From: Rhodospirillales bacterium BBD 1991-14 | Lineage (GTDB): Bacteria > Pseudomonadota > Alphaproteobacteria > Kiloniellales > Kiloniellaceae | Assembly (NCBI GenBank): GCA_001657395.1 | Contig: LYSY01000001.1 | Span: 124,001-188,000 of the forward strand | Direction: 5' to 3' | DNA: 64,000 nucleotides | In this document: positions 1 through 64,000 of the stretch, in pieces | Layout of the letters: the number at the start of each line of letters is the position of its first letter | Position numbering within the stretch: position 1 is the first letter of the stretch | Program-made: the position numbers and the translations under genes | The notes under the pieces: model-generated | What the model saw: the letters and a program-made list of their open reading frames with translations, nothing else | Database searches by the model: none | What the model was told of the DNA's origin: nothing

Positions 1-2648
1 CCGAGGAGGGTGCCCTCGGCTTCGGCAAGCTCCAGGGCGAGGGAGCCTCCGGGGCGGGCAAGGCGACCGGCAAGGCGCAGGTCCAGCGGCTCGATCCAGG
101 TGCCGGTCGTGGAGATGCTGATGCCGAGGCCCTCGGCTGTGCCGGCGCCTTCGGCGTCGAGGCGTGCCAACTGCAGGCGGTCCCAGGTCAGGCCTTCGGC
201 CTCGATCTTCAAAGCGCCCTCCGCCTCCATTGAAAGGTCCTGGCCCTGAAGGCGCAGCAGCACGGAGTCCGCGCGCAACGGCGGCGCGTCCGACGCGGCA
301 GTCAGCGCCAGAGACGACAGATCGGCGGTGGCCATGAGCGGTGCCTCGGCATCCGCCCCATTAAGCTGCAGCGCCAGCGTTCCGCGACCGCTTCCGGCCA
401 GTCCGGCAAGGCGCAGCCAGGGCGCGAGGTCGGTCAGCTCGGCCGTCAGGTCCGCAGCCGGATCGGCCCCGTCCAGGGGAATGACGGCCGTCCCCTCCAC
501 CCTGGTCTCTGGCAGCCGGGCCTGCAGCTTGTCCAGGCGAAGGCGGTCGTCCTGCAGAACAAGATCGGCGTTGCCATCGAGCGCGCCGAAGGGACTGGCA
601 AAGGCAAGGGTGACAGGGCCTTCGATATCCGGGCCGCGCAGCGTTAGCGCATAGGTGGCGCGCAGGTCGCTGAGCGTTTCCGGCGCGAGGCTAACCTCCG
701 ACACCGCGGCAGTGCCGGCCGTCTCCAGCGCATCGACGGGCCCGGCAAAGGTGCCTTCCAGGGTGGCAGTGCCGGCCAAGGCGGCTCCCAGGTCGTCGGC
801 CAGAACCGCAGCATCCGGCAGAGTCAGGCGATAGCGGCCGTCCGCCAGGCCTCCCGCCGGCGTGACCGTTAGGCCGCCTTCAAGGCGGGCGGCTGCGGCG
901 CTCGCCGTCAAGGCTTCCACGCGCAGCCCGTCGTCCGTGTAGGTGAGGCGGGCCTCGAGATCGACCCCTCCGTTGGCGGCAGTGGTCAGGATTGCGATGT
1001 CGCTGGAGGGCTGCTCCCAGCGCCCGGCCAGGGTGGTCTCGACCCGCTCGCCAAACCCCTCCAGCCGCAGCGGGCCTTGCAAAGTAGCCCGTCCTCCAAG
1101 GGTGACGTTGGTCAGCGGCTGCAGAGTTTCGAGCTCGGCGATACCGACGGAGACGTCGAGCTTGGCCGATCCGCTGCGCGCATCGGCAGTTCCCTTTGCG
1201 CCCAGCGTGGCGCTGCCGGTAGAGGCTTCGAGCTTCGCGATGCTCATCCGGCCGGTGTCTGCATCCAGCCGCCCGGCAAGCGCCCAGCGCGCGGTTTCAC
1301 CGATCACCGCGTTGATCGCGTCCTCACCACTGAGATGTGCGCCGGCGATCAGGCCCTGAACGTCCAGGTTCAGTGCAGGCGCGGGCCCGAAGAGATCGCT
1401 TTCGGCGTTTGCGCGGCCTTCCATACTCAAGGCGCCCACACGGAAGTCCGGCGCAGCCACATCCTGTCCCGTCACCTCGAAGACAGTCTCGGGCTGTGCA
1501 ATCGGGCCCTGGATTCTCAGGTCGGCCGAGACCTGCCGGAGACGATCGAGGTCGAGCAGCCGTGCAAGCGTCTGATTGTCGTCGGCATCTGCATTGATCG
1601 TGAGGTCAATGACCCCGCTCGCCATCTCTGCCGTTCCGCTGAGGGAGGCGTTCAGCGAATCGCCGGTCAGAGAAAGGGTTTCGACGTCGATGCGGTCTTC
1701 GGCCGTCCATGCGGCCCGCATCGAGACCTGCGTCGTGCCCGCAAGCAGCGTCCAGGGCGAAGAGGGCCCGCTGGCTGCGATGTCGCTGCGGCCGTCCAGG
1801 GAGAGAGCAAGCCCGCGCTCTGCAGTCCTTCCGATGCCGATCGCCGCTTCGGCGCTGGCCAGGCTGCCGAGTGAGAACGCGAAGCTGCCGTCCCAGTCGC
1901 TCAGAGGAGCATCGCCGTTCAGTTGCATATCCAGCATGGGAAGGTCCGGCATCTCGACAAGGGCGGCGATCAGGCCTCCGGCGGCCTCCCTGACCGCAGC
2001 GTCGACCGCAAGGTGATCGCGTGCGGGGTCAAAGGCGACAGCCAGCCGCAGCTCCGCCTCCGGGCCGTCCAGCCTGACTGCCGTCAGGTCGGCGGTGAGC
2101 CTCTGTGCCTCATCGCTGGCGGTCTGGCCGCTGAGGGTAAAGCGCGCCGCTTGCCCGAGCAGGCCCGCACCAAGGACGATCTCGTCCGCCGCCAGTTTCT
2201 CGATGCGCAGGGTTACCGGCAGGTCGAGGAGCGCCGCGAGGCCGTCCGAGGGCCCGTCGGTCTCCGAACCCGCATCCGGCGTCACCGGTGGGCGGTCGAT
2301 TGCGACGGTGCCGACTGCCAGTGCCTCGATGTCCAGGCGGCCTCGCAACAGCGCCGCCGGTCGCCAGGTGAGCTCCGCCGAGTCAAGCTGCAGCCATGCA
2401 CCGGTCGGATCCCGCAGCGTCACGGCGCGTGCCTCCAGTGTCCGCCAGGGGCTGCCTTCAAGCGCTCCGATCGAAAGCTCGGTCTCGCCCGGAGTGCTGA
2501 CCGCCGCCTCGATCTGGCGCTTCAGCCAGGTCCGGCCGGACTCGCTGTCGAGCCAGCCATATCCAACAGCGCCGGCCAGCACGGCGGCGGCGAGGATTCC
2601 ACCGAGCCCCAGGGCGGTCCATTTCAGCATCGGTCCCGGTTTTGGCAT
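1..2648 (-). CDS. tamB: TamB, translocation and assembly module inner-membrane subunit (3' end beyond the window)
   Basis: The reading frame runs from an ATG at 2648 leftwards without a stop and leaves the window, so only the N-terminal ~880 residues are present. It opens with a short basic stretch and one hydrophobic segment (about residues 10-30, LGLGGILAAAVLAGAVGYGW), the N-terminal anchor of AsmA/TamB-type proteins. The remainder is low in charge clusters and rich in alternating residues and L-x-G-x-L-type repeats, as expected for the beta-rich periplasmic body. The start lies one base after the tamA stop, so the two are co-transcribed. TamB spans the periplasm and works with TamA in inserting outer-membrane proteins and moving lipids. 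The DUF490 C-terminus is not visible here. Confidence 0.85.
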   Translation of the reverse strand, partial: MPKPGPMLKWTALGLGGILAAAVLAGAVGYGWLDSESGRTWLKRQIEAAVSTPGETELSIGALEGSPWRTLEARAVTLRDPTGAWLQLDSAELTWRPAALLRGRLDIEALAVGTVAIDRPPVTPDAGSETDGPSDGLAALLDLPVTLRIEKLAADEIVLGAGLLGQAARFTLSGQTASDEAQRLTADLTAVRLDGPEAELRLAVAFDPARDHLAVDAAVREAAGGLIAALVEMPDLPMLDMQLNGDAPLSDWDGSFAFSLGSLASAEAAIGIGRTAERGLALSLDGRSDIAASGPSSPWTLLAGTTQVSMRAAWTAEDRIDVETLSLTGDSLNASLSGTAEMASGVIDLTINADADDNQTLARLLDLDRLRQVSADLRIQGPIAQPETVFEVTGQDVAAPDFRVGALSMEGRANAESDLFGPAPALNLDVQGLIAGAHLSGEDAINAVIGETARWALAGRLDADTGRMSIAKLEASTGSATLGAKGTADARSGSAKLDVSVGIAELETLQPLTNVTLGGRATLQGPLRLEGFGERVETTLAGRWEQPSSDIAILTTAANGGVDLEARLTYTDDGLRVEALTASAAAARLEGGLTVTPAGGLADGRYRLTLPDAAVLADDLGAALAGTATLEGTFAGPVDALETAGTAAVSEVSLAPETLSDLRATYALTLRGPDIEGPVTLAFASPFGALDGNADLVLQDDRLRLDKLQARLPETRVEGTAVIPLDGADPAADLTAELTDLAPWLRLAGLAGSGRGTLALQLNGADAEAPLMATADLSSLALTAASDAPPLRADSVLLRLQGQDLSMEAEGALKIEAEGLTWDRLQLARLDAEGAGTAEGLGISISTTGTWIEPLDLRLAGRLARPGGSLALELAEAEGTLL

Positions 2649-2649
2649 C

Positions 2650-4533
2650 TCAGAAAGCCTGTCCGAAGCTGATGTAAAGCTGCAGCGTCTCGTCGACGTC
2701 GTCGCGGCCGTTGAGCGGGAAGGCGACGTCCAGACGCAAGGGCCCGAAGCCCGTGAAGTACCTTACACCCAAACCGGCAGCCCAGCGCAGGGTTTCGCCG
2801 CTGTTGAACCAGGGATCGTCGAAGACCGTTCCGCCGTCGAGAAAGGGGACAATACCGATGTCCTCGCTGACACGCACGCGCGTCTCAAAGCCGAGTTCTA
2901 CCAGAGAGGTACCGCCCAGCGGGTCTTCGTCATCGTCCAGGGGTCCCACAAGTTGAAACTCGTAACCTCGGATCGACCCGCCGCCACCGGCGTAGAAGCG
3001 CCGGTCCGCCGGCAGAATCTCCGTGTCCTCGCCCAGGATCGTTCCGGCACGCGCGCGGGCCGCCAGGACGAAGCGCTGATCCTCGTCCACCGCATAGTAG
3101 GCCGAGCCGCCAACGACCCCGGTCACGAACAACAGCGAGTCGTCGCCGACACCGGTCGCCGGCGTCAACGAGGTCTGCAAACGGGTTCCGCTGGCGGGGT
3201 CGAGCGGATCGTCCGTTGTGTCACGGGTCGCTGTCAGCGGCAGCCCGAAGAGGGTGAACTGCCGCTCGCCGGTATTGCTGTCCGCATTCTCGTCGACGAT
3301 TTCGTAGCCGGCGGATACCCCGCCGGAGATGCGCCAGTTCTCCAGAAAAGGACGTTCCAGCGCAACCAGACCCTCGACCGCCTGGCGCTCGAAGGCATCG
3401 TTGTCCTCGAAGCCACCCGTCAGCTCGGCCAGGAAATCCTGCTCGCGTTCCAGAAAGGCGGGCTTGCGGAAGTTCAACGCACCGCTTTGCTCGATCAGCG
3501 ACCCCGTGGCACTGGCCCGCAAGGTCTCGTTCTCGCCGAGAAGGTTTCGATGCTCCCAGAAGATCTCACCGCCCGGCCCGATGTCCGTCGAGATCGATGC
3601 CGCCGCTCCGATAGAACGATGTGCCCGTTCTACAACCGTCACCGTGACGGGCAGGGCGCCGTCCGCGTCGGGTGCCGGGGCCGTTTCCACCGTCACCGAA
3701 GAGAACAGCCCGGTCGCGGACAACCGGCGCTGGGTTTCTCGGAGGATCCGGCGGTCATAGGGGACGCCCGGGCGCCATCCGGCGACCCGCCGCAGGTAGG
3801 GCTCCGCGACCCGCTGCTGGCCCGAGAACATCAGAGGTCCCAAGGTTGCTGCCGGTCCGGCATCGACGCTGAGTTGCACCGTCATGGCGCGCTCGTCGTG
3901 GTTAACGAGGGTCTTGCGCTCGGCAACGCTCGCAAATGGGTATCCACGCTCCTGCAAGCGGCTGACGAGGCTTTGCTCCGCCGCGACGATCTCCGGCGCG
4001 CGGGCCGGCATGCCGATCGAGACTGCGATCTCCTGCAGGCCCGGCCGTTCGGCTTCAGGCGGGGCGGGACTTTCGACGTAACTTATCTCATAGCTGACGA
4101 GGGTATAGCGGGGGCCGGGGTCGACCTTCAGCCCGACGCGTACGGGCTGGGCTTCGTCGTCGATCTCCAGATCGAGCTGGGAGGCATAGTAGCCTTCGGA
4201 CCGCAGAGCGGTGCGCAGGCGCTCCAGGTCCCCCTCGGCCCTGCGGCGCAGGCCGACAAGGGTGGCCGGCGGCCTCTGCGCAAGGGCGAAGAGCTGGGAC
4301 GAGGCTTCCAGGACGGCGCGCAGGCCCTCATCCTCGACCCCAAGCAACGCGGCCTCGTAAGCGACAACAGGGGCTTCGCTTTGAGGGGCCGGGGCCTGCT
4401 CGTTGCCAAAGAACTCAGGGGCCTGCTGCGCCGAGGCGCCAGCCGTCAGGCCAGCCCAGCAAAGCATCGTCAGCAGGCCGAGAGCGCCCACCTGAAGTCC
4501 TTGCGCCAAGCGGCGCCGATGAAGCTTGCACAA
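2650..4533 (-). CDS. tamA: TamA, outer-membrane Omp85-family assembly protein
   Basis: 627 residues with a signal peptide (basic start, hydrophobic core, cleavage near ASA-QQ around residue 36). A POTRA-containing region covers roughly residues 90-300 and a 16-strand barrel the rest. The Omp85 loop-6 signature appears as IRGY at 521-524 after RRFYAGGGGS, and the chain ends in an aromatic residue (GQAF), the usual outer-membrane C-terminal signal. Length and the position directly before tamB separate it from BamA, which is longer and has five POTRA domains. It forms the outer-membrane half of the TAM complex. The ATG at 4533 is followed by a typical signal peptide, which supports this start. 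Confidence 0.88.
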   Translation of the reverse strand: MCKLHRRRLAQGLQVGALGLLTMLCWAGLTAGASAQQAPEFFGNEQAPAPQSEAPVVAYEAALLGVEDEGLRAVLEASSQLFALAQRPPATLVGLRRRAEGDLERLRTALRSEGYYASQLDLEIDDEAQPVRVGLKVDPGPRYTLVSYEISYVESPAPPEAERPGLQEIAVSIGMPARAPEIVAAEQSLVSRLQERGYPFASVAERKTLVNHDERAMTVQLSVDAGPAATLGPLMFSGQQRVAEPYLRRVAGWRPGVPYDRRILRETQRRLSATGLFSSVTVETAPAPDADGALPVTVTVVERAHRSIGAAASISTDIGPGGEIFWEHRNLLGENETLRASATGSLIEQSGALNFRKPAFLEREQDFLAELTGGFEDNDAFERQAVEGLVALERPFLENWRISGGVSAGYEIVDENADSNTGERQFTLFGLPLTATRDTTDDPLDPASGTRLQTSLTPATGVGDDSLLFVTGVVGGSAYYAVDEDQRFVLAARARAGTILGEDTEILPADRRFYAGGGGSIRGYEFQLVGPLDDDEDPLGGTSLVELGFETRVRVSEDIGIVPFLDGGTVFDDPWFNSGETLRWAAGLGVRYFTGFGPLRLDVAFPLNGRDDVDETLQLYISFGQAF

Positions 4534-4849
4534 GGCTGCGGCCGCCTCTCGCCCGTAAAACTACGTTGACTCTCCGCGCTCTGCCAAACGGGGCGGGCGC
4601 GATGCCTTGGCGCGGAAGGGGCGCAGTCGCTCTCATTCGTGTGCCGTGGTGCGGTATTTAAGGCCGGGCGCCGGCGCTTGTCACCCCACAAATGGCGACG
4701 ATTCGGGTGGTGATGGCCTTGGTGGACCCGCCGGGCCCAACGCGCGAGAATGGCTGCCCGGCACCGCCCATCGGGCCGGGTCCTGAGGACCCTCTACCGG
4801 TCCCTGGGCCCGGGGCCCGTCTCGGCGTGGAAACAGGAGGATGCAGGCG
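4534..4849. other. Divergent non-coding region between tamA and the aminotransferase gene
   Basis: About 316 bases without a credible gene. It must hold the promoters of both flanking genes. A TTTAA-containing AT patch near 4656-4663 is a possible -10 for tamA. The half next to the aminotransferase is GC-rich and foldable, with a perfect 6-bp hairpin GGGTCC-TGA-GGACCC at 4778-4792, followed by GGGCCC repeats around 4805-4820 and the AGGAGG ribosome-binding site at 4835-4840. I recognise no known riboswitch here. Confidence 0.5.
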
Positions 4850-6124
4850 ATGGACGCCCCGATCACACAGCAGGACTGGATTGACCGCGCCGAGCATGTG
4901 CTGCCCGCCGGCGGCTTCGGCAACTTCGATCCCGGCATCGTCATTCGCGAGGGCAGGGGCGCCCGCGTCCGGGACGAGGACGGGCGGGAGTACATCGACT
5001 ATCTGATCGGATCCGGTCCGATGCTGCTCGGCCATGGTCACCCGGAGGTGCTGGAGGCGACGCGCGAGCAGCTCTCAAAGGGCATGACCTTCTTCGCCAA
5101 CAATGCCCGTGGCATCGAACTGGCCGAAGAGATCTGCCGGGCCGTCGCCTGTGCCGAGCAGCTGCGCTATGTCAGCTCCGGCGGCGAAGCCGACATGTAC
5201 GCCATGCGCCTGGCGCGGGCCTTTACGGGCCGTGACAAGATCCTGAAGTTCGAAGGCGGCTACCACGGCATGTCGGCGGAGGCGCAGATGAGCCTGGCGC
5301 CCACCCGCCTGGTCAACTTCCCGTTGGCCGTGCCGGATTCGGCCGGGATTCCCCAGTCGGTGCGGGACGAAATGCTGGTCGCGCCCTTCAACGACATCGA
5401 TTTCGCCCGGCAATTGATCGCCGAGCATGCCGGGGAGATCGCGGGGATCATCGTCGAGCCGCTGCAGCGCATCATCCCGCCGGCACCCGGCTTTCTGGAG
5501 GCGCTGCGCGAGGAATGCGACAAGTACGGCATCGTCCTGGTTTTCGACGAGATCGTCACCGGATTCCGCTTTGCCTACGGCGGTGCGCAGGAACTCTACG
5601 GCGTCGTCCCGGATGTCTGCACCCTGGGGAAGATCATCGGCGGCGGCTTCCCGCTGGCGGCGATTGCCGGGCGGGCGGACATCATGGCCCACTTCGACAA
5701 GGCCAAGGTCGGTGAGGATGGCTTTCTGATGCAGCTTGGCACCCTGAGCGGCAACCCGGTGGCCGCCGTCGCCGGGCTCAAGACCATGGAGGTCCTGCGC
5801 CGGCCCGGCACATACGAGCGTCTGCGGGCGACGGGCGAGACGCTGATGGCTGCCTTCAGCGAGCCCTTGACGGAGGCCGGCTTCGATCATCAGGTCGTGG
5901 GCGACCCGACGCTTTTCGACATCGTGTTCACACCGGATCCGGTGAAGGACTACCGTGACGTGCTGAAGTCGGACCAGGGCCGCCATGCCCGCTTCAACAC
6001 GCTGTTGCGCGACTGCGGCCTCTTCAAGTTGCCGGGCAAGGTCTATCCCTGCCTGGCGCTCACTGCGGAGGACATCGAAGAGACGGTCGAGGCCGTCCGG
6101 GAGGCTGCCCGGCGGCTGGACTGA
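4850..6124 (+). CDS. Class III PLP aminotransferase, glutamate-1-semialdehyde 2,1-aminomutase-like
   Basis: 424 residues. The class III fold is clear: SSGGEADMYAMRLAR cofactor-phosphate region near residue 110, the PLP-binding aspartate in DEIVTGFR (D233) and the Schiff-base lysine in TLGKIIGGG (K261). The sequence resembles HemL-like enzymes, but this group is often a catabolic or biosynthetic aminotransferase or aminomutase, and the gene stands alone rather than with tetrapyrrole genes. Substrate cannot be read from sequence. An in-frame ATG at 4841 directly abuts AGGAGG, so the ATG at 4850, nine bases from it, is the better start. The gene is convergent with the hemerythrin gene across a shared hairpin. 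Confidence 0.8.
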   Translation: MDAPITQQDWIDRAEHVLPAGGFGNFDPGIVIREGRGARVRDEDGREYIDYLIGSGPMLLGHGHPEVLEATREQLSKGMTFFANNARGIELAEEICRAVACAEQLRYVSSGGEADMYAMRLARAFTGRDKILKFEGGYHGMSAEAQMSLAPTRLVNFPLAVPDSAGIPQSVRDEMLVAPFNDIDFARQLIAEHAGEIAGIIVEPLQRIIPPAPGFLEALREECDKYGIVLVFDEIVTGFRFAYGGAQELYGVVPDVCTLGKIIGGGFPLAAIAGRADIMAHFDKAKVGEDGFLMQLGTLSGNPVAAVAGLKTMEVLRRPGTYERLRATGETLMAAFSEPLTEAGFDHQVVGDPTLFDIVFTPDPVKDYRDVLKSDQGRHARFNTLLRDCGLFKLPGKVYPCLALTAEDIEETVEAVREAARRLD

Positions 6125-6159
6125 CGGCAGGCCGAGGTCGGTCCGCCCCCGGCCTGCCG
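6125..6159. terminator. Bidirectional hairpin terminator
   Basis: Perfect 9-bp inverted repeat CGGCAGGCC (6125-6133) / GGCCTGCCG (6151-6159). It sits between the convergent stops of the aminotransferase and the hemerythrin gene. There is no T-tract, so termination may need Rho. Confidence 0.55.
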
Positions 6160-6162
6160 CAA

Positions 6163-6699
6163 CTAGCTGCGGCGCTCGGTCATGCGCTTCGTGAGGTTCG
6201 CCAGATCCAATTCGGTCAGGCGTTGCCGGGCGATGGGCAGGACGATGCTGTTTTCCACGGCCAGGTGGCGGCGTTGGCGGCGGGCAAATTCGATGAGCCT
6301 GGCACGCAGGTCGGCATCGGCGCGCGGTGCGCTGCCCGTTGCCACGCAGGCTTCCAGGCCTTCGACGATGTTCCCTGCCATACGCTCGTCGGCTTCGTGC
6401 TCCCGGGCCAGGGCGCCCAGAACGGCCTCGATCTCGTCTTCCGGCGGACAGCGTCTGCGCAAAAGCGGAAAGAGGTCGTTCTCTTCGTCCAGGACATGAA
6501 CCGCCATATCGCCGGTCAGAAAGACAACGACCTCGCGGGCCAGAGCCTCGTCGAGCGCGGCTGCGTCGGCCAGCTCTTCCAGCAGGTTGCAGAGCGCGCG
6601 CTGGCGGAAGTGGTCCGCGAAAATGTAATCCAGGGGTTTCGCCAGCAGGCTTGCCGGCATCGCTTCCAGCCGCGGGCGTCTGGCAATGGCAGGTTTCAT
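6163..6699 (-). CDS. Hemerythrin HHE-domain protein, last gene of the nar operon
   Basis: 178 residues, almost all helix. The di-iron ligand pattern of bacterial hemerythrin-like proteins is present: H30, H68 with E72/E73 (HVLDE), H101 (EHE), and H145 with E149 (HLAVE). Proteins of this family bind oxygen or NO or repair iron centres. Its place after narI and a parvulin gene suggests protection or sensing linked to nitrate/nitrite metabolism, which is inference. The ATG at 6699 is preferred because GGAGG lies about 7 bases upstream; an in-frame ATG at 6723 lacks such a site. The gap to the parvulin gene is 59 bases, so it is probably in the same transcript. Confidence 0.75.
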   Translation of the reverse strand: MKPAIARRPRLEAMPASLLAKPLDYIFADHFRQRALCNLLEELADAAALDEALAREVVVFLTGDMAVHVLDEENDLFPLLRRRCPPEDEIEAVLGALAREHEADERMAGNIVEGLEACVATGSAPRADADLRARLIEFARRQRRHLAVENSIVLPIARQRLTELDLANLTKRMTERRS

Positions 6700-6758
6700 G
6701 GGCTCGCCCTCCCGTATTCCCAACCTGGGCCGGACCCTTCACGGGCCTGTTCGGAAAC

Positions 6759-7553
6759 TCACTGGACAAGCGGCGTGGCGGCAGCCTCCAAGGTGATACC
6801 GGAAATCTCGGCACGCCCCGCCAGAATGCGGATGTACTGGGCCACCGCCCGCTGCCAGCTTGCCGTTTGCAAATAGTCGGCGATGCGGTCCTGCACGGCC
6901 TCGAAAGGCAGTTGCCGGCCCGTGATGCGGCGATCGAGCCGCAGGACGTGAACGCCGTAGCGCGTGCGGATCGGCAGCGGACAGAGCTGGCCTTCCTCGA
7001 GGTTGCAGAGGAAGGTTTCGAATTCCGGTACCGTGTCGCCGCGGGCGATCTGACCGAGACGGCCTCCATCCTTCGCCGAACTGCAGTCGGAAAGTTCCCT
7101 TGCCAGCCGCTCGAAGCCAGAGGGATCCTCCTGCAAAGCGGCGATTGCCGCCGCTGCCTTGGATGCGGCCTTTTCATGGGCTTCTGCGTTGTCCGCCGAT
7201 GCTGCGAAGAGGATATGCGCGGCCTCGTAGAGATCGGGGCTGCGGAAGCGCTGCCGGTTGTTGTCGTAGTAGCGCCGGCAGGACTCTGCATCGGCTTCCG
7301 GAATTGTCACGTTGGCATCCAGCAGGCAGCGGATCAGGGCGCCCTCCTCGGTCTCGCGGCGTCCTTCGCCGTCTGCCTGCAGGTCAGGTTCGAGCCCCTG
7401 GCGGCGGGCTTCCTGCAGAAGAAGCTCGCGCACTGCCAGCGCTTCGGCCGCAGCGGCGCGTGCCGCTTCCGGGTCGGCAGCAGGGTGATGCTGGGCTTCC
7501 GCCAGCACCGCCGCTTCGGGAATCGTTACGTCGTTGATGCGGATCGCCTGCAT
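6759..7553 (-). CDS. Parvulin-type peptidyl-prolyl cis-trans isomerase (NifM/PpiC-like) of the nar operon
   Basis: 264 residues. An N-terminal helical region (1-95) precedes a parvulin domain at about 105-215 with the family landmarks EAAHILFAA, DGGRLGQI and RYGVHVLRLDRR. There is no obvious signal peptide, so it should be cytoplasmic, like NifM, which assists maturation of complex metalloenzymes. Genes of this type commonly follow narGHJI in proteobacteria, where they are thought to help fold the nitrate reductase. The start lies four bases after the narI stop, with GGAG inside the narI end, indicating tight coupling. Confidence 0.8.
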   Translation of the reverse strand: MQAIRINDVTIPEAAVLAEAQHHPAADPEAARAAAAEALAVRELLLQEARRQGLEPDLQADGEGRRETEEGALIRCLLDANVTIPEADAESCRRYYDNNRQRFRSPDLYEAAHILFAASADNAEAHEKAASKAAAAIAALQEDPSGFERLARELSDCSSAKDGGRLGQIARGDTVPEFETFLCNLEEGQLCPLPIRTRYGVHVLRLDRRITGRQLPFEAVQDRIADYLQTASWQRAVAQYIRILAGRAEISGITLEAAATPLVQ

Positions 7554-7557
7554 GGTC

Positions 7558-8277
7558 TCACTCCGCCGGCGTCTGTGCGTGGCCGCCGGAGCCCGCGCGG
7601 CGGGAGCGAACGATCTGGTAGCCGGGACGCCAGAGATAGCGGACCGGGGCGCTCCAGATGTGAACGAGGCGGCTGAAGGGGAACAGCAGGAAAATCGTCA
7701 GTCCAAGGACGAGATGGATCTGATAGGGCCAGGCAAGTCCGGCCACCAGCTCGGCCGCGTCGCCACGCAGGGTGACGATGCGCTGTGCCCATTCCGACAG
7801 TCGCAACATCACGCTGCCGTCCGAATGCGCCAGCGAGAAGGGCACGGTCAGCAGTCCCAAGACAAGCTGAACCCAGAGAATGATCAGGATCGCAACGTCG
7901 CTGAAGGTGCTCGTAACCCTTATGCGCGGGTCGTACAGGCGCCGGTGCAGGAGGATCGTCAGGCCCACCAGACAGACCACACCGGCGATGCTGCCGGCGA
8001 CGATGGCCAGCATCTGTTTGGCCGGCGCGCTGATGAAGGGTTCGTAGGCCCAGTGCGGCGTCAGCAGCCCGACGAAATGACCGAGGAAGAGAAACAGGAT
8101 GCCGGCGTGGAAGAGGTTGGAGCCGATCAGAAACTGCCGCCGCCGCAGCAATTGGCTTGAGCCGGAGCGCCAGGTGTAGGGCTCTCGCTCATAGCGAAAG
8201 ATCGAACCCAGAATCATGATGGCGAGGCAGATGTAAGGATAGATGCCGAAGAAGAAAGTGTTCAGAAAAGAGGCCAT
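7558..8277 (-). CDS. narI: Respiratory nitrate reductase gamma subunit, NarI
   Basis: 239 residues with five hydrophobic membrane segments. The four haem-ligand histidines are present at H57, H67, H188 and H206, one residue off the E. coli positions 56, 66, 187 and 205. NarI anchors the NarGH dimer to the cytoplasmic membrane and passes electrons from quinol through two b haems to NarH. An AAGGAG site lies 8 bases before the ATG. The gap to narJ is 12 bases. Confidence 0.96.
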   Translation of the reverse strand: MASFLNTFFFGIYPYICLAIMILGSIFRYEREPYTWRSGSSQLLRRRQFLIGSNLFHAGILFLFLGHFVGLLTPHWAYEPFISAPAKQMLAIVAGSIAGVVCLVGLTILLHRRLYDPRIRVTSTFSDVAILIILWVQLVLGLLTVPFSLAHSDGSVMLRLSEWAQRIVTLRGDAAELVAGLAWPYQIHLVLGLTIFLLFPFSRLVHIWSAPVRYLWRPGYQIVRSRRAGSGGHAQTPAE

Positions 8278-8289
8278 GACGCATGCTCC

Positions 8290-9003
8290 TTACGGGCGGT
8301 TCGGGGCCGGGCCGCGCTGTTTGGCGGCACTGTCCATGCGGGCGAGGGTGTCCCGTGCTGCGGGGCAGCCGCCCCCGGGTGCCGTGCCGGGGCCGAAGGT
8401 CACCGGCTGGTCCTCCCAGGCGCGGTCCAGGGCGGCCAGGTCTTCCGGGTTCTCGTCGGTTTCGGCCAGGAGGTTCTCAATCGCCTCCTTCGACGGCTTT
8501 CCCCGGGCAATGGCTTCCAGGGCCAGGAAGACCCAGGCGTAGGGGCTCTTGCGCTTGCGCAGCCGCTCGCCCAGTGCACAGACGACGTGCAGCGGCTGGC
8601 CGAGCAGCTCGCGCGCCTCCGGCAGGGGCCGCGTGCTGAGAAATTCCAGGAACAACGGCAGAAAGTCCGGCAGTTCCCGGGCCGAGAGATTGAGGCCGTG
8701 GTGCGCATAGTGCTCCGCCAGGTCCACCATCGCCTGGCCGCGGTCGCGGCTCTCGCCGTGGATATGCTCGAAGAGGTGGAGAGAGAGCGAGCGCGTGCGG
8801 TCGAACAGCAGAACGTAGCGGGCCTGCAGGTCGTAGAGGTCGCCGGCGGCAATCTCGTCCAGCAGCTTCGAGAGGCCGGTGAGACAGGGCGCTGGGATCA
8901 GCTTCTCCTGCTCCAGCACCGCCTTCATGGAGCCGGCAGCAGTCTGCAGTTCGTCCTCCGGATAGGCCAGCAGGAGGGAGAGAACCTTGAAGGTCTTGAT
9001 CAT
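8290..9003 (-). CDS. narJ: Nitrate reductase assembly chaperone NarJ
   Basis: 237 residues starting MIKTFKVLSLLLAYP, the usual NarJ opening. It is all-helical, with the conserved acidic helix region HLFEHIHGESRDRGQAM near 77-93. NarJ binds apo-NarG and controls insertion of the molybdenum cofactor and the FS0 cluster. The narH stop and this ATG share one base (TGATG, 9001-9005), so translation is coupled. A longer open frame extends upstream but only overlaps narH, so it is not used. Confidence 0.94.
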   Translation of the reverse strand: MIKTFKVLSLLLAYPEDELQTAAGSMKAVLEQEKLIPAPCLTGLSKLLDEIAAGDLYDLQARYVLLFDRTRSLSLHLFEHIHGESRDRGQAMVDLAEHYAHHGLNLSARELPDFLPLFLEFLSTRPLPEARELLGQPLHVVCALGERLRKRKSPYAWVFLALEAIARGKPSKEAIENLLAETDENPEDLAALDRAWEDQPVTFGPGTAPGGGCPAARDTLARMDSAAKQRGPAPNRP

Positions 9004-10529
9004 CACATCACCTCCGTCGGGGTCTTGACGGTCTTCCTGCGGCCGCCGCCGAAGAGATTTCCGCCGCTGGTGCCCTCGGAACAGCCGTTGCCGAAGCTGA
9101 AACCGCAGGAGCCGCGCAGGTCGTAGGCGTCCTCGCCGACCTCCCGGTGCGCCGTCGGAATGACGAAACGGTCCTCGTAGTTGGCGATCGCCATCACGTG
9201 GTACATCTCCTCGATGCGCCGCGGGGTCAGGCCGACCCGCTCGGCAAGGACTTCGTCGACGACACCGTCGACGGTCTTGGAGCGCATGTAGGCGCGCATC
9301 CCCAGCATGCGCTGCAGGGCCTCGGCCACCGGCTGTTCGTTGCCGCCGGTCAGGAGGTTCGCCAGATAGCGCAGCGGAATGCGCAGGGCCGAGACATCGG
9401 GAAGCCCGTCGTCCCAGGCGATCTTGCCGGCCTCGGCTGCCGACTGGATCGGCGAGAGGGGCGGCACGTACCAGACCATGGGCAGGGTGCGGTATTCCGG
9501 ATGGAGCGGGAAGGCGACCTTCCAGTCCATCGCCATTTTCCACACCGGCGAACGTTGCGCCGCCTCCAGCCAGGCCTCCGGCACGCCGTCGTGGCGCGCC
9601 TGGGCGATTACCGCCGGGTCGTTGGGGTCGAGAAAGATGTCGAGCTGCGCCTGGTAGAGGTCGCCGGGCTCCGGCGTTGCCGCTGCCTCGCCGATCTTGT
9701 CGGCGTCATAGAGCAGCACGCCCAGGTAGCGGATGCGTCCGACGCAGGTCTCCGAGCAGACGGTCGGCTGGCCCGCCTCGATGCGCGGGTAGCAGAAGAT
9801 GCACTTCTCGGATTTTCCGGAGGACCAGTTGTAGTAGATCTTCTTGTAGGGACAGCCGGAGACGCACATCCGCCAGCCGCGGCACTTCTCCTGATCGATC
9901 AGCACGATGCCGTCTTCGGCGCGCTTGTAGATCGCGCCGGATGGGCAGGCCGCCACGCAGGTGGGGTTCAGGCAGTGTTCGCAGAGCCGCGGCAGGTACA
10001 TCATGAAGGTGTTCTCGAAAACGCCGTAGATCTCCTTCTCCACGCCCTCGAAGTTCACGTCCCTGGAGCGCTTTTCGAACTCGCCGCCCAGGATCTCTTC
10101 CCAGTTCGGCCCCCAGTGGATCTTCTCCATGCGCTCGCCGGTAATCAGGGAACGCGGCCGCGCCGTCGGGGAGGCCTCCAGTTCCGGCGCCTTTTGCAGA
10201 TGTTCGTAGTCGAAGGTGAAGGGCTCGTAGTAGTCGTCGATCTCCGGCAGGTCGGGATTGGCGAAGATCTTTGCCAGAACCCGCCACTTGGCCCCCATCT
10301 TGGGGCGCAGGCCGCCGCTTCTCGTGCGTTCCCAGCCACCGTTCCAGCGCTTCTGGTTCTCCCACTCCTTGGGGTAGCCGATGCCCGGCTTGGTCTCGAC
10401 GTTGTTGAACCAGGCGTATTCCATGCCTTCGCGGTTGGTCCAGACGTTCTTGCAGGTGACCGAGCAGGTGTGGCAGCCGATGCACTTGTCGAGGTTCAGC
10501 ACCATGCCGATTTGTGCGCGGATCTTCAT
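9003..10529 (-). CDS. narH: Respiratory nitrate reductase beta subunit, NarH
   Basis: 508 residues carrying the four cysteine clusters of NarH: CIGCHTCSVTC near residue 16, CEHCLNPTCVAAC, CRGWRMCVSGC (tryptophan replaces one cysteine, giving the 3Fe-4S centre) and CIFCYPRIEAGQPTVCSETC. These carry electrons from NarI haem to NarG on the cytoplasmic side. The ATG at 10529 overlaps the narG stop by four bases (ATGA). A longer in-frame extension to 10982 lies within narG and is rejected. Confidence 0.96.
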   Translation of the reverse strand: MKIRAQIGMVLNLDKCIGCHTCSVTCKNVWTNREGMEYAWFNNVETKPGIGYPKEWENQKRWNGGWERTRSGGLRPKMGAKWRVLAKIFANPDLPEIDDYYEPFTFDYEHLQKAPELEASPTARPRSLITGERMEKIHWGPNWEEILGGEFEKRSRDVNFEGVEKEIYGVFENTFMMYLPRLCEHCLNPTCVAACPSGAIYKRAEDGIVLIDQEKCRGWRMCVSGCPYKKIYYNWSSGKSEKCIFCYPRIEAGQPTVCSETCVGRIRYLGVLLYDADKIGEAAATPEPGDLYQAQLDIFLDPNDPAVIAQARHDGVPEAWLEAAQRSPVWKMAMDWKVAFPLHPEYRTLPMVWYVPPLSPIQSAAEAGKIAWDDGLPDVSALRIPLRYLANLLTGGNEQPVAEALQRMLGMRAYMRSKTVDGVVDEVLAERVGLTPRRIEEMYHVMAIANYEDRFVIPTAHREVGEDAYDLRGSCGFSFGNGCSEGTSGGNLFGGGRRKTVKTPTEVM

Positions 10530-13500
10530 TCTGCCGCCTCCATCTTGTCGCGGGCCGGCCGGTCGAGCCAGTCGACCTTGTCCATCTTGCGGACGATGAC
10601 GAACTCGTCGCGGTTGGCACCGACCGTGCCGTAGTAGTTGAAGCCGTAGGACTGTTGGGCATAGCCGCCGATCATGTGGGTCGGCTTGACCACGGCGCGG
10701 GTCACCGAGTTGTGGATCCCGCCGCGCTGGCCGGTCATCTCCGAGCCCGGCGTGTTCACGATCTTCTCCTGCGCGTGGTACATGAAGATCGTGCCCTCCC
10801 GCATGCGCTGGGAGACAACGGCGCGCGCCGTCAGGGCCCCGTTCACGTTGTAGGCTTCGACCCAGTCGTTGTCCCTGATGCCGGCCTTGGCCGCATCGAC
10901 CTCGCTGATCCAGACCACGGGGCCGCCGCGGTTCAGGGTGAGCATCAGCAGATTGTCGGTATAGGTCGAGTGGATGCCCCACTTCTGGTGCGGCGTGATG
11001 AAGTTCAGAACCACCTGCGGGTTGCCGTTGTCCTTGGACTCGATGACCGGGTTCACGGTCTTGGTGTCGATGGGCGGGCGATAGACGCAGAAGCCCTCGC
11101 CGAAGGCACGCATCCAGAGGTGGTCCTGGTAGAGCTGCTGGCGGCCGGTGAGGGTGCGCCAGGGGATCATCTCGTGGACGTTGGTGTAGCCGGCGTTGTA
11201 GCAGACCTTCTCCGATTCCAGACCCGACCAGGTCGGCGAGGAGATGATCTTGCGCGGCTGGGCGACCACGTCGCGGAAGCGGATCTTCTCATCCTCCTTG
11301 GGCACCGCCAGATGACTGTGATCGCGGCCGGTGTTCTTGCTCAGCGCCTGCCAGGCTTTCACCGCCACTTCGCCGTTGGTCTCCGGCGCCAGCATCAGGA
11401 TGACCTCGCTGGCATCGACGTCGCTTTCGATGCGCGGCATGCCCTTGGTCGGTCCGTCTTCCGTGACGATCCCGTTCAGCCTGCCGAGCCCTTCCACCTC
11501 GTGTTCGGTGTTCCAGGTGATCCCCTTGCCACCGTTGCCGAGCTTGGTCATCAGCGGCCCCAGGGCGGTAAAGCGCTTGTAGAGGTTCGGATAATCGCGC
11601 TCGACGACGGCGATCTGCGGCATCGTCTTGCCGGGCACGGCCGCGACCTCACCCTTCTTCCAGTCCTTCACATCCATCGCCTGGGCGATCTCTGCCGGCG
11701 TGTCGTGGAGGATCGGCACCAGCACCACGTCCTTCTCGACGCCCAGTACCTCGGGCGCGACCTCCGAGAAGGCCTTGGCGATGCCCTTGTAGATTTCCCA
11801 GTCGCTGCGGCACTCCCAGACCGGATCGGCGGCCGCCGTCAGCGGATGGATGAAGGGATGCATGTCCGAGGTGTTGAGGTCGTTCTTCTCGTACCAGGTC
11901 GCCGTCGGCAGCACGATGTCGGAGTAGACGCAGGTCGTGGACATGCGGAAGTCGAGGGTGACCAGCAGGTCGAGCTTTCCTTCCGGCGCCTCGTCGTGCC
12001 ACACCGCCTCCTGCGGCTTCTGGCCGCCAGTCGCACCGGCATCGTCGCCCAGGTCCTTGCCCAGCACGCCATGGGAGGTGCCCAGCAGGTGCTTCAGGAA
12101 GTATTCGTGCCCCTTGCCGGAAGACCCCAACAGGTTGGAGCGCCAGACAAAGAGGTTGCGTGGCCAGTTGGCAGGATTGTCCGGGTCTTCGCAGGACATC
12201 TTCAGGCCGCCGCCGGTGAGCTGCTCGACCACGTAGTCCCGTGGGTCTTTGCCGGCCTCGTAGGCCACCTTGGCGACCTCCAGGGGATTGGTCTGCAACT
12301 GTGGCGCGGAGGGCAGCCATCCCATGCGTTCCGCACGGATGTTGTAGTCGATGAGGGCTCCATCCCAGGGCCTGGCGGGCGCCGTCGGCGAGAGGATCTC
12401 GTCGACCCCGAGGGTCTCGTAGCGCCACTGGTCGGTATGGGCGTACCAGAAAGAGGTGGAGTTCATGTGCCGCGGCGGGCGGCCCCAGTCGAGCGCGAAG
12501 GCAAGGGGCAGCCAGCCGGTCTGCGGACGCAGCTTCTCCTGTCCGACATAGTGCGACCAGCCGCCGCCCGATTGGCCGACGCAGCCGCACATCACCAGGA
12601 GATTGATGATCCCCCGGTAGTTCATGTCCATGTGGTACCAGTGGTTCAGCCCGGCGCCGAGGATGACCATGGAGCGCCCCTGGGTCTTCTCGGCGTTGGC
12701 CGCGAATTCCCGCGCCACGGTGACGATGTGGTCGGCCGGAACGCCGGTGATCTGTTCCGCCCAGGCCGGGGTATAGGGGATGTCTTCGTCGTAGCCCTTG
12801 GCCGCGTGGCTGCCGCCGAGGCCGCGGTCCAGGCCGTAGTTGGCGACGAAGAGATCGAAGACCGTGGTCACCAGGGCTTCGCCCTCGGTGGTCCGGACAG
12901 CCTTCACCGGCACCCGGCGCTTCAGCACGTCGGGGTGATCGGTCCCCTCGAAGTGGTCGTGCTCGCGGTTGCCGAAATAGGGAAAGCCGACATCGACGAT
13001 ATCGTCATGGTCGCTGTCCAGGATCAGGCTGAGGCGCAGCTCGGTCTCGCTGCCCCCGGCCTCCTTTTCTTCCAGGTTCCATTTGCCTTCTTCGCCCCAG
13101 CGGAAGCCGACCGAACCGCGCGGCACGACGATCTGGCCGCTCTTATCATCGAAAGCCAGGGTCTTCCATTCCGGGTTGTTGTCCTGGCCGCAGTTGCCGT
13201 CCAGGTCGGCGGCCCGCAGCATCCGTTCCGGCACGTAGTGGCCGTCGCGCTTCTCCAGGCGCACCAGCATGGGCATGTCGGTGTAGCGCCGGGCATAGGT
13301 CTCGAAGTAGTCGGCCTGGCGGTCCAGATGGAACTCACGCAGGATGACGTGGCCCATGGCCATGGCGAGCGCCGCGTCGGTGCCCTGCTTGGGGTGCAGC
13401 CAGAGATCGGCGAACTTGGAGGCTTCCGAGTAGTCCGGGCTGACCACCACAGACTTGGTGCCCTTGTAGCGGACCTCGGTATAGAAATGCGCATCGGGCG

Positions 13501-14284
13501 TGCGGGTCTGCGGAACGTTGGAGCCCCAGATCATCAGGAAACCCGCGTTGTACCAGTCGGCGCTTTCCGGGACGTCGGTCTGCTCCCCCCAGGTCTGCGG
13601 CGAGGCCGGCGGCAGGTCGCAGTACCAGTCGTAGAACGACATGCAGACCCCGCCGAGGAGCGAGAGGTAACGAGAGCCGGCGGCGTAGGAGACCATCGAC
13701 ATGGCGGGGATCGGCGAGAAGCCGATAACGCGGTCGGGACCGTAGGTCCTCGCCGTATAGGCATTGGCCGCGGCGATGATCTCGTTGATCTCGTCCCATC
13801 CGGCCCGCACGAAGCCGCCGAGGCCGCGCTTCTTGGTATAGGCGGCCCGCTTGGCCGGGTCTTCGACGATCGACGCCCAGGCAGCGACGGGCGTACGCAC
13901 AGCCCGCGCTTCCCGCCAAAGCTTCAGCAGGCGCCCACGGATCAGCGGGTACTTCACCCGGTTGCCCGAATACATGTACCAACTGTAGCTCGCCCCGCGG
14001 CTGCAGCCGCGCGGCTCGTGGTTGGGCAGATCGGGGCGGGTGCGGGGGTAGTCGGTCTGCTGGGTTTCCCAGGTGACAATGCCGCCCTTGACGTAGATCT
14101 TCCAGGAGCAGGAGCCCGTGCAGTTGGCGCCGTGCGTCGAGCGCACGATCTTGTCGTGTTGCCAGCGCTTGCGATAACTCTCCTCCCAGCCACGGTCTTC
14201 GTTGGTCGTGACGCCGTGTCCTTCCGAGAAGGTCTCGCGGGGCGTGCCGCTGAAGAAGTTCAGGCGGTCGAGCAGGTGACTCAT
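10526..14284 (-). CDS. narG: Respiratory nitrate reductase alpha subunit, NarG (molybdenum catalytic subunit)
   Basis: 1252 residues, full length. The N-terminal FS0 iron-sulfur motif is H51-x3-C55-x3-C59, with C94 further on. The segment FYDWYCDLPPASPQTWG near 217-233 and PESADWYN just after it are the conserved NarG region containing the molybdenum-binding aspartate. GSNVPQTRTPDAHF follows. It reduces nitrate to nitrite in the cytoplasm with bis-MGD cofactor. AAGGGAGA precedes the ATG. It follows narK2 by 25 bases, so transport and reduction genes are co-transcribed. Confidence 0.97.
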   Translation of the reverse strand: MSHLLDRLNFFSGTPRETFSEGHGVTTNEDRGWEESYRKRWQHDKIVRSTHGANCTGSCSWKIYVKGGIVTWETQQTDYPRTRPDLPNHEPRGCSRGASYSWYMYSGNRVKYPLIRGRLLKLWREARAVRTPVAAWASIVEDPAKRAAYTKKRGLGGFVRAGWDEINEIIAAANAYTARTYGPDRVIGFSPIPAMSMVSYAAGSRYLSLLGGVCMSFYDWYCDLPPASPQTWGEQTDVPESADWYNAGFLMIWGSNVPQTRTPDAHFYTEVRYKGTKSVVVSPDYSEASKFADLWLHPKQGTDAALAMAMGHVILREFHLDRQADYFETYARRYTDMPMLVRLEKRDGHYVPERMLRAADLDGNCGQDNNPEWKTLAFDDKSGQIVVPRGSVGFRWGEEGKWNLEEKEAGGSETELRLSLILDSDHDDIVDVGFPYFGNREHDHFEGTDHPDVLKRRVPVKAVRTTEGEALVTTVFDLFVANYGLDRGLGGSHAAKGYDEDIPYTPAWAEQITGVPADHIVTVAREFAANAEKTQGRSMVILGAGLNHWYHMDMNYRGIINLLVMCGCVGQSGGGWSHYVGQEKLRPQTGWLPLAFALDWGRPPRHMNSTSFWYAHTDQWRYETLGVDEILSPTAPARPWDGALIDYNIRAERMGWLPSAPQLQTNPLEVAKVAYEAGKDPRDYVVEQLTGGGLKMSCEDPDNPANWPRNLFVWRSNLLGSSGKGHEYFLKHLLGTSHGVLGKDLGDDAGATGGQKPQEAVWHDEAPEGKLDLLVTLDFRMSTTCVYSDIVLPTATWYEKNDLNTSDMHPFIHPLTAAADPVWECRSDWEIYKGIAKAFSEVAPEVLGVEKDVVLVPILHDTPAEIAQAMDVKDWKKGEVAAVPGKTMPQIAVVERDYPNLYKRFTALGPLMTKLGNGGKGITWNTEHEVEGLGRLNGIVTEDGPTKGMPRIESDVDASEVILMLAPETNGEVAVKAWQALSKNTGRDHSHLAVPKEDEKIRFRDVVAQPRKIISSPTWSGLESEKVCYNAGYTNVHEMIPWRTLTGRQQLYQDHLWMRAFGEGFCVYRPPIDTKTVNPVIESKDNGNPQVVLNFITPHQKWGIHSTYTDNLLMLTLNRGGPVVWISEVDAAKAGIRDNDWVEAYNVNGALTARAVVSQRMREGTIFMYHAQEKIVNTPGSEMTGQRGGIHNSVTRAVVKPTHMIGGYAQQSYGFNYYGTVGANRDEFVIVRKMDKVDWLDRPARDKMEAAE

Positions 14285-14309
14285 TGTGTCTCTCCCTTCT
14301 TCGCGGAAA

Positions 14310-15701
14310 TCAGCAGGGCACCGGCGCGTTGCGCCGGGTGTAGTAGAACCAGGTGATCACGACGCAGAGCGCGTAGAAGGCCATGAAGGCATAGAGCGCC
14401 ATCTCCGGCCCGCCGGTCAGGCTGATGGAGCTGCCGTAGGCCTTGGGGATGAAGAAGGCGCCGTAGGCGGCAATGGCCGAGGTGAAGGCGATGATCGCGG
14501 CCGACTCGCGCTCGGACTGGCGCAGGTGCTGCTCTTCGGAAAGCTGCGGCATCAGCAGGCCGACCTGCTGGCGCATAATCGTCGGGATCATCTGGAAGGT
14601 GGAGGCATTGCCAACGCCTGTTGCAAAGAACAGCAGCATGAACATGGCAAAGAAGCCCCAGAACGCCCCCGGCTGATCCTTGATCCCCAGGAAGAACAGC
14701 ACGCCGGCGACGGCAGCGATCATCACCAGGAAGACCCAGAAGGTCACCCGGCCGCCGCCGTATTTGTCGGAGACCCAGCCCGTTGCGGCCCGGCTGAGCG
14801 CGCCGATGAGCGGGCCCAGGAAGACGAACTGCAGCGAGTCCACCTCCGGAAACTGGGTCTTGGCGAGCAGCGGGAAGCCGGCGGAATAGCCGATGAAGGA
14901 GCCGAAGGTCCCGGTATAGAGAATGCACATGATCCAGTTGTGGCTGCGCTTGAAGATGATCGATTGCTCTTTGAAGGAGGCCTTGGCAGAGGCGATGTCG
15001 TTCATCCCGAACCAGGCTGCCAGCGCGGTGACGATCAGAAACGGCACCCACACGAAGCCGGCGTTCTGCAGCCATAGGCGGCCGCCGTCGCTGGTAACCT
15101 GGGGATCGCCGCCGATTGCCCCGAAGACGCCGGCGGTGATCACCAGTGGCACGACGAACTGCATGACGCTGACGCCGGCATTGCCGAGCCCGGCATTCAG
15201 GGCGAGGGCGTTGCCTTTTTCCTTCTTCGGGAAGAAGAAGGAGATGTTGGCCATGGAGGAGGCGAAGTTGCCGCCGCCGAAGCCGCAGAGCAGCGCCAGG
15301 GCGAGGAAGGCCACATAGGGGGTGTCGGGGTTCTGAACCGCAAAGCCGATCCCCAGCGCCGGCAGCAGCAGCGAGGCTGTCGACAGGGCGGTCCAGAGGC
15401 GGCCTCCGAAGATCGGGACCATGAAGGAATAGAAGATCCGCAGGGTCGCGCCGGAAAGCCCGGGCAGGGCGGCCAGCCAGAAAAGCTGGTCGGTGGTGTA
15501 GGTAAAGCCGATGGCCGGTAGCTTGGCGACCACAACCGACCACACCAGCCAGACCGAGAAGGCCAGCAAGAGGCAGGGGATCGAAATCCAAAGGTTCTTG
15601 TTGGCGTAGCGCCGGCCGCCGCCTTCCCAGAAGGCCGGCTCGTCCGGGTGCCAGTCCGTCAGGACGTGGCCGCTGGTGGTGACCTGGTGGGGTGTCGTCA
15701 T
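14310..15701 (-). CDS. narK: NarK2-type nitrate/nitrite antiporter (MFS)
   Basis: 463 residues with about 12 membrane segments. The nitrate-signature region GGGNFASSMANISFFFPK, followed by KGNALALNAGLGNAGVS, is typical of the NNP family. The long N-terminal tail and an extended loop (LSEEQHLRQSERES) match the type that exchanges nitrate for nitrite. It sits between a second NNP transporter and narG; in some relatives the two are fused as NarK1K2. GAGGATAGGA precedes the ATG. I call it the antiporter by similarity to the second half of such fusions. Confidence 0.88.
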   Translation of the reverse strand: MTTPHQVTTSGHVLTDWHPDEPAFWEGGGRRYANKNLWISIPCLLLAFSVWLVWSVVVAKLPAIGFTYTTDQLFWLAALPGLSGATLRIFYSFMVPIFGGRLWTALSTASLLLPALGIGFAVQNPDTPYVAFLALALLCGFGGGNFASSMANISFFFPKKEKGNALALNAGLGNAGVSVMQFVVPLVITAGVFGAIGGDPQVTSDGGRLWLQNAGFVWVPFLIVTALAAWFGMNDIASAKASFKEQSIIFKRSHNWIMCILYTGTFGSFIGYSAGFPLLAKTQFPEVDSLQFVFLGPLIGALSRAATGWVSDKYGGGRVTFWVFLVMIAAVAGVLFFLGIKDQPGAFWGFFAMFMLLFFATGVGNASTFQMIPTIMRQQVGLLMPQLSEEQHLRQSERESAAIIAFTSAIAAYGAFFIPKAYGSSISLTGGPEMALYAFMAFYALCVVITWFYYTRRNAPVPC

Positions 15702-15794
15702 GATCCTATCCTCGTTGGCCGCCTTTGAGGGTGCGGTCTTGGTTGGGGCTGCGGCGGGCCTGCATGGGAGAGCCCGCCGCAGCGGTCGCCACTA

Positions 15795-17198
15795 TTACTG
15801 CGCCGGATGCATGGGGCTGACGTTGTCAGCCTCTGGGCGCGGGCCACGCTTGCGCGCGCTCTCCGGCCCCAGGGCTCCGGCATGCTCGGGCCCATGGAGC
15901 TGCACCAGTTCCGGCAGCTCGGGCAGGGCCGCGAGTTGCTCTCCGACGGCTGCCTTCTCCATGCGCAGGATGGCGAAGTGCATCCACAGGAGCGCAATGC
16001 CGACCAGTGCGAAGAGCAGCATGAAGCAGCTCGTCCAGACGCCGATCAGGTCGTTCATCACCCCGAAGCAGATCGGCAGGATGAAACCGCCGAGGCCGCC
16101 GATCATGCCGACCAGGCCGCCCACCGAGCCGACGTTGTCGGGGTAATAGACGGGGATGTGCTTGTAGACGGCTGCCTTGCCGAGTGACATGAAGAAGCCC
16201 AGTGCCACCGTCAGAGCGACGAAGACCGGAAGACCGATGGTGATGTTGAAGGAAAGCGGCCCCTCGATGCCCTGGACCACGTAGTCGGTCGCGGGGTAGC
16301 TGAGGAAGAAGCAGATGGCGACCGAGGCGACGAAGGTCCAGTACATGACCCGGCGTGCGCCGAAGCGGTCGGAGAGATAGCCGCCGAGGGCGCGGAAGAT
16401 GCTGCCCGGCAGGGCATAGGCCGCCGCTAGCATGCCGGCGGTCTTGATGTCGAGGTCGTAGACGCCGACGTAGTAACGCGGCAGCCAGAGCGCCAGAGCG
16501 ACAAAGGCGCCGAAGACGAAGAAATAGTAGAGCGAGAAGCGCCAGACCTGCAGTTTCTTCAGCGGCGAGAGCTGCATGAAGGCCGACTTCGGCTTCTCAC
16601 CGCGCGCCTTGCGCTGCTTGGTCGCCGGGTCCTCCTTGGTGGTGAGGAAGAACAGCACGGCGGTGATCAGCAGGATCACGGCATAGACCTGGGCCGTCTG
16701 CTCCCAGCCGAGCGCGACCAGCAGGAAGGGGGCGCCGAAGTTGGTGACCGCCGCCCCGACGTTGCCCATGCCGAAGATGCCCAGCGCGGTTCCCTGGTGG
16801 TCCTTGTCGTACCAGCGCGAGACGTAGGCGATACCGACCGCGAAAGAGCCGCCGGCGAGGCCGACGCCGAGCGCAGCCACCAGGAACATTTCGTAGGTGG
16901 TGACCGTCGACAGCATCCATACGGCGATGGCGGTCAGCGCCATGACGGAGGTGTAGACGACGCGGCCACCGTACTGGTCGGTCCAGATGCCCAGAAAGAT
17001 GCGGCTCAGCGAGCCGGTCAGGATCGGGGTCGCGACCAGTATGCCGAACTCGGTGTCCGAGAGGCCGAGATCCTGTTTGATCTTGACGCCGATGATGGAA
17101 AAAATCGTCCAAACAGCGAAGCAGACCGTGAATGCCAGTGTGCTGATGCCCAGGGCGCGGTTCTGCTGGCCCCGGGTGACGCCGTCCAAACCTTGCAT
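15795..17198 (-). CDS. narK: NarK1-type nitrate transporter (MFS), first gene of the nar operon
   Basis: 467 residues, 12 predicted membrane segments, starting MQGLDGVTRGQQNRALGIST. The nitrate signature region is looser than in NarK2 (GLAGGSFAVGIAYVSRWY, then GIFGMGNVGAAVTN), as in NarK1-type proton/nitrate symporters that prime nitrate uptake. The C-terminal ~60 residues are hydrophilic. AAGGAGGGG lies about 5 bases before the ATG. It is the promoter-proximal gene and faces the Crp/Fnr regulator across a region with FNR-type boxes. A 93-base gap separates it from narK2. Confidence 0.88.
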   Translation of the reverse strand: MQGLDGVTRGQQNRALGISTLAFTVCFAVWTIFSIIGVKIKQDLGLSDTEFGILVATPILTGSLSRIFLGIWTDQYGGRVVYTSVMALTAIAVWMLSTVTTYEMFLVAALGVGLAGGSFAVGIAYVSRWYDKDHQGTALGIFGMGNVGAAVTNFGAPFLLVALGWEQTAQVYAVILLITAVLFFLTTKEDPATKQRKARGEKPKSAFMQLSPLKKLQVWRFSLYYFFVFGAFVALALWLPRYYVGVYDLDIKTAGMLAAAYALPGSIFRALGGYLSDRFGARRVMYWTFVASVAICFFLSYPATDYVVQGIEGPLSFNITIGLPVFVALTVALGFFMSLGKAAVYKHIPVYYPDNVGSVGGLVGMIGGLGGFILPICFGVMNDLIGVWTSCFMLLFALVGIALLWMHFAILRMEKAAVGEQLAALPELPELVQLHGPEHAGALGPESARKRGPRPEADNVSPMHPAQ

Positions 17199-17311
17199 GT
17201 TCCCCTCCTTTGCTGCTGCCCAAGCGCTGTCGACCGAGATGCTGTTAACTTGGGCCGGGGAAGTCTTCGTCCCCCGCAGGCGGGGATCATCATTGCAGTG
17301 CGGCGGAGTTC

Positions 17312-17329
17312 ATTTGATTCAGGTCAAAT
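17312..17329. promoter_or_regulatory. FNR/NarR-type binding box upstream of narK1
   Basis: ATTTGATTCAGGTCAAAT is an inverted repeat with perfect 6-base arms. Its core TTGAT-N4-GTCAA differs from the FNR consensus TTGAT-N4-ATCAA by one base. Placing the box centre at -41.5 puts a GATGAT -10 candidate at 17291-17286 on the minus strand, a class II activated geometry for narK1. Confidence 0.7.
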
Positions 17330-17426
17330 GACACAACAATGCGACGAAAATAAATACAAGAAACACGAAAGTATGTGGCAGAATTGTGCTTTATTATTTC
17401 ACTGAAACTATGAATTCATTCTGTCA

Positions 17427-17442
17427 CTTGATAAATATCAAG
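17427..17442. promoter_or_regulatory. Perfect FNR-type box in the nar divergent region
   Basis: CTTGATAAATATCAAG contains an exact TTGAT-N4-ATCAA match (17428-17441) within 7-base palindromic arms (17426-17443). It lies about 55-70 bases before the regulator start and in an AT-rich island (about 17330-17445) that stands out from the GC-rich surroundings. It may control the regulator gene, nar, or both. Confidence 0.75.
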
Positions 17443-17495
17443 TCGCGTGGTTGACTGCCGCGCTGTGTTGGTCGTTGTGTTCGGAGAGGTCCACC

Positions 17496-18194
17496 GTGAG
17501 ATCGAAGGACATTCCGCTGGTGCGGGAGCTCGATCTGTTTGCGGAAATGGCCGAGGCCAGCTTCGATGCCCTTATGCAGGCGGCCTTCCTCCAGCGTTTC
17601 CCGCCACAGGTGCAGTTGATCACCGAGGGCGAGCCCGCCGACTTCCTCTATGTCATGGTTGAAGGCAGCGTCGAACTCTTCGCCACCGGAAACGGCCGCG
17701 AGACCACCATTGAGATCATCAACCCCGTTGCGACATTCATTCTCGCAGCGGCTCTGCGCGACCAGGCTTATCTGATGTCGGCGAGGACCATTGAAAATGC
17801 CCGCATCCTGATGATCCCGTCAGAGACTGTACGGGCCGTCTTTGCCAGTGACGCCGCCTTTGCTCGTGCTGTCGTTCGTGAGCTGTCGGGGCGCTTCCGC
17901 ACGGTGGTCAAGGCCCTGAAGAACCAGAAGCTGCGCAATGCCGTCGAGCGTTTGGCAAACTACCTGTTGCGTAAGGAGAGCGAACAGGGCGGTGGGGGTA
18001 CGGTCACCCTGGAAATCGACAAACGCACCCTGGCAGCGCTTCTCGGGATGACACCTGAGAACCTTTCGCGCGCCTTCGGCACGCTCAAGCCCTATGGAGT
18101 CGCGGTGAAGGGGCGGGAAATCCGTCTCACTAAGACTGCAGACCTCGCGGCCCTGGCAAAGCCCAGTCCGCTGATTGACGACCCGGCAAGCTGA
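17496..18194 (+). CDS. Crp/Fnr-family regulator without cysteines, NarR-type
   Basis: 232 residues from a GTG at 17496, six bases after GGAGAGG. An effector-binding cyclic-nucleotide-like beta-roll spans about 15-130 and a winged helix about 150-215, with recognition helix GMTPENLSRAF. Its E-x-x-S-R spacing matches that of FNR, so it should read TTGAT-type half-sites. No cysteine occurs in the protein, so it cannot bind an FNR-type iron-sulfur cluster. Cysteine-free relatives include NarR, which activates narKGHJI in Paracoccus in response to nitrate or nitrite, and the NO-responsive DNR/NnrR group. Its position beside narK1 favours a NarR-like role (inference). Confidence 0.8.
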   Translation: MRSKDIPLVRELDLFAEMAEASFDALMQAAFLQRFPPQVQLITEGEPADFLYVMVEGSVELFATGNGRETTIEIINPVATFILAAALRDQAYLMSARTIENARILMIPSETVRAVFASDAAFARAVVRELSGRFRTVVKALKNQKLRNAVERLANYLLRKESEQGGGGTVTLEIDKRTLAALLGMTPENLSRAFGTLKPYGVAVKGREIRLTKTADLAALAKPSPLIDDPAS

Positions 18195-18296
18195 TCCCGA
18201 CTGATGGGCGGGGCAGCCCAAGTCCGCGACCCGGGATCGTGATGCACGCTCTGTGGCTTGAGTTCCAGCTTTTCGGAAGCCCGACGATCTGCGGGT

Positions 18297-18310
18297 TTGA
18301 GATGGATCAA
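18297..18310 (+). promoter_or_regulatory. FNR-like box and class II-type promoter of the CBS-domain gene
   Basis: TTGAGATGGATCAA matches the FNR consensus at 9 of 10 informative bases. A TAAACT -10 candidate lies at 18332-18337, which places the box centre about 40-41 bases before a start near 18344, the spacing of class II FNR/Crp activation. Confidence 0.6.
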
Positions 18311-18370
18311 GGCCAACCGCGGCGGTTTCCCTAAACTCCTGTTCATGTCCTGACAGCCGGGAACCGATCC

Positions 18371-18760
18371 ATGACCACCGTTCGTGAAATTGTCCATGGC
18401 CAGAACTTGGCCCAGCTTACGAGCAAGAGCACGATCCGCGAAGCCGCGCGTTACATGGTCGACAATGGCGTCGGTTCCGTCCTTGTGATGGACGAGGGGG
18501 ACCTGCGTGGAATCTTTACCGAGCGGGACGCCTTGACCATCTTCGTCGCGACCCGCCGCAACCCGGACCTGACGCACCTGTCCGAAGTCATGACAGAGGC
18601 GCCACAGACCCTCTCACCAGATGCGACGCCACAAGACGCGGCTCAACGCATGAACGCCGGAAAGTTCCGGCATATGCCAGTGGTCGACGGCGAGGGACGC
18701 GTGCTCGGTGTGGTTTCGCAGCGGGATCTGATTGCGGTCGGTGCAACGCCGCAGCCATAG
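18371..18760 (+). CDS. Two-CBS-domain protein
   Basis: 129 residues made of two CBS motifs, about 8-65 (IREAARYMVDNGVGSVLVMD, IFTERDAL) and 72-127 (DAAQRMNAGKFRHMPVVD, GVVSQRDLI), with no attached domain. Stand-alone CBS pairs bind adenine nucleotides and regulate partner proteins. The gene follows the NarR-type regulator by 176 bases and has its own FNR-like box, so it probably belongs to the low-oxygen response. Its partner is unknown. Confidence 0.8.
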   Translation: MTTVREIVHGQNLAQLTSKSTIREAARYMVDNGVGSVLVMDEGDLRGIFTERDALTIFVATRRNPDLTHLSEVMTEAPQTLSPDATPQDAAQRMNAGKFRHMPVVDGEGRVLGVVSQRDLIAVGATPQP

Positions 18761-18864
18761 CGCCGCGTCCGGCGGCAACTTCGCCCGCACCAGGGCTCGG
18801 CGGCAGGGAGTATCCGATACCAACGGGGTGACGCGAAACCCCTTAGCAGCAGGTGGGGAGTGCA

Positions 18865-20523
18865 ATGGCCAAGCAAAGCGACCTGACACGACCGCCGGAT
18901 CTCACCCATGAGCGGCGCACCGGGCCCTTCCGGACCCAGCGGCCGATCTACCGCGATCTTCTGCCGCCCTGCAACGACGCCTGTCCGGCCGGCGAGAACA
19001 TCCAAGCCTGGCTGGATGCCGCCCAGGCGGGCCGTTTCGAGGAAGCCTGGCGCATTCTGACGCGCGACAATCCCATGCCCGCCGTGCATGGGCGTGTCTG
19101 CTATCACCCCTGCGAGGACGCCTGCAACCGGCGTTACCTCGATCAGCCGGTCAGCATCCATGCCGTCGAGCGCTTTCTCGGCGATCTGGCCCTGGAATCC
19201 GGCTGGGCTTTCGAGCCCGCTCCGCCGAGCGGCAAGCGGGTCCTGGTGATCGGCGCCGGGCCCAGCGGGCTCTCCGCCGCCTATCATCTGGCGCGCCTGG
19301 GCCATGAGGTGGAGATCCACGAGGCCGGGCCGGTGGCGGGTGGCATGATGCATTTCGGAATTCCCGCCTACCGGTTGCCGCGTGACATCCTGGAGGGCGA
19401 GGTGGCGCGGATTGCCGCCATGGGCGTGAACATGGTCTTCGACCACAAGGTGGAAGACCTGCTGGCCGAGCAGGAGGCCGGCGGCTTCGATGCCATGTTC
19501 GTCGCCGTCGGCGCCCATCTCAGCCGCCGCACGGAGATTCCCGCCCGCGATGCCGGGGGCATCCTGGATGCCGTCAGTTTCCTGCGTGGTGTCGATTCCG
19601 GCGCGCCGCCTCAGATCGGCCGTCGGGTCGCCGTCTACGGCGGTGGCAACACGGCGATGGATGCCGCCCGCACCGCCAAGCGTCTGGGCGCGACGGAGGC
19701 CCTGATCATTTACCGGCGCGACCGCGAGCACATGCCGGCGCATGACTTTGAAGCCCAGGACGCCCTGGAGGAGGGGGTCAAGATCCACTGGCTGCGGACG
19801 ATCAAGGCCATCGACCGCACACGCTTCACCGTCGAGCGCATGGAGATCGGTTCCGACGGCCGGCCGCGCGCGACGGGGGAGTTCGAGACCCTGGAGGCCG
19901 ACAGCCTGATCCTCGCGCTGGGGCAGGAGAGCGACACCGCTTTCATGCGGGGGATTCCCGGGGTCGAGTTCCAGGACGACGGAACCGTGCTGGTCTCCGA
20001 GAGTATGATGACCGGCTATCCCGGTCTCTTTGCCGGCGGGGACATGGTGCCGGCGGAGCGCACCGTCACAGCAGCGGTGGGCCATGGCAAGAAGGCGGCG
20101 CGCAACATCGATGCCTGGCTGCGCGGCGGTGTCTACGAAAGGCCGGCGAAGAACCCCCTGGCGGGTTACGAGAAGCTGCATGTCTGGTACTCCACCGACG
20201 CACCGCAGCAGGCCCAGGCCCATCTGGAGGCGGAAACCCGCGCCGAGTCCTTCGAAGAAGTCGTCAAGGGCCTCAGCGAGATGGAGGCGCGCTACGAATC
20301 GCGGCGGTGCCTTTCCTGTGGCAACTGCTACGAGTGTGACGGCTGCTATGGCGCCTGCCCGGAGAGCGCCATCGTCAAACTGGGGCGGGGCAAGGGCTAT
20401 GAGGTCAAGGACGCGCTCTGCACCGGATGCGCCGTCTGCTACGAGCAGTGCCCCTGCCATGCCATCGAGATGATTCCCGAGGCGGAAACGGCCCAGGACA
20501 AGGTGACCGTCCTGGTCCGCTGA
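18865..20523 (+). CDS. GltD-like NAD(P)/FAD oxidoreductase fused to a C-terminal ferredoxin domain
   Basis: 552 residues. An N-terminal GltD-type cysteine region (CNDACPAGENIQ and CYHPCEDACNRRYL) is followed by an FAD motif VLVIGAGPSGLSAAYH near 128 and an NAD(P) motif VAVYGGGNTAMDAA near 257. The C-terminal two-cluster ferredoxin carries CLSCGNCYECDGCYGAC and CTGCAVCYEQC. It probably moves electrons between NAD(P)H and ferredoxin. The gene is 27 bases before nifJ, which suggests it serves as electron acceptor or donor for that enzyme. ATG 18865 is chosen over an in-frame GTG at 18853 because GGGGAG lies 4 bases upstream. Confidence 0.85.
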   Translation: MAKQSDLTRPPDLTHERRTGPFRTQRPIYRDLLPPCNDACPAGENIQAWLDAAQAGRFEEAWRILTRDNPMPAVHGRVCYHPCEDACNRRYLDQPVSIHAVERFLGDLALESGWAFEPAPPSGKRVLVIGAGPSGLSAAYHLARLGHEVEIHEAGPVAGGMMHFGIPAYRLPRDILEGEVARIAAMGVNMVFDHKVEDLLAEQEAGGFDAMFVAVGAHLSRRTEIPARDAGGILDAVSFLRGVDSGAPPQIGRRVAVYGGGNTAMDAARTAKRLGATEALIIYRRDREHMPAHDFEAQDALEEGVKIHWLRTIKAIDRTRFTVERMEIGSDGRPRATGEFETLEADSLILALGQESDTAFMRGIPGVEFQDDGTVLVSESMMTGYPGLFAGGDMVPAERTVTAAVGHGKKAARNIDAWLRGGVYERPAKNPLAGYEKLHVWYSTDAPQQAQAHLEAETRAESFEEVVKGLSEMEARYESRRCLSCGNCYECDGCYGACPESAIVKLGRGKGYEVKDALCTGCAVCYEQCPCHAIEMIPEAETAQDKVTVLVR

Positions 20524-20550
20524 CCACAGCGCGACAACATCGGAAGAGCA

Positions 20551-23500
20551 ATGCCGAACGATATGCCAGCACAGGAAGGCCTGACGCGCGCTGCGGTGCC
20601 GCCGGCGCATGAGGTCGCGACCATCGACGGGAACGAGGCGGTTGCTTCCGTCGCCTACCGGGTGAACGAGGTCTGCGCCATCTATCCGATCACGCCGTCC
20701 TCGCCGATGGCGGAACTGGCCGACCAGTGGTCCAACGAAGGCCGGCCGAACATCTGGGGCAACGTGCCCGACATTGCGGAGATGCAGAGCGAGGGCGGCG
20801 CGGCCGGGGCCCTGCACGGCGCACTTCAGACCGGTGCCCTGACCACCACGTTTACGGCCTCCCAGGGCCTGCTCCTGATGATTCCCAACATGTACAAAAT
20901 CGCCGGCGAACTTACCGCCGCGGTCTTTCATGTTGCGGCGCGCTCACTGGCTGCGCAGGCGCTCTCGATCTTCGGCGACCACTCCGACGTCATGGCGGCG
21001 CGCACCACCGGCTTTGCGCTGCTTGCATCCGCCTCAGTGCAGGAAGCCCACGACATGGCGCTGGTGACCCAGGCGGTGAGCCTGAAGGCGCGCGTGCCCT
21101 TCCTGCATTTCTTCGACGGTTTTCGCACCTCGCACGAGGTGAACCAGGTGACGCTGCTCACCGACGACGAGATCCGGGCGATGATCGACGATAGCCTGGT
21201 GCGCGCCCATCGCGCCCGCTCCCTGGACCCTGATGCGCCGTTGATCCGCGGCACGGCCCAGAACCCGGACGTCTACTTCCAGGCGCGGGAGACGGTGAAC
21301 CCGTTCTACGCCGGCGTGCCGGCTGTGGTCGAAGAAGCCCTCTATCGCTTTGCGGAGCTCACGGGCCGGCGCTACGGCCTCTTCGAGTATCACGGTGCCG
21401 AGGACGCCGAGCGGGTCATCGTCATCATGGGTTCGGGCGCCGAGACCGCCGCTGAGACCGCCGCCCGGCTTGCCGCAGAGGGCGAAAAGGTCGGGGTCGT
21501 CCAGGTGCGCCTCTACCGGCCGTTCTCCGCGGCACATCTGCTGGCCGCCCTGCCGGCGACCGTCAAGGCCGTCGCAACGCTGGACCGCACCAAGGAACCG
21601 GGGGCGCCGGGCGAGCCGCTCTATCAGGACGTGCTCACCAGCCTGGCCGAAGCGGCTGGTGGTGGGGAGCTCCCGATGGCGGCCATGCCGCGGGTCATCG
21701 GCGGACGCTACGGGCTCTCCTCGAAAGAGTTCACGCCAGCGATGGTGAAGGCGGTCTTCGACGAACTTGCGTCTGCGGAACCCAAGAACCACTTCACCGT
21801 CGGCATCAACGACGACGTCACCCACAGCAGCCTGGACTACGACCCCGCATTTACCATCGAGCCGGAGGCGAACCATCAGGCCATGTTCTTCGGCCTCGGC
21901 GCCGACGGCACCGTGGGCGCGAACAAGAACACCATCAAGATCATCGGCGACGAACCGGGCGTCCATGCCCAGGGCTATTTTGTCTACGACTCAAAGAAGT
22001 CCGGGTCGCAGACGGTCTCTCATCTGCGCTTCGGTCCGGAGCCGATCCATGCACCCTACCTCGTGCAATCCGCCAGGTTTGTCGCCTGCCACCAGTTTCA
22101 CTTCGTCGAGACAGTGGATCTTCTGGCGCGCGCCGCCCCGGGTGCGGTTTTCCTGCTCAACAGTCCCTATGGACCGGAAGAGGTCTGGAACCACCTGCCA
22201 CGCCGCCTTCAGGAGCAGATCCTCGAGAAGTCCATCAACCTGCATGTGATCGACGCATACAAGGTCGCCCGCGAAGCGGGCCTCGGCCGGCGCATCAACA
22301 CCATCATGCAGACCTGCTACTTCGCGCTGGCCGATGTCATCCCCTCAGAGCGGGCGATTGCCAGGATCAAGGAAGCCATCCAGAAGTCCTATGCCAAGAA
22401 GGGGCGTGAGGTCATCCGGCAGAACTATGCCGCCGTAGACGAGGCCCTGTCGCACCTTTATCCCGTCACGCTGCCTGCGGCGGCGGCTTCCGGCCGGGAG
22501 ACCCCGCCCATCGTGCCGCCGGAGGCGCCGGACTTCGTCCAGCAGGTGACGGCGGCCATGATGGCGGGCAGGGGCGACGATCTGCCGGTCAGCGCCATGC
22601 CGGTCGACGGCTCCTATCCCACCGGCACCGCGGCCTGGGAGCGGCGCAACCTTTCCCAGTTCATACCGGAGTGGGAACCGGAGATCTGCATCCAGTGCGG
22701 CAACTGCAGTTTCGTCTGTCCGCACAGCGTGATCCGCGCCAAGTTCTACCAGGAACCTCTGCTGGAGGCCGCGCCCGAAGGCTTCAAATCGGCGATGATC
22801 GACGCGCGCGGCTTTCCGGAGACGCGCTACAGCCTGCAGATCTATCCCGACGCCTGCACCGGCTGCGCGCTTTGCGTTGAGGTCTGCCCCGCCAAGAGCG
22901 CCACCGAGACCGGCGTGAAGGCGATCAACATGAAGGCGAAAGACCCGATTCTGGCGCGGGAGCGGGAGAACCTGGCGTTCTTCGAAACGCTGCCGGTCAA
23001 CGACCGCGCCCGGGTCGAGTTCTCCACGGTGCGCGGTGCCCAGTTCCTGGAACCGCTCTTCGAATTCTCCGGCGCCTGCGCCGGGTGCGGGGAGACGCCC
23101 TACCTGAAGCTTCTGTCGCAGCTCTTCGGCGACCGTCTTGTCGTTGCCAACGCCACCGGCTGTTCCTCCATCTACGGCGGCAACCTGCCCACGACGCCGT
23201 GGTCCAAGAATGCCGAGGGCTGCGGGCCGGCGTGGTCCAACTCGCTGTTCGAGGACAATGCCGAGTTCGGCTTCGGGTTCCGCCTGGCCGCCGACAAGCA
23301 CCTGGATCTCGCAAGGGCGCTGCTCGGGAACCTGCGTGACAGGGTGGAACCGGATCTGGCCGATGCGATCCTCAAGGCGCCGCAGCATACGGAGTCGGAG
23401 ATCCGCGCCCAGCGCGCTCGCGTCACCATCCTCAAGGAACGGCTGCATGATCTGAACAGCGAGGCGGCCCGTGACTTGCTCTCCGTCGCCAACCACCTGG

Positions 23501-24165
23501 TCCGCCGCAGCATCTGGATCGTCGGCGGCGATGGCTGGGCTTACGACATCGGCTCCGCCGGCCTCGACCATGTGCTGGCCAGCGGACGCAACGTCAACGT
23601 CCTTGTGATGGACACCGAAGTCTATTCCAACACCGGCGGCCAGATGTCCAAGGCGACCCCCATCGGGGCGACGGCGAAGTTCGCCGCCGGCGGCAAGGCG
23701 GTGGGCAAGAAGGACCTGGCGCTGCAGGCCATCTCCTACGGCAATGTCTACGTGGCGCGGATAGCCATGGGCGCCAATCCGCAGCAGACCCTCCTGGCCC
23801 TGCGTGAGGCGGAGGTCTACGAGGGGCCGTCGCTGATTCTCGCCTACAGCCACTGCATCGCCCATGGCATCAACATGCAGAAGGGGCTGGAGCAGCAGCA
23901 TCTGGCCGTCCAGAGCGGCTATTGGCCGCTGCTGCGCTACAACCCGGCGGTTCGTCAGTCCGGCGAGAATCCCTTCGTTCTGGACTCCCAGAGGCCGAAG
24001 ATCCGCGTGAAGGATTACGCCTACAACGAGCTGCGCTATCGCATGCTGAGCCACGCCAACCCCGAGGTGGCCGAAGCCCTGATGACCAAGGCGCAGGAAG
24101 CCGTTGAACGCAAGTGGAGTGTCTATGAGGAAATGGCGCTGGGTGGCACCGATGCGCGCGGCTGA
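20551..24165 (+). CDS. nifJ: Pyruvate:ferredoxin (flavodoxin) oxidoreductase, single-chain
   Basis: 1204 residues, the full single-chain length. Domain order: pyruvate-binding N-terminus (NEAVASVAYRVNEVCAIYPITPSS), transketolase-C-like domain, central two-cluster ferredoxin (CIQCGNCSFVC near residue 713; CTGCALCVEVC near 769) and a C-terminal ThDP domain with CAGCGETPYLKLL, GDGWAYDIG and EVYSNTGGQMSKATP. It converts pyruvate and CoA to acetyl-CoA and CO2 while reducing ferredoxin or flavodoxin, or the reverse. No nitrogenase genes lie in the window, so the symbol reflects family only. The neighbours are an iron-sulfur flavoprotein and a DHOD-like protein. Confidence 0.95.
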   Translation: MPNDMPAQEGLTRAAVPPAHEVATIDGNEAVASVAYRVNEVCAIYPITPSSPMAELADQWSNEGRPNIWGNVPDIAEMQSEGGAAGALHGALQTGALTTTFTASQGLLLMIPNMYKIAGELTAAVFHVAARSLAAQALSIFGDHSDVMAARTTGFALLASASVQEAHDMALVTQAVSLKARVPFLHFFDGFRTSHEVNQVTLLTDDEIRAMIDDSLVRAHRARSLDPDAPLIRGTAQNPDVYFQARETVNPFYAGVPAVVEEALYRFAELTGRRYGLFEYHGAEDAERVIVIMGSGAETAAETAARLAAEGEKVGVVQVRLYRPFSAAHLLAALPATVKAVATLDRTKEPGAPGEPLYQDVLTSLAEAAGGGELPMAAMPRVIGGRYGLSSKEFTPAMVKAVFDELASAEPKNHFTVGINDDVTHSSLDYDPAFTIEPEANHQAMFFGLGADGTVGANKNTIKIIGDEPGVHAQGYFVYDSKKSGSQTVSHLRFGPEPIHAPYLVQSARFVACHQFHFVETVDLLARAAPGAVFLLNSPYGPEEVWNHLPRRLQEQILEKSINLHVIDAYKVAREAGLGRRINTIMQTCYFALADVIPSERAIARIKEAIQKSYAKKGREVIRQNYAAVDEALSHLYPVTLPAAAASGRETPPIVPPEAPDFVQQVTAAMMAGRGDDLPVSAMPVDGSYPTGTAAWERRNLSQFIPEWEPEICIQCGNCSFVCPHSVIRAKFYQEPLLEAAPEGFKSAMIDARGFPETRYSLQIYPDACTGCALCVEVCPAKSATETGVKAINMKAKDPILARERENLAFFETLPVNDRARVEFSTVRGAQFLEPLFEFSGACAGCGETPYLKLLSQLFGDRLVVANATGCSSIYGGNLPTTPWSKNAEGCGPAWSNSLFEDNAEFGFGFRLAADKHLDLARALLGNLRDRVEPDLADAILKAPQHTESEIRAQRARVTILKERLHDLNSEAARDLLSVANHLVRRSIWIVGGDGWAYDIGSAGLDHVLASGRNVNVLVMDTEVYSNTGGQMSKATPIGATAKFAAGGKAVGKKDLALQAISYGNVYVARIAMGANPQQTLLALREAEVYEGPSLILAYSHCIAHGINMQKGLEQQHLAVQSGYWPLLRYNPAVRQSGENPFVLDSQRPKIRVKDYAYNELRYRMLSHANPEVAEALMTKAQEAVERKWSVYEEMALGGTDARG

Positions 24166-24192
24166 CCGGGAAGCGAGGGAGGAGGCGCAGCC

Positions 24193-25197
24193 ATGGATCT
24201 GACCACCCGCTACATGGGCCTCGGCCTCCGGCACCCTGTCGTTGCCTCGGCTTCGCCGCTGTCCGCCAGCCTGGACGGGATCAAGCGGCTGGAGGACGGT
24301 GGCGCGGCGGCCGTCGTCATGTTCTCGCTCTTTGAAGAGCAGTTGCAGCAGGAGATGGCCTCCGTCGATCACCTCACCGCCGTCGGGGCGGAGAGCTTCG
24401 GGGAGTCGCTCAATTACTTCCCCAGCGTCGACGAATTCCACGTCGGGCCGGACCGCTACCTCGATCTCGTGCGTCGCGGGGCCGAGGCGGTGGACATCCC
24501 GGTGATCGCCAGCCTCAACTGTGTGACCGCCGAAGGCTGGGGGGACTACGCCGCCCTCCTGGCAGAGACCGGCGCCAGCGCGCTGGAACTGAACGTCTAC
24601 TTCCTGCCGGGCGACCCGGAGATGAGCGGTGCGGCCGTCGAGGAGCAGTATCTGGAGGCGCTGAGCGCGGCCAAGGCGGCCTGTTCCCTGCCGGTGGCGC
24701 TCAAGCTCAGCCCCTACTTCAGCGCCATGGCGCATGTGGCCAGGCGGTTCGAGTCTGCCGGTGCCGATGCCCTTGTCCTTTTCAATCGCTTCTACCAGCC
24801 GGATTTCGATCTGGAGGAGCTTGCCGTTGCCCCGGACCTGCAGCTCAGCAGCGCAGGCGAGATCCGGCTGCCGCTGCGCTGGATTGCCATGCTTTATGGG
24901 CGAATTGGCGTCTCTCTCGCGGCGACGACGGGCGTGGAGGGGCCGCGGGAAGTGATCAAGTACCTGCTCGCGGGGGCCGATGCGGTGATGACCACCTCTG
25001 CGCTGCTGCGCAACGGCCCGGCCTACTGCCAGTCCCTGGTAGATGGTCTCGGTGAATGGATGGACCGGCGCGGCTTTGACAGCGTCGCCCAGATGCAGGG
25101 GGTCTTGAGCCAGAAAAAGGTGGCCGATCCCACCGCCTACGCGCGCGCCAACTATCTGCGCATCCTGGAGAGCTGGAAGAACCCTTATACGCTCTGA
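24193..25197 (+). CDS. Dihydroorotate dehydrogenase-like flavoprotein of the nifJ operon
   Basis: 334 residues with a TIM-barrel FMN-binding fold of the PyrD superfamily: NPVV-type start (GLRHPVVASASPLS), IASLNCVTAEGW, LELNVYFLP, LKLSPYF and a C-terminal phosphate-binding GADAVMTTSALLR. It is not expected to be the pyrimidine enzyme because it sits in a nifJ operon and lacks a pyrimidine context. A frequent partner of NifJ, its true substrate is unknown to me. GGGAGG precedes the ATG and the gap from nifJ is 27 bases. Confidence 0.78.
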   Translation: MDLTTRYMGLGLRHPVVASASPLSASLDGIKRLEDGGAAAVVMFSLFEEQLQQEMASVDHLTAVGAESFGESLNYFPSVDEFHVGPDRYLDLVRRGAEAVDIPVIASLNCVTAEGWGDYAALLAETGASALELNVYFLPGDPEMSGAAVEEQYLEALSAAKAACSLPVALKLSPYFSAMAHVARRFESAGADALVLFNRFYQPDFDLEELAVAPDLQLSSAGEIRLPLRWIAMLYGRIGVSLAATTGVEGPREVIKYLLAGADAVMTTSALLRNGPAYCQSLVDGLGEWMDRRGFDSVAQMQGVLSQKKVADPTAYARANYLRILESWKNPYTL

Positions 25198-25239
25198 GGC
25201 CGTGCGCTCGATCGGAATGTGAAGAGGGGAGGGAACGCC

Positions 25240-25503
25240 GTGGATACCAGCGAAAGCAGGGTCCTGCTGGTGAAGGAGACCGTGGAATACACCGATGTGG
25301 ACGGGAGTAGCCGTTCCATCGCCCCCGGCAGGCATCGCATCACCGCCGTCTGGGCGACGGGCGTGCCCACCGGTGAGACCGAGTTGGAGTGCTGGATCGT
25401 CGCCGAAGCCGGCGGCGAGACAAGGCACGATGTCGATGCCGAGACGGTCAAAGGCTGGCAGGAAAGCCGGGCCATCGAGATCGGCGAGATTGCTGCCGAT
25501 TGA
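25240..25503 (+). CDS. Small protein of unknown function, end of the nifJ operon
   Basis: 87 residues, acidic, with a beta-strand-rich pattern (RVLLVKETVEYTD, HRITAVWATG, ELECWIVAEAGG). It has no cysteines apart from one, no membrane segment and no motif that I recognise. GTG 25240 is preferred because GAGGGGAGGG lies 7 bases upstream; an in-frame GTG at 25219 lies before that site. It is 42 bases downstream of the DHOD-like gene, so it is likely co-transcribed. Confidence 0.6.
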   Translation: MDTSESRVLLVKETVEYTDVDGSSRSIAPGRHRITAVWATGVPTGETELECWIVAEAGGETRHDVDAETVKGWQESRAIEIGEIAAD

Positions 25504-25516
25504 CTGGCAATGGCCC

Positions 25517-26728
25517 CTAAGGCACCTGCATGAAGGGCATGCCGAGGAAGGTCTTGATCACCAGGGCGTTGACGATGTCCAGGAAGAAGGCGCCGACCAG
25601 CGGAATGACCAGGAACGCCTTGGGTGACGGCCCGTACTTCGCGGTGACCGCGTTCATGTTCGCGATGCCGACCGGCGTCGCCCCCATGCCGAGACCCGCG
25701 AAGCCGGAGACGATGACCGCAGCATCGTAGTCCCGGCCCATAAGCCGAAACACGATCCAGGCAGCGAAGAGAGAAATCAGCGTCATCTGCGCGAAAAGCA
25801 CCAGAAGGATCTGGCCGACGGCCTCGGTCAGCACCCAGAGCTGCATGCTCATCAGGCTGATCGCCAGAAAGAGCTGCAGGCTGATCTCCGCCGCCTGTTC
25901 ACGGGCCACCGGGTCAAGGCGAAAACCCAGCGGCTCGGAGAGATTGGCGATGACGATGCCGACCATCATCGCCGTCAGAAACCCGGGCAGGGTAACGCCC
26001 TGGGAAAACAGGAACTGATTGACGAGATCGCCGGCCTCGACGCAGAGCGCGAGAGCCAGAAGCGTGCCCAGGGAGGCCGAGAGCGGCGGCAGGTGGTTCT
26101 TCGGCTGGGGAGCCGCGGGCTTGGAACCGGCGGCCGGGTCTTCGCCCGCGTGACCATTCTGAATCTGGTTCCGGTCGATCAGGCGCTCGGCCAGCGGCCC
26201 GCCGATCATTCCGCCGGCAATGAGGCCGAAGGTGGCGAAAGCGATCCCGATTTCCGCGGCGGCGACGAGGCCCGCCTCTTCCGCGACCTGACCCCACGCA
26301 ATCGCCGTGCCGTGCCCGCCGGCCAGGGATACGCTGCCGCCGAAGAGCCCGTAGCCGGGGTGGACGCCGAAGGCCATGGCGAGCAGCACCCCGGTGGAGT
26401 TCTGTAGGATCAGAAGGACAGCGGCGGCAGCGACGAGGATGGCCAACGCCTTGCCGCCCTCCTTTAGAAGGGCGAGCTTTGCCGAGAGGCCGATGGTGGA
26501 AAAGAAGAGCAGCAGCAGGAGGTCGCGCAACTCCGTATCGAATTCGACCGTTATGTCGAAGACGTAGTAGATGGCCATGATGACCAGGCTGCACAGCAGC
26601 CCGCCTGTGACTGCGACAGGAATGCTGTAGCGTCGGAGGAAAGCGACCCTCAACGTGATGAAGCTGCCCAGGAACCAGACGACGACCGCGATAACGACGA
26701 CGCTCGCGCCCGAGATTGTGTGGACCAT
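25517..26728 (-). CDS. gltS: Sodium/glutamate symporter GltS
   Basis: 403 residues with about 10-12 membrane segments arranged in two halves. Family landmarks include the GGLL and GGHGTAIAWG motifs and the re-entrant glycine-rich loops (GLGMGATPVGIANM in the second half). It imports glutamate with sodium across the cytoplasmic membrane. A hydrophilic linker (about 205-225) separates the halves. It is convergent with the nifJ operon, with only 13 bases between stops. Confidence 0.9.
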   Translation of the reverse strand: MVHTISGASVVVIAVVVWFLGSFITLRVAFLRRYSIPVAVTGGLLCSLVIMAIYYVFDITVEFDTELRDLLLLLFFSTIGLSAKLALLKEGGKALAILVAAAAVLLILQNSTGVLLAMAFGVHPGYGLFGGSVSLAGGHGTAIAWGQVAEEAGLVAAAEIGIAFATFGLIAGGMIGGPLAERLIDRNQIQNGHAGEDPAAGSKPAAPQPKNHLPPLSASLGTLLALALCVEAGDLVNQFLFSQGVTLPGFLTAMMVGIVIANLSEPLGFRLDPVAREQAAEISLQLFLAISLMSMQLWVLTEAVGQILLVLFAQMTLISLFAAWIVFRLMGRDYDAAVIVSGFAGLGMGATPVGIANMNAVTAKYGPSPKAFLVIPLVGAFFLDIVNALVIKTFLGMPFMQVP

Positions 26729-26871
26729 GACCTTCGCATCCCCCCGCGGCCGGCTGCGCCGGCCCGCTCGGTTCCGGGGCTGCAGCCAAGGTTGCTGGTC
26801 TGGGCTTCATACACGCGATTCTCCCGGCTGGCGAGGCGCCTCCCTGTGACTTTGCGCCCTCAGCGGGCCCC

Positions 26872-29496
26872 TCAGGTCAGCAGGGGATCGGTCATCACCT
26901 CGACCAGCGCCGGCCCCTTGGCCGCCACAGCCGCACGCAGGGCCGCGTCGAGGTCTTCTGTGCGGTCCACGCGGTAGCCTTCGCCGCCGCAGAGGCGGGC
27001 GTAATCGGCAAAACCGGGGTTCTGCAGGGAGGTCTGCCAGACCTTCCACTCGCCGTCGCGCTGTTCCTTGGAGATCTTGCCCAGTTCGCCGTTGTTCAGC
27101 AGCACATGGGTGATGTCCATGCCGTACTTCACTGCGGTGGTGAACTCCCCCATGTACTGCCCGAAGCCGCCGTCGCCGCTGATGGCGACCACCTTGCGGC
27201 CGGTGTCGGCCGCCCAGGCGCCCATGGCGGCCGGAAAGCCGAAGCCGATGGACCCGAGATAGCCCGACATCAGCACCGACTGGGACCGGCATTCGAAGTA
27301 GCGCCCGAAAGAGTAGGTGTTGTTGCCGACATCGACGCTGAGGATGGCATCTTCGGGCACCGCTTCGGCCAGACGGTCGAAGAGGATGGCCGAGTTGACG
27401 CCCTGGCCGTTGTCCTTGGCGGCCCGCTCGGCCTTTTCCCTGCGCCAGGCTTTCCAGCGTTCCGCCAGCTCGCCGCGCTGGTCGCTGCAGGCGCGGCCGG
27501 CGGGCAGGCCGTCGCGCAGCAGCGCTGCGGTCATGCCGATGTCGCCCCAGATCGGCTCGTCGACGCCGTGGAACTTGCCCAGGGCCATGCGGTCGAAGTC
27601 CACCTGGATGGTCGGTTTGCGGGCATCGATGCCGGTGTGGTGGGAGAAGGAGGCGCCGAACACGATCAGGAGATCCGACTCGTTCATGAACCAGCTCGCC
27701 ACCGGCGTGCCGCTGCGCCCGAGGACGCCGCCACCCAGGGGGTGGTGATCGCCGATCAGGCCCTTGGCCTTGAAGGTGGTGATGACAGGCGCATTCAGGG
27801 CCTCGGCCAGAGCGGTCACCTCGGCGATTCCATCGCGCGCGCCATAACCGACGATGATCAGCGGGCGCCTGGCGCGGGCGATCCGGGCGAGCGCATGGTC
27901 AATCGACTGTTTGGGCGGCGTGATGGCCGTGGGTGACAGCCGGCCCTCCGGGCGGCCGGGGCCCGCCTTGCCGGCATCGATGACCTGCACCTCGTCCGGC
28001 AGAATGAGGTGCGCCACGTCGCGCTCGATCACCGCATTCTTGACCGCCAGCGAGGCCAGCTCCGCATGGTCGCTGTCCGGCAGGACCGACTGGCTGAAGC
28101 GGGTCACCGCTTCGAAGGCGGAGGAGAGATCGATGTCCTGGAAGGCACCGGGGCCCATGACCTGGGTCTGCACCTGACCGGTCAGCGCGATCACCGGCGC
28201 CCTGTCGACCTTTGCGTCCCAGAGCCCGGTCAACAGGTTCGTGGCGCCGGGCCCGGCGATGGAGAGACAGGCCGCCGGCCGGCCGGTCGCCTTGGCATAG
28301 CCGGAGCAGGCGAAGGCCGCCGCGCCCTCGTGGCGGATGCCGAAGAAGCGCATCCTGCCGCGGCCCTCCTGGACGCGCAGGGCCTCCGCCATGCCGAGGT
28401 TCGAATGCCCGACCATGCCGAAGACCGTGTCGACGCCCCACTCCGCCAGGGTCTCGGCGATCACGTGGCTGACCGTCCAGTCGGAGCGCTTGGGCTTCGG
28501 CAGGGCGATCTCCACATTGCCGTTTTCTTCGCGCACCTTCAGGGTTTCGACGCTGTGCTCGTTGCCGCGGCCCTTACCGGTCTTGAGGTCGAAGTCGTAG
28601 CCGTGCCAGGGGCAGCGCAGCGCGCCGTCACAGAGGTTGCCTTCGCCCAGCGGGCCGCCCTGGTGCGGGCAGCGCCCGTCGAGTGCGCGCAGTTCCCCGT
28701 CCAGCCGGGTGAGGGCGACCTGCTTCTCGCCCACCGTCAGCGCCTGCACCTTGCCCTCGGTAAAGTCTTCGGACCCGCCCACAGCGACCCAGGCCTCCTC
28801 GCCGGCTTCGCCCGCCCGGGCGGCCTTGGAGATGGTCAGCGCCTCGTCATCGTGGAAGCCCGCGTACCAGTGGCTGCCGTCGCAGAAAGGCTTGTTGCGT
28901 GAATGACCGCAGCGGCAGAGCACATAGTGCTCGCGGCTGGCACCCTCTCCGAAGGCTGTGTCTTTCAGTTCCACGCCGCCGCGCACGTAGTAGGGGCCGT
29001 CACGGGAGATCTGAACTTCCGCATCCTCATGGAAGTCGGTCTGGGCCGCGCCGTCCTCCAGATAGCTGAGCGCGCCGGAGGGGCATTTGCGGATGGTCTC
29101 GATGATCCGGTCCTTCGCCGCGCCGTTGGGGTCGATCCAGGGCTCGACCGCGGAACGCCAGACCGAAGGCAGGCCGGAGGTGCAGTAACCGGCATGGGAA
29201 CAGACGCCGCGGTTGTCGAGGACGGTGATCTCCTGGCCCTCGTAGCGGTCGAGTGTATCGGCCATACGATCATCGTCCTTGGCGCCTGTGAAGCCAATCT
29301 GGCTGTGCGTGCCGTCGCAGAAGGGCTTGTTTTTGGAGGCGCCGCAGCGGCAGAGGAAGACGGTTTTCTTCGCAGAGATCGCTTCGCCGCGCGAGTTGAA
29401 AAACGCGGAGAGCCCTGTGACCTTCAGCGGACCGTCCTCTTCGACGTCGATCGTGACCCCGGGATTGCCGCTGCTGCCCGCTTTGTTCTCTGCCAT
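26872..29496 (-). CDS. Multi-iron-sulfur fusion: CDGSH / mono-cluster ferredoxin / CDGSH / Rieske / ThDP enzyme
   Basis: 874 residues in one frame. First CDGSH ligands C49, C51, C60, H64. Next a divergent 4Fe-4S mono-cluster region with C99, C105 and C138-P (CSHAGYC, IRKCPSGAL). Second CDGSH ligands C194, C196, C205, H209. Rieske ligands C276-x-H278 and C295-x2-H298. From about 338 to the end lies a full ThDP enzyme of the acetolactate synthase/pyruvate oxidase type with catalytic glutamate E390 (RHEGAAAFA) and GDG 774-776 followed by NN 801-802. The likely reaction is decarboxylation of a 2-oxoacid with electrons passed to the attached clusters; the substrate is unknown. No signal peptide. 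The encoding is continuous, so this is a true fusion. Confidence 0.85.
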   Translation of the reverse strand: MAENKAGSSGNPGVTIDVEEDGPLKVTGLSAFFNSRGEAISAKKTVFLCRCGASKNKPFCDGTHSQIGFTGAKDDDRMADTLDRYEGQEITVLDNRGVCSHAGYCTSGLPSVWRSAVEPWIDPNGAAKDRIIETIRKCPSGALSYLEDGAAQTDFHEDAEVQISRDGPYYVRGGVELKDTAFGEGASREHYVLCRCGHSRNKPFCDGSHWYAGFHDDEALTISKAARAGEAGEEAWVAVGGSEDFTEGKVQALTVGEKQVALTRLDGELRALDGRCPHQGGPLGEGNLCDGALRCPWHGYDFDLKTGKGRGNEHSVETLKVREENGNVEIALPKPKRSDWTVSHVIAETLAEWGVDTVFGMVGHSNLGMAEALRVQEGRGRMRFFGIRHEGAAAFACSGYAKATGRPAACLSIAGPGATNLLTGLWDAKVDRAPVIALTGQVQTQVMGPGAFQDIDLSSAFEAVTRFSQSVLPDSDHAELASLAVKNAVIERDVAHLILPDEVQVIDAGKAGPGRPEGRLSPTAITPPKQSIDHALARIARARRPLIIVGYGARDGIAEVTALAEALNAPVITTFKAKGLIGDHHPLGGGVLGRSGTPVASWFMNESDLLIVFGASFSHHTGIDARKPTIQVDFDRMALGKFHGVDEPIWGDIGMTAALLRDGLPAGRACSDQRGELAERWKAWRREKAERAAKDNGQGVNSAILFDRLAEAVPEDAILSVDVGNNTYSFGRYFECRSQSVLMSGYLGSIGFGFPAAMGAWAADTGRKVVAISGDGGFGQYMGEFTTAVKYGMDITHVLLNNGELGKISKEQRDGEWKVWQTSLQNPGFADYARLCGGEGYRVDRTEDLDAALRAAVAAKGPALVEVMTDPLLT

Positions 29497-29686
29497 GACC
29501 TGTTCTCCTGTTCTTCCTTGAAACCTGCAACCGGCGTCACCTTCTGGGCATCAGACCCTGCGGTGCGTCCGTGCCCAATCACGCTGCGGTACCATGCTAG
29601 TGAAGCCGCCGTGTCATCACGAGCGCGACTTTGTGACAAAACCGCCGACTCCCGAGGGTTGGCGGGAGCGAAGGGAGCATAGTTGA

Positions 29687-30082
29687 ATGGATGTGTTTTC
29701 CGCACTGCTGCAGCCGGTGGTCCTGATCTCCGGCGTCGGCCTGCTGATTCTCTCGACGACGGCGCGCTTCGGGCAACTGGAGGCCCAGCTCAACCGTCTG
29801 GCCGGCGCGGGCGATGACCGCGGCGGGGAACTGATGCGTCATCTGCTGTCGCGCGCTCGCAAGTTCCGCTTTGCCCTGATGTCTCTTTATGCGAGTGCGG
29901 CTCTTCTGGCCGGGACGACCCTGCTCGGGGGCGTCCTGTCGCTGGTGTCCTCTCTGGCTGTGCCTCTGACCCAGGTCCTGACCTGCTTTGCCGTGGTCTG
30001 GATCTTTACGGCCCTGGTTGCGCTGCTGGCGGAATCGCGCCTCGCCATCGAGACGCTGGAGCATCAGGCGAAGATCGACTAG
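29687..30082 (+). CDS. DUF2721-family membrane protein
   Basis: 131 residues with three hydrophobic segments (about 8-25, 62-85, 90-115). The pattern LISGVGLLILSTTARFGQLEAQLNRL and the later LMSLYASAALLAGTTLL agree with DUF2721 proteins. Function of the family is not known. It has an AAGGGAG site before the ATG and is transcribed away from the fusion gene. It converges on the RCK_C gene with 29 bases between stops. Confidence 0.75.
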   Translation: MDVFSALLQPVVLISGVGLLILSTTARFGQLEAQLNRLAGAGDDRGGELMRHLLSRARKFRFALMSLYASAALLAGTTLLGGVLSLVSSLAVPLTQVLTCFAVVWIFTALVALLAESRLAIETLEHQAKID

Positions 30083-30111
30083 CAGCCGGTGACGCTGGGC
30101 GATGCTGCCCC

Positions 30112-30810
30112 TCATGCTGGCGTAGCCTTCGCCCCGGCGGCGGCATTGAGCGTGGCGTCCAGGCCCTCTGCGGGGCCGTAGAGAAAGACTTGGTCGCCGG
30201 CTTCCAGTTCCTGCTCCGCCTGCGGTCGGTCCAGGAAGCGGCCATCGGGCTTTTCGAGCCCCAGGATCAACCGGTCTCCAAAGGGAATGTCTTGCAGGTT
30301 GCGGCCCACAAGCCCGCTGTCCGGATGGGCCAGAACCTGCAGGATACAGTGGTCGGCGGGAAGCTGCAGCAGCGTAAGGGGGCGCCGCCCGCCGAAGCCT
30401 TCGGTCCTGGTCAGCAGGGCGGCGATGATCCCGCACAGGATGCGGTCCGCGACGGGGTTGAGCGCCGCGAACCACAGGACGACCAGCACCAGGGCCAGCC
30501 AGAGAAGCTGGGTCAGCATGGAGCTCTGGGAGCTGCTGGAGCCAACGAGGGAGACGATTACGGTCGCCATCACGGAGACGAAGCCGAGGCTGCCGACGAC
30601 CATAAGCAGGCTGACGATGCGCCGGCGTACCGGATGGTTCACCAGGGCCTCTGACTCCGATGTCGTGAAGCCGGTGCCGGTAAAGGCGGAACGCGCCTGA
30701 AAGCGGGCGGTGGCCTCCGGCAGGCCGGTGAGACGCAGCGCGACCGCGCCGGTACGGATGACCAGGACGGAGAGGGTCAGCACCACGAAGAGTGTGAGGG
30801 CGGCAATCAT
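30112..30810 (-). CDS. Membrane protein with C-terminal RCK_C (TrkA-C) domain
   Basis: 232 residues. An N-terminal part with three or four membrane segments includes a TrkH-like phrase (FQARSAFTGTGFTTSESEALVNHPVRRRIV). It is followed by a cytoplasmic RCK_C domain at about 150-225 (CILQVLAHPDSGLVGRNLQDIPFGDRLILGL, LEAGDQVFLYGP). Such proteins sense ligands such as ions or nucleotides. The ATG at 30810 overlaps the antiporter stop (ATGA), so it probably modulates that transporter. It is too small to be a complete Trk potassium channel. Confidence 0.7.
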   Translation of the reverse strand: MIAALTLFVVLTLSVLVIRTGAVALRLTGLPEATARFQARSAFTGTGFTTSESEALVNHPVRRRIVSLLMVVGSLGFVSVMATVIVSLVGSSSSQSSMLTQLLWLALVLVVLWFAALNPVADRILCGIIAALLTRTEGFGGRRPLTLLQLPADHCILQVLAHPDSGLVGRNLQDIPFGDRLILGLEKPDGRFLDRPQAEQELEAGDQVFLYGPAEGLDATLNAAAGAKATPA

Positions 30811-32087
30811 GACGCCACCGTCGTACCGGTCGAGGCGTCGTGGCGCGTCGGCATCTCGCCGACCGGCTCGTTCTCCGGGCACTCGCCCATGCGCTCCGCC
30901 AAGGCGCCGTAGGCCCGCGCGGCGGGCGCTGCCGAGACCCCGTGAAGAACAATACTGAACGCGACCGTGCAGATGACAACCAACAGGATGGGCTCCTGCG
31001 CCGGAATGGCGCTTTCCTCCAGCACCAGGAGAGCGAAGAGAAAGGAGGCCAGCCCCCTCGGGCCGAACCAGGCGAGGAACCCGACGGTCGCGAGACTCAC
31101 GCGGGCCCCGATCAGGGACAGTGCAACCGGCACCATGCGGATCACCGTGAGGCTGAGGATGGCGTAGAGCGCATGCGTCCAGGTGACATGGTGGAGCGCC
31201 TCGGGGAGAAAAGCCGCGCCGAAGATCATGAAGGTCAGCAGGACCAGCAACTGGCCTTCCGCTTCCGCGAACTCGAAGATGAAGGTGCAGCGTCCGCGCA
31301 CGTGATTGCCGAAGACGATTCCGGCGGTGAAGGCGGCGATGAAGCCGTTGCCCCCAATGACTTCGGCGCCTGCGAAGGCCAGCAGGGCGAGGCCCAGAAT
31401 GGCGGCCCCCTCGAAGCTTTCGGACATCCGGTCGGTGGCGACCGCGCGGTCGATCAGCCGGGCGCCCAGGGCGCCGATCGCAATGCCGGCGAGCGGCCCC
31501 AGAGTGATCTGCTTCAGGCCGAAGGCGATCCAGTTTTGCTCGCCCGCCGCGCCGGGCGCAATGCTGGCGAGGCTCGCGAACAGCAGGACCAGCGGCAGGG
31601 CGATCCCGTCGTTGAGCCCGCTCTCCACATTGAGGGCCTGGCGAATGCGCACCGGCACGCGGGTGTTCGAGACCACAGCCTGCCCGAGGGCGGCATCCGT
31701 CGGCGCCAGGATCGCCGCCAGCAGCGCCGCTTCCCAGAGCGAAAACCCGAAGGGCAGCAGCAGCGCAAGGGCGGCGCCCAGCACCACCGTCAGCGGCATG
31801 CCGACGATCAGCATGCGCAGAGGCAGGTTGTGGTCGCGTCGTACCCGGCGCAGGTCGATCCGCGCAGCATCTGAAAACAGGACGAGTATGAGGGTGAGTT
31901 CGGCGAGGCCGTGCACGATGCTGTGGTCGATGGCGAGATCCGCTAGACCCAACCCGCCTTCACCGATCAGCAGGCCAAAGCCCGCGAAGACCATGGGGGC
32001 GGTAACGATCCCCGCCTGGACGCGGTTGGAGATCAAACTGAAGGTGATGACCCCGGCGGCGATCACCACAAAGCCCAAGGTATCCAC
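30807..32087 (-). CDS. CPA1-family cation:proton antiporter (NhaP-like)
   Basis: 426 residues with about 12 membrane segments. Typical elements are GLGLADLAIDHSIVHGLAELTLILVLFSDAARID, LAPTDAALGQAVV (the functional aspartate), ESGLNDGIALPLVLL (the ND pair) and FGPRGLASFLFALLV. It exchanges sodium or potassium for protons. GTG 32087 is chosen because AAAAGGGGAA lies about 5 bases upstream; an ATG at 32192 would add a hydrophilic stretch with no family support. The gene ends overlapping the RCK_C protein start. Confidence 0.85.
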   Translation of the reverse strand: MDTLGFVVIAAGVITFSLISNRVQAGIVTAPMVFAGFGLLIGEGGLGLADLAIDHSIVHGLAELTLILVLFSDAARIDLRRVRRDHNLPLRMLIVGMPLTVVLGAALALLLPFGFSLWEAALLAAILAPTDAALGQAVVSNTRVPVRIRQALNVESGLNDGIALPLVLLFASLASIAPGAAGEQNWIAFGLKQITLGPLAGIAIGALGARLIDRAVATDRMSESFEGAAILGLALLAFAGAEVIGGNGFIAAFTAGIVFGNHVRGRCTFIFEFAEAEGQLLVLLTFMIFGAAFLPEALHHVTWTHALYAILSLTVIRMVPVALSLIGARVSLATVGFLAWFGPRGLASFLFALLVLEESAIPAQEPILLVVICTVAFSIVLHGVSAAPAARAYGALAERMGECPENEPVGEMPTRHDASTGTTVAS

Positions 32088-32255
32088 GACATTCCCCTTT
32101 TTCCGTCCGATCGCGGGGCCGGGAACGCCGCGCAGGTCCGGAGTTCCGGCCCGACTGGGAGACTCTAGCAGACTCCCGCCGCGCCGAACCACGCATCACC
32201 GATGCCGGAGGGCCTGCACGGGTTACGTGGAGGAAGGAGGGGTAGAGGTTTTGCG

Positions 32256-33017
32256 TCAGGCGAGACCGACGAGACGGCGGCCTTCCTCGGTCTTGAGGGA
32301 GAAGTCGGTCCCGGCATAGGCGGCGCCGGCATCGCCGCAGAGCCAGACGACGGCCTCGGCCGCCCAGTCCGCCGGGATATGCACGGAGGGATCGAGCTGG
32401 CTGACCGGATTGATACCTGAGCTCTTGATGGCCACCTGCATGTCGGTCGCCACTGTGCCCGGGCTCAGGCCGACCACGCGAATGCCCTTGTCGCCGTACT
32501 CCTTGTCGGCGCAGCGGGTGAGGGCGAGAGCAGCGGCCTTGGAGGAGCAGTAGTGGCTCCAGCCCTCCAGCGCAGAGGTCGCCGCGCCGGAGCTGATGTT
32601 GACGACGATGCCGGATCCCTGGGCCAGCATGATCGGAAGCGCTGCCCGCAGGCCGTGGTAGACACCCTTGTAGTTCACGTCCGCGACCTTTGCCCAGTCG
32701 TCGGGATCGGACTCGGCAAGGCGGCTGATCGGGTCGATCAGCCCGGCGTTGTTGACCAGGATGTCGAGCCGCCCGAAGCGCTCGACGCAGTGTTCCACCG
32801 CGGCGCTGACACCCTCGTAGCGGCTGACGTCGCAGGTCTTGGCGTCCGCCGCGCCCCCTGCGGCGCGGATCTCTCCGGCCAGGCGGTCGATCGCGTCACC
32901 TGACCGCGCGGTCAGCAGTACGGCGGCGCCGCGGTCCGCAAGTTTGCGCGCGCTGGCGGCGCCGATCCCGCGGCTGGCGCCGGTCACCAATGCCACCTTT
33001 CCGGTCAGGTCGGTCAT
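32256..33017 (-). CDS. Short-chain dehydrogenase/reductase (SDR)
   Basis: 253 residues, classical SDR size. Cofactor motif TGASRGIG at 13-20, NNAG near 89, catalytic serine in NISSG and the Y-x3-K pair in YCSSKAA. It reduces or oxidises an alcohol or carbonyl with NAD(P); the R/S at the end of beta-2 (LTARSGD) tends to favour NADP. The divergent LysR gene starts 160 bases away and probably regulates it. The substrate is not predictable. Confidence 0.85.
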   Translation of the reverse strand: MTDLTGKVALVTGASRGIGAASARKLADRGAAVLLTARSGDAIDRLAGEIRAAGGAADAKTCDVSRYEGVSAAVEHCVERFGRLDILVNNAGLIDPISRLAESDPDDWAKVADVNYKGVYHGLRAALPIMLAQGSGIVVNISSGAATSALEGWSHYCSSKAAALALTRCADKEYGDKGIRVVGLSPGTVATDMQVAIKSSGINPVSQLDPSVHIPADWAAEAVVWLCGDAGAAYAGTDFSLKTEEGRRLVGLA

Positions 33018-33176
33018 CGCAGAACTCTCCCATTACACCTGTGCTGTCCAAGGCCTTGCCGCCATCAGCCCGCATTTTGCCGTGCCGGGGCCATCAGCGT
33101 CGAGCAGCAGGCTATTGCGAAGTCGTTGAACATTAAATAGCCTGATTGACATAATACCCATGCGATATCAGCACGA

Positions 33177-34082
33177 ATGAATATGGAAAGCCTACGCTTG
33201 CTGGTCGACGTCGGTCACCGCCTCAGTTTCGCGGCTGTGGCGAAGGACCGCGGCATCGATCCGTCTTCCGTGTCCCGCGCCATCGGGCTGATGGAGGAAG
33301 AACTCGGTGTCCGCCTGTTCCAGCGCACGACCCGTCGCATGAGCCTGACGGAGGGCGGCGCGGTCTTTCTCCGGCGGCTCTCGGCAATCCTCGACCAGTT
33401 CGACGAAGCGCGGGAGGAGGCGCGCGCCGTCAGCGCGGCGCCGTCGGGGACCCTGCGCATGACCGCCTCCGTTGCCTTCGGCGAAAGAGTCGTCATGCCG
33501 CTCGTCCCGGCCTTCCGTGCCGCCTATCCGGGCGTCCGCCTGGAACTGGTCCTCTCAGACGCCAATGTCGATCTGGTGGCCGAGGGCATCGACCTGGCGG
33601 TGCGCCTGGGCCCGGGGGTTTCCGGCGATGTGGTCTCCGCCAAATTCCTCGACACCCGCTACCGGGTCTGTGCGGCGCCGCAATACCTGGCGCGCGCAGC
33701 GAAGCTGCAACACCCGGAGGGACTGGAGAATCATCGCTGCGTGCTCTTCACGCTGCCGGGCTTTCGCTCCGCCTGGCGCTTCCGCGACCAGCGGGGGCAG
33801 ATCACGAAGGTGCCGGTGGCCGGTGATCTGGCGGTGTCATCCGCGCTCAGCCTACGCTCCGCGGTGGTCGCCGGGGCGGGACCGGGCCTTCTGGCCGACT
33901 GGCTCATCGACGACGACCTTGCCGCCGGCCATCTGGTCGATCTCTTTCCCGGCTACGAGGTCACGGCCACGACCTTCGACACCGCAGCCTGGTTTGTCTA
34001 TCCGAGCCGCGCCTACCTGCCGCGCAAGGTGCGGGTGATGATCGACTTCCTACGGGCCGAGGTGAAGAGGACGTCTGCTTAG
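33177..34082 (+). CDS. LysR-family transcriptional regulator
   Basis: 301 residues. An N-terminal winged helix (about 3-62) with SLRLLVDVGHRLSFAAVAKDRGIDPSSVSRAIGLMEEELGVRLFQRTTRR is followed by a substrate-binding co-inducer domain, of the clade in which GTLRMTASVAFGE opens the effector domain. It is divergent from the SDR gene, its likely target. ATG 33177 and 33183 are both possible. A perfect TTGACA lies at 33146-33151. Its last bases overlap the betC stop by 3 bases in a convergent arrangement. Confidence 0.85.
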   Translation: MNMESLRLLVDVGHRLSFAAVAKDRGIDPSSVSRAIGLMEEELGVRLFQRTTRRMSLTEGGAVFLRRLSAILDQFDEAREEARAVSAAPSGTLRMTASVAFGERVVMPLVPAFRAAYPGVRLELVLSDANVDLVAEGIDLAVRLGPGVSGDVVSAKFLDTRYRVCAAPQYLARAAKLQHPEGLENHRCVLFTLPGFRSAWRFRDQRGQITKVPVAGDLAVSSALSLRSAVVAGAGPGLLADWLIDDDLAAGHLVDLFPGYEVTATTFDTAAWFVYPSRAYLPRKVRVMIDFLRAEVKRTSA

Positions 34083-35590
34083 GGAAAGCGCGCCTCATCC
34101 TCAACGACGTTGAGGTCCATATGGTTGCGCATATAGCGCTCCGCGGCCTGCGTATCAGGCGTGTGGTCCCAGGGGTGGTAGCGGCCCTGGCGCAGGGCCT
34201 CATAGACAATCCAGCGGTTGGCCTGGCTGCGCCGCACCGCCGTATCGAAGGCCTCCAGGTCCCAGTACGCGTCCACCTTGTCCAGGAAGCCGTGGACCCG
34301 CACCGCTTCAGCCGGATCGTCCGCCAGGTTACGCCGTTCCAGGGGGTCGGCCTCCAGATCGAAGAGCTGCGGCGGATCGAGCAGGCAGTGATTGAACTTG
34401 AAACGGCCCTCGCGGATCGAGACCAGGGGCGCCTCGGACCCCTCGGCGGCGTACTCCATCAGCACCGGTGCGCGTAGCGCCCGTTCGCCGGAGATGATCG
34501 GCAGCAAGGAATGGCCGTCAAGCACCTGGCCTTCGGCCTGTAGGTCGATGCCCGCCAGCGCCGCCAGGGTCGGCGCGATATCGAGCGCGGAGACCGGCGT
34601 ATCGATCGTCCCGGGCGCCAGGTCGGGTCCGGCAATCATCAGCGGAATGCGGGCCGATCCTTCGAAGAAGCTCATTTTGAACCACAGGCCGCGCTCGCCC
34701 AGCATGTCGCCGTGGTCGGAACAGAACAGTACCACCGTGTTCTCGCTCTGACCGCAGGCTTCCAGCGCCGCCAGCAATTGCCCGATCTTGTCGTCGAGGT
34801 AGGAGATGTTGGCGAAGTAGGCCCGCCGCGCTGTGCGGACATGCTCCGGCGTCACCGCGTAGTTCCGGTGATCCAGCGCTTCCAGCAGCCGCCGGCTGTG
34901 CGGGTCGTGGTCACTGAAGTCCAAGGCCGGTGTCTCCGGCGACAAGGCCGGGCAGTCTTCGTAGAGATCCCAGTACTGCTGCCGGGCCACGTAGGGGTCG
35001 TGGGGATGGGTGAAGCTCACGCAGAGGCACCAGGGGTTTTCCGCCGCGCCCCGGGCGAGACGGTAAATCTCGCTTTCGCCGTGGAAGGCTGCTTCGTCGT
35101 CGAACTCCAGCTGGTTGGTGATGGCGGCGACGCCGGCGCCGGTCACGGAGCCGAGGTTGTGATACCACCAGTCGATCCGCTCTCCAGGCTTGCGGTAGTC
35201 CGGCGTCCAGCCGAAGTCGGCGGGATAGATGTCGGTGGTGAGGCGCCGCTCGAAGCCATGCAACTGGTCGGGACCGACGAAGTGCATCTTGCCGCTGAGC
35301 GCCGTGCGATAACCCGCGCGCCGCAGGTGGTGGGCAAAGGTGGGCAGGCTCGCCGTGAACTCGGCGGCGTTGTCATAGACCCCGGTCTTCGACGGCAGCA
35401 GTCCGGTCATGAAGGAGGCGCGCGCCGGCAGGCAGAGGGGACTCGGCGTGTAGCAGCTCGAAAAGCGTAAAGCGCGCGCCGCCAGGGCCTTCAGATGCGG
35501 CGTCTGCAGGAACGCGGCAGGGCCGTCCGGGCAGAGCGTTCCTGCCATCTGGTCGACCATCAGGATCAGAAAGTTGGGCCGCCGGCTCAT
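34079..35590 (-). CDS. betC: Choline-sulfatase
   Basis: 503 residues. The sulfatase signature SPLCLPARASFMTG contains C53-x-P55-x-R57, where C53 should be converted to formylglycine, and metal ligand D13 (MVDQM). GKMHFVGPDQLHGFERRL and TDIYPADFGWTPDY, with the C-terminal tail FDTAVRRSQANRWIVYEAL, are hallmarks of BetC. It releases sulfate from choline-O-sulfate, giving choline for carbon, nitrogen or betaine. ATG 35590 has AAGGAG 8 bases upstream. The divergent LysR gene is the expected regulator. Confidence 0.9.
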   Translation of the reverse strand: MSRRPNFLILMVDQMAGTLCPDGPAAFLQTPHLKALAARALRFSSCYTPSPLCLPARASFMTGLLPSKTGVYDNAAEFTASLPTFAHHLRRAGYRTALSGKMHFVGPDQLHGFERRLTTDIYPADFGWTPDYRKPGERIDWWYHNLGSVTGAGVAAITNQLEFDDEAAFHGESEIYRLARGAAENPWCLCVSFTHPHDPYVARQQYWDLYEDCPALSPETPALDFSDHDPHSRRLLEALDHRNYAVTPEHVRTARRAYFANISYLDDKIGQLLAALEACGQSENTVVLFCSDHGDMLGERGLWFKMSFFEGSARIPLMIAGPDLAPGTIDTPVSALDIAPTLAALAGIDLQAEGQVLDGHSLLPIISGERALRAPVLMEYAAEGSEAPLVSIREGRFKFNHCLLDPPQLFDLEADPLERRNLADDPAEAVRVHGFLDKVDAYWDLEAFDTAVRRSQANRWIVYEALRQGRYHPWDHTPDTQAAERYMRNHMDLNVVEDEARFP

Positions 35591-35696
35591 TGCGCTGTCT
35601 CCTTGTCCATTCACTCCCGAGACTCATGGCTAGCTTGAGAGCCGCCGCGCTGCTGACGAAATCGCGACCCAGGACTGGCGCAAAGCGTCGGCAGTG

Positions 35697-35710
35697 CCTT
35701 AAGCTTAAGG
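35697..35710. promoter_or_regulatory. 14-bp palindrome, candidate LysR operator of betC
   Basis: CCTTAAGCTTAAGG is a perfect palindrome in the divergent region between betC and the LysR gene. The same CCTTAA/TTAAG half-sequence recurs between the mttB-like and dimethylglycine-dehydrogenase-like genes, supporting a shared regulator. Confidence 0.5.
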
Positions 35711-35765
35711 GAATTTGACGTTGATCGTAAGATGAGTCGAACTCGGGCGGGGAGGCGATGCGCAA

Positions 35766-36776
35766 GTGACCCAGGACCATCCACAAGAGCTGAGCATCCG
35801 CGCTCTGCGGGTTCTGGTCGCCGTGGACGAAGCCGGTTCCATGGCCAAGGCCGCCGAGCGCCTGGGCGCCAGCCCGGCGGCGATCTCTCAACAGATCACC
35901 AACCTGGAGGCCTTTGCCGGAACGATGCTGCTCGACCGTTCCGAGCGGCCGCTGCGCCCGACACCGGCCGGGGCCCTGATGCTGAGCCATGCCCGCAAGG
36001 TGCTGGTGGCGGTGGCCGATGCGCAGGCGCAGATGATGGAGCTGAACCTGGCCGCGCTGCCGCAGCTACGCTTCGCGGTGATCGACGATTTCGATGCCTC
36101 GGTGACTCCGCGCTTTGTCGCGGCGCTTCACAGCGAGTTTCCGAAGACGGCCCTCAGCGCCGTGTCAGGCCGTTCGGACGCTATCACGGCGGCGTTTGTC
36201 GCCCGGGAGGCCGATGTCGTCGTCACTGGCCTGCCGCCTGATGACCCCTCGGCCTACGACGTCTTTCCGCTGCTGACCGAGACCTTCGCCGTCGTGGCGG
36301 CGCGGGGATGCCTGGACGCTGATGAGCCGGCGCTGGATCAACTCCGCCTTCTGCCTTTCGTCCATCACAACGAGAAGATGCCCATCGGCCGCCTGGTCGA
36401 GCAGCACCTGCGGCGCCACCGTTTCGCGCCCGAGCGGCGCTTTTCCTTCGAGGCGTCGCGCTCCATCCTGGCCATGGTCGGCCAGGTGGGCGGCTGGACA
36501 CTGGGCACCCCGCTGAACATTCTGGACGCGACTCGCTTTGCGCCTGATGTGGTGGTTCTCCCGTCGCCCTTCACCCGCCTCACGCGCAGCGTGTCTTTGG
36601 CAGCCCGGCGCGGCGAACTGGGATCGCTGCCGGCGCGTCTGGCCGAGATGCTGCGCGGCATTCTGCGCGACCTTGTGGTGCCCGAGGCCGGGCGGCTGAC
36701 TCCCGGTGGCGAAGATCTCCTCAAGGTCCTTGAGGATCCGGCGCCCGCATCCGTCCTTCCGGCAAGAGAATCCTGA
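35766..36776 (+). CDS. LysR-family regulator, divergent from choline-sulfatase
   Basis: 336 residues starting at GTG 35766, with GGGGAGG upstream. The helix-turn-helix LRVLVAVDEAGSMAKAAERLGASPAAISQQITNLEAFAG is canonical LysR. The co-inducer domain runs from about 100 to 300. Its divergent placement beside betC mirrors choline-sulfate-utilisation regulators in other bacteria. It also lies directly beside the mttB-like gene, whose 3' end it overlaps by 56 bases on the opposite strand. Confidence 0.82.
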   Translation: MTQDHPQELSIRALRVLVAVDEAGSMAKAAERLGASPAAISQQITNLEAFAGTMLLDRSERPLRPTPAGALMLSHARKVLVAVADAQAQMMELNLAALPQLRFAVIDDFDASVTPRFVAALHSEFPKTALSAVSGRSDAITAAFVAREADVVVTGLPPDDPSAYDVFPLLTETFAVVAARGCLDADEPALDQLRLLPFVHHNEKMPIGRLVEQHLRRHRFAPERRFSFEASRSILAMVGQVGGWTLGTPLNILDATRFAPDVVVLPSPFTRLTRSVSLAARRGELGSLPARLAEMLRGILRDLVVPEAGRLTPGGEDLLKVLEDPAPASVLPARES

Positions 36777-38295
36777 AGCGCTCCCGAATCGCGCGGTCGG
36801 TCGCCGGATCGATGTAGCCGGGGAAGTGGCTGGCGAGGATCTGGTCGGCACGGTCCTTGGCGCGCATCTGCAGGTCGCGCGCGCCCGCATCGGCCCAGGT
36901 CCGGGGCTCGTCGCGGTCGGCCAGGCCGGGATAGAAGTAGTCGCGCTGCATGGCCGCCATGGTCTGGGCCGCACCCAGGAAGTGGCCGTCGCCGCTCACG
37001 GCTTCGCGGATGGTCTCGAACCCCAGGCTGTCGCGGTCGACCTCGATCCCGCGCAGCATGCGGTGGATGTGGCTGAGCATTTCGTCGTCGGCCACGAAGG
37101 CTTCGAAGGAGGCACCCAGCAGGCTCGCCATCATGCCGGAGGACTCGTAGACCATGTTCGCCCCGGCGAGGCCGGCTGCCAGCGCCGCGAGGCCCTTTTC
37201 CATGCCCATCTGCGCGTCCACGGCTTTGGCATCGGACATGGAGGCGGCGACCCCCGACGGCAGGCCCAGGTGGCGGCCGATCTGGGCCGCCGCCGCGTTC
37301 ATCATGCTGATCTCCCCGCCGCCGCCGCAGAAGGCCCCGGTCCTCAGATCGATGACCAGCGGCCAGTTCGAGAAGATCATCGGAAAGCCGGGCGCGAAGA
37401 GGTTCACGAGGACGAGGGCGGCCAGGGTCTCGGCCGTGGACTGAACGAGGAAGCCCGCCGGCGTCGCCGGCGCCGTCGCCCCGGACATGGCCGCCACGAT
37501 GGCGTTGATCGGAACCCCCAGGCGGATGCACTCCAGCGTCACCCCGACCGCGTCTTCGCCGTAGCGCAGCGGTGAGATCACCGGGCTGATGTGCGCCTTG
37601 CAGAACGGTCGCTCGCGAAAGCGGCCCGTGCCGCCGAGGGCGAGGTCGAACATCTCGATCACCGGCGCCACGTGCTCCGGCAAGGTAAAGGAGGTCCCGA
37701 CCGGCTTGGTGGTGCCGGCCAGGAGCGCATAGGCGGTGTTGATGTCGAGGTCGAGGGTGTCCTCGACATCGGTGGCAACACAGCAGCGGGTGAACCAGCT
37801 GACGTTCGCCAGGGTATCGATCAGGCGGGTGAAGTCATAGAGGTCGGCCAGGGTGGAGGGGCGGTAGAGACCGGTGGTGCGGTCCAGCGTCTGCACCGCG
37901 GCGCCGCCTGTCCCGAAGTACACCCTGTCGCCGCCCACCTCGAAGTCGTGGCGCGGGTCGCGGCCGTGATAGGTAAAGCGCTTGGCGGCCCCGCCGATGA
38001 TCTCCTCCACCAGTGCGCGGGGATAGCAGAGCCGCCTTTCGGCGTTGAGATGCGCACCGCGGGCCAGCGCCCTCTCCTCGACGATGGCGGGGACCTCCGC
38101 CATGCCGATCTCTTCCAGGACCCGGAAGGCCTCGTCACAGATGGTCCGCAGGTCGGTTTCCGTCAGCGGCCGGTAGGTGCCCCCGCTCTGTCCGGGCGGG
38201 CAGGGGTCGACCTCGGCCTCCGGGGCCTGGCGGGCGGCGATGCGGGCTGCGCGCCCGCGACCCCGGCGCCCCAGCCTGGACTCCTCCGACGTCAT
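36721..38295 (-). CDS. MttB/trimethylamine-methyltransferase superfamily protein, probably glycine-betaine-type
   Basis: 524 residues of the MttB superfamily (GGTYRPLTETDL, NVSWFTRCC, GGGGEISMMNAAAAQIGRHLGLPSGV, SDAKAVDAQMGMEKG, MQRDYFYP). There is no in-frame amber codon, so it is a non-pyrrolysine member; such enzymes include glycine betaine methyltransferases that give dimethylglycine. Its divergent neighbour is a dimethylglycine/sarcosine-dehydrogenase-like flavoprotein, and choline-sulfatase is nearby, so betaine is a plausible substrate (inference). No corrinoid protein gene is in the window. ATG 38295 is chosen for GAGGGG upstream. Confidence 0.78.
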   Translation of the reverse strand: MTSEESRLGRRGRGRAARIAARQAPEAEVDPCPPGQSGGTYRPLTETDLRTICDEAFRVLEEIGMAEVPAIVEERALARGAHLNAERRLCYPRALVEEIIGGAAKRFTYHGRDPRHDFEVGGDRVYFGTGGAAVQTLDRTTGLYRPSTLADLYDFTRLIDTLANVSWFTRCCVATDVEDTLDLDINTAYALLAGTTKPVGTSFTLPEHVAPVIEMFDLALGGTGRFRERPFCKAHISPVISPLRYGEDAVGVTLECIRLGVPINAIVAAMSGATAPATPAGFLVQSTAETLAALVLVNLFAPGFPMIFSNWPLVIDLRTGAFCGGGGEISMMNAAAAQIGRHLGLPSGVAASMSDAKAVDAQMGMEKGLAALAAGLAGANMVYESSGMMASLLGASFEAFVADDEMLSHIHRMLRGIEVDRDSLGFETIREAVSGDGHFLGAAQTMAAMQRDYFYPGLADRDEPRTWADAGARDLQMRAKDRADQILASHFPGYIDPATDRAIRERFRILLPEGRMRAPDPQGP

Positions 38296-38376
38296 GACGA
38301 TCCCCTCGCAGCGCCTCTTCGATCCTCGCCCCAGTCTGCCCCATGGCGGCACTGAGCGCAGAGCAATCGGCACGAT

Positions 38377-38416
38377 GTTAAGCGAATTCGAAGGCTATCC
38401 GGCATTCTTCCTTAAC
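38377..38416. promoter_or_regulatory. Spaced inverted repeat GTTAAG ... CTTAAC in the mttB-like/DMGDH divergent region
   Basis: GTTAAG (38377-38382) and CTTAAC (38411-38416) are perfect arms 28 bases apart. The local sequences GTTAAGCGAAT and its opposite-strand partner GTTAAGGAAGA are similar beyond the arms. The sequence shares the TTAAG core with the betC palindrome. Confidence 0.4.
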
Positions 38417-38499
38417 ACGCGCGATCCCGGTTACCCCCGGCGGCGCCGTTGCGCATGCTGCCGCTTTCCTGATGGAGGCGGTGAGGGGCCGGTCGGACA

Positions 38500-40920
38500 A
38501 TGAAGACGCATGCGCGGGTGGTGGTGATCGGCGGAGGCATCGGCGGCTGCAGCGCGCTTTATCACCTGACCGAAGAAGGCTGGCACGACGTCGTGCTTGT
38601 GGAGCGTGACGAGCTGACCTCCGGCACCACCTGGCACTCTGCCGCACAGGTCACGAACTTCGGTGCCATCCAGGTCATGGTCGGCCTGAAAACCCACTCC
38701 ATCCGGCTCTACAAGGACCTAGCCGACGACCCGGACTACCCCATCAACTACCACCACGCGACAGGCGGTCTGCGCCTGGCCGCCACCCAGGATCATCTCG
38801 ACGGTTACCGCCATTTCCTGTCCCTGGCCAAGGGCATGGGCGTGGACTTCGAACTCCTGGACCCGGAGGAGAGCGGGCGCCGCCACCCGCTGATCACCAC
38901 CGATGGGTTGCTGGGCGCCCTCTGGGACCCCTTGGATGGCGACATCGATCCGGCCCAGCTTTGCCAGGCTCTGGCGCGGCGTGCCCGCCTGGCCGGCGCC
39001 GAGGTCTACCGCCACACGGCCGTGACAGGGCTGTCGCAGAAGCCGGGCGGCGAGTGGATCGTCCATACCGAAAAGGGCGACATTCACTGCGAGATGTTCG
39101 TCAACGCCGGCGGCTACCGCTGCAACGAGATCGCCGCCATGACCGGCGACGAATTGCCGGTGGCCTCGATGGAGCACCAGTACCTGCTGACCGAGCCGAT
39201 CCCGGCGATCGAGGCGCTGGACGTCCGGGTTCCCCTGATCCGCTGTCCGACCGACGACTTCTACGCCCGCCAGGAAAAGCAAGGCCTGCTGGTCGGATTC
39301 TACGAGCAGGACTGCCGGACCTGGGGTCTGGAGGGGATCGATCCGAACTTCACCAACGCGCTCTGTCCGGACGACCTCGACCGCTGCATGGACGTCATGG
39401 AAGGCACCTTCGCCCGTGTGCCCTGCCTCATGGAGGCCGGCATTCACAGCGTCATCAACGGCCCCATCACCTACACGCCGGACGGCGTGCCGCTGGTGGG
39501 CAAGCTGCCGGGCAAGCGCAATGCCTGGTGCATCACGGGCCTGCGCGCCGGTCTGGGCGAGGGCGGGGGCCACGGCTGGCTGCTGGCGCAGATGATGGTC
39601 CATGGCGAGGCCTGCTACGACACCTGGCCCCTCGATCCCCGGCGGTTCACGCGCTACGCAAACGTGGAGTACACGGCACTCAAGGCGATCGAGGACTACC
39701 AGAACGAGTTCCGCTTCCACATGCCCCATGAGCACCGCCCGGCGGCCCGGCCGATCAAGACGACGCCGCTCTATCCGCGCCTGGCGGAAATGGGGGCCGC
39801 CTTCGGGGTCGTCAACGGCTGGGAACGCGCGCTCTACTTCAAGCCCGCGCCGAGTTTCGAAGAGGAGCACTCCTTTCGCTTCAACAACACCTTCGATGTG
39901 GTTGGGGCGGAAGTCGATGCGGTCCAGAACGGTGTTGGGCTCATGGAGGTCTCCGGCTTCAACCGCTACGAACTGAGCGGCCAAGGCGTGCGGGACTGGC
40001 TCGACGGTCTTGTCTGCTCGCGCTTGCCGGCCCGGCCCGGACGTGTCGCCCTGACGTACTTCCTGACGGAACGGGGGAACGTCGCGGGCGAGGCGACCGT
40101 CGCCGCTCTGGCGGAGGACCGGTTCTGGTTCGGCTCGGCGGCGGCGGCGGAGTACCACGATATGGACTGGCTCCGCGAACACCTGCCGTCTGACGGCTCG
40201 GTGCGGATCGAGAGCCTGACCAACAGCCATACCATCCTGGTGATCGCGGGCCCGCGGGCCCGCGGCCTGCTGACCGCGGTAGCACCGCGGATGGACTGGT
40301 CCAAGGAAGCTTTTCCCTGGCTGTCGGTGCGCCCCGTACGTGTCGGTCATGCCGAGGCGATCGCCATGGCGGTCTCGTTCTCCGGCGAGTTGGCCTGGGA
40401 ACTGCACATTCCCAATGCCCAGCTTCTGCCGGCCTTCGAGGCTTTGTGGGCGGAGGGAGAGCGCTTCGGCCTGCGTCCCTTCGGCCTCTATGCCACCGAA
40501 TCGATGCGTCTCGAAAAGGGGTTTCGGCATTGGAAGGCGGACCTGATCACCGAGTTCAACCCGCTTGAATGCGGGTTGGACCGCTTCGTCCGCTGGGACA
40601 AGGACTTCGTCGGCAAGGCGGGCCTGGAGGCCATGCGCGCCGCCGGCCCGCGCCGGCGCTTCGTCACCCTGACGCTTGAAACCTCCCGCGCGCCCGCCCA
40701 GCCGGGCGACTCGATCCTGAGCGGCGGCGTGGTGGTGGGCACAGTGACCTCCGCAGCCTGGGGGTACCGCGTTGGATGCAACATTGCCATGGGCTTTGTC
40801 GACCCGGCCTGCGCCGCCGCGGGCAGCGGCTTGACCGTCGAAGTCATCGGGGAGCCGGTCGCCGCGGTTGTTTCGGCGTCCTGCCTCTACGATCCGGACT
40901 TCACGCGCGTGCGGGGTTGA
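38500..40920 (+). CDS. FAD-dependent dimethylglycine/sarcosine dehydrogenase-like protein with GcvT domain
   Basis: 806 residues. An N-terminal D-amino-acid-oxidase-type FAD domain (VVVIGGGIGGCSALYHL, residues 7-23) is followed by SGTTWHSAAQVTNFG, whose histidine is the family site for covalent FAD. The C-terminal half is a GcvT/aminomethyltransferase module (about 430-800) that would capture released formaldehyde on tetrahydrofolate. It removes methyl groups from dimethylglycine or sarcosine. The divergent MttB-like gene supplies the previous step if that enzyme acts on betaine. The start is the ATG at 38500. Confidence 0.85.
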   Translation: MKTHARVVVIGGGIGGCSALYHLTEEGWHDVVLVERDELTSGTTWHSAAQVTNFGAIQVMVGLKTHSIRLYKDLADDPDYPINYHHATGGLRLAATQDHLDGYRHFLSLAKGMGVDFELLDPEESGRRHPLITTDGLLGALWDPLDGDIDPAQLCQALARRARLAGAEVYRHTAVTGLSQKPGGEWIVHTEKGDIHCEMFVNAGGYRCNEIAAMTGDELPVASMEHQYLLTEPIPAIEALDVRVPLIRCPTDDFYARQEKQGLLVGFYEQDCRTWGLEGIDPNFTNALCPDDLDRCMDVMEGTFARVPCLMEAGIHSVINGPITYTPDGVPLVGKLPGKRNAWCITGLRAGLGEGGGHGWLLAQMMVHGEACYDTWPLDPRRFTRYANVEYTALKAIEDYQNEFRFHMPHEHRPAARPIKTTPLYPRLAEMGAAFGVVNGWERALYFKPAPSFEEEHSFRFNNTFDVVGAEVDAVQNGVGLMEVSGFNRYELSGQGVRDWLDGLVCSRLPARPGRVALTYFLTERGNVAGEATVAALAEDRFWFGSAAAAEYHDMDWLREHLPSDGSVRIESLTNSHTILVIAGPRARGLLTAVAPRMDWSKEAFPWLSVRPVRVGHAEAIAMAVSFSGELAWELHIPNAQLLPAFEALWAEGERFGLRPFGLYATESMRLEKGFRHWKADLITEFNPLECGLDRFVRWDKDFVGKAGLEAMRAAGPRRRFVTLTLETSRAPAQPGDSILSGGVVVGTVTSAAWGYRVGCNIAMGFVDPACAAAGSGLTVEVIGEPVAAVVSASCLYDPDFTRVRG

Positions 40921-40936
40921 TGTGGAACGGCCGAGA

Positions 40937-41968
40937 TCAGGCGAGATGGCGGCTGGCCCGTGGCGCGGCCGTTGAGCGCCGCACAACCAGCGTCGTCTCC
41001 AGGGGGCGTGGCGCGACGATGCGTTCGCCACGCAGGCAGGCCAGCAGGTGCTGAGCCGCTTGCCGGCCCATTTCCTCGCGCGGGGTGCGGATGGTGGTCA
41101 GCGGCGGGCTCGTCTGGCCGGCCAGCCACATGTCGTCAAAGCCGGTGACCGAAACCTCGGCCGGCACGGCGATGCCCATGTCCTTGGCTTCGAACAGGGC
41201 GCCGTAGGCGTGGGGCTCGGACCCGCAGACGATCACGGTCGGCGGTTCAGGGGCGGACATGAGAATGTGAAAGGCATCGCGGCCTGCATCCGGCTCAAAG
41301 GGGCGGTAGAGAAGATGGGCCGGGTCCAGCGCGAGACCATGGCGCGTCAGTGCCTTCTGAACGCCCGAAAGCCGCGCACCGGCGCGGTCGTTCTGATCCA
41401 CATGGCCGGAAATCATGCCGAAGCGGCGATGCCCGAGGGAGACCAGATAGTCGACGAGATGCCCTGCCGCCGCGGCATTGTCGAAACCGACGCAATGCTC
41501 CTGCCGGTCTCCGCTGGACACCCAGGTCAGCACATAGGGAATGCCGTGGCGTTCAATCTGGCGATAGATGTTGGGATCGCGGTGCGCGCCGACCAGCAGC
41601 AGGGCATCGACCCGGCTTTCAAGGAAGTTGCGGATATGAACGCGTTCGTGCTGCGGATCATACTCGGAGCAGGCGACGGCCACCGTGTAGCCGGCGCTGC
41701 CGATTTCTTTCTGAAAGGCTTCCAGGGGGCCGCCGAAGAGCATGTTGTCCAGCGATGGCAGGATCGCCCCGATCATGTGGGAGCGCCGGGAGGCGAGGGC
41801 CCGGGCCGCCCCGTTGGGGACATATCCAAGCTCATCAATGGCGCTTTGGATGCGCGCCCGCTTCTCCGCCCGGACGCTCTGCGGCTGATTTATGCAGCGC
41901 GAGACCGTTGCGGGAGAGACGCCGGCAAGCCTTGCCACATCTTCCAGGGTCGTCGACGCACGGCGCAT
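40937..41968 (-). CDS. LacI-family transcriptional regulator
   Basis: 343 residues from ATG 41968. The helix-turn-helix TTLEDVARLAGVSPATVSRCIN is at the start, with the hinge helix GAARALASRRSHMIG after it, and a ribose-binding-protein-like effector domain follows. The 15-residue in-frame extension to 42013 is unlikely to be used. Two LacI-type operators sit in its upstream region, one next to its own start and one before the HisD-like gene, so it probably represses itself and the divergent operon until a ligand binds. Confidence 0.87.
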   Translation of the reverse strand: MRRASTTLEDVARLAGVSPATVSRCINQPQSVRAEKRARIQSAIDELGYVPNGAARALASRRSHMIGAILPSLDNMLFGGPLEAFQKEIGSAGYTVAVACSEYDPQHERVHIRNFLESRVDALLLVGAHRDPNIYRQIERHGIPYVLTWVSSGDRQEHCVGFDNAAAAGHLVDYLVSLGHRRFGMISGHVDQNDRAGARLSGVQKALTRHGLALDPAHLLYRPFEPDAGRDAFHILMSAPEPPTVIVCGSEPHAYGALFEAKDMGIAVPAEVSVTGFDDMWLAGQTSPPLTTIRTPREEMGRQAAQHLLACLRGERIVAPRPLETTLVVRRSTAAPRASRHLA

Positions 41969-41973
41969 TTGTT

Positions 41974-41987
41974 TGAAAGCCCTTCCA
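41974..41987. promoter_or_regulatory. Imperfect LacI-type operator at the lacI-family gene start
   Basis: TGAAAGCCCTTCCA matches the 14-base palindrome TGAAAGCGCTTTCA at 12 of 14 bases. It lies directly upstream of the regulator ATG, the expected place for autoregulation. Confidence 0.6.
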
Positions 41988-42168
41988 AAAAATCCGCAGA
42001 ACAGGCGATTCAACTGTAACCGCAGGATCAGGCTAGCGCATTCCTCGGGATCTGGGAACCGGCGTTATCGGAGATTTTGCTGTCTTTTCAAGAGAAACCG
42101 ACACCGCCGTGGCGGCATGTTGACTCTGAACCAAGGTCTGTGGTCTGCTATTGGAAAGAGCGTAGATA

Positions 42169-42182
42169 TGAAAGCGCTTTCA
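42169..42182. promoter_or_regulatory. Perfect LacI-type operator before the HisD-like gene
   Basis: TGAAAGCGCTTTCA is a perfect 14-bp palindrome with the central CG typical of LacI-family operators. It sits about 64-77 bases before the chosen HisD-like start, in a position to block transcription of that operon. Confidence 0.75.
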
Positions 42183-42245
42183 AAAATCGATAGGGATTAG
42201 GGTCCAGGGCTGATGGCCGGACCCGGGCAGCAAGGTTCTACCGCG

Positions 42246-43580
42246 ATGGGAGAGGTTTACCTCAAGAAGGCTTCGGGCCAGGCCAAGGCGGCGGGCGCGC
42301 AGACGGGCGAGATCGTCGCCGGCATGCTTGCGGAGCTTGAAAGCGGCGGCGAGGCTGCCAGCCGTGCCTTCGCCGAGAAACTGGACGCCTGGCGCGGCGA
42401 CATCGTGGTGCCGGAGGACTGGTTCCGCGACGCCGAGGCGCGGCTTCCCGAGACGACCAAGGAAGACCTGCGCTATGCTCACGCAAGGGTCCGCGACTTT
42501 GCGGAGCGGCAGCGCGACTCCCAGCAGGAATTCGAAACCGAACTGCTCGACGGCCTGGTTGCCGGTCAGCGCCTGATACCGGTGACCACCGCCGGCTGCT
42601 ACGTTCCGGGTGGCCGCTATGCCCATGCCGCCTCGGCGATCATGAGCGTCTGCACGGCCAAGACCGCCGGCGTCGAAAACGTGATCGCGACCTCGCCGGC
42701 CAAGGGCGAACAGCGCGTCCATCCCGCGATCCTCTATGCCATGAAGCTGTCCGGTGCCGACACGGTGCTGGCGCTGGGCGGCGTACAGGGCGTGGCGGCC
42801 CTGGCTTACGGGCATTTTACCGGGCATCCGGCCGATATCATCGTCGGGCCCGGCAACAGCTTCGTCGCCGAGGCGAAGCGGATGCTCTTCGGGCGCGTCG
42901 GGATCGACGTGATTGCCGGCCCCACCGAATCGATGGTCGCCGCCGACGATACGGCGGATGCCGAGATCGTGGCCGCCGACCTGGCCGGCCAGGCCGAGCA
43001 CGGTCCGGATTCCCCGGTCTGGCTGGTTACTACGAGCCGCCGCCTTGGCGAGCAGGTGATCGAACTGATGCCGCGGGTCATCCATGCCTTGCCCGGGCTC
43101 TCGCGGGAGTCCGCAACGGCGGCATGGCGGGACTTTGGTGAGGTGATCGTCACCGATACCCGCGAAGAGGCCTGCGCCGTCTGCGACCGTTACGCGCCCG
43201 AACATCTTCAGGTGCAGGCGGAAGACCTGGACTGGTGGCTGCGGTCGCTGAAGAACTACGGTTCGCTGTTCCTGGGCGAAGAGACGACCGTGGCCTTCGG
43301 CGACAAGTGTTCCGGCCCCAACCACATCCTGCCGACGCGCGGCGCCGGCCGCTACTCCGGCGGGCTCAACGCGCAGAAATTCATCAAGGTGCTGACCTAC
43401 CAGCGCATGACCCGCGGTGCGTCGCGCGGCGTGGCGCAGGTGTCCAGCCGGATCTCGCGGCTGGAGGGCATGGAGGGGCACGCCATGACCGGCGATGTGC
43501 GCCTTGCCAAGTACTTTCCGGGCGAAGAATTCAAGCTGACCCCGGAAGCCCCTGCAGAAACGGAGACAGCGGCACAATGA
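42246..43580 (+). CDS. Histidinol-dehydrogenase-family enzyme, probably a catabolic polyol/sulfonate dehydrogenase
   Basis: 444 residues of the HisD fold (YVPGGRYAHAASAIMSV, GPGNSFVAEAKR, AGPTES, QAEHGPDS, PEHL, GDKCSGPNHILPT, EGMEGHA), keeping the Q/H and E/H residues used by HisD. It is not with his genes but under a LacI operator beside a DegT aminotransferase. Family members with this context include sulfopropanediol 3-dehydrogenase (HpsN), so a diol or sulfonated diol is one possible substrate. ATG 42246 fits relatives starting ...YLKKA; an in-frame ATG at 42213 cannot be excluded. It overlaps the next gene by ATGA. Confidence 0.72.
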   Translation: MGEVYLKKASGQAKAAGAQTGEIVAGMLAELESGGEAASRAFAEKLDAWRGDIVVPEDWFRDAEARLPETTKEDLRYAHARVRDFAERQRDSQQEFETELLDGLVAGQRLIPVTTAGCYVPGGRYAHAASAIMSVCTAKTAGVENVIATSPAKGEQRVHPAILYAMKLSGADTVLALGGVQGVAALAYGHFTGHPADIIVGPGNSFVAEAKRMLFGRVGIDVIAGPTESMVAADDTADAEIVAADLAGQAEHGPDSPVWLVTTSRRLGEQVIELMPRVIHALPGLSRESATAAWRDFGEVIVTDTREEACAVCDRYAPEHLQVQAEDLDWWLRSLKNYGSLFLGEETTVAFGDKCSGPNHILPTRGAGRYSGGLNAQKFIKVLTYQRMTRGASRGVAQVSSRISRLEGMEGHAMTGDVRLAKYFPGEEFKLTPEAPAETETAAQ

Positions 43581-44839
43581 GCGGGACGGGCGCGCTCCTG
43601 GATACCTCCGGCCGCACTGTCTTTCGCGGCGATTTGAGCGCACCCGACCCCATACCGGAGGCCGGCGTCGAAGCCGCCGTCACGCTGCTGCGGGACGGCC
43701 GGCTGTTCCGCTACGGCGAAGACCGCAACAGCATTCCGGAAGCGGCGCTGCTGGAGCAGGAGTTTGCGGACTACACGGGCCGTCAGTACTGCCTGGGTGT
43801 CAATTCCGGCGGCTGCGCCATGTTCTTGGCCTTGCGGGCCTGCGGTGTCGAGCCGGGCGACAAGGTTCTGGTGAACGCCTTTACCCTGGCGCCCGTGCCG
43901 GGGGCCATCGCGCATGCGGGTGCCGAGGCAGTGCTGGTGGACATCGACGAGCGTTATGTCGTCGACCTCGACGACCTCGACCGCAAGGCCGCGGAGAGCG
44001 GAGCGCGCTTTTTCCTGTTGTCCTATATGCGCGGCCACATCCCCGACATGGACGCGGTCGTCGCGCTCTGCAAACGCCGCGGGCTGACCCTGATCGAGGA
44101 CTGCGCCCACACCATGGGTGCCGGCTGGAACGGCAAGCTGACCGGCGGGTTCGGACAGGTCGGCTGTTTCAGCACCCAGACCTTCAAGCATATCAATTCC
44201 GGCGAAGGCGGCCTGCTGGTCACCGACGACGAGGACATCGCGGCGCGGGCCATTCTGCTGTCGGGCAGCTACATGCTCTATGCCCAGCACCGTGCACGGC
44301 CGTCGCTCGAGGTCTTCGAGCGGCATCGCTACGCCATGCCCAATTGCTCCATGCGGATGTCGGGGCTGGTGGCTGCCATCCTCCGGTCCCAGCTTCCTCT
44401 GTTGCAGGGGCGCAACGCGCGCTGGCGTCACATCTATCGGGTCCTGGCTGCTGAGCTTGCCAGTGTCGACGGCCTCGTCCTGCCGACGCGCCCACTGGAA
44501 GAGGAATTTACGCCCAGCTCGCTGCAGTTCTCCTTCGCCGACGGTGTGCTGACGGACGATCAGGCCCGCCGCTTCGTCCAGGAGGCTGATCTGCACGGCG
44601 TTCATGTGAAGTGGTTCGGCGCCGAGGACCCGGTTGGTTTCACCAGCCGGCACGATCACTGGCGCTACGTCGGCGGGGCAACCGAGGGCAGTGTGCCGGC
44701 GGCAGACCGTGTTCTGCACCGGCTCTGCGACCTGCGCCTGCCGCTCTGGTTGAGTGATGAGGATTGCCGGATCATCGCTGCGGTCGTGGCCGAGGCGATG
44801 GCGGTGGCGAGGGGTACCAAGGTCAAGGCTTGCGCCTAG
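43577..44839 (+). CDS. DegT/DnrJ/EryC1-family PLP aminotransferase
   Basis: 420 residues of the DegT fold. PLP contacts include SGGCAMFLAL (about 77-86), aspartate D175 (IEDCAHTMGA) and the Schiff-base lysine K204 in STQTFKHINSGEGG. Most family members aminate keto-sugars, but here the gene is translationally coupled to a HisD-like dehydrogenase, with no sugar-nucleotide genes nearby. An alcohol-to-ketone oxidation followed by amination, or the reverse, would fit the pair. Substrate unknown. Confidence 0.75.
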   Translation: MSGTGALLDTSGRTVFRGDLSAPDPIPEAGVEAAVTLLRDGRLFRYGEDRNSIPEAALLEQEFADYTGRQYCLGVNSGGCAMFLALRACGVEPGDKVLVNAFTLAPVPGAIAHAGAEAVLVDIDERYVVDLDDLDRKAAESGARFFLLSYMRGHIPDMDAVVALCKRRGLTLIEDCAHTMGAGWNGKLTGGFGQVGCFSTQTFKHINSGEGGLLVTDDEDIAARAILLSGSYMLYAQHRARPSLEVFERHRYAMPNCSMRMSGLVAAILRSQLPLLQGRNARWRHIYRVLAAELASVDGLVLPTRPLEEEFTPSSLQFSFADGVLTDDQARRFVQEADLHGVHVKWFGAEDPVGFTSRHDHWRYVGGATEGSVPAADRVLHRLCDLRLPLWLSDEDCRIIAAVVAEAMAVARGTKVKACA

Positions 44840-44891
44840 GCCGGCCCTGCCGGTCCGCGGTGCGGTCCGTTTGTTAGGTTGATCAGATGGG

Positions 44892-44908
44892 GAGGTGCAG
44901 GACACCTC
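44892..44908 (+). terminator. Short hairpin after the DegT gene
   Basis: GAGGTG (44892-44897), loop CAGGA, CACCTC (44903-44908). Six perfect base pairs, 52 bases after the DegT stop and before the betaine-transporter promoter region. No T-tract. Weak candidate. Confidence 0.35.
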
Positions 44909-45003
44909 AATTGAGATAAGATCGGGTTGAGTTAACGCAGACGATCGGGGCAACCGACGTCAAGTACAAGACAAACAAACTTTATGAGCAGGAGTAAGAG
45001 GCA

Positions 45004-45960
45004 ATGAAAGTGAACAAAGCGCTCTCAAGTGTCGGCGTCGCCGCCGTCCTGACCTTTGCCGGGGCCGCCCAGGCCGCGGATGTTGTGATCGGCGTGCCGA
45101 ACTGGCCGTCGGTCAATGCGACCGCCAACGTTCTGAAAGTCGTGATCGAAGAAAATCTGGGACTCGAGGTCGAACTGCAGAACGGCACCAATCCCGTGGT
45201 CTTCGAAGCCATGGACAAGGGCTCGATGCATGCCCATCCGGAGGTCTGGCTGCCCAACCAGCAGAACCTGCACGACAAGTTCGTCAAGGACTCCGGCACC
45301 GTGGCCATGAACCCCAACGGCATCGCGGCCGAGCAGGGCATGTGCGTTCCGGACTTCGTCGCCGAGGAACTGGGCGTTACGACGATCGAAGATCTGACCG
45401 ACCCTGAAAAGGCGGGGCTCTTCGACAGCGACGGTGACGGCCGCGGCGAGATCTGGATCGGTGCGCCGGGCTGGGCCTCGACGATCGTCGAGCGCATTCG
45501 TGCGAAGTCCTACGGTTATGCCGAGACCCTTGAGCTGCTGGAGATCGACGAGACCCTGGCGTTCGCCAACCTGGATGCCGCGGTGAAAGAGAAGAAGCCC
45601 TGGATCGGCTTCTGCTACACGCCGCATTACATCTTCCTGGTCCACGAGCTGACGGCTCTCGAAGAGCCGCCGCACGACGCCTCGACCTGGAAGGTCGTGC
45701 AGCCGACCGACGATCCGGACTGGCTGGCGAAGTCGGAAGCCGGGTCCGCCTGGAACGGTGCCAAGCTCCACCTCCACTACTCCAAGGAGATGGAAGAGAA
45801 GCACCCCGAGGTGGCCAAGCTCTTTGCCAACATGAAGCTGGAAGGCGAAGCCCTCACCGAGATGAGCTACGCGCTGGTGATCAACAAGGAAGATCCGGCC
45901 GAGTTCGCCAAGAAGTGGGTGGCTGCCAACGAGGACACCGTTCTGTCCTGGCTCCAGTAG
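45004..45960 (+). CDS. Glycine betaine/proline-type ABC transporter substrate-binding protein
   Basis: 318 residues with a signal peptide cleaved at AQA-AD (about residue 24). The fold and phrases of the ProX/OpuAC family are present: IGVPNWPSVNATANVL, GSMHAHPEVWLPN, DSDGDGRGEIWIGAPGWAST and KKPWIGFCYTPHYIF. Aromatic residues for quaternary-ammonium binding are present. A GCAGGAG/AGAGG site precedes the ATG. It is the first gene of a three-gene importer, and a strong hairpin lies after its stop. The likely ligand is betaine or a related osmolyte, consistent with the betaine-degradation genes upstream. Confidence 0.88.
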   Translation: MKVNKALSSVGVAAVLTFAGAAQAADVVIGVPNWPSVNATANVLKVVIEENLGLEVELQNGTNPVVFEAMDKGSMHAHPEVWLPNQQNLHDKFVKDSGTVAMNPNGIAAEQGMCVPDFVAEELGVTTIEDLTDPEKAGLFDSDGDGRGEIWIGAPGWASTIVERIRAKSYGYAETLELLEIDETLAFANLDAAVKEKKPWIGFCYTPHYIFLVHELTALEEPPHDASTWKVVQPTDDPDWLAKSEAGSAWNGAKLHLHYSKEMEEKHPEVAKLFANMKLEGEALTEMSYALVINKEDPAEFAKKWVAANEDTVLSWLQ

Positions 45961-45972
45961 CCCTCTGATCCC

Positions 45973-46001
45973 TGCCGGCCGCCGCTTTGCGGCGGCCGGC
46001 A
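45973..46001 (+). terminator. Strong hairpin between binding-protein and ATPase genes (attenuator/stabiliser)
   Basis: TGCCGGCCGCCGC (45973-45985), loop TTT, GCGGCGGCCGGCA (45989-46001): a 13-bp perfect stem starting 12 bases after the stop. Without a T-tract it more likely reduces downstream expression or protects the binding-protein mRNA than ends the operon. Confidence 0.65.
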
Positions 46002-46028
46002 CCCTTCGACACGGATGGGGGGCATACC

Positions 46029-47069
46029 GTGACCGAAGCTGCTGTCAAAGTTGAAGACGTATGGAAGATCTTCGGCCCGCCGGGCGCCGTCGCCGAGGCG
46101 ATGGCCGCGGTCAAGGGCGAGGGCATCGGAAAACCCGAGGTCTTGGAACGCTATGGCTGCGTCGTCGGTGTCGCCGACGCGAACTTCGCGGTTCCCCGCG
46201 GTGAAATCTTCTGCATCATGGGGCTCTCGGGGTCGGGCAAGTCGACCCTGGTGCGCCACGTCAACCGCCTGATCGAACCGACCGCCGGGCGCATCGAGAT
46301 CCTCGGCCGTGACATCGCCCATATGGGCGAGAAGGAACTGCGCGCGGTGCGCGCCAAGCAGATCGGCATGGTGTTCCAGCACATGGCGCTGATGCCGCAC
46401 CGCTCGGTTCGCGACAACGTGGCCTATCCGCTCGAGATCCGCGGCGTTTCCAAGTCCAAGCGTTGGGCGGTCTCGGACCACACCCTGTCTCTGGTCGATC
46501 TGGTCGGCTACGAGGACCGCCTGCCCAAGGAACTGTCGGGCGGCATGCAGCAGCGCGTCGGCATCGCTCGCGCTCTGGCCTCCGACCCGGAAATCCTCTT
46601 GATGGACGAGCCCTTCTCGGCGCTCGATCCCCTGATCCGGCTTCAGCTTCAGGACCAGTTCAAGGCGCTGGTCGCGGAGCTTCAGAAGACCACGCTCTTC
46701 ATCACCCATGACCTGGACGAGGCGATCCGCATCGGCCACCGTATCGCCATCATGAAAGACGGGCGGATCGTCCAGATCGGCACGCCGGAAGACATCGTGA
46801 CCAACCCGGCGGACGACTATGTCCGGGAGTTCGTCCAGGGCATCTCCAAGCTCAAGCTCGTCAAGGCCCATTCCATCATGGAGCCGCTGGACAAGGTCAA
46901 CGGTGCGCTTGACGCTGCGCCGCGCGCCTCTTCCGAATGCGATCTGGACGAGCTCATCGATCTCTCCGTCGGCACCGATCTGCCGGTCGTCATCACCGAG
47001 GACGGCCGCGACGTCGGCGTCGTGACCAAGCCGCGGCTGCTGCGGGGTATCCAGGGAGGTAAGGAATGA
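46029..47069 (+). CDS. Glycine betaine/proline-type ABC transporter ATP-binding protein
   Basis: 346 residues from GTG 46029, with a run of G six bases upstream. Walker [10 protein letters not shown], signature [10 protein letters not shown], Walker [13 protein letters not shown] and the switch ITHDLDEA are intact. An N-terminal extension ([25 protein letters not shown]) precedes the core, as in ProV-type ATPases. The C-terminal ~70 residues (from about 275) probably form a regulatory domain, with an ending ([22 protein letters not shown]) like a single CBS module. It overlaps the permease start by ATGA. Confidence 0.9.
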
Positions 47070-48643
47070 CCGATATGACCGTCACGGCGGCCTCGCAGAT
47101 CGAGGTCGACCGCGCCGAACTCGATGCCTCCATCTCCCGCTTCGCCGGCAGCAACGGCGAGTACTATGCGGAGGCCTTTCACAAGATCCACGAAGCCACG
47201 GGCGTGGTGCCGACAGGCTTCAATCTCGCGGCCATGCTGCTGGGGCCCATATGGGCGGCGATGCGCGGGGTCTGGGGATTCTTCTGGGGCTTCCTGATCC
47301 TGGAGGTGATCGCCTGGGTGCAGATCGGCCGCGGTGCCTGGGGCAACCCGGGCGCCGAGTATCTTGAACGCGCCGCGCGCCAGACTGAGCGCGCCGCCGA
47401 TTTCACCCAGCGCGCCGAAGCCGCCCGCGCCGCAGGCGAGGATCCCAGCCGCTTCGAGACGCTGGCGGGCAACATGACGCGCGCCGTCGAGCGCAACATG
47501 CAGGCCGCCGAAGCGGCCAACGCCGAGGCCATCACCATCCTTACGGTCGGCCTGGCTCTCCTGCTGGTGATCAAGCTGGTCGAAGGCTTTTACAGCAACG
47601 TGATCTACGAGAAGCAGTACTCCCGCTGGCGCATCGATCCCGAGCGCGTCGAGGCGGGCGTCAGCACGCAGCGTCTGCTGCTTGGTATTGTGCTCGTGCT
47701 CGCGATCGCTCCGCTGACCGTTTACAAGTTCACGGCGGCCAGTCCGATCGAGGTGCTGAGCGGATTTCCCGAGCGGGAAGTGAGCCAGATCTTCCTCTCG
47801 ACAGACAATCAGACAATCTACACCGGTGTTGCCAACTGGATGGATCGCCAGATCGATGCCGCTGCGACCGCGGGCTCCGGTGCCTTTGACAGCATCACGG
47901 CAGGCGTGCGTGCGGTGCTCGACACCCTGACCCTGGCTCTGATCGGTACGCCCTGGCCGGTGGTCATGGTGGTGATCTGCGTGGTCGCCTGGCGCGCGGC
48001 CGGGCCGCGGGTGGCGATCTTTACGGCTGCCGCGCTCGCCTATGTCGCTTTGCTGGGCTACTGGGAGATTTCCATGGAGACCGTGGCACTGGTGGGTGCT
48101 GCGGTGCTGATCTGCGTGACCATCGGCATCCCCCTGGGGATCTGGTTCGGAAAGTCGGCGCGCGCCTACCGGGGGGCGGAGCCGGTACTCGACCTGATGC
48201 AGACCCTGCCGGCCTTCGTCTATCTGATTCCCATCATCGCCTTCTTCGGCACCGGCAACCCGCCGGGGATCCTGGCCACCATCATCTTCGGCATGCCGCC
48301 GGTCATCCGCCTGACGGCACTCGGCATGCGCGGCGTGCCGGAGAGCATCAAGGAGGCGGCGGTCGCCTTCGGCGCCACCCGCTGGCAGTTGCTGAAGGAC
48401 GTCGAGTTTCCGCTGGCGCTACCGTCGATCATGGCCGGCGTGAACCAGACCATTCTGATGTGCCTGTCGATGGTGGTGATCATCTCGCTGATCGGCGGTG
48501 GCGGCCTTGGCAAGGTGATTCTGGAAGCGCTGCAGTATGCCGCCAAGGGGCCGGGACTGCTGGGCGGTTTCGCCATCCTGTTCTGCGCCATGGTGATCGA
48601 CCGCATTGTCCAGGGCGCCTTCCGCCGCGCCGACCAGAAGTAG
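47066..48643 (+). CDS. Glycine betaine/proline-type ABC transporter permease with long N-terminal domain
   Basis: 525 residues, much longer than a ~300-residue ProW. The C-terminal ~280 residues are a normal BPD permease, with LDLMQTLPAFVYLIPIIAFFG and the EAA-loop region ALGMRGVPESIKEAAVAFGAT. The first ~160 residues are extra: a DUF2628-like membrane-associated part (FNLAAMLLGPIWAAMRGVWGFFWG) and an alanine/arginine-rich, coiled-coil-like stretch (95-155). The extra domain could sense membrane or osmotic state (inference). ATGA overlap with the ATPase gene. Confidence 0.85.
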   Translation: MTDMTVTAASQIEVDRAELDASISRFAGSNGEYYAEAFHKIHEATGVVPTGFNLAAMLLGPIWAAMRGVWGFFWGFLILEVIAWVQIGRGAWGNPGAEYLERAARQTERAADFTQRAEAARAAGEDPSRFETLAGNMTRAVERNMQAAEAANAEAITILTVGLALLLVIKLVEGFYSNVIYEKQYSRWRIDPERVEAGVSTQRLLLGIVLVLAIAPLTVYKFTAASPIEVLSGFPEREVSQIFLSTDNQTIYTGVANWMDRQIDAAATAGSGAFDSITAGVRAVLDTLTLALIGTPWPVVMVVICVVAWRAAGPRVAIFTAAALAYVALLGYWEISMETVALVGAAVLICVTIGIPLGIWFGKSARAYRGAEPVLDLMQTLPAFVYLIPIIAFFGTGNPPGILATIIFGMPPVIRLTALGMRGVPESIKEAAVAFGATRWQLLKDVEFPLALPSIMAGVNQTILMCLSMVVIISLIGGGGLGKVILEALQYAAKGPGLLGGFAILFCAMVIDRIVQGAFRRADQK

Positions 48644-48682
48644 CATCGCGCAAGCGTCACCTGCGCGGCTGGGGCCAACAGA

Positions 48683-48711
48683 TCCGGCCCGGGGACGAAC
48701 CCCGGGCCGGA
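48683..48711 (+). terminator. Strong hairpin ending the betaine transporter operon
   Basis: TCCGGCCCGGGG (48683-48694), loop ACGAA, CCCCGGGCCGGA (48700-48711): 12-bp perfect stem 39 bases after the permease stop. No clear T-tract. Confidence 0.6.
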
Positions 48712-48852
48712 AGCGGCACCGCACTCCATGGCTCTGCAATGCACGCTCAGATAGCAGTTCGTAGGAATTTGTTAACCTTGTCTTGATGTCATGGACATCG
48801 GCGTCTGCTCACTCCGTCGCGGCGGGCAGCGCCGCTGGACCGGAGATCGAGG

Positions 48853-50496
48853 TTGGCAGGGCACGAAATTCTGCTTCACATAGCCGGTGGCGTGGCGTTG
48901 TTGTTGTGGTCGACCCGCATGGTGCGGACCGGGCTGCTGCGCGCCTTCGGGACGGAACTCCGCCAGCTGATCGGCCGTTCCACACGCTCGACGCCCTCGG
49001 CCGCACTGGTCGGCTTCGGCGTCACCACCGCCCTGCAGAGTTCGACCGCCACCACCATGCTGGCGGTGTCCTTTGCCGGACGCGGGATGATCGCTCTGGC
49101 GCCGGCGCTGGCATTGATGCTGGGCGCAGACCTGGGCTCGACCATGGTGGTCCAGTTCCTCTCCTTCGATCTCTACTGGCTGTCTCCGGCCCTGCTTTTG
49201 CTGGGTGTTCTCTGCTTCATGACCGGCGGAGCCCCTCTGCGCCGCCAGATCGGCCGCGTGCTGGTCGGGCTCGGGCTGATGGTGCTCGCCCTTGATCTCA
49301 CGGTCGGCGCGACCGATCAGCTTCGCGCGAGCGCGACCCTGGAAGGCCTGCTGTCGTCGCTGGCGGACGAGGCCGTCCTGGCGGTGCTGCTGGGGGCCCT
49401 GCTGGCCTGGCTGTTCCACTCCAGTGTCGCGCTGGTTCTGCTGATCGTGGGGCTGGCCGCCGGCGGGCTGCTGGAACCGGCGGTGGCTTTCCCCCTGGTG
49501 CTCGGCGCCAACATCGGCTCCGGCATCATCCCCATGGTTCTGACGCTGCGCAGCAGCAACGAGGGCCGGCGCATTCCCCTGGGCAACCTCCTGTTCCGGG
49601 TGCTCGGCGTTGTCGCGGTGCTGCCGTTCCTGGGCCTGGTCACGCCGCTGATTGCCGAGTTGGGGGCCGATCCGGCGCGCCAGGTCGCGAACTTCCATTC
49701 GCTGTTCTGTGCCGCCGTGCTTTTTGTCGGTCTGCCGCTGGTTCATGTCATGGCGAAGGTGACCGAGCGCCTTCTGCCGGCGACGGAGGAGGAGGGGGAT
49801 ATCGGGCCGCGCTACCTGAACAAGGAGGCCGCCCAGACCCCGCAGCTGGCCTTGGCCTGCGCCAAGCGCGAGGCCTTGCGCATGGCTGACATCACCGAAC
49901 GGATGCTGAGCAAGGTGACCGACGCTTTCGAGCCGCAGGGACAGACGGTGGCCGACGAACTGGGCGACATGGACGATCAGCTCGACGAACTGCACGAAGC
50001 GATCAAGCTCTATCTGACCGAACTCTCCAGCGAGCCGCTGGATGAGGCGTCAAGCCGAAGCTGCAACGAGCTGCTGTCCTTCACGACCAACCTCGAACAC
50101 ATCGGCGACATCATCAGCAAGAACCTGCGCAAGAGCGCCCAGAAGAAGAGCCGGAAGAAGCTGTCCTTCTCGGACGAGGGCTGGAGCGAACTGCTGGATC
50201 TTCACGCCCGGGTCGCCGATCACCTGCAGCTGGCCCTGGGATCCTTCGTCACCCGAGACCCCGCCAGCGCTCAGCAGCTTGTGAAAGAGAAGCGGGAGTT
50301 TCGCGAGCTGGAACAGGAAGCCAGCGAGGCCCATCTGAACCGCCTGCGGCGGGGCCGGGTCGAGAGCATCGAGACCTCCGGCCTGCACATCGACGTGGTC
50401 CGCGACCTCAAACGGATCAACTCGCACATCACGGCGATTGCCTACGAGGTTCTGATCACCGAGGAACCCCGCTGGCTGGAGCGCAAGCGCGCCTGA
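48853..50496 (+). CDS. Na/Pi cotransporter family protein with C-terminal PhoU-like domain
   Basis: 547 residues, starting at TTG 48853 behind GGAGATCGAGG. The two inverted NptA-type repeats show the QSSTATT signature (TALQSSTATTMLAV) near 60 and FHSSVALVLL in the second half, spanning about 8-10 membrane segments to residue ~310. The soluble helical C-terminus (about 330-540) is PhoU-like. These proteins move phosphate with sodium, and the PhoU part probably gates or regulates it. It is transcribed alone. Confidence 0.87.
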   Translation: MAGHEILLHIAGGVALLLWSTRMVRTGLLRAFGTELRQLIGRSTRSTPSAALVGFGVTTALQSSTATTMLAVSFAGRGMIALAPALALMLGADLGSTMVVQFLSFDLYWLSPALLLLGVLCFMTGGAPLRRQIGRVLVGLGLMVLALDLTVGATDQLRASATLEGLLSSLADEAVLAVLLGALLAWLFHSSVALVLLIVGLAAGGLLEPAVAFPLVLGANIGSGIIPMVLTLRSSNEGRRIPLGNLLFRVLGVVAVLPFLGLVTPLIAELGADPARQVANFHSLFCAAVLFVGLPLVHVMAKVTERLLPATEEEGDIGPRYLNKEAAQTPQLALACAKREALRMADITERMLSKVTDAFEPQGQTVADELGDMDDQLDELHEAIKLYLTELSSEPLDEASSRSCNELLSFTTNLEHIGDIISKNLRKSAQKKSRKKLSFSDEGWSELLDLHARVADHLQLALGSFVTRDPASAQQLVKEKREFRELEQEASEAHLNRLRRGRVESIETSGLHIDVVRDLKRINSHITAIAYEVLITEEPRWLERKRA

Positions 50497-50656
50497 TCCC
50501 GGCTACCCGGCCTCCGGGCCCTAGCCCTTGCGCACTGCAGACCTTGCCCAATCGGCCCGTCTCCTGAAATCGGCCGAACCCCGCGTTTCCGGGCCCCGGG
50601 GCGTGGAGCGGCGGCCCTCTCTCCGCGCAGCCGCGGCCCCGATTCTGCGAATGCGC

Positions 50657-50686
50657 TTGTCCTTTCCGGAAGAAAAGACATAAAAT
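50657..50686 (+). promoter_or_regulatory. Candidate sigma-70 promoter of the tungstate transporter genes
   Basis: TTGTCC (50657-50662), 18-base spacer, TAAAAT (50681-50686), predicting a start near 50693. The preceding ~150 bases are GC-rich with several stems, and GCAT-rich sequence surrounds the -10. No known riboswitch recognised. Confidence 0.45.
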
Positions 50687-50729
50687 GCATAAGAACGCAT
50701 GAATTGCGAAGCCTGATGGGTCTGAGGGG

Positions 50730-51437
50730 ATGCAGGATTTCGGGGCCGCCTTTGCGGAAGCCTTTGCGCTGATCGTCGGATTGGATGCGGAGCTGGTGGC
50801 GATCATCGGCTTGTCGCTGCGGGTCACCTTTTCCGCGGTGATCATTGCCTGCCTGCTCGGTCTGCCTCTGGGCGCGCTGCTCGCCGTCGGCCGCTTTCCC
50901 GGCCGCGGCCTGTTGATCGTCGTGATCAGCGCCCTGATGGGGCTGCCGCCGGTGGTGGTCGGTCTGGCGGTCTATCTCATGCTCTCCAGCGCCGGGCCGC
51001 TGGGTGTACTGCAACTGCTCTACACGCCGACAGCGATGATCATCGCCCAGGCGATTCTGGTGACGCCGATCGTTGCCGCCCTGACGCGGCAGGTGGTCGA
51101 GGATCTGCACGGTGAATACGACGAACTGCTGCGTTCCATGGGCAGCAGCCGTCTCGGCACGGTGGCGACGCTGCTCTGGGATGCCCGCTATTCCCTGCTG
51201 ACGGCGGCGCTGGCCGGGCTCGGGCGCGCGCTCGCGGAGGTGGGTGCGGTGATGATCGTCGGCGGCAACATCGCCCATGTGACCCGGGTGATGACAACGG
51301 CCATCGCGCTGGAAACCTCGAAGGGTGAGTTGGCGCTGGCGCTCGGCCTCGGCATCATCCTGGTGTGCCTATCGATTCTCATCAACGCCGGTCTCCTGGG
51401 CCTGCGGCGCACGGCGGAGCGCCTGGCCTATGCCTGA
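50730..51437 (+). CDS. tupB: Tungstate ABC transporter permease TupB
   Basis: 235 residues with about six membrane segments and the permease EAA-type loop DELLRSMGSSRLGTVATLLWDAR. Size and context, directly before a small ATPase and a TupA binding protein, match TupB rather than ModB. GAGGGG directly abuts the ATG, so the exact start is uncertain, though no better one is visible. It overlaps the next gene by eight bases. Confidence 0.85.
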   Translation: MQDFGAAFAEAFALIVGLDAELVAIIGLSLRVTFSAVIIACLLGLPLGALLAVGRFPGRGLLIVVISALMGLPPVVVGLAVYLMLSSAGPLGVLQLLYTPTAMIIAQAILVTPIVAALTRQVVEDLHGEYDELLRSMGSSRLGTVATLLWDARYSLLTAALAGLGRALAEVGAVMIVGGNIAHVTRVMTTAIALETSKGELALALGLGIILVCLSILINAGLLGLRRTAERLAYA

Positions 51438-52188
51438 TGCCGCCGTGATGCCGATCTGCGACCCCTGCCGTCCGCAGCCGAACGGGCCGCCGGCGATTGT
51501 CCTTGACGACCTGGTGCTGGAACGCGGCGGCAAGCGGCTGATCGACGGTCTCAGCATGGCGGTCCCTGCGCAGGGTGTGACGGTCGTCATGGGCCCCAAC
51601 GGTGCCGGCAAGAGCCTGGCGCTCCGCCTGATCGCCGGGCTCATCGCACCGAGCGGTGGGCGCCTGGAGTTCCTGGCAGGCGACGATACTCGGCGGCAGA
51701 TCGCTTTCGTCTTTCAGAAACCCGTGCTGTTGCGCCGCTCGGTGCGTGCCAACCTGGATCATGCGCTGCGGACCTACGGGACGCCGCGCCGGGAGCGCGC
51801 GGACCGCCTGGCCGAGCTCCTGACCCTCGGGCAACTCACGGATCTGGCCGAACGGCCGGCGCGCGTGCTGTCCGGCGGCGAGCAACAGCGTGTCGCCATG
51901 GTCCGCGCCCTGGCCGCCGCGCCGAAGGTGCTGTTGCTGGACGAGCCGACTGCCAGTCTCGATCCGCAGGCGACGGCAGCCATCGAGGCTCTGATCCGCC
52001 GTGCGGTGGACGACGGCGTCAGTGTCGTTCTGGTGACCCATCAGGCCGGGCAGGCCCAGCGCCTGGCCGACGGCGTGTGTTTTCTGCATCAAGGCAGGCT
52101 GCGCGAGGCGGCGCCGGCTGCCGCTTTCTTTCGCAGTCCCCGCAGCCCGGAAGCGCGCGCCTATCTGGCCGGCGAGTTGCTTCTCTAG
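51430..52188 (+). CDS. tupC: Tungstate ABC transporter ATP-binding protein TupC
   Basis: 252 residues with Walker A GPNGAGKSL, signature LSGGEQQRVAM, Walker B VLLLDEPTASLD and switch histidine VTHQAGQ. It lacks the C-terminal TOBE domain of ModC, which fits TupC. It may start at ATG 51430 or 51448. The operon order is B-C-A, unlike the usual A-B-C. Confidence 0.85.
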   Translation: MPDAAVMPICDPCRPQPNGPPAIVLDDLVLERGGKRLIDGLSMAVPAQGVTVVMGPNGAGKSLALRLIAGLIAPSGGRLEFLAGDDTRRQIAFVFQKPVLLRRSVRANLDHALRTYGTPRRERADRLAELLTLGQLTDLAERPARVLSGGEQQRVAMVRALAAAPKVLLLDEPTASLDPQATAAIEALIRRAVDDGVSVVLVTHQAGQAQRLADGVCFLHQGRLREAAPAAAFFRSPRSPEARAYLAGELLL

Positions 52189-52220
52189 AACGCCAATCCG
52201 TACCTTGAGGAGAGAGGTCC

Positions 52221-53048
52221 ATGCAGGTGAAAGCCCTTAAGTTCGCAGTCGCCCTGGTCGCAGCCACAGCCATACCGACTGCTGCGGCCTGGGCCGAAGA
52301 CTTCATCATCGTCCAGTCGACCACTTCGACCCAGAACTCCGGCCTTTACGATCACCTGCTGCCGCAGTTCCGGGAAGCCAGCGGGATCGAGGTGCGGGTG
52401 GTCGCGGTCGGGACCGGCCAGGCGATCAAGAACGCCCGCAACTGCGACGGCGATGTGCTGCTGGTTCATGCCAAGCCGGCGGAGGAGAAGTTCGTGGCTG
52501 AGGGCTATGGGGTCAGCCGCGCCGATGTCATGTACAACGACTTCGTCATCGTCGGCCCGGCCGACGATCCGGCGGGGATCGGCGGTGGTGCCGACGTGGC
52601 CGCGGCGCTGGCCCGGATAGAGGGCTCCGGGTCTGTCTTTGCATCGCGCGGCGATGATTCCGGCACCCACAAAAAGGAACTGGCGCTCTGGCAGGCTGCC
52701 GGCCTCGATCCCAGCGGCGCCAGCGGGACCTGGTACCGCGAAACCGGCTCCGGCATGGGGGCGACCCTCAACACCGCGGTCGGCATGGGCGCCTACACCA
52801 TGACCGATCGGGCCACCTGGATCGCCTTCGGCAACAAGCAGGACCACAGGATCGTCGTCGAGGGCGATACCCGCCTGTTCAATCAGTACGGCGTCATCCT
52901 GGTGAACCCGGAGCGCTGCGAGAACGTGAAGGCCGAGATGGGCCAGACGTTCATCGACTGGATCCTGTCAGACGAAGGCCAGTCCGCCATCGCCGACTAC
53001 ACCCGCGATGGCCAGCAGCTGTTCTTTCCCAATGCCCGGATGAGCTGA
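52221..53048 (+). CDS. tupA: Tungstate-binding periplasmic protein TupA
   Basis: 275 residues with a signal peptide cleaved near AWA-ED (about residue 25). Tungstate-binding landmarks are IIVQSTTSTQNSGLY, VAVGTGQAIKNARNCDGDVLLVHAK, FASRGDDSGTHKKEL and the later GAYTMTDRATW. TupA discriminates tungstate from molybdate strongly. AGGAGAGAGG precedes the ATG. It is 32 bases after tupC, and a hairpin follows. The nearby ModA-like protein may cover molybdate. Confidence 0.9.
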   Translation: MQVKALKFAVALVAATAIPTAAAWAEDFIIVQSTTSTQNSGLYDHLLPQFREASGIEVRVVAVGTGQAIKNARNCDGDVLLVHAKPAEEKFVAEGYGVSRADVMYNDFVIVGPADDPAGIGGGADVAAALARIEGSGSVFASRGDDSGTHKKELALWQAAGLDPSGASGTWYRETGSGMGATLNTAVGMGAYTMTDRATWIAFGNKQDHRIVVEGDTRLFNQYGVILVNPERCENVKAEMGQTFIDWILSDEGQSAIADYTRDGQQLFFPNARMS

Positions 53049-53062
53049 GGGCAGGGGCGCAG

Positions 53063-53086
53063 GCCGCCGCGGCTGTCGTCGGCGGC
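53063..53086. terminator. Hairpin between tupA and the convergent methyltransferase
   Basis: GCCGCCG (53063-53069) / CGGCGGC (53080-53086), 7 perfect pairs, in the convergent gap between two stops. No T-tract. Confidence 0.45.
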
Positions 53087-53100
53087 GTCATCAGAGTTCA

Positions 53101-53748
53101 TCATTCGGGGCGGCGGGCAGCAAAGCGCACGACATGCGCGATGCCACGATGCCGCCGTCCCTCATCGAGGCGGACCTCTCCCGCCAGCGCTTCGACCACC
53201 GCCAAACCGGGCGTAGCACCATGGAGTTCCGCAAGACTGTAAAGGAGGCCGGGATCTTCAGGCCCCATGTTGGCGTGCACCGCCTGCTCCTTGGAAAAGG
53301 CCTCGACGACGAGCCAGCCGCCGGGGGCGAGCGCTGCGGCGGCCTGTTCAAGGGCGCGCAGCCGCGTGCCCGCAGGCGCCTGCAGGTAGAACAGGGTGGC
53401 GAGGTCCCAGCTCTGCCCGGGGCCCGCACTCCAGCTGTCCAGATCGGCGGTCCGGCGCTCGACCGTCACCCGGTTAAACCGGTCGAAGGCCAGCGCCTTT
53501 TCGGTGGCCACCGCGGAAATGTCCAGCGCCGCGACTGTCAATCCCCGGCCCGCCAGCCAGGCCCCGTTGCGCCCGTCGCCGTCGGCCAGGCAAAGAGCGC
53601 TGCGGACCCTGAAGTCCGAGCGTGCCGCGACCATCCGCAGGTACTCGTTTGGCGCGGTGCCGAACAGCGGTTCTTCCGCCGCTTCGTAGCGTGCGTCCCA
53701 GCGCTGCGCTGTCGTACTGCCATTGGACGTCCCGTCCTTTTCTTCCAT
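53101..53748 (-). CDS. Class I SAM-dependent methyltransferase
   Basis: 215 residues with a Rossmann methyltransferase core: RWDARYEAAEEPLFGTAPNEYL, SAM-binding ALCLADGDGRNGAWLAGRGLTVAALDIS (the usual G-x-G is changed to ADGDGRNG) and the GGWLVVEAFSKEQ region. It resembles small-molecule methyltransferases of the tellurite-resistance/thiopurine type; substrate unknown. Its start lies 14 bases from the divergent ModA-like start, so promoters must lie inside the neighbouring gene, or a later start is used. Confidence 0.75.
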   Translation of the reverse strand: MEEKDGTSNGSTTAQRWDARYEAAEEPLFGTAPNEYLRMVAARSDFRVRSALCLADGDGRNGAWLAGRGLTVAALDISAVATEKALAFDRFNRVTVERRTADLDSWSAGPGQSWDLATLFYLQAPAGTRLRALEQAAAALAPGGWLVVEAFSKEQAVHANMGPEDPGLLYSLAELHGATPGLAVVEALAGEVRLDEGRRHRGIAHVVRFAARRPE

Positions 53749-53762
53749 GGAGGAATCCTTTC

Positions 53763-54584
53763 ATGGGCAGACTTTTCGCCGCTGCCGTTCTCGCAACACT
53801 TCTGTCGACCAGCATGACCGGGGCCGCCGCCGCCGACCAGCCCTTGCAGCTCTACGCTGCCGGAAGCCTGAAAGCGGCGCTGAGCGATGTTGCGGAAGGC
53901 TATGCCCAGGTCTACGGCCAGCAGGTAGAAACGACCTTCGCGCCCTCCGGCCTGTTGCGCCAGCGTATCGAAGCGGGCGAGCAAGCGCATGTCTTTGCCT
54001 CGGCCAACCTCCATCATCCGCAAACGCTGGAAGGGGCGGGCCACGGTGGGCCGGTTGCACTCTTCGCCCGCAACCGACTCTGTGCACTGGCGCGGGGCGG
54101 CCTTGCAGTGGAAAGCGCAACGGTGCTGGAGGTCATGCTCGATCCGTCTGTGCGCCTCGGCACCTCCACGCCCATGGCCGATCCTTCCGGCGACTACGCC
54201 TGGGCGCTCTTTGCCAAGGCGGAGCGCCTGAAGGAGGGGGCGCAGGCCTCGCTGGAAGGCAAGGCGCTGCAACTGACCGGCGGTCCGGACAGTGCCAAGG
54301 CCCCGGGCGACCGCAACCTCTATGGCTGGGTCATGGAGTCCGGGCGGGCCGACCTTTTCCTGACCTACTGTACGAACGCCGTCCTGGCGCAGAAGCAGGT
54401 GCCAAGTTTGCAGATTGTCGCTCTGCCTGCGCCGCTCGCGGTCGGAGCGGACTATGGCCTTGTCGTGCTCGACGGCGCGCCGGAGACGGCTTGGCGCCTG
54501 GCGATGTACATCCTCTCGTCCCAAGGCCAAAGCCTGCTGGCCGGCTATGGTTTTGAGAGCGGCGCCTTGCCGGCGGGCGAGTGA
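53763..54584 (+). CDS. ModA-like molybdate-type substrate-binding protein
   Basis: 273 residues with a signal peptide cleaved after AAAA-DQ (about residue 24). Family landmarks are LYAAGSLKAALSDVAEGY, FAPSGLLRQRIEAGEQAHVFASAN and the later STPMADPSGDYAW. Periplasmic proteins of this type bind oxyanions such as molybdate or tungstate. GGAGGAA lies upstream, inside the methyltransferase start region. No ModB/ModC genes follow, so it may share the Tup permease or act with a distant one. Confidence 0.8.
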   Translation: MGRLFAAAVLATLLSTSMTGAAAADQPLQLYAAGSLKAALSDVAEGYAQVYGQQVETTFAPSGLLRQRIEAGEQAHVFASANLHHPQTLEGAGHGGPVALFARNRLCALARGGLAVESATVLEVMLDPSVRLGTSTPMADPSGDYAWALFAKAERLKEGAQASLEGKALQLTGGPDSAKAPGDRNLYGWVMESGRADLFLTYCTNAVLAQKQVPSLQIVALPAPLAVGADYGLVVLDGAPETAWRLAMYILSSQGQSLLAGYGFESGALPAGE

Positions 54585-54639
54585 CCGCGAAGAGCCAGTG
54601 TTGTTCGGCGCTGCCGATAAGGCTTGGTGCAGACCTTCG

Positions 54640-55530
54640 CTAGGGTCCGTTCCACTGGACCCGGCCGAAGCCGCTGACATCGTAGCCGCCCAGCGCTTTC
54701 GCCTTCTCCGCGAAGGCCGGGCGGCGGCAGAAGGCCAGGAGCCTCTGCATCGGCGGCTCGAACCAGCCGCGGCGGTCGGCCACAAGATCGAAGCGCTCCT
54801 CGGCGAGAGCGAGAAAGGGAAGACCGAACTGCTGCGCCATGGCCTGCAGGCCGAGCGCGGCTTGCGCGTCGCTGGCGGCGACGGAGGCCGCCGCTTCGGT
54901 TTCCGTGCGGGCCAGTCCGGGCAGCCAGTCGATGTCCTCCGCTGAGAGGCCGTCGCGCTTCAACAGGTGCTGCAGCAGGAGCGCCGCACCGGCGGCCGGC
55001 TGACGCTGAACCACCTTGCGTCCGCGCAGGTCGGCGGGCGCCTGCACCTCTTTCTCAAGGCCCTTCGCCAGGATCAGCCCCTGCTGCCGCCGGGCGAACT
55101 CCACGACGACCACCGGCTGGCCGGCCAGCTTCGCGGCGACGTGGTTTACGTTCCAGTCGTCCCGCGCCGCCTCGAAGACATGCATGCCGGCGGCGGCAGC
55201 TTCGCCGGCGGCAATCCGCTCAAGCCCGTCCAGGGAGCCGTCGAAGAAGGTGGCCAGTCCGGACCCGGACTCGCGGATCGCCCAGTCGAGCAGGGGATCA
55301 TGGCTGCCGGCGACCACGTTGGGCCGCGCCGCGGCCGGCTTGGCTGTACCTGCGCTTCCGGTCAGCCAGGCTTCCAGTTCCAGGCGCGGGAACAGCAGCT
55401 TGCCGGTGACGCGCCGGCAGGGGATCTCGCCCTCGGCGGCGAGGTCATAGACCTTGCGCTCCTTGACCCTGAGCAACTCGGCCACTTCCTTGGTGGTCAG
55501 GAAGGCGGGGGAGGCCTCTCCCTCTGTCAT
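54640..55530 (-). CDS. Helix-turn-helix regulator with periplasmic-binding-type ligand domain
   Basis: 296 residues. An N-terminal excisionase-type winged helix (FLTTKEVAELLRVKERKVYDLAAEG, about 10-60) is joined to a molybdate-binding-protein-like domain (about 85-290; SGLATFFDGSLDGLERIAAGEAAAAGMH, DDWNVNHVAAKLAGQPVVVVEFARRQQG). Such proteins are regulators that sense oxyanions or their complexes. Beside tup and ModA-like genes it is a good candidate for molybdate/tungstate-responsive control. Only a weak ribosome-binding site is seen before the ATG. Confidence 0.75.
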   Translation of the reverse strand: MTEGEASPAFLTTKEVAELLRVKERKVYDLAAEGEIPCRRVTGKLLFPRLELEAWLTGSAGTAKPAAARPNVVAGSHDPLLDWAIRESGSGLATFFDGSLDGLERIAAGEAAAAGMHVFEAARDDWNVNHVAAKLAGQPVVVVEFARRQQGLILAKGLEKEVQAPADLRGRKVVQRQPAAGAALLLQHLLKRDGLSAEDIDWLPGLARTETEAAASVAASDAQAALGLQAMAQQFGLPFLALAEERFDLVADRRGWFEPPMQRLLAFCRRPAFAEKAKALGGYDVSGFGRVQWNGP

Positions 55531-55915
55531 GGCTGGGCTCTCATGGCCGGGCTCTCACGGCCGAAAGCCGCGATGGCGGGCGGATACAACGATGACCAAG
55601 CGGGTGTCCTCGGGTGAAAGAAACGCCAGTGGAAGAACCTCTCGGGCGGATGATAGGACATGCGCGATTGCAAAGGCAAAGGCAGCCAGGCAAGGCGGCC
55701 TTTCCTGAGGGGCGCTTGAGGCAGCGACCCGAACGCCGTGCTGCGGGTCTTTTCGGCGGTCTGCTGGAGTGCACAAATTCTAGGCGCCTCCCCTGGTATG
55801 ATTAATTTCTAGGCAAATGAGAATTATCGTTGTTTTACAAATGTTTGTATACGGTGTTTCCCTTTGAGCAAGGAATTGCGCGGACTTCCGCCGCAATCCT
55901 CCTCTGTCCGCAGAC
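55531..55915. other. Non-coding region upstream of the guanidine operon promoter
   Basis: About 385 bases without a supported gene. It holds the upstream region of the HTH-PBP gene and an AT-rich island at about 55795-55860. The island includes AATGAGAATTATCGTT, loosely Fur-like, and TTTACAAATGTTTGTA. A TGCAC half-site near 55770 could be part of an NtrC site, but the second half is not evident. Confidence 0.4.
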
Positions 55916-55931
55916 TGGCACGCAGCTTGCT
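55916..55931 (+). promoter_or_regulatory. Sigma-54 (RpoN) promoter of the guanidine operon
   Basis: TGGCACG (55916-55922), four bases (CAGC), TTGCT (55927-55931), an exact match to the -24/-12 consensus TGGCACG-N4-TTGCW. The predicted start near 55942 lies just before the riboswitch aptamer. Sigma-54 promoters require an enhancer-binding activator such as NtrC, which implies nitrogen control. Confidence 0.85.
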
Positions 55932-55944
55932 GAATTAATGACTG

Positions 55945-56046
55945 CAGGGCGTCTAGGGTTCCGGCCGTTTGGGTGACGGTGTCTGGTCCGAGAGGCGCAC
56001 TCCGGGCAACGCACCCGGAGCCACGGCGGGCCAAAATCCCGGGAGA
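55945..56046 (+). promoter_or_regulatory. Guanidine-I (ykkC) riboswitch
   Basis: The conserved blocks of the class occur in order: CTAGGGTTCCG (55953-55963), CTGGTCCGAGAG (55983-55994), GGAGCCACGGCGGG (56017-56030) and CCCGGGAGA (56038-56046). In between, paired stems CCGGCCG/GGTG-type and CTCCGGG/CCCGGAG (56000-56006 / 56013-56019) are visible. This aptamer binds guanidinium and usually turns on transport or degradation genes, which follow here. A longer open frame starting inside it is discarded. Confidence 0.9.
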
Positions 56047-56096
56047 TCACTGCAAGAGGTCTGAGGCCGTCTTACAGGTGATTCCCAATCCTGATG
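56041..56096 (+). promoter_or_regulatory. Candidate expression-platform hairpin of the riboswitch
   Basis: GGGA-g-ATCAC-TG (56041-56052) can pair with CA-g-GTGAT-TCCC (56085-56096), about 11 pairs with two bulges. It would consume the conserved GGGAGA end of the aptamer, so the two structures are mutually exclusive. There is no U-run after it; the ribosome-binding site at 56129-56134 is outside. Confidence 0.5.
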
Positions 56097-56140
56097 TCGA
56101 CCTCCGACGCAAAGAAACAAGATCGAACAGGAGGTTTGGG

Positions 56141-57241
56141 ATGCTGCAGTTTCTATCGCTAGGAGGCATCGGGCGGCGCAGCTTCGCTGCGATTGTCGCC
56201 GCGCTCTGTCTTGCGGTCTCCACCGCTTCGAGCCAGCCGGCGGAAGCCGCCAAAAAGGAAAGCTTCCGCGTTGCGTGGTCCATCTATGTGGGCTGGATGC
56301 CCTGGGCCTACGCCGACGAGATGGGCATCGTGAAGAAGTGGGCGGACAAGTACGGCATCAAAATCGAAGTCGTGCAGATCAACGACTACATCGAGTCCAT
56401 CAACCAGTTCACCGCCGGCGCCTTCGACGGCACCGTCATGACCAATATGGATGCGCTCAGCATTCCGGCCGGCGGCGGTGTCGATTCAACAGCGCTGATC
56501 CTCGGCGACTTTTCCAACGGCAACGACGGCTTGGTGGTGAAGGGCGAAGGCGACATCGCCGCACTGAAGGGCAAGAACGTCAACCTGGTCGAGCTTTCGG
56601 TGTCCCACTACCTGCTGGCACGGGCATTGGACAGCGTGAAGCTGGCGGAGCGCGATCTGACCGTCGTCAACACTTCCGACGCCGACATGGTCGCCGCCTT
56701 CAAGACCGCGGACGTCGAGGCGGTTGTGACCTGGAACCCGCTGCTCAGCGAGATCGCGGCCGAGCCGGGCGCCAAGGTGCTTTACACCTCTGCCGACATT
56801 CCCGGTGAGATCATCGACATGATGGTGGTGAATACCGAGGTGCTGAATGCCAATCCGGACTTCGGCAAGGCGTTGGTGGGCGCCTGGTACGAGACCATGG
56901 CGATCATGTCCGCTGACGATGAAGCCGGTAAGGCGGCGCGCACCTTCATGGGCGAGAAGTCGGGCACCGACCTGGCAGGCTACGAGGCACAGCTCACCAC
57001 CACCAAGATGTTCTACGAGCCCGGCGAGGCGATTGCCTTTGCCAAGAGCCCGGAACTGGTTGAGACCATGGACGTGGTGCGGCAGTTCCTCTTCACCCAC
57101 GGCATCCTGGGCGAGGGCGCGCCAAGCCCGGACTATGTCGGCATGACATTCCCCTCCGGCGCGACTCTGGGCGATCAGGGCAACACCAAGCTCCGCTTTG
57201 ACGCCAGCTTCATGAGCATGGCCGCGGACGGCATGCTGTAA
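56141..57241 (+). CDS. NitT/TauT-type ABC transporter substrate-binding protein, probable guanidine importer
   Basis: 366 residues. An N-terminal signal peptide is cleaved near AEA-AK (about residue 36). The NMT1/SsuA-like fold is shown by VAWSIYVGWMPWAYADEMGIVKKWADKYGIKIEV, INQFTAGAFDGTVMTNMDAL and the later VEAVVTWNPLLSEI. It is the first gene behind the guanidine-I riboswitch and is followed by its permease, ATPase and a guanidine-hydrolase-like gene, so guanidine is the likely ligand. AGGAGG lies 6 bases before ATG 56141; an in-frame start at 55973 would be inside the aptamer. Confidence 0.85.
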   Translation: MLQFLSLGGIGRRSFAAIVAALCLAVSTASSQPAEAAKKESFRVAWSIYVGWMPWAYADEMGIVKKWADKYGIKIEVVQINDYIESINQFTAGAFDGTVMTNMDALSIPAGGGVDSTALILGDFSNGNDGLVVKGEGDIAALKGKNVNLVELSVSHYLLARALDSVKLAERDLTVVNTSDADMVAAFKTADVEAVVTWNPLLSEIAAEPGAKVLYTSADIPGEIIDMMVVNTEVLNANPDFGKALVGAWYETMAIMSADDEAGKAARTFMGEKSGTDLAGYEAQLTTTKMFYEPGEAIAFAKSPELVETMDVVRQFLFTHGILGEGAPSPDYVGMTFPSGATLGDQGNTKLRFDASFMSMAADGML

Positions 57242-57269
57242 GGCACGGCGAACTTGCCAGCGGCGCGGC

Positions 57270-58091
57270 ATGGCACGGGCACTGAACCGGCGGCCGGGGC
57301 GGGCGGGGCTGATCCTGCTGGGGGCCTTGCCCTTCGTCGTTCTGGTCGCCGTCTATCTGGTCGCCTCCGATGCCCGCCTGGCGGTCAATCCGGCGGACAA
57401 GCTGTTGCCGTCGCCGGAGAGCTTGGCCGCCGCCATCGATCGTCTCGCTTTCCAGCCCGATCCACGCAGGGGAACCTACATCTTATGGTCGGATACCCTG
57501 GCCAGTCTTCTGCGCCTCTTTCTGGGGCTTGCGGTCGCCACAGGCATCGGGCTTGCCGCGGGAATCGCCATCGGCCTGCTGCCCCTGGTGCGCGCCGCCT
57601 TTGCACCCCTGGTGGCGGCACTGTCGATGGTGCCGCCGCTGGCCATTCTGCCGATCCTGTTCATCGTCTTGGGGCTCGGCGAGCTGTCCAAGGTCGTCCT
57701 CATCGTCATCGGGATCGCGCCGTTTCTGGTGCGCGATCTCTCCATGGCCGTCGGCAGTCTGCCGCGCGAACAACTGGTGAAGGCGCAGACCTTGGGAGCC
57801 TCCACCTGGCAGATCGTCACCCGTGTCGTGCTGCCCCAGACTCTGCCGCGCCTCGTCAGCGCCCTGCGGCTTTCGCTGGGGCCGGCCTGGCTCTTCCTCA
57901 TCTCCAGCGAGGCCATCGCTTCGACCGAGGGCCTCGGCTACCGGATCTTCCTGGTACGCCGCTATCTCGCCATGGACGTCATCCTGCCTTACGTCATCTG
58001 GATCACGCTGCTCGCCTTCCTGCTCGACTATCTTCTGCGGCTGTTCGCGCGCCGCGCCTTCGGCTGGCTGCCGGGGGAGCAGCAGCCATGA
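57270..58091 (+). CDS. NitT/TauT-type ABC transporter permease of the guanidine operon
   Basis: 273 residues with about six membrane segments and the SsuC-type loop EQLVKAQTLGASTWQIVTRVVLPQTLPRLVSALR. It forms the channel for the preceding binding protein. A weak ribosome-binding site precedes the ATG, 28 bases after the previous stop. It overlaps the ATPase gene by ATGA. Confidence 0.88.
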   Translation: MARALNRRPGRAGLILLGALPFVVLVAVYLVASDARLAVNPADKLLPSPESLAAAIDRLAFQPDPRRGTYILWSDTLASLLRLFLGLAVATGIGLAAGIAIGLLPLVRAAFAPLVAALSMVPPLAILPILFIVLGLGELSKVVLIVIGIAPFLVRDLSMAVGSLPREQLVKAQTLGASTWQIVTRVVLPQTLPRLVSALRLSLGPAWLFLISSEAIASTEGLGYRIFLVRRYLAMDVILPYVIWITLLAFLLDYLLRLFARRAFGWLPGEQQP

Positions 58092-58909
58092 GCCTGATCT
58101 CGGTCAGAGACGTCTCGCAGACCTACGGCGCCCAGACGGTGCTGGAACGCATCAACCTGGACATCGAGGCCCAGGAGTTCTGCACCATCGTCGGGGCCAG
58201 TGGTTGCGGCAAGTCGACCTTCCTCAGGCTGCTCTTGAGCGAGGAGCGCCCGACCCGCGGCGTCATCGAACTGGACGGGGCGCCGCTCGGCAGCGAGCCG
58301 GATGCCGACCGTGGCGTTGTCTTCCAGCGCTACTCGGTCTTTCCCCACCTGACGGTGATGGAAAACCTGATCCTGCCGCTGGAACTGCGCGCTTCGAAGC
58401 TTTGGGGCCGGCTCTTCGGCGCACACCGGCGCGAGGCCATGGCGCAGGCCGAACACCTGCTGGAGCGCGTCGGCCTCGCCCATGCGCGCGACGCCTATCC
58501 GAAGACCCTTTCCGGCGGCATGCAGCAGCGCCTTGCCATTGCCCAGGCCCTAATACCCCGGCCCAAGGTCCTGCTGCTGGACGAGCCCTTCGGTGCGCTC
58601 GACCCCGGCACGCGGGCGCGCATGCACGAGATCATCCTGTCGCTCTGGCAGGAAGAGAAGATGACCATCTTCATGGTCACGCACGACCTGAAGGAGGGCT
58701 TCAAGCTCGGCACGCGCCTGCTCGTCTTCGACAAGCTGCGCTGGGACCCCCATGCGCCGGAGGCTTACGGCGCCACCATTACCTACGACCTGCCGCTGAA
58801 GGATCGCCGAACGCTGCCGGACGGCGTCGCGGCGGCCCTGAGCGGCAGCGAAAACGACGACAACCAACGCCTGCCTGGGAACAAAGGATCTCTTGATGTT
58901 TTGCACTGA
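58088..58909 (+). CDS. NitT/TauT-type ABC transporter ATP-binding protein of the guanidine operon
   Basis: 273 residues with Walker A GASGCGKST, signature [11 protein letters not shown], Walker B VLLLDEPFGALD and switch VTHDLKEGF. Two features depart slightly from SsuB/TauB: the C-terminal ~40 residues (GATITYDLPLKDRRTLPDGV) and the KEGF instead of DEA-type helix. The gene's 3' end overlaps the hydrolase gene by 14 bases, binding uptake to degradation in one transcript. Confidence 0.88.
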   Translation: MSLISVRDVSQTYGAQTVLERINLDIEAQEFCTIVGASGCGKSTFLRLLLSEERPTRGVIELDGAPLGSEPDADRGVVFQRYSVFPHLTVMENLILPLELRASKLWGRLFGAHRREAMAQAEHLLERVGLAHARDAYPKTLSGGMQQRLAIAQALIPRPKVLLLDEPFGALDPGTRARMHEIILSLWQEEKMTIFMVTHDLKEGFKLGTRLLVFDKLRWDPHAPEAYGATITYDLPLKDRRTLPDGVAAALSGSENDDNQRLPGNKGSLDVLH

Positions 58910-60131
58910 TAACCGCCGGCGCGCCACCAAAGCGGCCGGGGCCTCGGCGCCCGTGCCGGCAAGCCGGCGCCATCACCACCCGGACTTCGACAAGATGCAG
59001 CTCCAGGGCTGGCGCTCGGCCCTGAAGGAGGCCGACCTGCCGGAGGACGGCTGGCAGAAGGAGCGGCAGTGGGCGGTGAAGGTCGGCCTGGCGGCGGCGG
59101 ATAGCATCGAGGACCGGGGTATCTCCACCTTCGCCCGGGGCGAACTGCCGCACTATGCCGGCATCAACACCTTTCTGAAGGCGCCCTACATCGAGGACGT
59201 GGCCAAGGTCGGCGGCTACGACGCGGCGGTGATGGGCGTGCCCTTCGACGGCGGCACGACTTACAGGCCCGGCACCCGCTTCGGGCCGCAGGGTATCCGC
59301 CGCATCTCCGCGCTCTACACGCCCTACAACTACGAGATGGGCGTCGATCTGCGCGAGCAGATGACGCTCTGCGACGTCGGCGACGTCTTCACGATTCCGG
59401 CCAACATCGAAAAGACCTTCGACCAGATTTCCCGCGCCGTCTCTCACGTGTTCTCCTCCGGCGCCCTGCCGCTGATCATGGGCGGCGACCACTCCATCGG
59501 TTTCGCCACCGTACGCGGCATCGCCCAGTGCACGTCGAAGCGCATCGGCATCATCCACTTCGACCGCCATGCCGACATCCAGGAGAAGGACCTGGACGAG
59601 CGCATGCATACGACGCCCTGGTTCCATGCCACCAATCTGGAGAACGTGCCGGCGACCAACCTGGTGCAGATCGGCATCGGCGGCTGGCAGGTGCCCCGCG
59701 AAGCGGTGGTGGAGGCGCGCAAGCGCGACACCACGATCATTTCCATGGCCGATGTGGAGAAGCTGGGCCTCGACAAGGTAACCGAGATCGCCCTGGAGAC
59801 CGCCTGGGCCGGGGCCGATGCCGTATACCTGAGCTTCGATATCGACTCCGTCGACTGCGGCTTCGTGCCCGGCACCGGCTGGCCGGAGCCCGGAGGTTTC
59901 CTGCCGCGCGAGGCGCTCAGCCTGGTCAGCAAAGTGGCCGCCGAGGGGATCTGTGGCATGGAGGTGGTGGAGGTCTCGCCGCCCTACGATACCTCCGACA
60001 TCACCTCGCTCTTCGCGACCCGGGTGATGGTCGACGTGCTGGGCACCCTGGTGGCTCACGGCAAGCTGGGTGCCCACCGCACCATCATCGACAAGCCGGT
60101 CGACTTCGCGACGGGGGAGGGGCACGCATGA
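58896..60131 (+). CDS. gdmH: Arginase-family hydrolase, candidate nickel-dependent guanidine hydrolase
   Basis: 411 residues. The arginase-fold metal ligands are complete: H199 (GGDHS), D223, H225, D227 (HFDRHADIQ) and D315, D317 (SFDIDSVD). DRHAD replaces the usual DAHxD seen in arginase and agmatinase. An extra ~105-residue N-terminal part precedes YDAAVMGVPFDGGTTYRPGTRFGP, as in the guanidine hydrolase clade (GdmH of cyanobacteria, reported as a Ni enzyme). The reaction would be guanidine + water to urea + ammonia. Placement behind a guanidine riboswitch supports this. Agmatinase or guanidinobutyrase is the alternative. ATG 58896 follows AAAGGA. Confidence 0.8.
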   Translation: MFCTDNRRRATKAAGASAPVPASRRHHHPDFDKMQLQGWRSALKEADLPEDGWQKERQWAVKVGLAAADSIEDRGISTFARGELPHYAGINTFLKAPYIEDVAKVGGYDAAVMGVPFDGGTTYRPGTRFGPQGIRRISALYTPYNYEMGVDLREQMTLCDVGDVFTIPANIEKTFDQISRAVSHVFSSGALPLIMGGDHSIGFATVRGIAQCTSKRIGIIHFDRHADIQEKDLDERMHTTPWFHATNLENVPATNLVQIGIGGWQVPREAVVEARKRDTTIISMADVEKLGLDKVTEIALETAWAGADAVYLSFDIDSVDCGFVPGTGWPEPGGFLPREALSLVSKVAAEGICGMEVVEVSPPYDTSDITSLFATRVMVDVLGTLVAHGKLGAHRTIIDKPVDFATGEGHA

Positions 60132-60565
60132 CCGCCCGGCACAGCCACGCGGCCGGTCACAACCATCCGCCTGATCATGAGCACCTGCACTCTCACCTGC
60201 ACGACGGGCCGCATGCGGCGGTGCCGGGTCAGCAGCGCGACGATGAGAGCTTGCTGGCCGATGCACTGATGGAGGGATTCGACGCCGCCGAGGACAAGGC
60301 AAGCTTTCTGCGCATGGCGCGCATCCCACAACACCTGCACGGCGCCGATGGGTCGGTCCTGCGCCTCGTCGATGTGGAACTGCGCTACGCCTATCAGGTG
60401 GCGACCGCGTCGCCGGCGTTCAACGCCGACCATCTGGTCTACCTGCCGTTCCCGGCAAACATGATCCGCGAGCGCGCCACCATGGTTTTCGTCTACGTCT
60501 CGCTGCAGGAGCGGCGCGACGTCGACCTGAAGGAGATGATCCGACTGCTTGAAGACAAGGAGTAA
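60128..60565 (+). CDS. Small protein with histidine-rich N-terminus, putative metal-handling partner of the hydrolase
   Basis: 145 residues. Ten of the first 29 residues are histidine (positions 5, 7, 11, 13, 17, 19, 21, 23, 25 and 29), as in nickel-binding tails of HypB, UreE or SlyD. The rest (about 38-145) is a folded domain with mixed helix and strand that I do not recognise (FLRMARIPQHLHGADGSVLRLVDVELRYAYQVATASPAFNADHLVYLPFP). It overlaps the hydrolase stop by ATGA and is the last gene of the operon. Nickel storage or delivery is inferred from the histidines and context. No signal peptide or membrane segment. Confidence 0.75.
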   Translation: MTARHSHAAGHNHPPDHEHLHSHLHDGPHAAVPGQQRDDESLLADALMEGFDAAEDKASFLRMARIPQHLHGADGSVLRLVDVELRYAYQVATASPAFNADHLVYLPFPANMIRERATMVFVYVSLQERRDVDLKEMIRLLEDKE

Positions 60566-60963
60566 GCGGCACAAAGGGGAAGGCATAGGGGAGAGGGCAC
60601 GCCACGGCGTGGGCTGGTGGCCCCCAGGCACCTGCGGGCACCTGGAGGCCGAGAGGCCTCAGGTGTGCAACATCAGCCTCCAGCGGAGCTTGCGATCCGC
60701 ACCAGAGCCCATAGGCGCTGTCGCACAGGGGGTCAAGGGATTGGCTGCAGGCGGCGCAGGATCGGAGGCGCTCGTCAGAGAAGTGACGAAAATCACGCGG
60801 AAGCAATTTTAGGCTTTCGCGCGATGATCTATTGTATTCGTGAAATAAAATGAAGAAAGAATTTGAAAAGAGATCAATAAAAATAACTATTCAATCTTGA
60901 CATTGCTTGTCGCAATTCAGCAATATTTTGCGGTGCAACATCAACTCTAGCGGAGTGAACTCA
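60566..60963 (+). other. Leader and promoter region of the urea transporter operon
   Basis: About 400 non-coding bases. The first third is GC-rich and foldable: stem CACCTGGAGGCC / GGCCTCAGGTG with one bulge and loop GAGA (60639-60665), then GCGGA/TCCGC (60683-60700). At 60783-60796, GTGACGAAAATCAC is a Crp/Fnr-like inverted repeat. The 60800-60960 part is AT-rich, with TTGACA at 60897-60902 as a -35 candidate. GGAG precedes urtA. Confidence 0.5.
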
Positions 60964-62250
60964 ATGAAATCCGTGATTAGGGGGGCGATGAGCGCTGCGG
61001 CCATGGCAGCCGTTCTCGCCGGCGGCGCAGCGGCCCAGGCGGCCGACGACGTCATCAAGGTCGGCGTGCTCCACTCGCTTTCGGGAACCATGGCGATCTC
61101 GGAGACCACACTGAAGGACACCGTCCTGATGATGGTCGATGATCTCAACAAGAACGGCGGCCTGCTCGGCAAGCAGGTCGAGGCGGTGGTGGTGGACCCG
61201 GCCTCCGACTGGCCGCTTTTTGCCGAGAAGGCGCGCGAACTGTTGGAGAAGGAACAGGTCGACGTGGTCTTCGGCTGCTGGACCTCGGTTTCGCGCAAGT
61301 CCGTGCTGCCGGTGTTCGAGGAACTCAACGGCCTGCTCTTCTACCCCGTGCAGTACGAGGGCGAGGAAAGCTCCCGCAACGTCTTCTACACCGGTGCGGC
61401 GCCGAACCAGCAGGCCATTCCGGCGGTCGAATACCTGATGAGCGAGGACGGCGGCGGGGCCGAGCGCTTCGTGCTGTTGGGCACCGACTACGTCTATCCC
61501 CGCACCACCAACAAGATCCTGCGCGCCTTCCTGAACGAGAAGGGCATCTCCGACGCCGACATCATGGAGAACTACACGCCCTTCGGCCATTCCGACTGGC
61601 AGACCATCGTTGCCGATGTGAAGGAGTTCGCTTCCCAGGGCAAGAAGACGGCGGTGGTCTCCACCATCAACGGCGATGCCAACGTGCCCTTCTACAAGGA
61701 ACTGGGCAACCAGGGCATTGCCGCCGAGGAGATCCCGGTGGTGGCCTTTTCCGTCGGGGAGGAGGAGCTTGCCGGTCTCGATACCGGACCCTTGGTCGGC
61801 CACTTGGCCGCCTGGAACTACTTCATGAGCGTCGAGGCCGACGTGAACGACGGCTTCATCGAGCAGTGGCACGCCTTCATCGGCGATGAGGACCGGGTCA
61901 CCAACGATCCCATGGAGGCCACCTACATCGGCTTCAAGATGTGGACCCAGGCGGTGAAGCAGGCCGGCACCACGGAAGTGAATGCCGTGCGTCAGGCCAT
62001 GTACGGCCAGACCGTGCCCAACCTGACCGGCGGCACGGCGGTGATGAACGCCAACCATCACCTCTCAAAGCCCGTGCTGATCGGCGAGATCCAGGACGAC
62101 GGCATGATCGAGACCGTCTGGTCGACCGACAAGGAAGTGGTGGGCGATGCCTGGAGCGACTTTATTCCGGAGAGCTCCAAGCTGACGGCCGACTGGACCT
62201 ATCCCTGGGTCTGCGGCAATTGCGAGGCGCCGACCTACGCGACCAATTAG
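60964..62250 (+). CDS. urtA: Urea ABC transporter substrate-binding protein UrtA
   Basis: 428 residues with a signal peptide ending AAAQA-AD (about residue 27). The sequence is the amide/urea-binding branch of the branched-chain amino-acid binding family: VGVLHSLSGTMAISETTLKDTVLMMVDDLN, VVDPASDWPLFAEKARELL, VFGCWTSVSRKSVLPVFEE and LLFYPVQYEGEESSRNVFYTGAAPNQQ. ATG 60964 has GGAGTG upstream; an in-frame start at 60907 adds no signal peptide logic. It would import urea, the product of the guanidine hydrolase upstream, or environmental urea. Confidence 0.93.
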   Translation: MKSVIRGAMSAAAMAAVLAGGAAAQAADDVIKVGVLHSLSGTMAISETTLKDTVLMMVDDLNKNGGLLGKQVEAVVVDPASDWPLFAEKARELLEKEQVDVVFGCWTSVSRKSVLPVFEELNGLLFYPVQYEGEESSRNVFYTGAAPNQQAIPAVEYLMSEDGGGAERFVLLGTDYVYPRTTNKILRAFLNEKGISDADIMENYTPFGHSDWQTIVADVKEFASQGKKTAVVSTINGDANVPFYKELGNQGIAAEEIPVVAFSVGEEELAGLDTGPLVGHLAAWNYFMSVEADVNDGFIEQWHAFIGDEDRVTNDPMEATYIGFKMWTQAVKQAGTTEVNAVRQAMYGQTVPNLTGGTAVMNANHHLSKPVLIGEIQDDGMIETVWSTDKEVVGDAWSDFIPESSKLTADWTYPWVCGNCEAPTYATN

Positions 62251-62266
62251 CGTGCGTGCGAAGGGT

Positions 62267-62293
62267 GAGGGGGCGACCGCCGTCTCCCCCCTC
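62267..62293 (+). promoter_or_regulatory. Hairpin between urtA and urtB
   Basis: GAGGGGG (62267-62273) / CCCCCTC (62287-62293), 7 perfect pairs with a 13-base loop, 16 bases after the urtA stop. It could lower urtB expression relative to urtA. It also argues against a urtB start at the GTG 62252. Confidence 0.5.
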
Positions 62294-62317
62294 CGATCTG
62301 TGACCCTTGTTCGGGTG

Positions 62318-63961
62318 ATGCCTGTGTTTCGAAACGTGTTGAGGATATCGCTTGTCGCCGTCGCGCTGGCCGTGTTGCTGCCGGCGGCGGCGCGGGCGGA
62401 TCTTCTCACGGATCTTCAGGCGCTCACCGAGAAATCCAACGAAACCAAGGCCGCGGCCGTGGAAGGCCTGGCCGCCGGCGGTCATGAACGGGCGCTGCCC
62501 ATCCTCGAGGCCTATCTCGATGGGCACCTGTTCCAGGTGAAGGCCGATGACCGGCTGGTGATCGGGGAAGAGGCGGGCAAGGGCTACCGCATCTTCGATG
62601 CCGTCACCGGCGAAGCCGCGGGCGAGCTTGGCAAGCGCAAGCTGCGCAAGGTCAGAATCAACAATCGCCTGCGCCAGGTGGTGAAGGCCGCACTCGGCGG
62701 GCTTACCCTGGGCAGCGCTGATCCGGCTGCGCGGATGCGCGCCGCCGATGCCGTCTTCCGCTCTGCGCCGGCGGAAATGATCGGCCCGCTGGAAGCGGCG
62801 CTGGCGAACGAACAGGATGCCAGGGTCGCCGAGCGGATCAGGCGCGCGCTGGCCGCGACCCGTCTTGTCAATGCCGAAGACGGCGCACTGCGCGTGACCG
62901 CTCTTCAGACTCTTGCAGACTTCACCGATCCCGATGTCCGCGCTGTCGTTGCCGGCGTTCTGCGCGACGACGATGCGGGTGCGCCCCTGGAGGCCGACGC
63001 GGCGGTGCGCGCTGCCGCCGAGGAGACCCTCGCGACCATCGAGCGGGCACTGGAGTTCAACAGGTTTCTCGCCAGCATCTTTCAGGGCATCAGCCTGGGC
63101 TCCGTGCTGCTGCTGGCCGCCATCGGCCTGGCGATCACCTTCGGGGTCATGGGCGTCATCAACATGGCCCACGGCGAGATGGTGATGCTGGGCGCCTACA
63201 CGACCTTCGTGGTGCAGGAAGTCTTCCGCACCTCCTTCCCCGGCTACTTCGACTATTCCCTGGCGGTCGCCATTCCAGCCGCCTTCCTGGTGACCGGCCT
63301 GGTGGGCATCGGCATCGAGCGCGGCATCATCCGTTTCCTCTACGGGCGCCCTCTGGAGACTCTGCTCGCCACCTGGGGGCTCAGCCTGATCCTGCAGCAG
63401 CTTGTGCGCAGCATCTTCGGGCCGACCAACCGCGAAGTGGGCAACCCCTCCTGGATGAGCGGCGCCTGGGAGGTGGCCGGCGGCCTGACCCTCACCTACA
63501 ACCGGCTCTGGATCATCGTCTTCGCTCTGGTGGTCTTCGCCCTGCTGATGGCGCTCATCCGCTTTTCCAGCTACGGCCTGCAGATGCGCGCGGTAACCCA
63601 GAACCGCCCGATGGCCTCGTCCATGGGCATCCGCACCGGCTGGGTCGACGCCATGACCTTCGGGCTCGGCTCGGGCATTGCCGGCATGGCCGGCGTGGCC
63701 TTGAGCCAGATCGACAACGTCAGCCCGAACCTGGGGCAGGGCTACATCATCGACAGTTTCATGGTCGTGGTCTTCGGCGGCGTCGGCAACCTCTGGGGCA
63801 CCCTGGTGGGGGCCTTCTCCCTCGGTCTGGTGAACAAGTTCCTGGAGCCTTATGCCGGCGCCGTGCTCGGCAAGATCCTGGTGCTGGTGGTGGTGATCCT
63901 CTTCATCCAGAAGCGCCCGCGCGGCCTCTTCGCCCTGCGCGGCCGCGCGGTGGAGAACTGA
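62318..63961 (+). CDS. urtB: Urea ABC transporter permease UrtB
   Basis: 547 residues. A signal-like hydrophobic N-terminus (VFRNVLRISLVAVALAVLLPAAARA) and a soluble helical region (about 28-255, repeats such as ALPILEAYLDGHLFQ and AAVRAAAEETLATIERALEFN) precede a LivH-type permease (about 260-540: NMAHGEMVMLGAYTTF, GLSLILQQLVRSIFG, AVTQNRPMASSMGIRT). This extended architecture is normal for UrtB. ATG 62318 is preferred; GTG 62315 is possible. It follows urtA and precedes urtC by four bases. Confidence 0.9.
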   Translation: MPVFRNVLRISLVAVALAVLLPAAARADLLTDLQALTEKSNETKAAAVEGLAAGGHERALPILEAYLDGHLFQVKADDRLVIGEEAGKGYRIFDAVTGEAAGELGKRKLRKVRINNRLRQVVKAALGGLTLGSADPAARMRAADAVFRSAPAEMIGPLEAALANEQDARVAERIRRALAATRLVNAEDGALRVTALQTLADFTDPDVRAVVAGVLRDDDAGAPLEADAAVRAAAEETLATIERALEFNRFLASIFQGISLGSVLLLAAIGLAITFGVMGVINMAHGEMVMLGAYTTFVVQEVFRTSFPGYFDYSLAVAIPAAFLVTGLVGIGIERGIIRFLYGRPLETLLATWGLSLILQQLVRSIFGPTNREVGNPSWMSGAWEVAGGLTLTYNRLWIIVFALVVFALLMALIRFSSYGLQMRAVTQNRPMASSMGIRTGWVDAMTFGLGSGIAGMAGVALSQIDNVSPNLGQGYIIDSFMVVVFGGVGNLWGTLVGAFSLGLVNKFLEPYAGAVLGKILVLVVVILFIQKRPRGLFALRGRAVEN

Positions 63962-63965
63962 CGCC

Positions 63966-64000
63966 GTGCTGCTCTCCAACGACCATGGCCGCCTGCTGTC
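63966..64000 (+). CDS. urtC: Start of urtC, urea ABC transporter second permease (cut by window end)
   Basis: A GTG at 63966, four bases after the urtB stop and with GGAGA upstream, opens a frame of 11 codons to the window end (MLLSNDHGRLL). The name rests on operon order urtABC only, since too little sequence is visible. Confidence 0.5.
   Translation, partial: MLLSNDHGRLL

Follow-up and report, generated by a model that had tools for sequence, protein, structure and literature searches.

Probable serial sigma-54 and guanidine-I control ahead of a predicted guanidine assimilation operon in a Rhodospirillales bacterium

What guanidine does in nature remains debated. In Rhodospirillales bacterium BBD 1991-14, an earlier note had described five genes behind a consensus -24/-12 promoter and a guanidine-I aptamer, within a stretch of 64,000 nucleotides of contig LYSY01000001.1 (the window hereafter). 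This locus raises the question of whether guanidine use is controlled twice in series, and of how the enzyme encoded there might obtain its nickel. The answer that we consider likely is an operon that assimilates guanidine nitrogen behind two controls in series (a nitrogen-AND-guanidine gate), with its own candidate nickel-delivery protein. The computed basis of this reading consists of the aptamer, the promoter and its conservation, the enzyme orthology, the gene order and the conserved partner gene.

Promoter, aptamer and leader

The element TGGCACGCAGCTTGCT (TGGCACG-N4-TTGCT, 55916..55931, plus strand) is a perfect -24/-12 match that is conserved in relatives. It reached 15.0 of 15.0 on a self-made consensus score, whose thresholds were fixed after the first scores had been seen, and its GG and GC lie 10 bases apart in the context TGGCAC-N5-TTGC. 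Because the -12 GC occupies 55929-55930, the predicted start of transcription falls at about 55942, where the aptamer model begins. When the whole 64-kb window was searched with cmscan, the only Rfam match above any cut-off was Guanidine-I (RF00442) at 55942-56047 on the plus strand (84.6 bits against a cut-off of 63, E = 1.2e-13), aligned to the full length of the model with an intact conserved core; it is also the only RF00442 match of the genome at E 0.001. Both the promoter and the aptamer of the earlier note were thus borne out, the latter by the covariance-model search over the leader that it had suggested. A purD RNA match at 55835-55974 (22.5 bits, cut-off 41) was below threshold and was taken as chance.

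The leader between the aptamer and the first gene (56048..56140, plus strand), in which the ribosome-binding site AGGAGG begins at 56129, is the candidate expression platform. An intrinsic terminator was dropped as the platform mechanism, as no strict form was found among 75 leaders scanned. When the aptamer was forced in folding, the predicted openness of the ribosome-binding site fell from 0.79 to 0.36 and that of the start codon rose from 0.65 to 0.81, so that release of the ribosome-binding site was unsupported and folding leaves the ON mechanism without explanation. The ON direction itself is presumed from the literature on the Guanidine-I class.

Genes of the operon and the candidate nickel partner

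All five genes claimed by the earlier note were identified on the plus strand: a substrate-binding protein (56141..57241), a permease (57270..58091) and an ATPase (58088..58909) of a NitT/TauT-type ABC importer, an arginase-family hydrolase (58896..60131) and a His-rich protein (60128..60565). A gap of 28 bases separates the first two genes, after which the genes overlap at each of the three junctions (4, 14 and 4 bases), as expected of one transcript. The binding protein matched the TIGR03427 'putative urea' family (550.6 bits, cut-off 333.9) and is probably a guanidine binder; the permease and the ATPase stayed under the cut-offs of all family models shown. Guanidine is the presumed substrate of the importer.

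The hydrolase is 66.2% identical to Synechocystis GdmH over 352 residues and matched the two solved guanidinases with E-values of 5e-164 and 9e-156, while the best other solved ureohydrolase, a guanidinobutyrase, was far more distant (1.4e-51). The metal-site motifs and the active-site tryptophan are kept, the latter matched by alignment (chain position 307 by our own count, 305 as published). Among the best 80 of 570 confirmed gdmH loci, a selection biased to close relatives, the pattern HHP, then D/S/N/T, then F/L/Y was found in 79; a strict N-terminal pattern was given up because just 23 of these 80 matched. By sequence, the enzyme is an orthologue of the nickel guanidine hydrolase GdmH with guanidine hydrolysis as its predicted activity, and the full-length similarity agrees with the substrate that the earlier note had proposed for it.

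Substrates differ among arginase-family members, and guanidine-I often controls guanidine exporters according to the available part of PMC12186494, so the operon might chiefly detoxify guanidine or serve another guanidino compound (methylguanidine, agmatine). We regard this as very improbable, since the enzyme is closest to proven guanidinases, an importer and no exporter is encoded, a nitrogen-type promoter stands ahead, and urea uptake genes adjoin the operon on the plus strand, namely urtA for the urea transporter binding protein (60964..62250; TIGR03407, 575 bits, cut-off 492.75) and urtB for a permease (62252..63961; TIGR03409, 434 bits, cut-off 250.3).

As an operon for guanidine assimilation, the locus resembles the Synechocystis gdmH operon, which in the available text of PMC8390497 comprises guanidine-I, a NitT/TauT-type importer, GdmH and the hypA/hypB-like GhaA and GhaB. 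The two operons have the riboswitch class and the importer type in common, and their hydrolases are 66% identical. However, the operon here has a sigma-54 promoter, whereas cyanobacteria are described as being without sigma-54 (PMC3162934, in part), and an unrelated His-rich protein follows gdmH, with hypA/hypB not found beside gdmH. The guanidinase operon of Nitrospira inopinata (guanidine-I, APC permease, guanidinase; PDB 9fek) shares the riboswitch and the hydrolase but has the APC permease in place of an ABC importer, and a nickel chaperone was not found there according to the accessible portion of PMC11410670. Metformin hydrolase operons (MefH/MetCaCb with hypA/hypB and hupE) likewise join nickel ureohydrolases to nickel accessory genes, but with a heteromeric enzyme and HypA/HypB accessories, unlike the operon here, as far as the available sections of PMC11399263 and PMC11271267 go. 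Guanidine carboxylase operons under guanidine-I share the riboswitch, a related importer and, in Alphaproteobacteria, usually the sigma-54 element, but follow a biotin carboxylase route instead of one-step nickel hydrolysis. A computed sigma-54 regulon (PMC12316311) includes 'urea carboxylase' COG3665; in its text no word beginning with 'guanidin' occurs and 'riboswitch' stands in the reference list alone, so that no aptamer link is made there.

The His-rich protein carries 13 histidines in 145 residues, 10 of them among the first 30. Its homologue is the next gene after gdmH in 76 of the best 80 of 570 loci and accompanies gdmH in all seven gdmH genomes of the phylum sample; three Gammaproteobacteria of the best 80 have gdmH without it, and two genomes (G125, G365) have the homologue with gdmH absent in the stretch read. 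At a threshold of 0.01, none of 53 family members matched the nickel-chaperone families HypA, HypB or UreE, and among family models only Zip and a nickel/cobalt efflux model were hit, each by one member. Sequence search of the PDB gave a best E of 0.54, taken as chance, and Foldseek returned 165 matches with E up to 10, of which none reached 0.001. The protein is thus a member of a conserved unnamed family without a convincing PDB fold.

HypA and HypB are encoded elsewhere in the same genome. These proteins were used as tblastn queries against 85 stretches (the best 80 of 570 gdmH loci and five more; the positive control was recovered). With HypA (80 residues) nothing was found near gdmH at 1e-3, although a very divergent HypA could escape this search, and with HypB no such gene was found near gdmH except ureG in one locus (L074). 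HypB over the cut-off was missing from eight of ten other class-sample genomes that have both gdmH and the partner. A HupE-like motif near gdmH was rejected as a general feature, one occurrence in 90 stretches scanned being an anecdote.

In operon position the His-rich protein fills the role of hypA/hypB, and by analogy it may be a nickel-delivery protein for GdmH. A nickel store, a stabilising GdmH subunit or a regulator is a possible but less favoured role for it. Such a role would suit a family that has no family or solved-structure match, whose histidine number varies from 1 to 33 over 76 homologues in the best 80 of 570 loci (the homologue of L007 has a single one), and whose folded core is better conserved than the tail; against it stand the position nearly always directly 3' of gdmH, the hypA/hypB genes that hold this place in cyanobacterial and metformin operons (PMC8390497 and PMC11399263, both in part), and a HupE/UreJ-like gene adjoining the partner homologue in one relative (L222).

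Conservation of the coupling and its candidate activator

To place the coupling, leaders were compared in three samples. Of the best 80 of 570 gdmH loci, five do not enter the promoter counts: L013, L040, L044 and L066 have no aptamer, and that of L046 is partial. Long insertions in the aptamers of L010 and L065 called for manual re-anchoring; 19 of the 80 loci, together with the window, went into model R1. The Rhodobacterales group was defined by record titles, with three metagenome-assembled genomes (L050, L062, L068) placed after the scores had been seen, in agreement with the GdmH tree. Loci of the same clade are not independent observations, and the sigma-54 label requires two changes on this tree. 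In the class sample, 29 of 33 matches were read: one contig contributed two (L173, L178), four aptamers did not reach the Rfam cut-off, and some loci (L169, L170) probably coincide with the gdmH loci L007 and L010. The phylum sample had 58 matches in 43 genomes, from which 29 new loci were scored; for L196, L198 and L199 the central aptamer was used.

Outside Rhodobacterales, the -24/-12 element was found in 39 of 40 gdmH leaders from the best 80 of 570, window included, against 0.18 expected per 40 shuffled leaders for the loose pattern; it was absent from L081. It lies 31-40 nt upstream of the CTAGGG anchor of the aptamer in 36 of these 39 leaders and 66-70 nt in three Gammaproteobacteria, with near-fixed spacing inside clades. 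Guanidine-I leaders of other classes in the phylum reached a score of at least 13.5 in 23 of 24 cases (shuffles 0.10, control windows 1/240), with the element 66 to 104 bases ahead of the anchor and TCGC in place of TTGC at -12 in 11 of the 24. Among the alphaproteobacterial guanidine-I leaders of the class sample, 23 of 29 have the element and six fall below 13.0, while 21 of 29 reached at least 13.5 (shuffles 0.19, control windows 1/281). In one genome (G460) the sigma-54 element is missing ahead of the riboswitch and gdmH although NtrC is intact, and in another (G738) the element is doubtful. Although the motif is short, the chance that it is a functionless string is negligible given these counts and spacings; chance expectation was below 0.5 for each leader set scored. 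Among the proteobacterial guanidine-I leaders examined, carboxylase-type operons included, the coupling of sigma-54 to guanidine-I is therefore the norm; it is absent in Rhodobacterales. The earlier note was right that the coupling is present, and it is conserved, but it is not particular to this operon.

The genome encodes RpoN (424 bits) and NtrC (714 bits, with GAFTGA), both over their cut-offs. Upstream of the promoter, two imperfect, putative NtrC-like sites on the plus strand were recognized by alignment with comparable sites of L002 and L003: TGCACAAATTCTAGGCG (site 1, 55770..55786) and, 29 bp from it, TGATTAATTTCTAGGCA (site 2, 55799..55815). Site 2 aligns with TGCCCAATTTCTATGCA (L002) and TGCATAATTTATATGCA (L003) but departs from the dyad, and a pair scan paired site 1 with a different partner. 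The NtrC core TGC-N11-GCA was the most enriched upstream dyad tested in both promoter groups of the best 80 of 570 loci (sigma-54 group, 18/40 against 4.3 by shuffling; Rhodobacterales, 11/36 against 3.2), and the perfect form is missing from 22 of the 40 sigma-54-group leaders. Since the full enteric consensus was only mildly enriched (at most three mismatches in 10/40 of this group against about 4), it was set aside as a search motif and the shorter dyad was relied upon.

The sigma-54 element was found in none of the 36 Rhodobacterales leaders from the best 80 of 570. This fits reports, in the available parts of PMC10274813 and PMC6925177, that Rhodobacterales NtrC is without the sigma-54 loop and that NtrC of R. 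capsulatus works with sigma-70. In the same 36 leaders NtrC-like sites occupy two fixed places (17/36 and 13/36; shuffles 1.22 and 1.37), both of them in 8/36 (shuffles 0.09). Rhodobacterales thus form a natural experiment, in which the sigma-54 element is gone and the activator-like sites and the riboswitch are kept.

The nitrogen half of the control would rest on the NtrC-like sites and the intact NtrC gene. It is rather unlikely that another sigma-54 activator, such as NtrX or an unlinked specific one, serves this promoter and answers to a signal other than general nitrogen limitation. Eight NtrC-family matches in the genome cover the AAA+ region, the sites of the window are imperfect and many Roseibium-type leaders have no clear site; but TGC-N11-GCA tops the dyads in both promoter groups, the Rhodobacterales promoter swap agrees with the partly available reports of a change in NtrC itself, and the five-gene operon holds no regulator gene. 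NtrC is accordingly the activator that we favour.

Proposed mechanism and significance

When nitrogen is short, phosphorylated NtrC on the upstream sites would let sigma-54 RNA polymerase fire from the -24/-12 promoter. The transcript would carry the aptamer at its very 5' end and be used productively only with guanidine bound. The importer would take up guanidine, and the nickel enzyme GdmH would split it to urea and ammonia, the urea being handled by urea genes, among them the adjoining urtA and urtB. The His-rich protein would hold nickel and hand it to GdmH, which is the job of the HypA/HypB-type GhaA/GhaB in cyanobacteria. In this scheme we infer NtrC as activator, the ON direction, the importer substrate, the nickel role and the use of urea.

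A broader reading, to which we give an even chance, is that in Proteobacteria guanidine-I is as a rule a second-stage gate on sigma-54/NtrC transcripts, that Rhodobacterales, whose NtrC lost the sigma-54 loop, have remade this gate on a sigma-70 NtrC promoter, and that in the proteobacterial gdmH branch a new nickel-chaperone family, with a fold unmatched in the PDB, takes the place of HypA/HypB. If guanidine-I switches across Proteobacteria ride nitrogen-limitation promoters, guanidine would there be chiefly food, scavenged at low nitrogen. The partner, as a candidate nickel-delivery factor, could explain the maturation of proteobacterial guanidine hydrolases and improve their heterologous production.

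The operon: promoter, riboswitch and genes

A Guanidine-I riboswitch aptamer was matched by the Rfam covariance model at 55942-56047 on the plus strand (84.6 bits); the alignment spans the whole model and preserves the core. It is the sole Rfam match over cut-off within the window, and no second Guanidine-I match was found in this genome at E 0.001. Directly 5' of the aptamer lies a full match to the -24/-12 element, TGGCACGCAGCTTGCT (55916-55931, plus strand); counting 12 bases from the C of the -12 element (55930) puts the predicted start at 55942, exactly where the aptamer model begins. The earlier note's claim of a consensus sigma-54 promoter placing the start just before a guanidine-I aptamer was borne out, and its elements as a whole were judged right, including the importer, arginase-family enzyme and His-rich protein. 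The binding protein (56141-57241) matches TIGR03427 well above the family cut-off, and family-model searches assign the permease (57270-58091) and ATPase (58088-58909) to the same general importer type. The hydrolase (gdmH, 58896-60131) is guanidinase-like (E 5e-164 against Synechocystis GdmH, PDB 7esr/7oi1; 9e-156 against the Nitrospira guanidinase, PDB 9fek), while the next solved relative, a guanidinobutyrase, reaches only 1.4e-51. Its identity to Synechocystis GdmH is 66.2% across 352 aligned residues; the metal-site motifs are conserved, as is the Trp in the GTGWPEPGG stretch. The fifth gene (60128-60565) encodes 145 residues, 10 of the first 30 being His.

The operon is followed 3' by urtA and then urtB, and about 7 kb past the window end there is a hypB-like gene, matching below the hypB cut-off, which on sequence grounds we read as a putative ureG. 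With these genes near the operon, the conversion of guanidine to urea and ammonia could be handled within one region. Upstream (53622-55530), one gene encodes a molybdate-binding protein, and a divergent gene combines an excisionase-type HTH with a molybdopterin-biosynthesis-like domain.

Sigma-54 elements before guanidine-I aptamers

Genome contigs were scanned with the hydrolase, and the best 80 of 570 loci form the gdmH set. Among these best 80, the importer trio lies upstream on the same strand in 77, a count that includes two loci with a distant importer (L065, L075) and two with the importer some kilobases off (L040, L066); of the exceptions, L013 and L044 end at contig ends and L074 is divergent. 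A model built from 20 aptamers found an aptamer in 76 of the best 80 loci (75 full length, L046 partial). The proteobacterial GdmH proteins (L002-L081 and the window's) share a conserved N-terminal HHPD(F/L)xKLxGW-type stretch, preceding the portion alignable with solved enzymes; its short form occurs in 79 of the best 80.

Some aptamers in the set are unusual. Those of L010 (4871-5077) and L065 (5018-5264) carry insertions of about 100 bases or longer between conserved core elements, and each is one base off in the GGTCCGAGAG element with the sigma-54 element kept. In L074 (7199-7894) a pair of guanidine-I aptamers is divergent: the first precedes gdmH and the second precedes importer genes on the opposite strand, with ureG and a urtA-like gene nearby.

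With CTAGGG as the alignment anchor for the aptamers, a loosely defined -24/-12 pattern was present in 39 of 40 non-Rhodobacterales leaders, the window counted (0.18 of 40 expected from shuffles; L081 is the sole miss), and in none of 36 Rhodobacterales leaders. The element stands 31-40 bases from CTAGGG in 36 of these 39 leaders; in the other three, from Gammaproteobacteria, the distance is 66-70. Placing the sigma-54 label on the GdmH tree takes 2 changes, against 25.6 for shuffled labels. The label is therefore distributed clade-wise and the loci are not independent, so two wider samples were taken with the Rfam Guanidine-I family as query, leaders being rated on our own consensus score (maximum 15.0). 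Among 385 alphaproteobacterial genomes, 31 have a match (27 above cut-off); of 29 leaders scored from 33 matches, 23 score at least 13.0 (shuffles 0.39) and 21 at least 13.5 (shuffles 0.19). Many of these leaders stand before a large gene, and the three such genes tested are all 'urea carboxylase' TIGR02712, the family containing the guanidine carboxylases. In the phylum-wide sample a match was found in 43 of 398 genomes (41 above cut-off), and 29 new leaders out of 58 matches were scored: 23 of 24 from other classes (shuffles 0.10, control windows 1/240) and 3 of 5 from Alphaproteobacteria (shuffles 0.01, control windows 0/50) score at least 13.5. The coupling of sigma-54 elements to guanidine-I aptamers is therefore general in the sampled genomes and independent of the gdmH operon type.

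Three loci of one family (L155, L159, L162) have a near-identical TTTGCTGTAATTGTATACAGAG stretch just before the aptamer, only a -12-like element in the leader, and a permease without a preceding binding-protein match.

NtrC-like sites and NtrC

Every 3-base dyad with a spacer of 3-17 was counted 300 to 75 bases upstream of CTAGGG, without presuming NtrC. The highest-ranking dyad in both promoter groups was TGC-N11-GCA, which forms the NtrC-site core (18 of 40 non-Rhodobacterales leaders vs 4.3 by shuffling; 11 of 36 Rhodobacterales leaders vs 3.2). In two position bins picked from this count on the same Rhodobacterales leaders, YGC-N11-GCR occurs at -104 to -96 in 17 of 36 (shuffles 1.22), at -136 to -127 in 13 of 36 (shuffles 1.37) and in both in 8 of 36 (shuffles 0.09). 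According to two published sources, R. capsulatus NtrC operates with sigma-70 and Rhodobacterales NtrC is without the GAFTGA loop (PMC6925177; PMC10274813, preprint). Upstream of the window's promoter, putative paired NtrC-like sites at 55770-55786 and 55799-55815, 29 bp apart, are imperfect and align with better sites in two relatives.

Both rpoN and a GAFTGA-bearing NtrC are encoded in the window's genome. NtrC was over the family cut-off in 13 of 17 genomes searched (GAFTGA in 11, GSFTGA in 2) and absent at that cut-off in G124 and three genomes of family f24. The gdmH leader of G124 likewise is without the sigma-54 element; two of the f24 genomes have non-sigma-54 gdmH leaders (L219, L220) and the third has no riboswitch match. 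Genome G460 is an exception, having an NtrC with GAFTGA while lacking the sigma-54 element; in G738 the element is doubtful (score 12.7).

The His-rich partner and the status of the coupling

The fifth protein has no Pfam or NCBIfam match. Homologues adjoin gdmH in 76 of the best 80 of 570 loci, none being seen at L053 (contig end) or in three Gammaproteobacteria, and, in the phylum sample, in each of the seven genomes with gdmH, that of the window among them. A search of the class sample with the protein itself gave matches in 14 of 385 genomes. In 11 of these, gdmH lies within the short flanks; G125 and G365 have no gdmH within the stretch examined, and the remaining match, in G242, is weak. 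Alignment of 53 members gives a conserved core and a variable His-rich tail, in which an L-H-S stretch is usual (70 of 76 homologues). On one plasmid, a copy annotated 'hypothetical protein' comes after an 'agmatinase family protein', and their operon also includes a 'putative urea ABC transporter'. The AlphaFold2 model has a mean pLDDT of 85.1 (ten-residue means 89-98 at residues 41-145 and 52-57 at residues 1-30), and no PDB fold matched it at E <=0.001.

In L181 (3287-3894), and also L160, a short binding-protein stretch after a guanidine-I aptamer runs directly into a His-rich homologue, with no gdmH in the surrounding stretch; this arrangement may reflect a deletion or an assembly error. 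In L222 (5886-6497) a HupE/UreJ-like gene, by motif of the nickel transporter type, is immediately 3' of the His-rich gene.

GdmH and also MefH, the metformin hydrolase, reportedly rely on chaperones of the HypA/HypB type (PMC11271267, PMC11399263), although in PMC11271267 the chaperones studied were without effect on activity in cell extracts and had an effect only in the knockout; operons of the cyanobacterial enzyme and its analogues include hypA and hypB (PMC8390497). Across 85 stretches no HypA- or HypB-like gene was found near gdmH, one ureG apart, and 8 of the 10 other class-sample genomes having gdmH and the fifth gene are without HypB over cut-off; the window's genome has HypA and HypB at other sites. 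Nickel delivery is therefore our best guess for a candidate role of the fifth protein.

No title or abstract describing the fifth protein, or a guanidine riboswitch coupled with sigma-54, NtrC or RpoN, was found among the papers listed; either may already be mentioned in the original guanidine-I and GdmH papers, which lay outside the search. A 2025 review (PMC12186494) nowhere mentions sigma, NtrC or NtcA. What comes closest is a computed sigma-54 regulon in which 'urea carboxylase' genes are listed and guanidine goes unmentioned (PMC12316311). The enzyme, importer and riboswitch of the operon are already known; here they are paired with a nitrogen-type promoter that turns out to be widespread and with an unnamed conserved partner.
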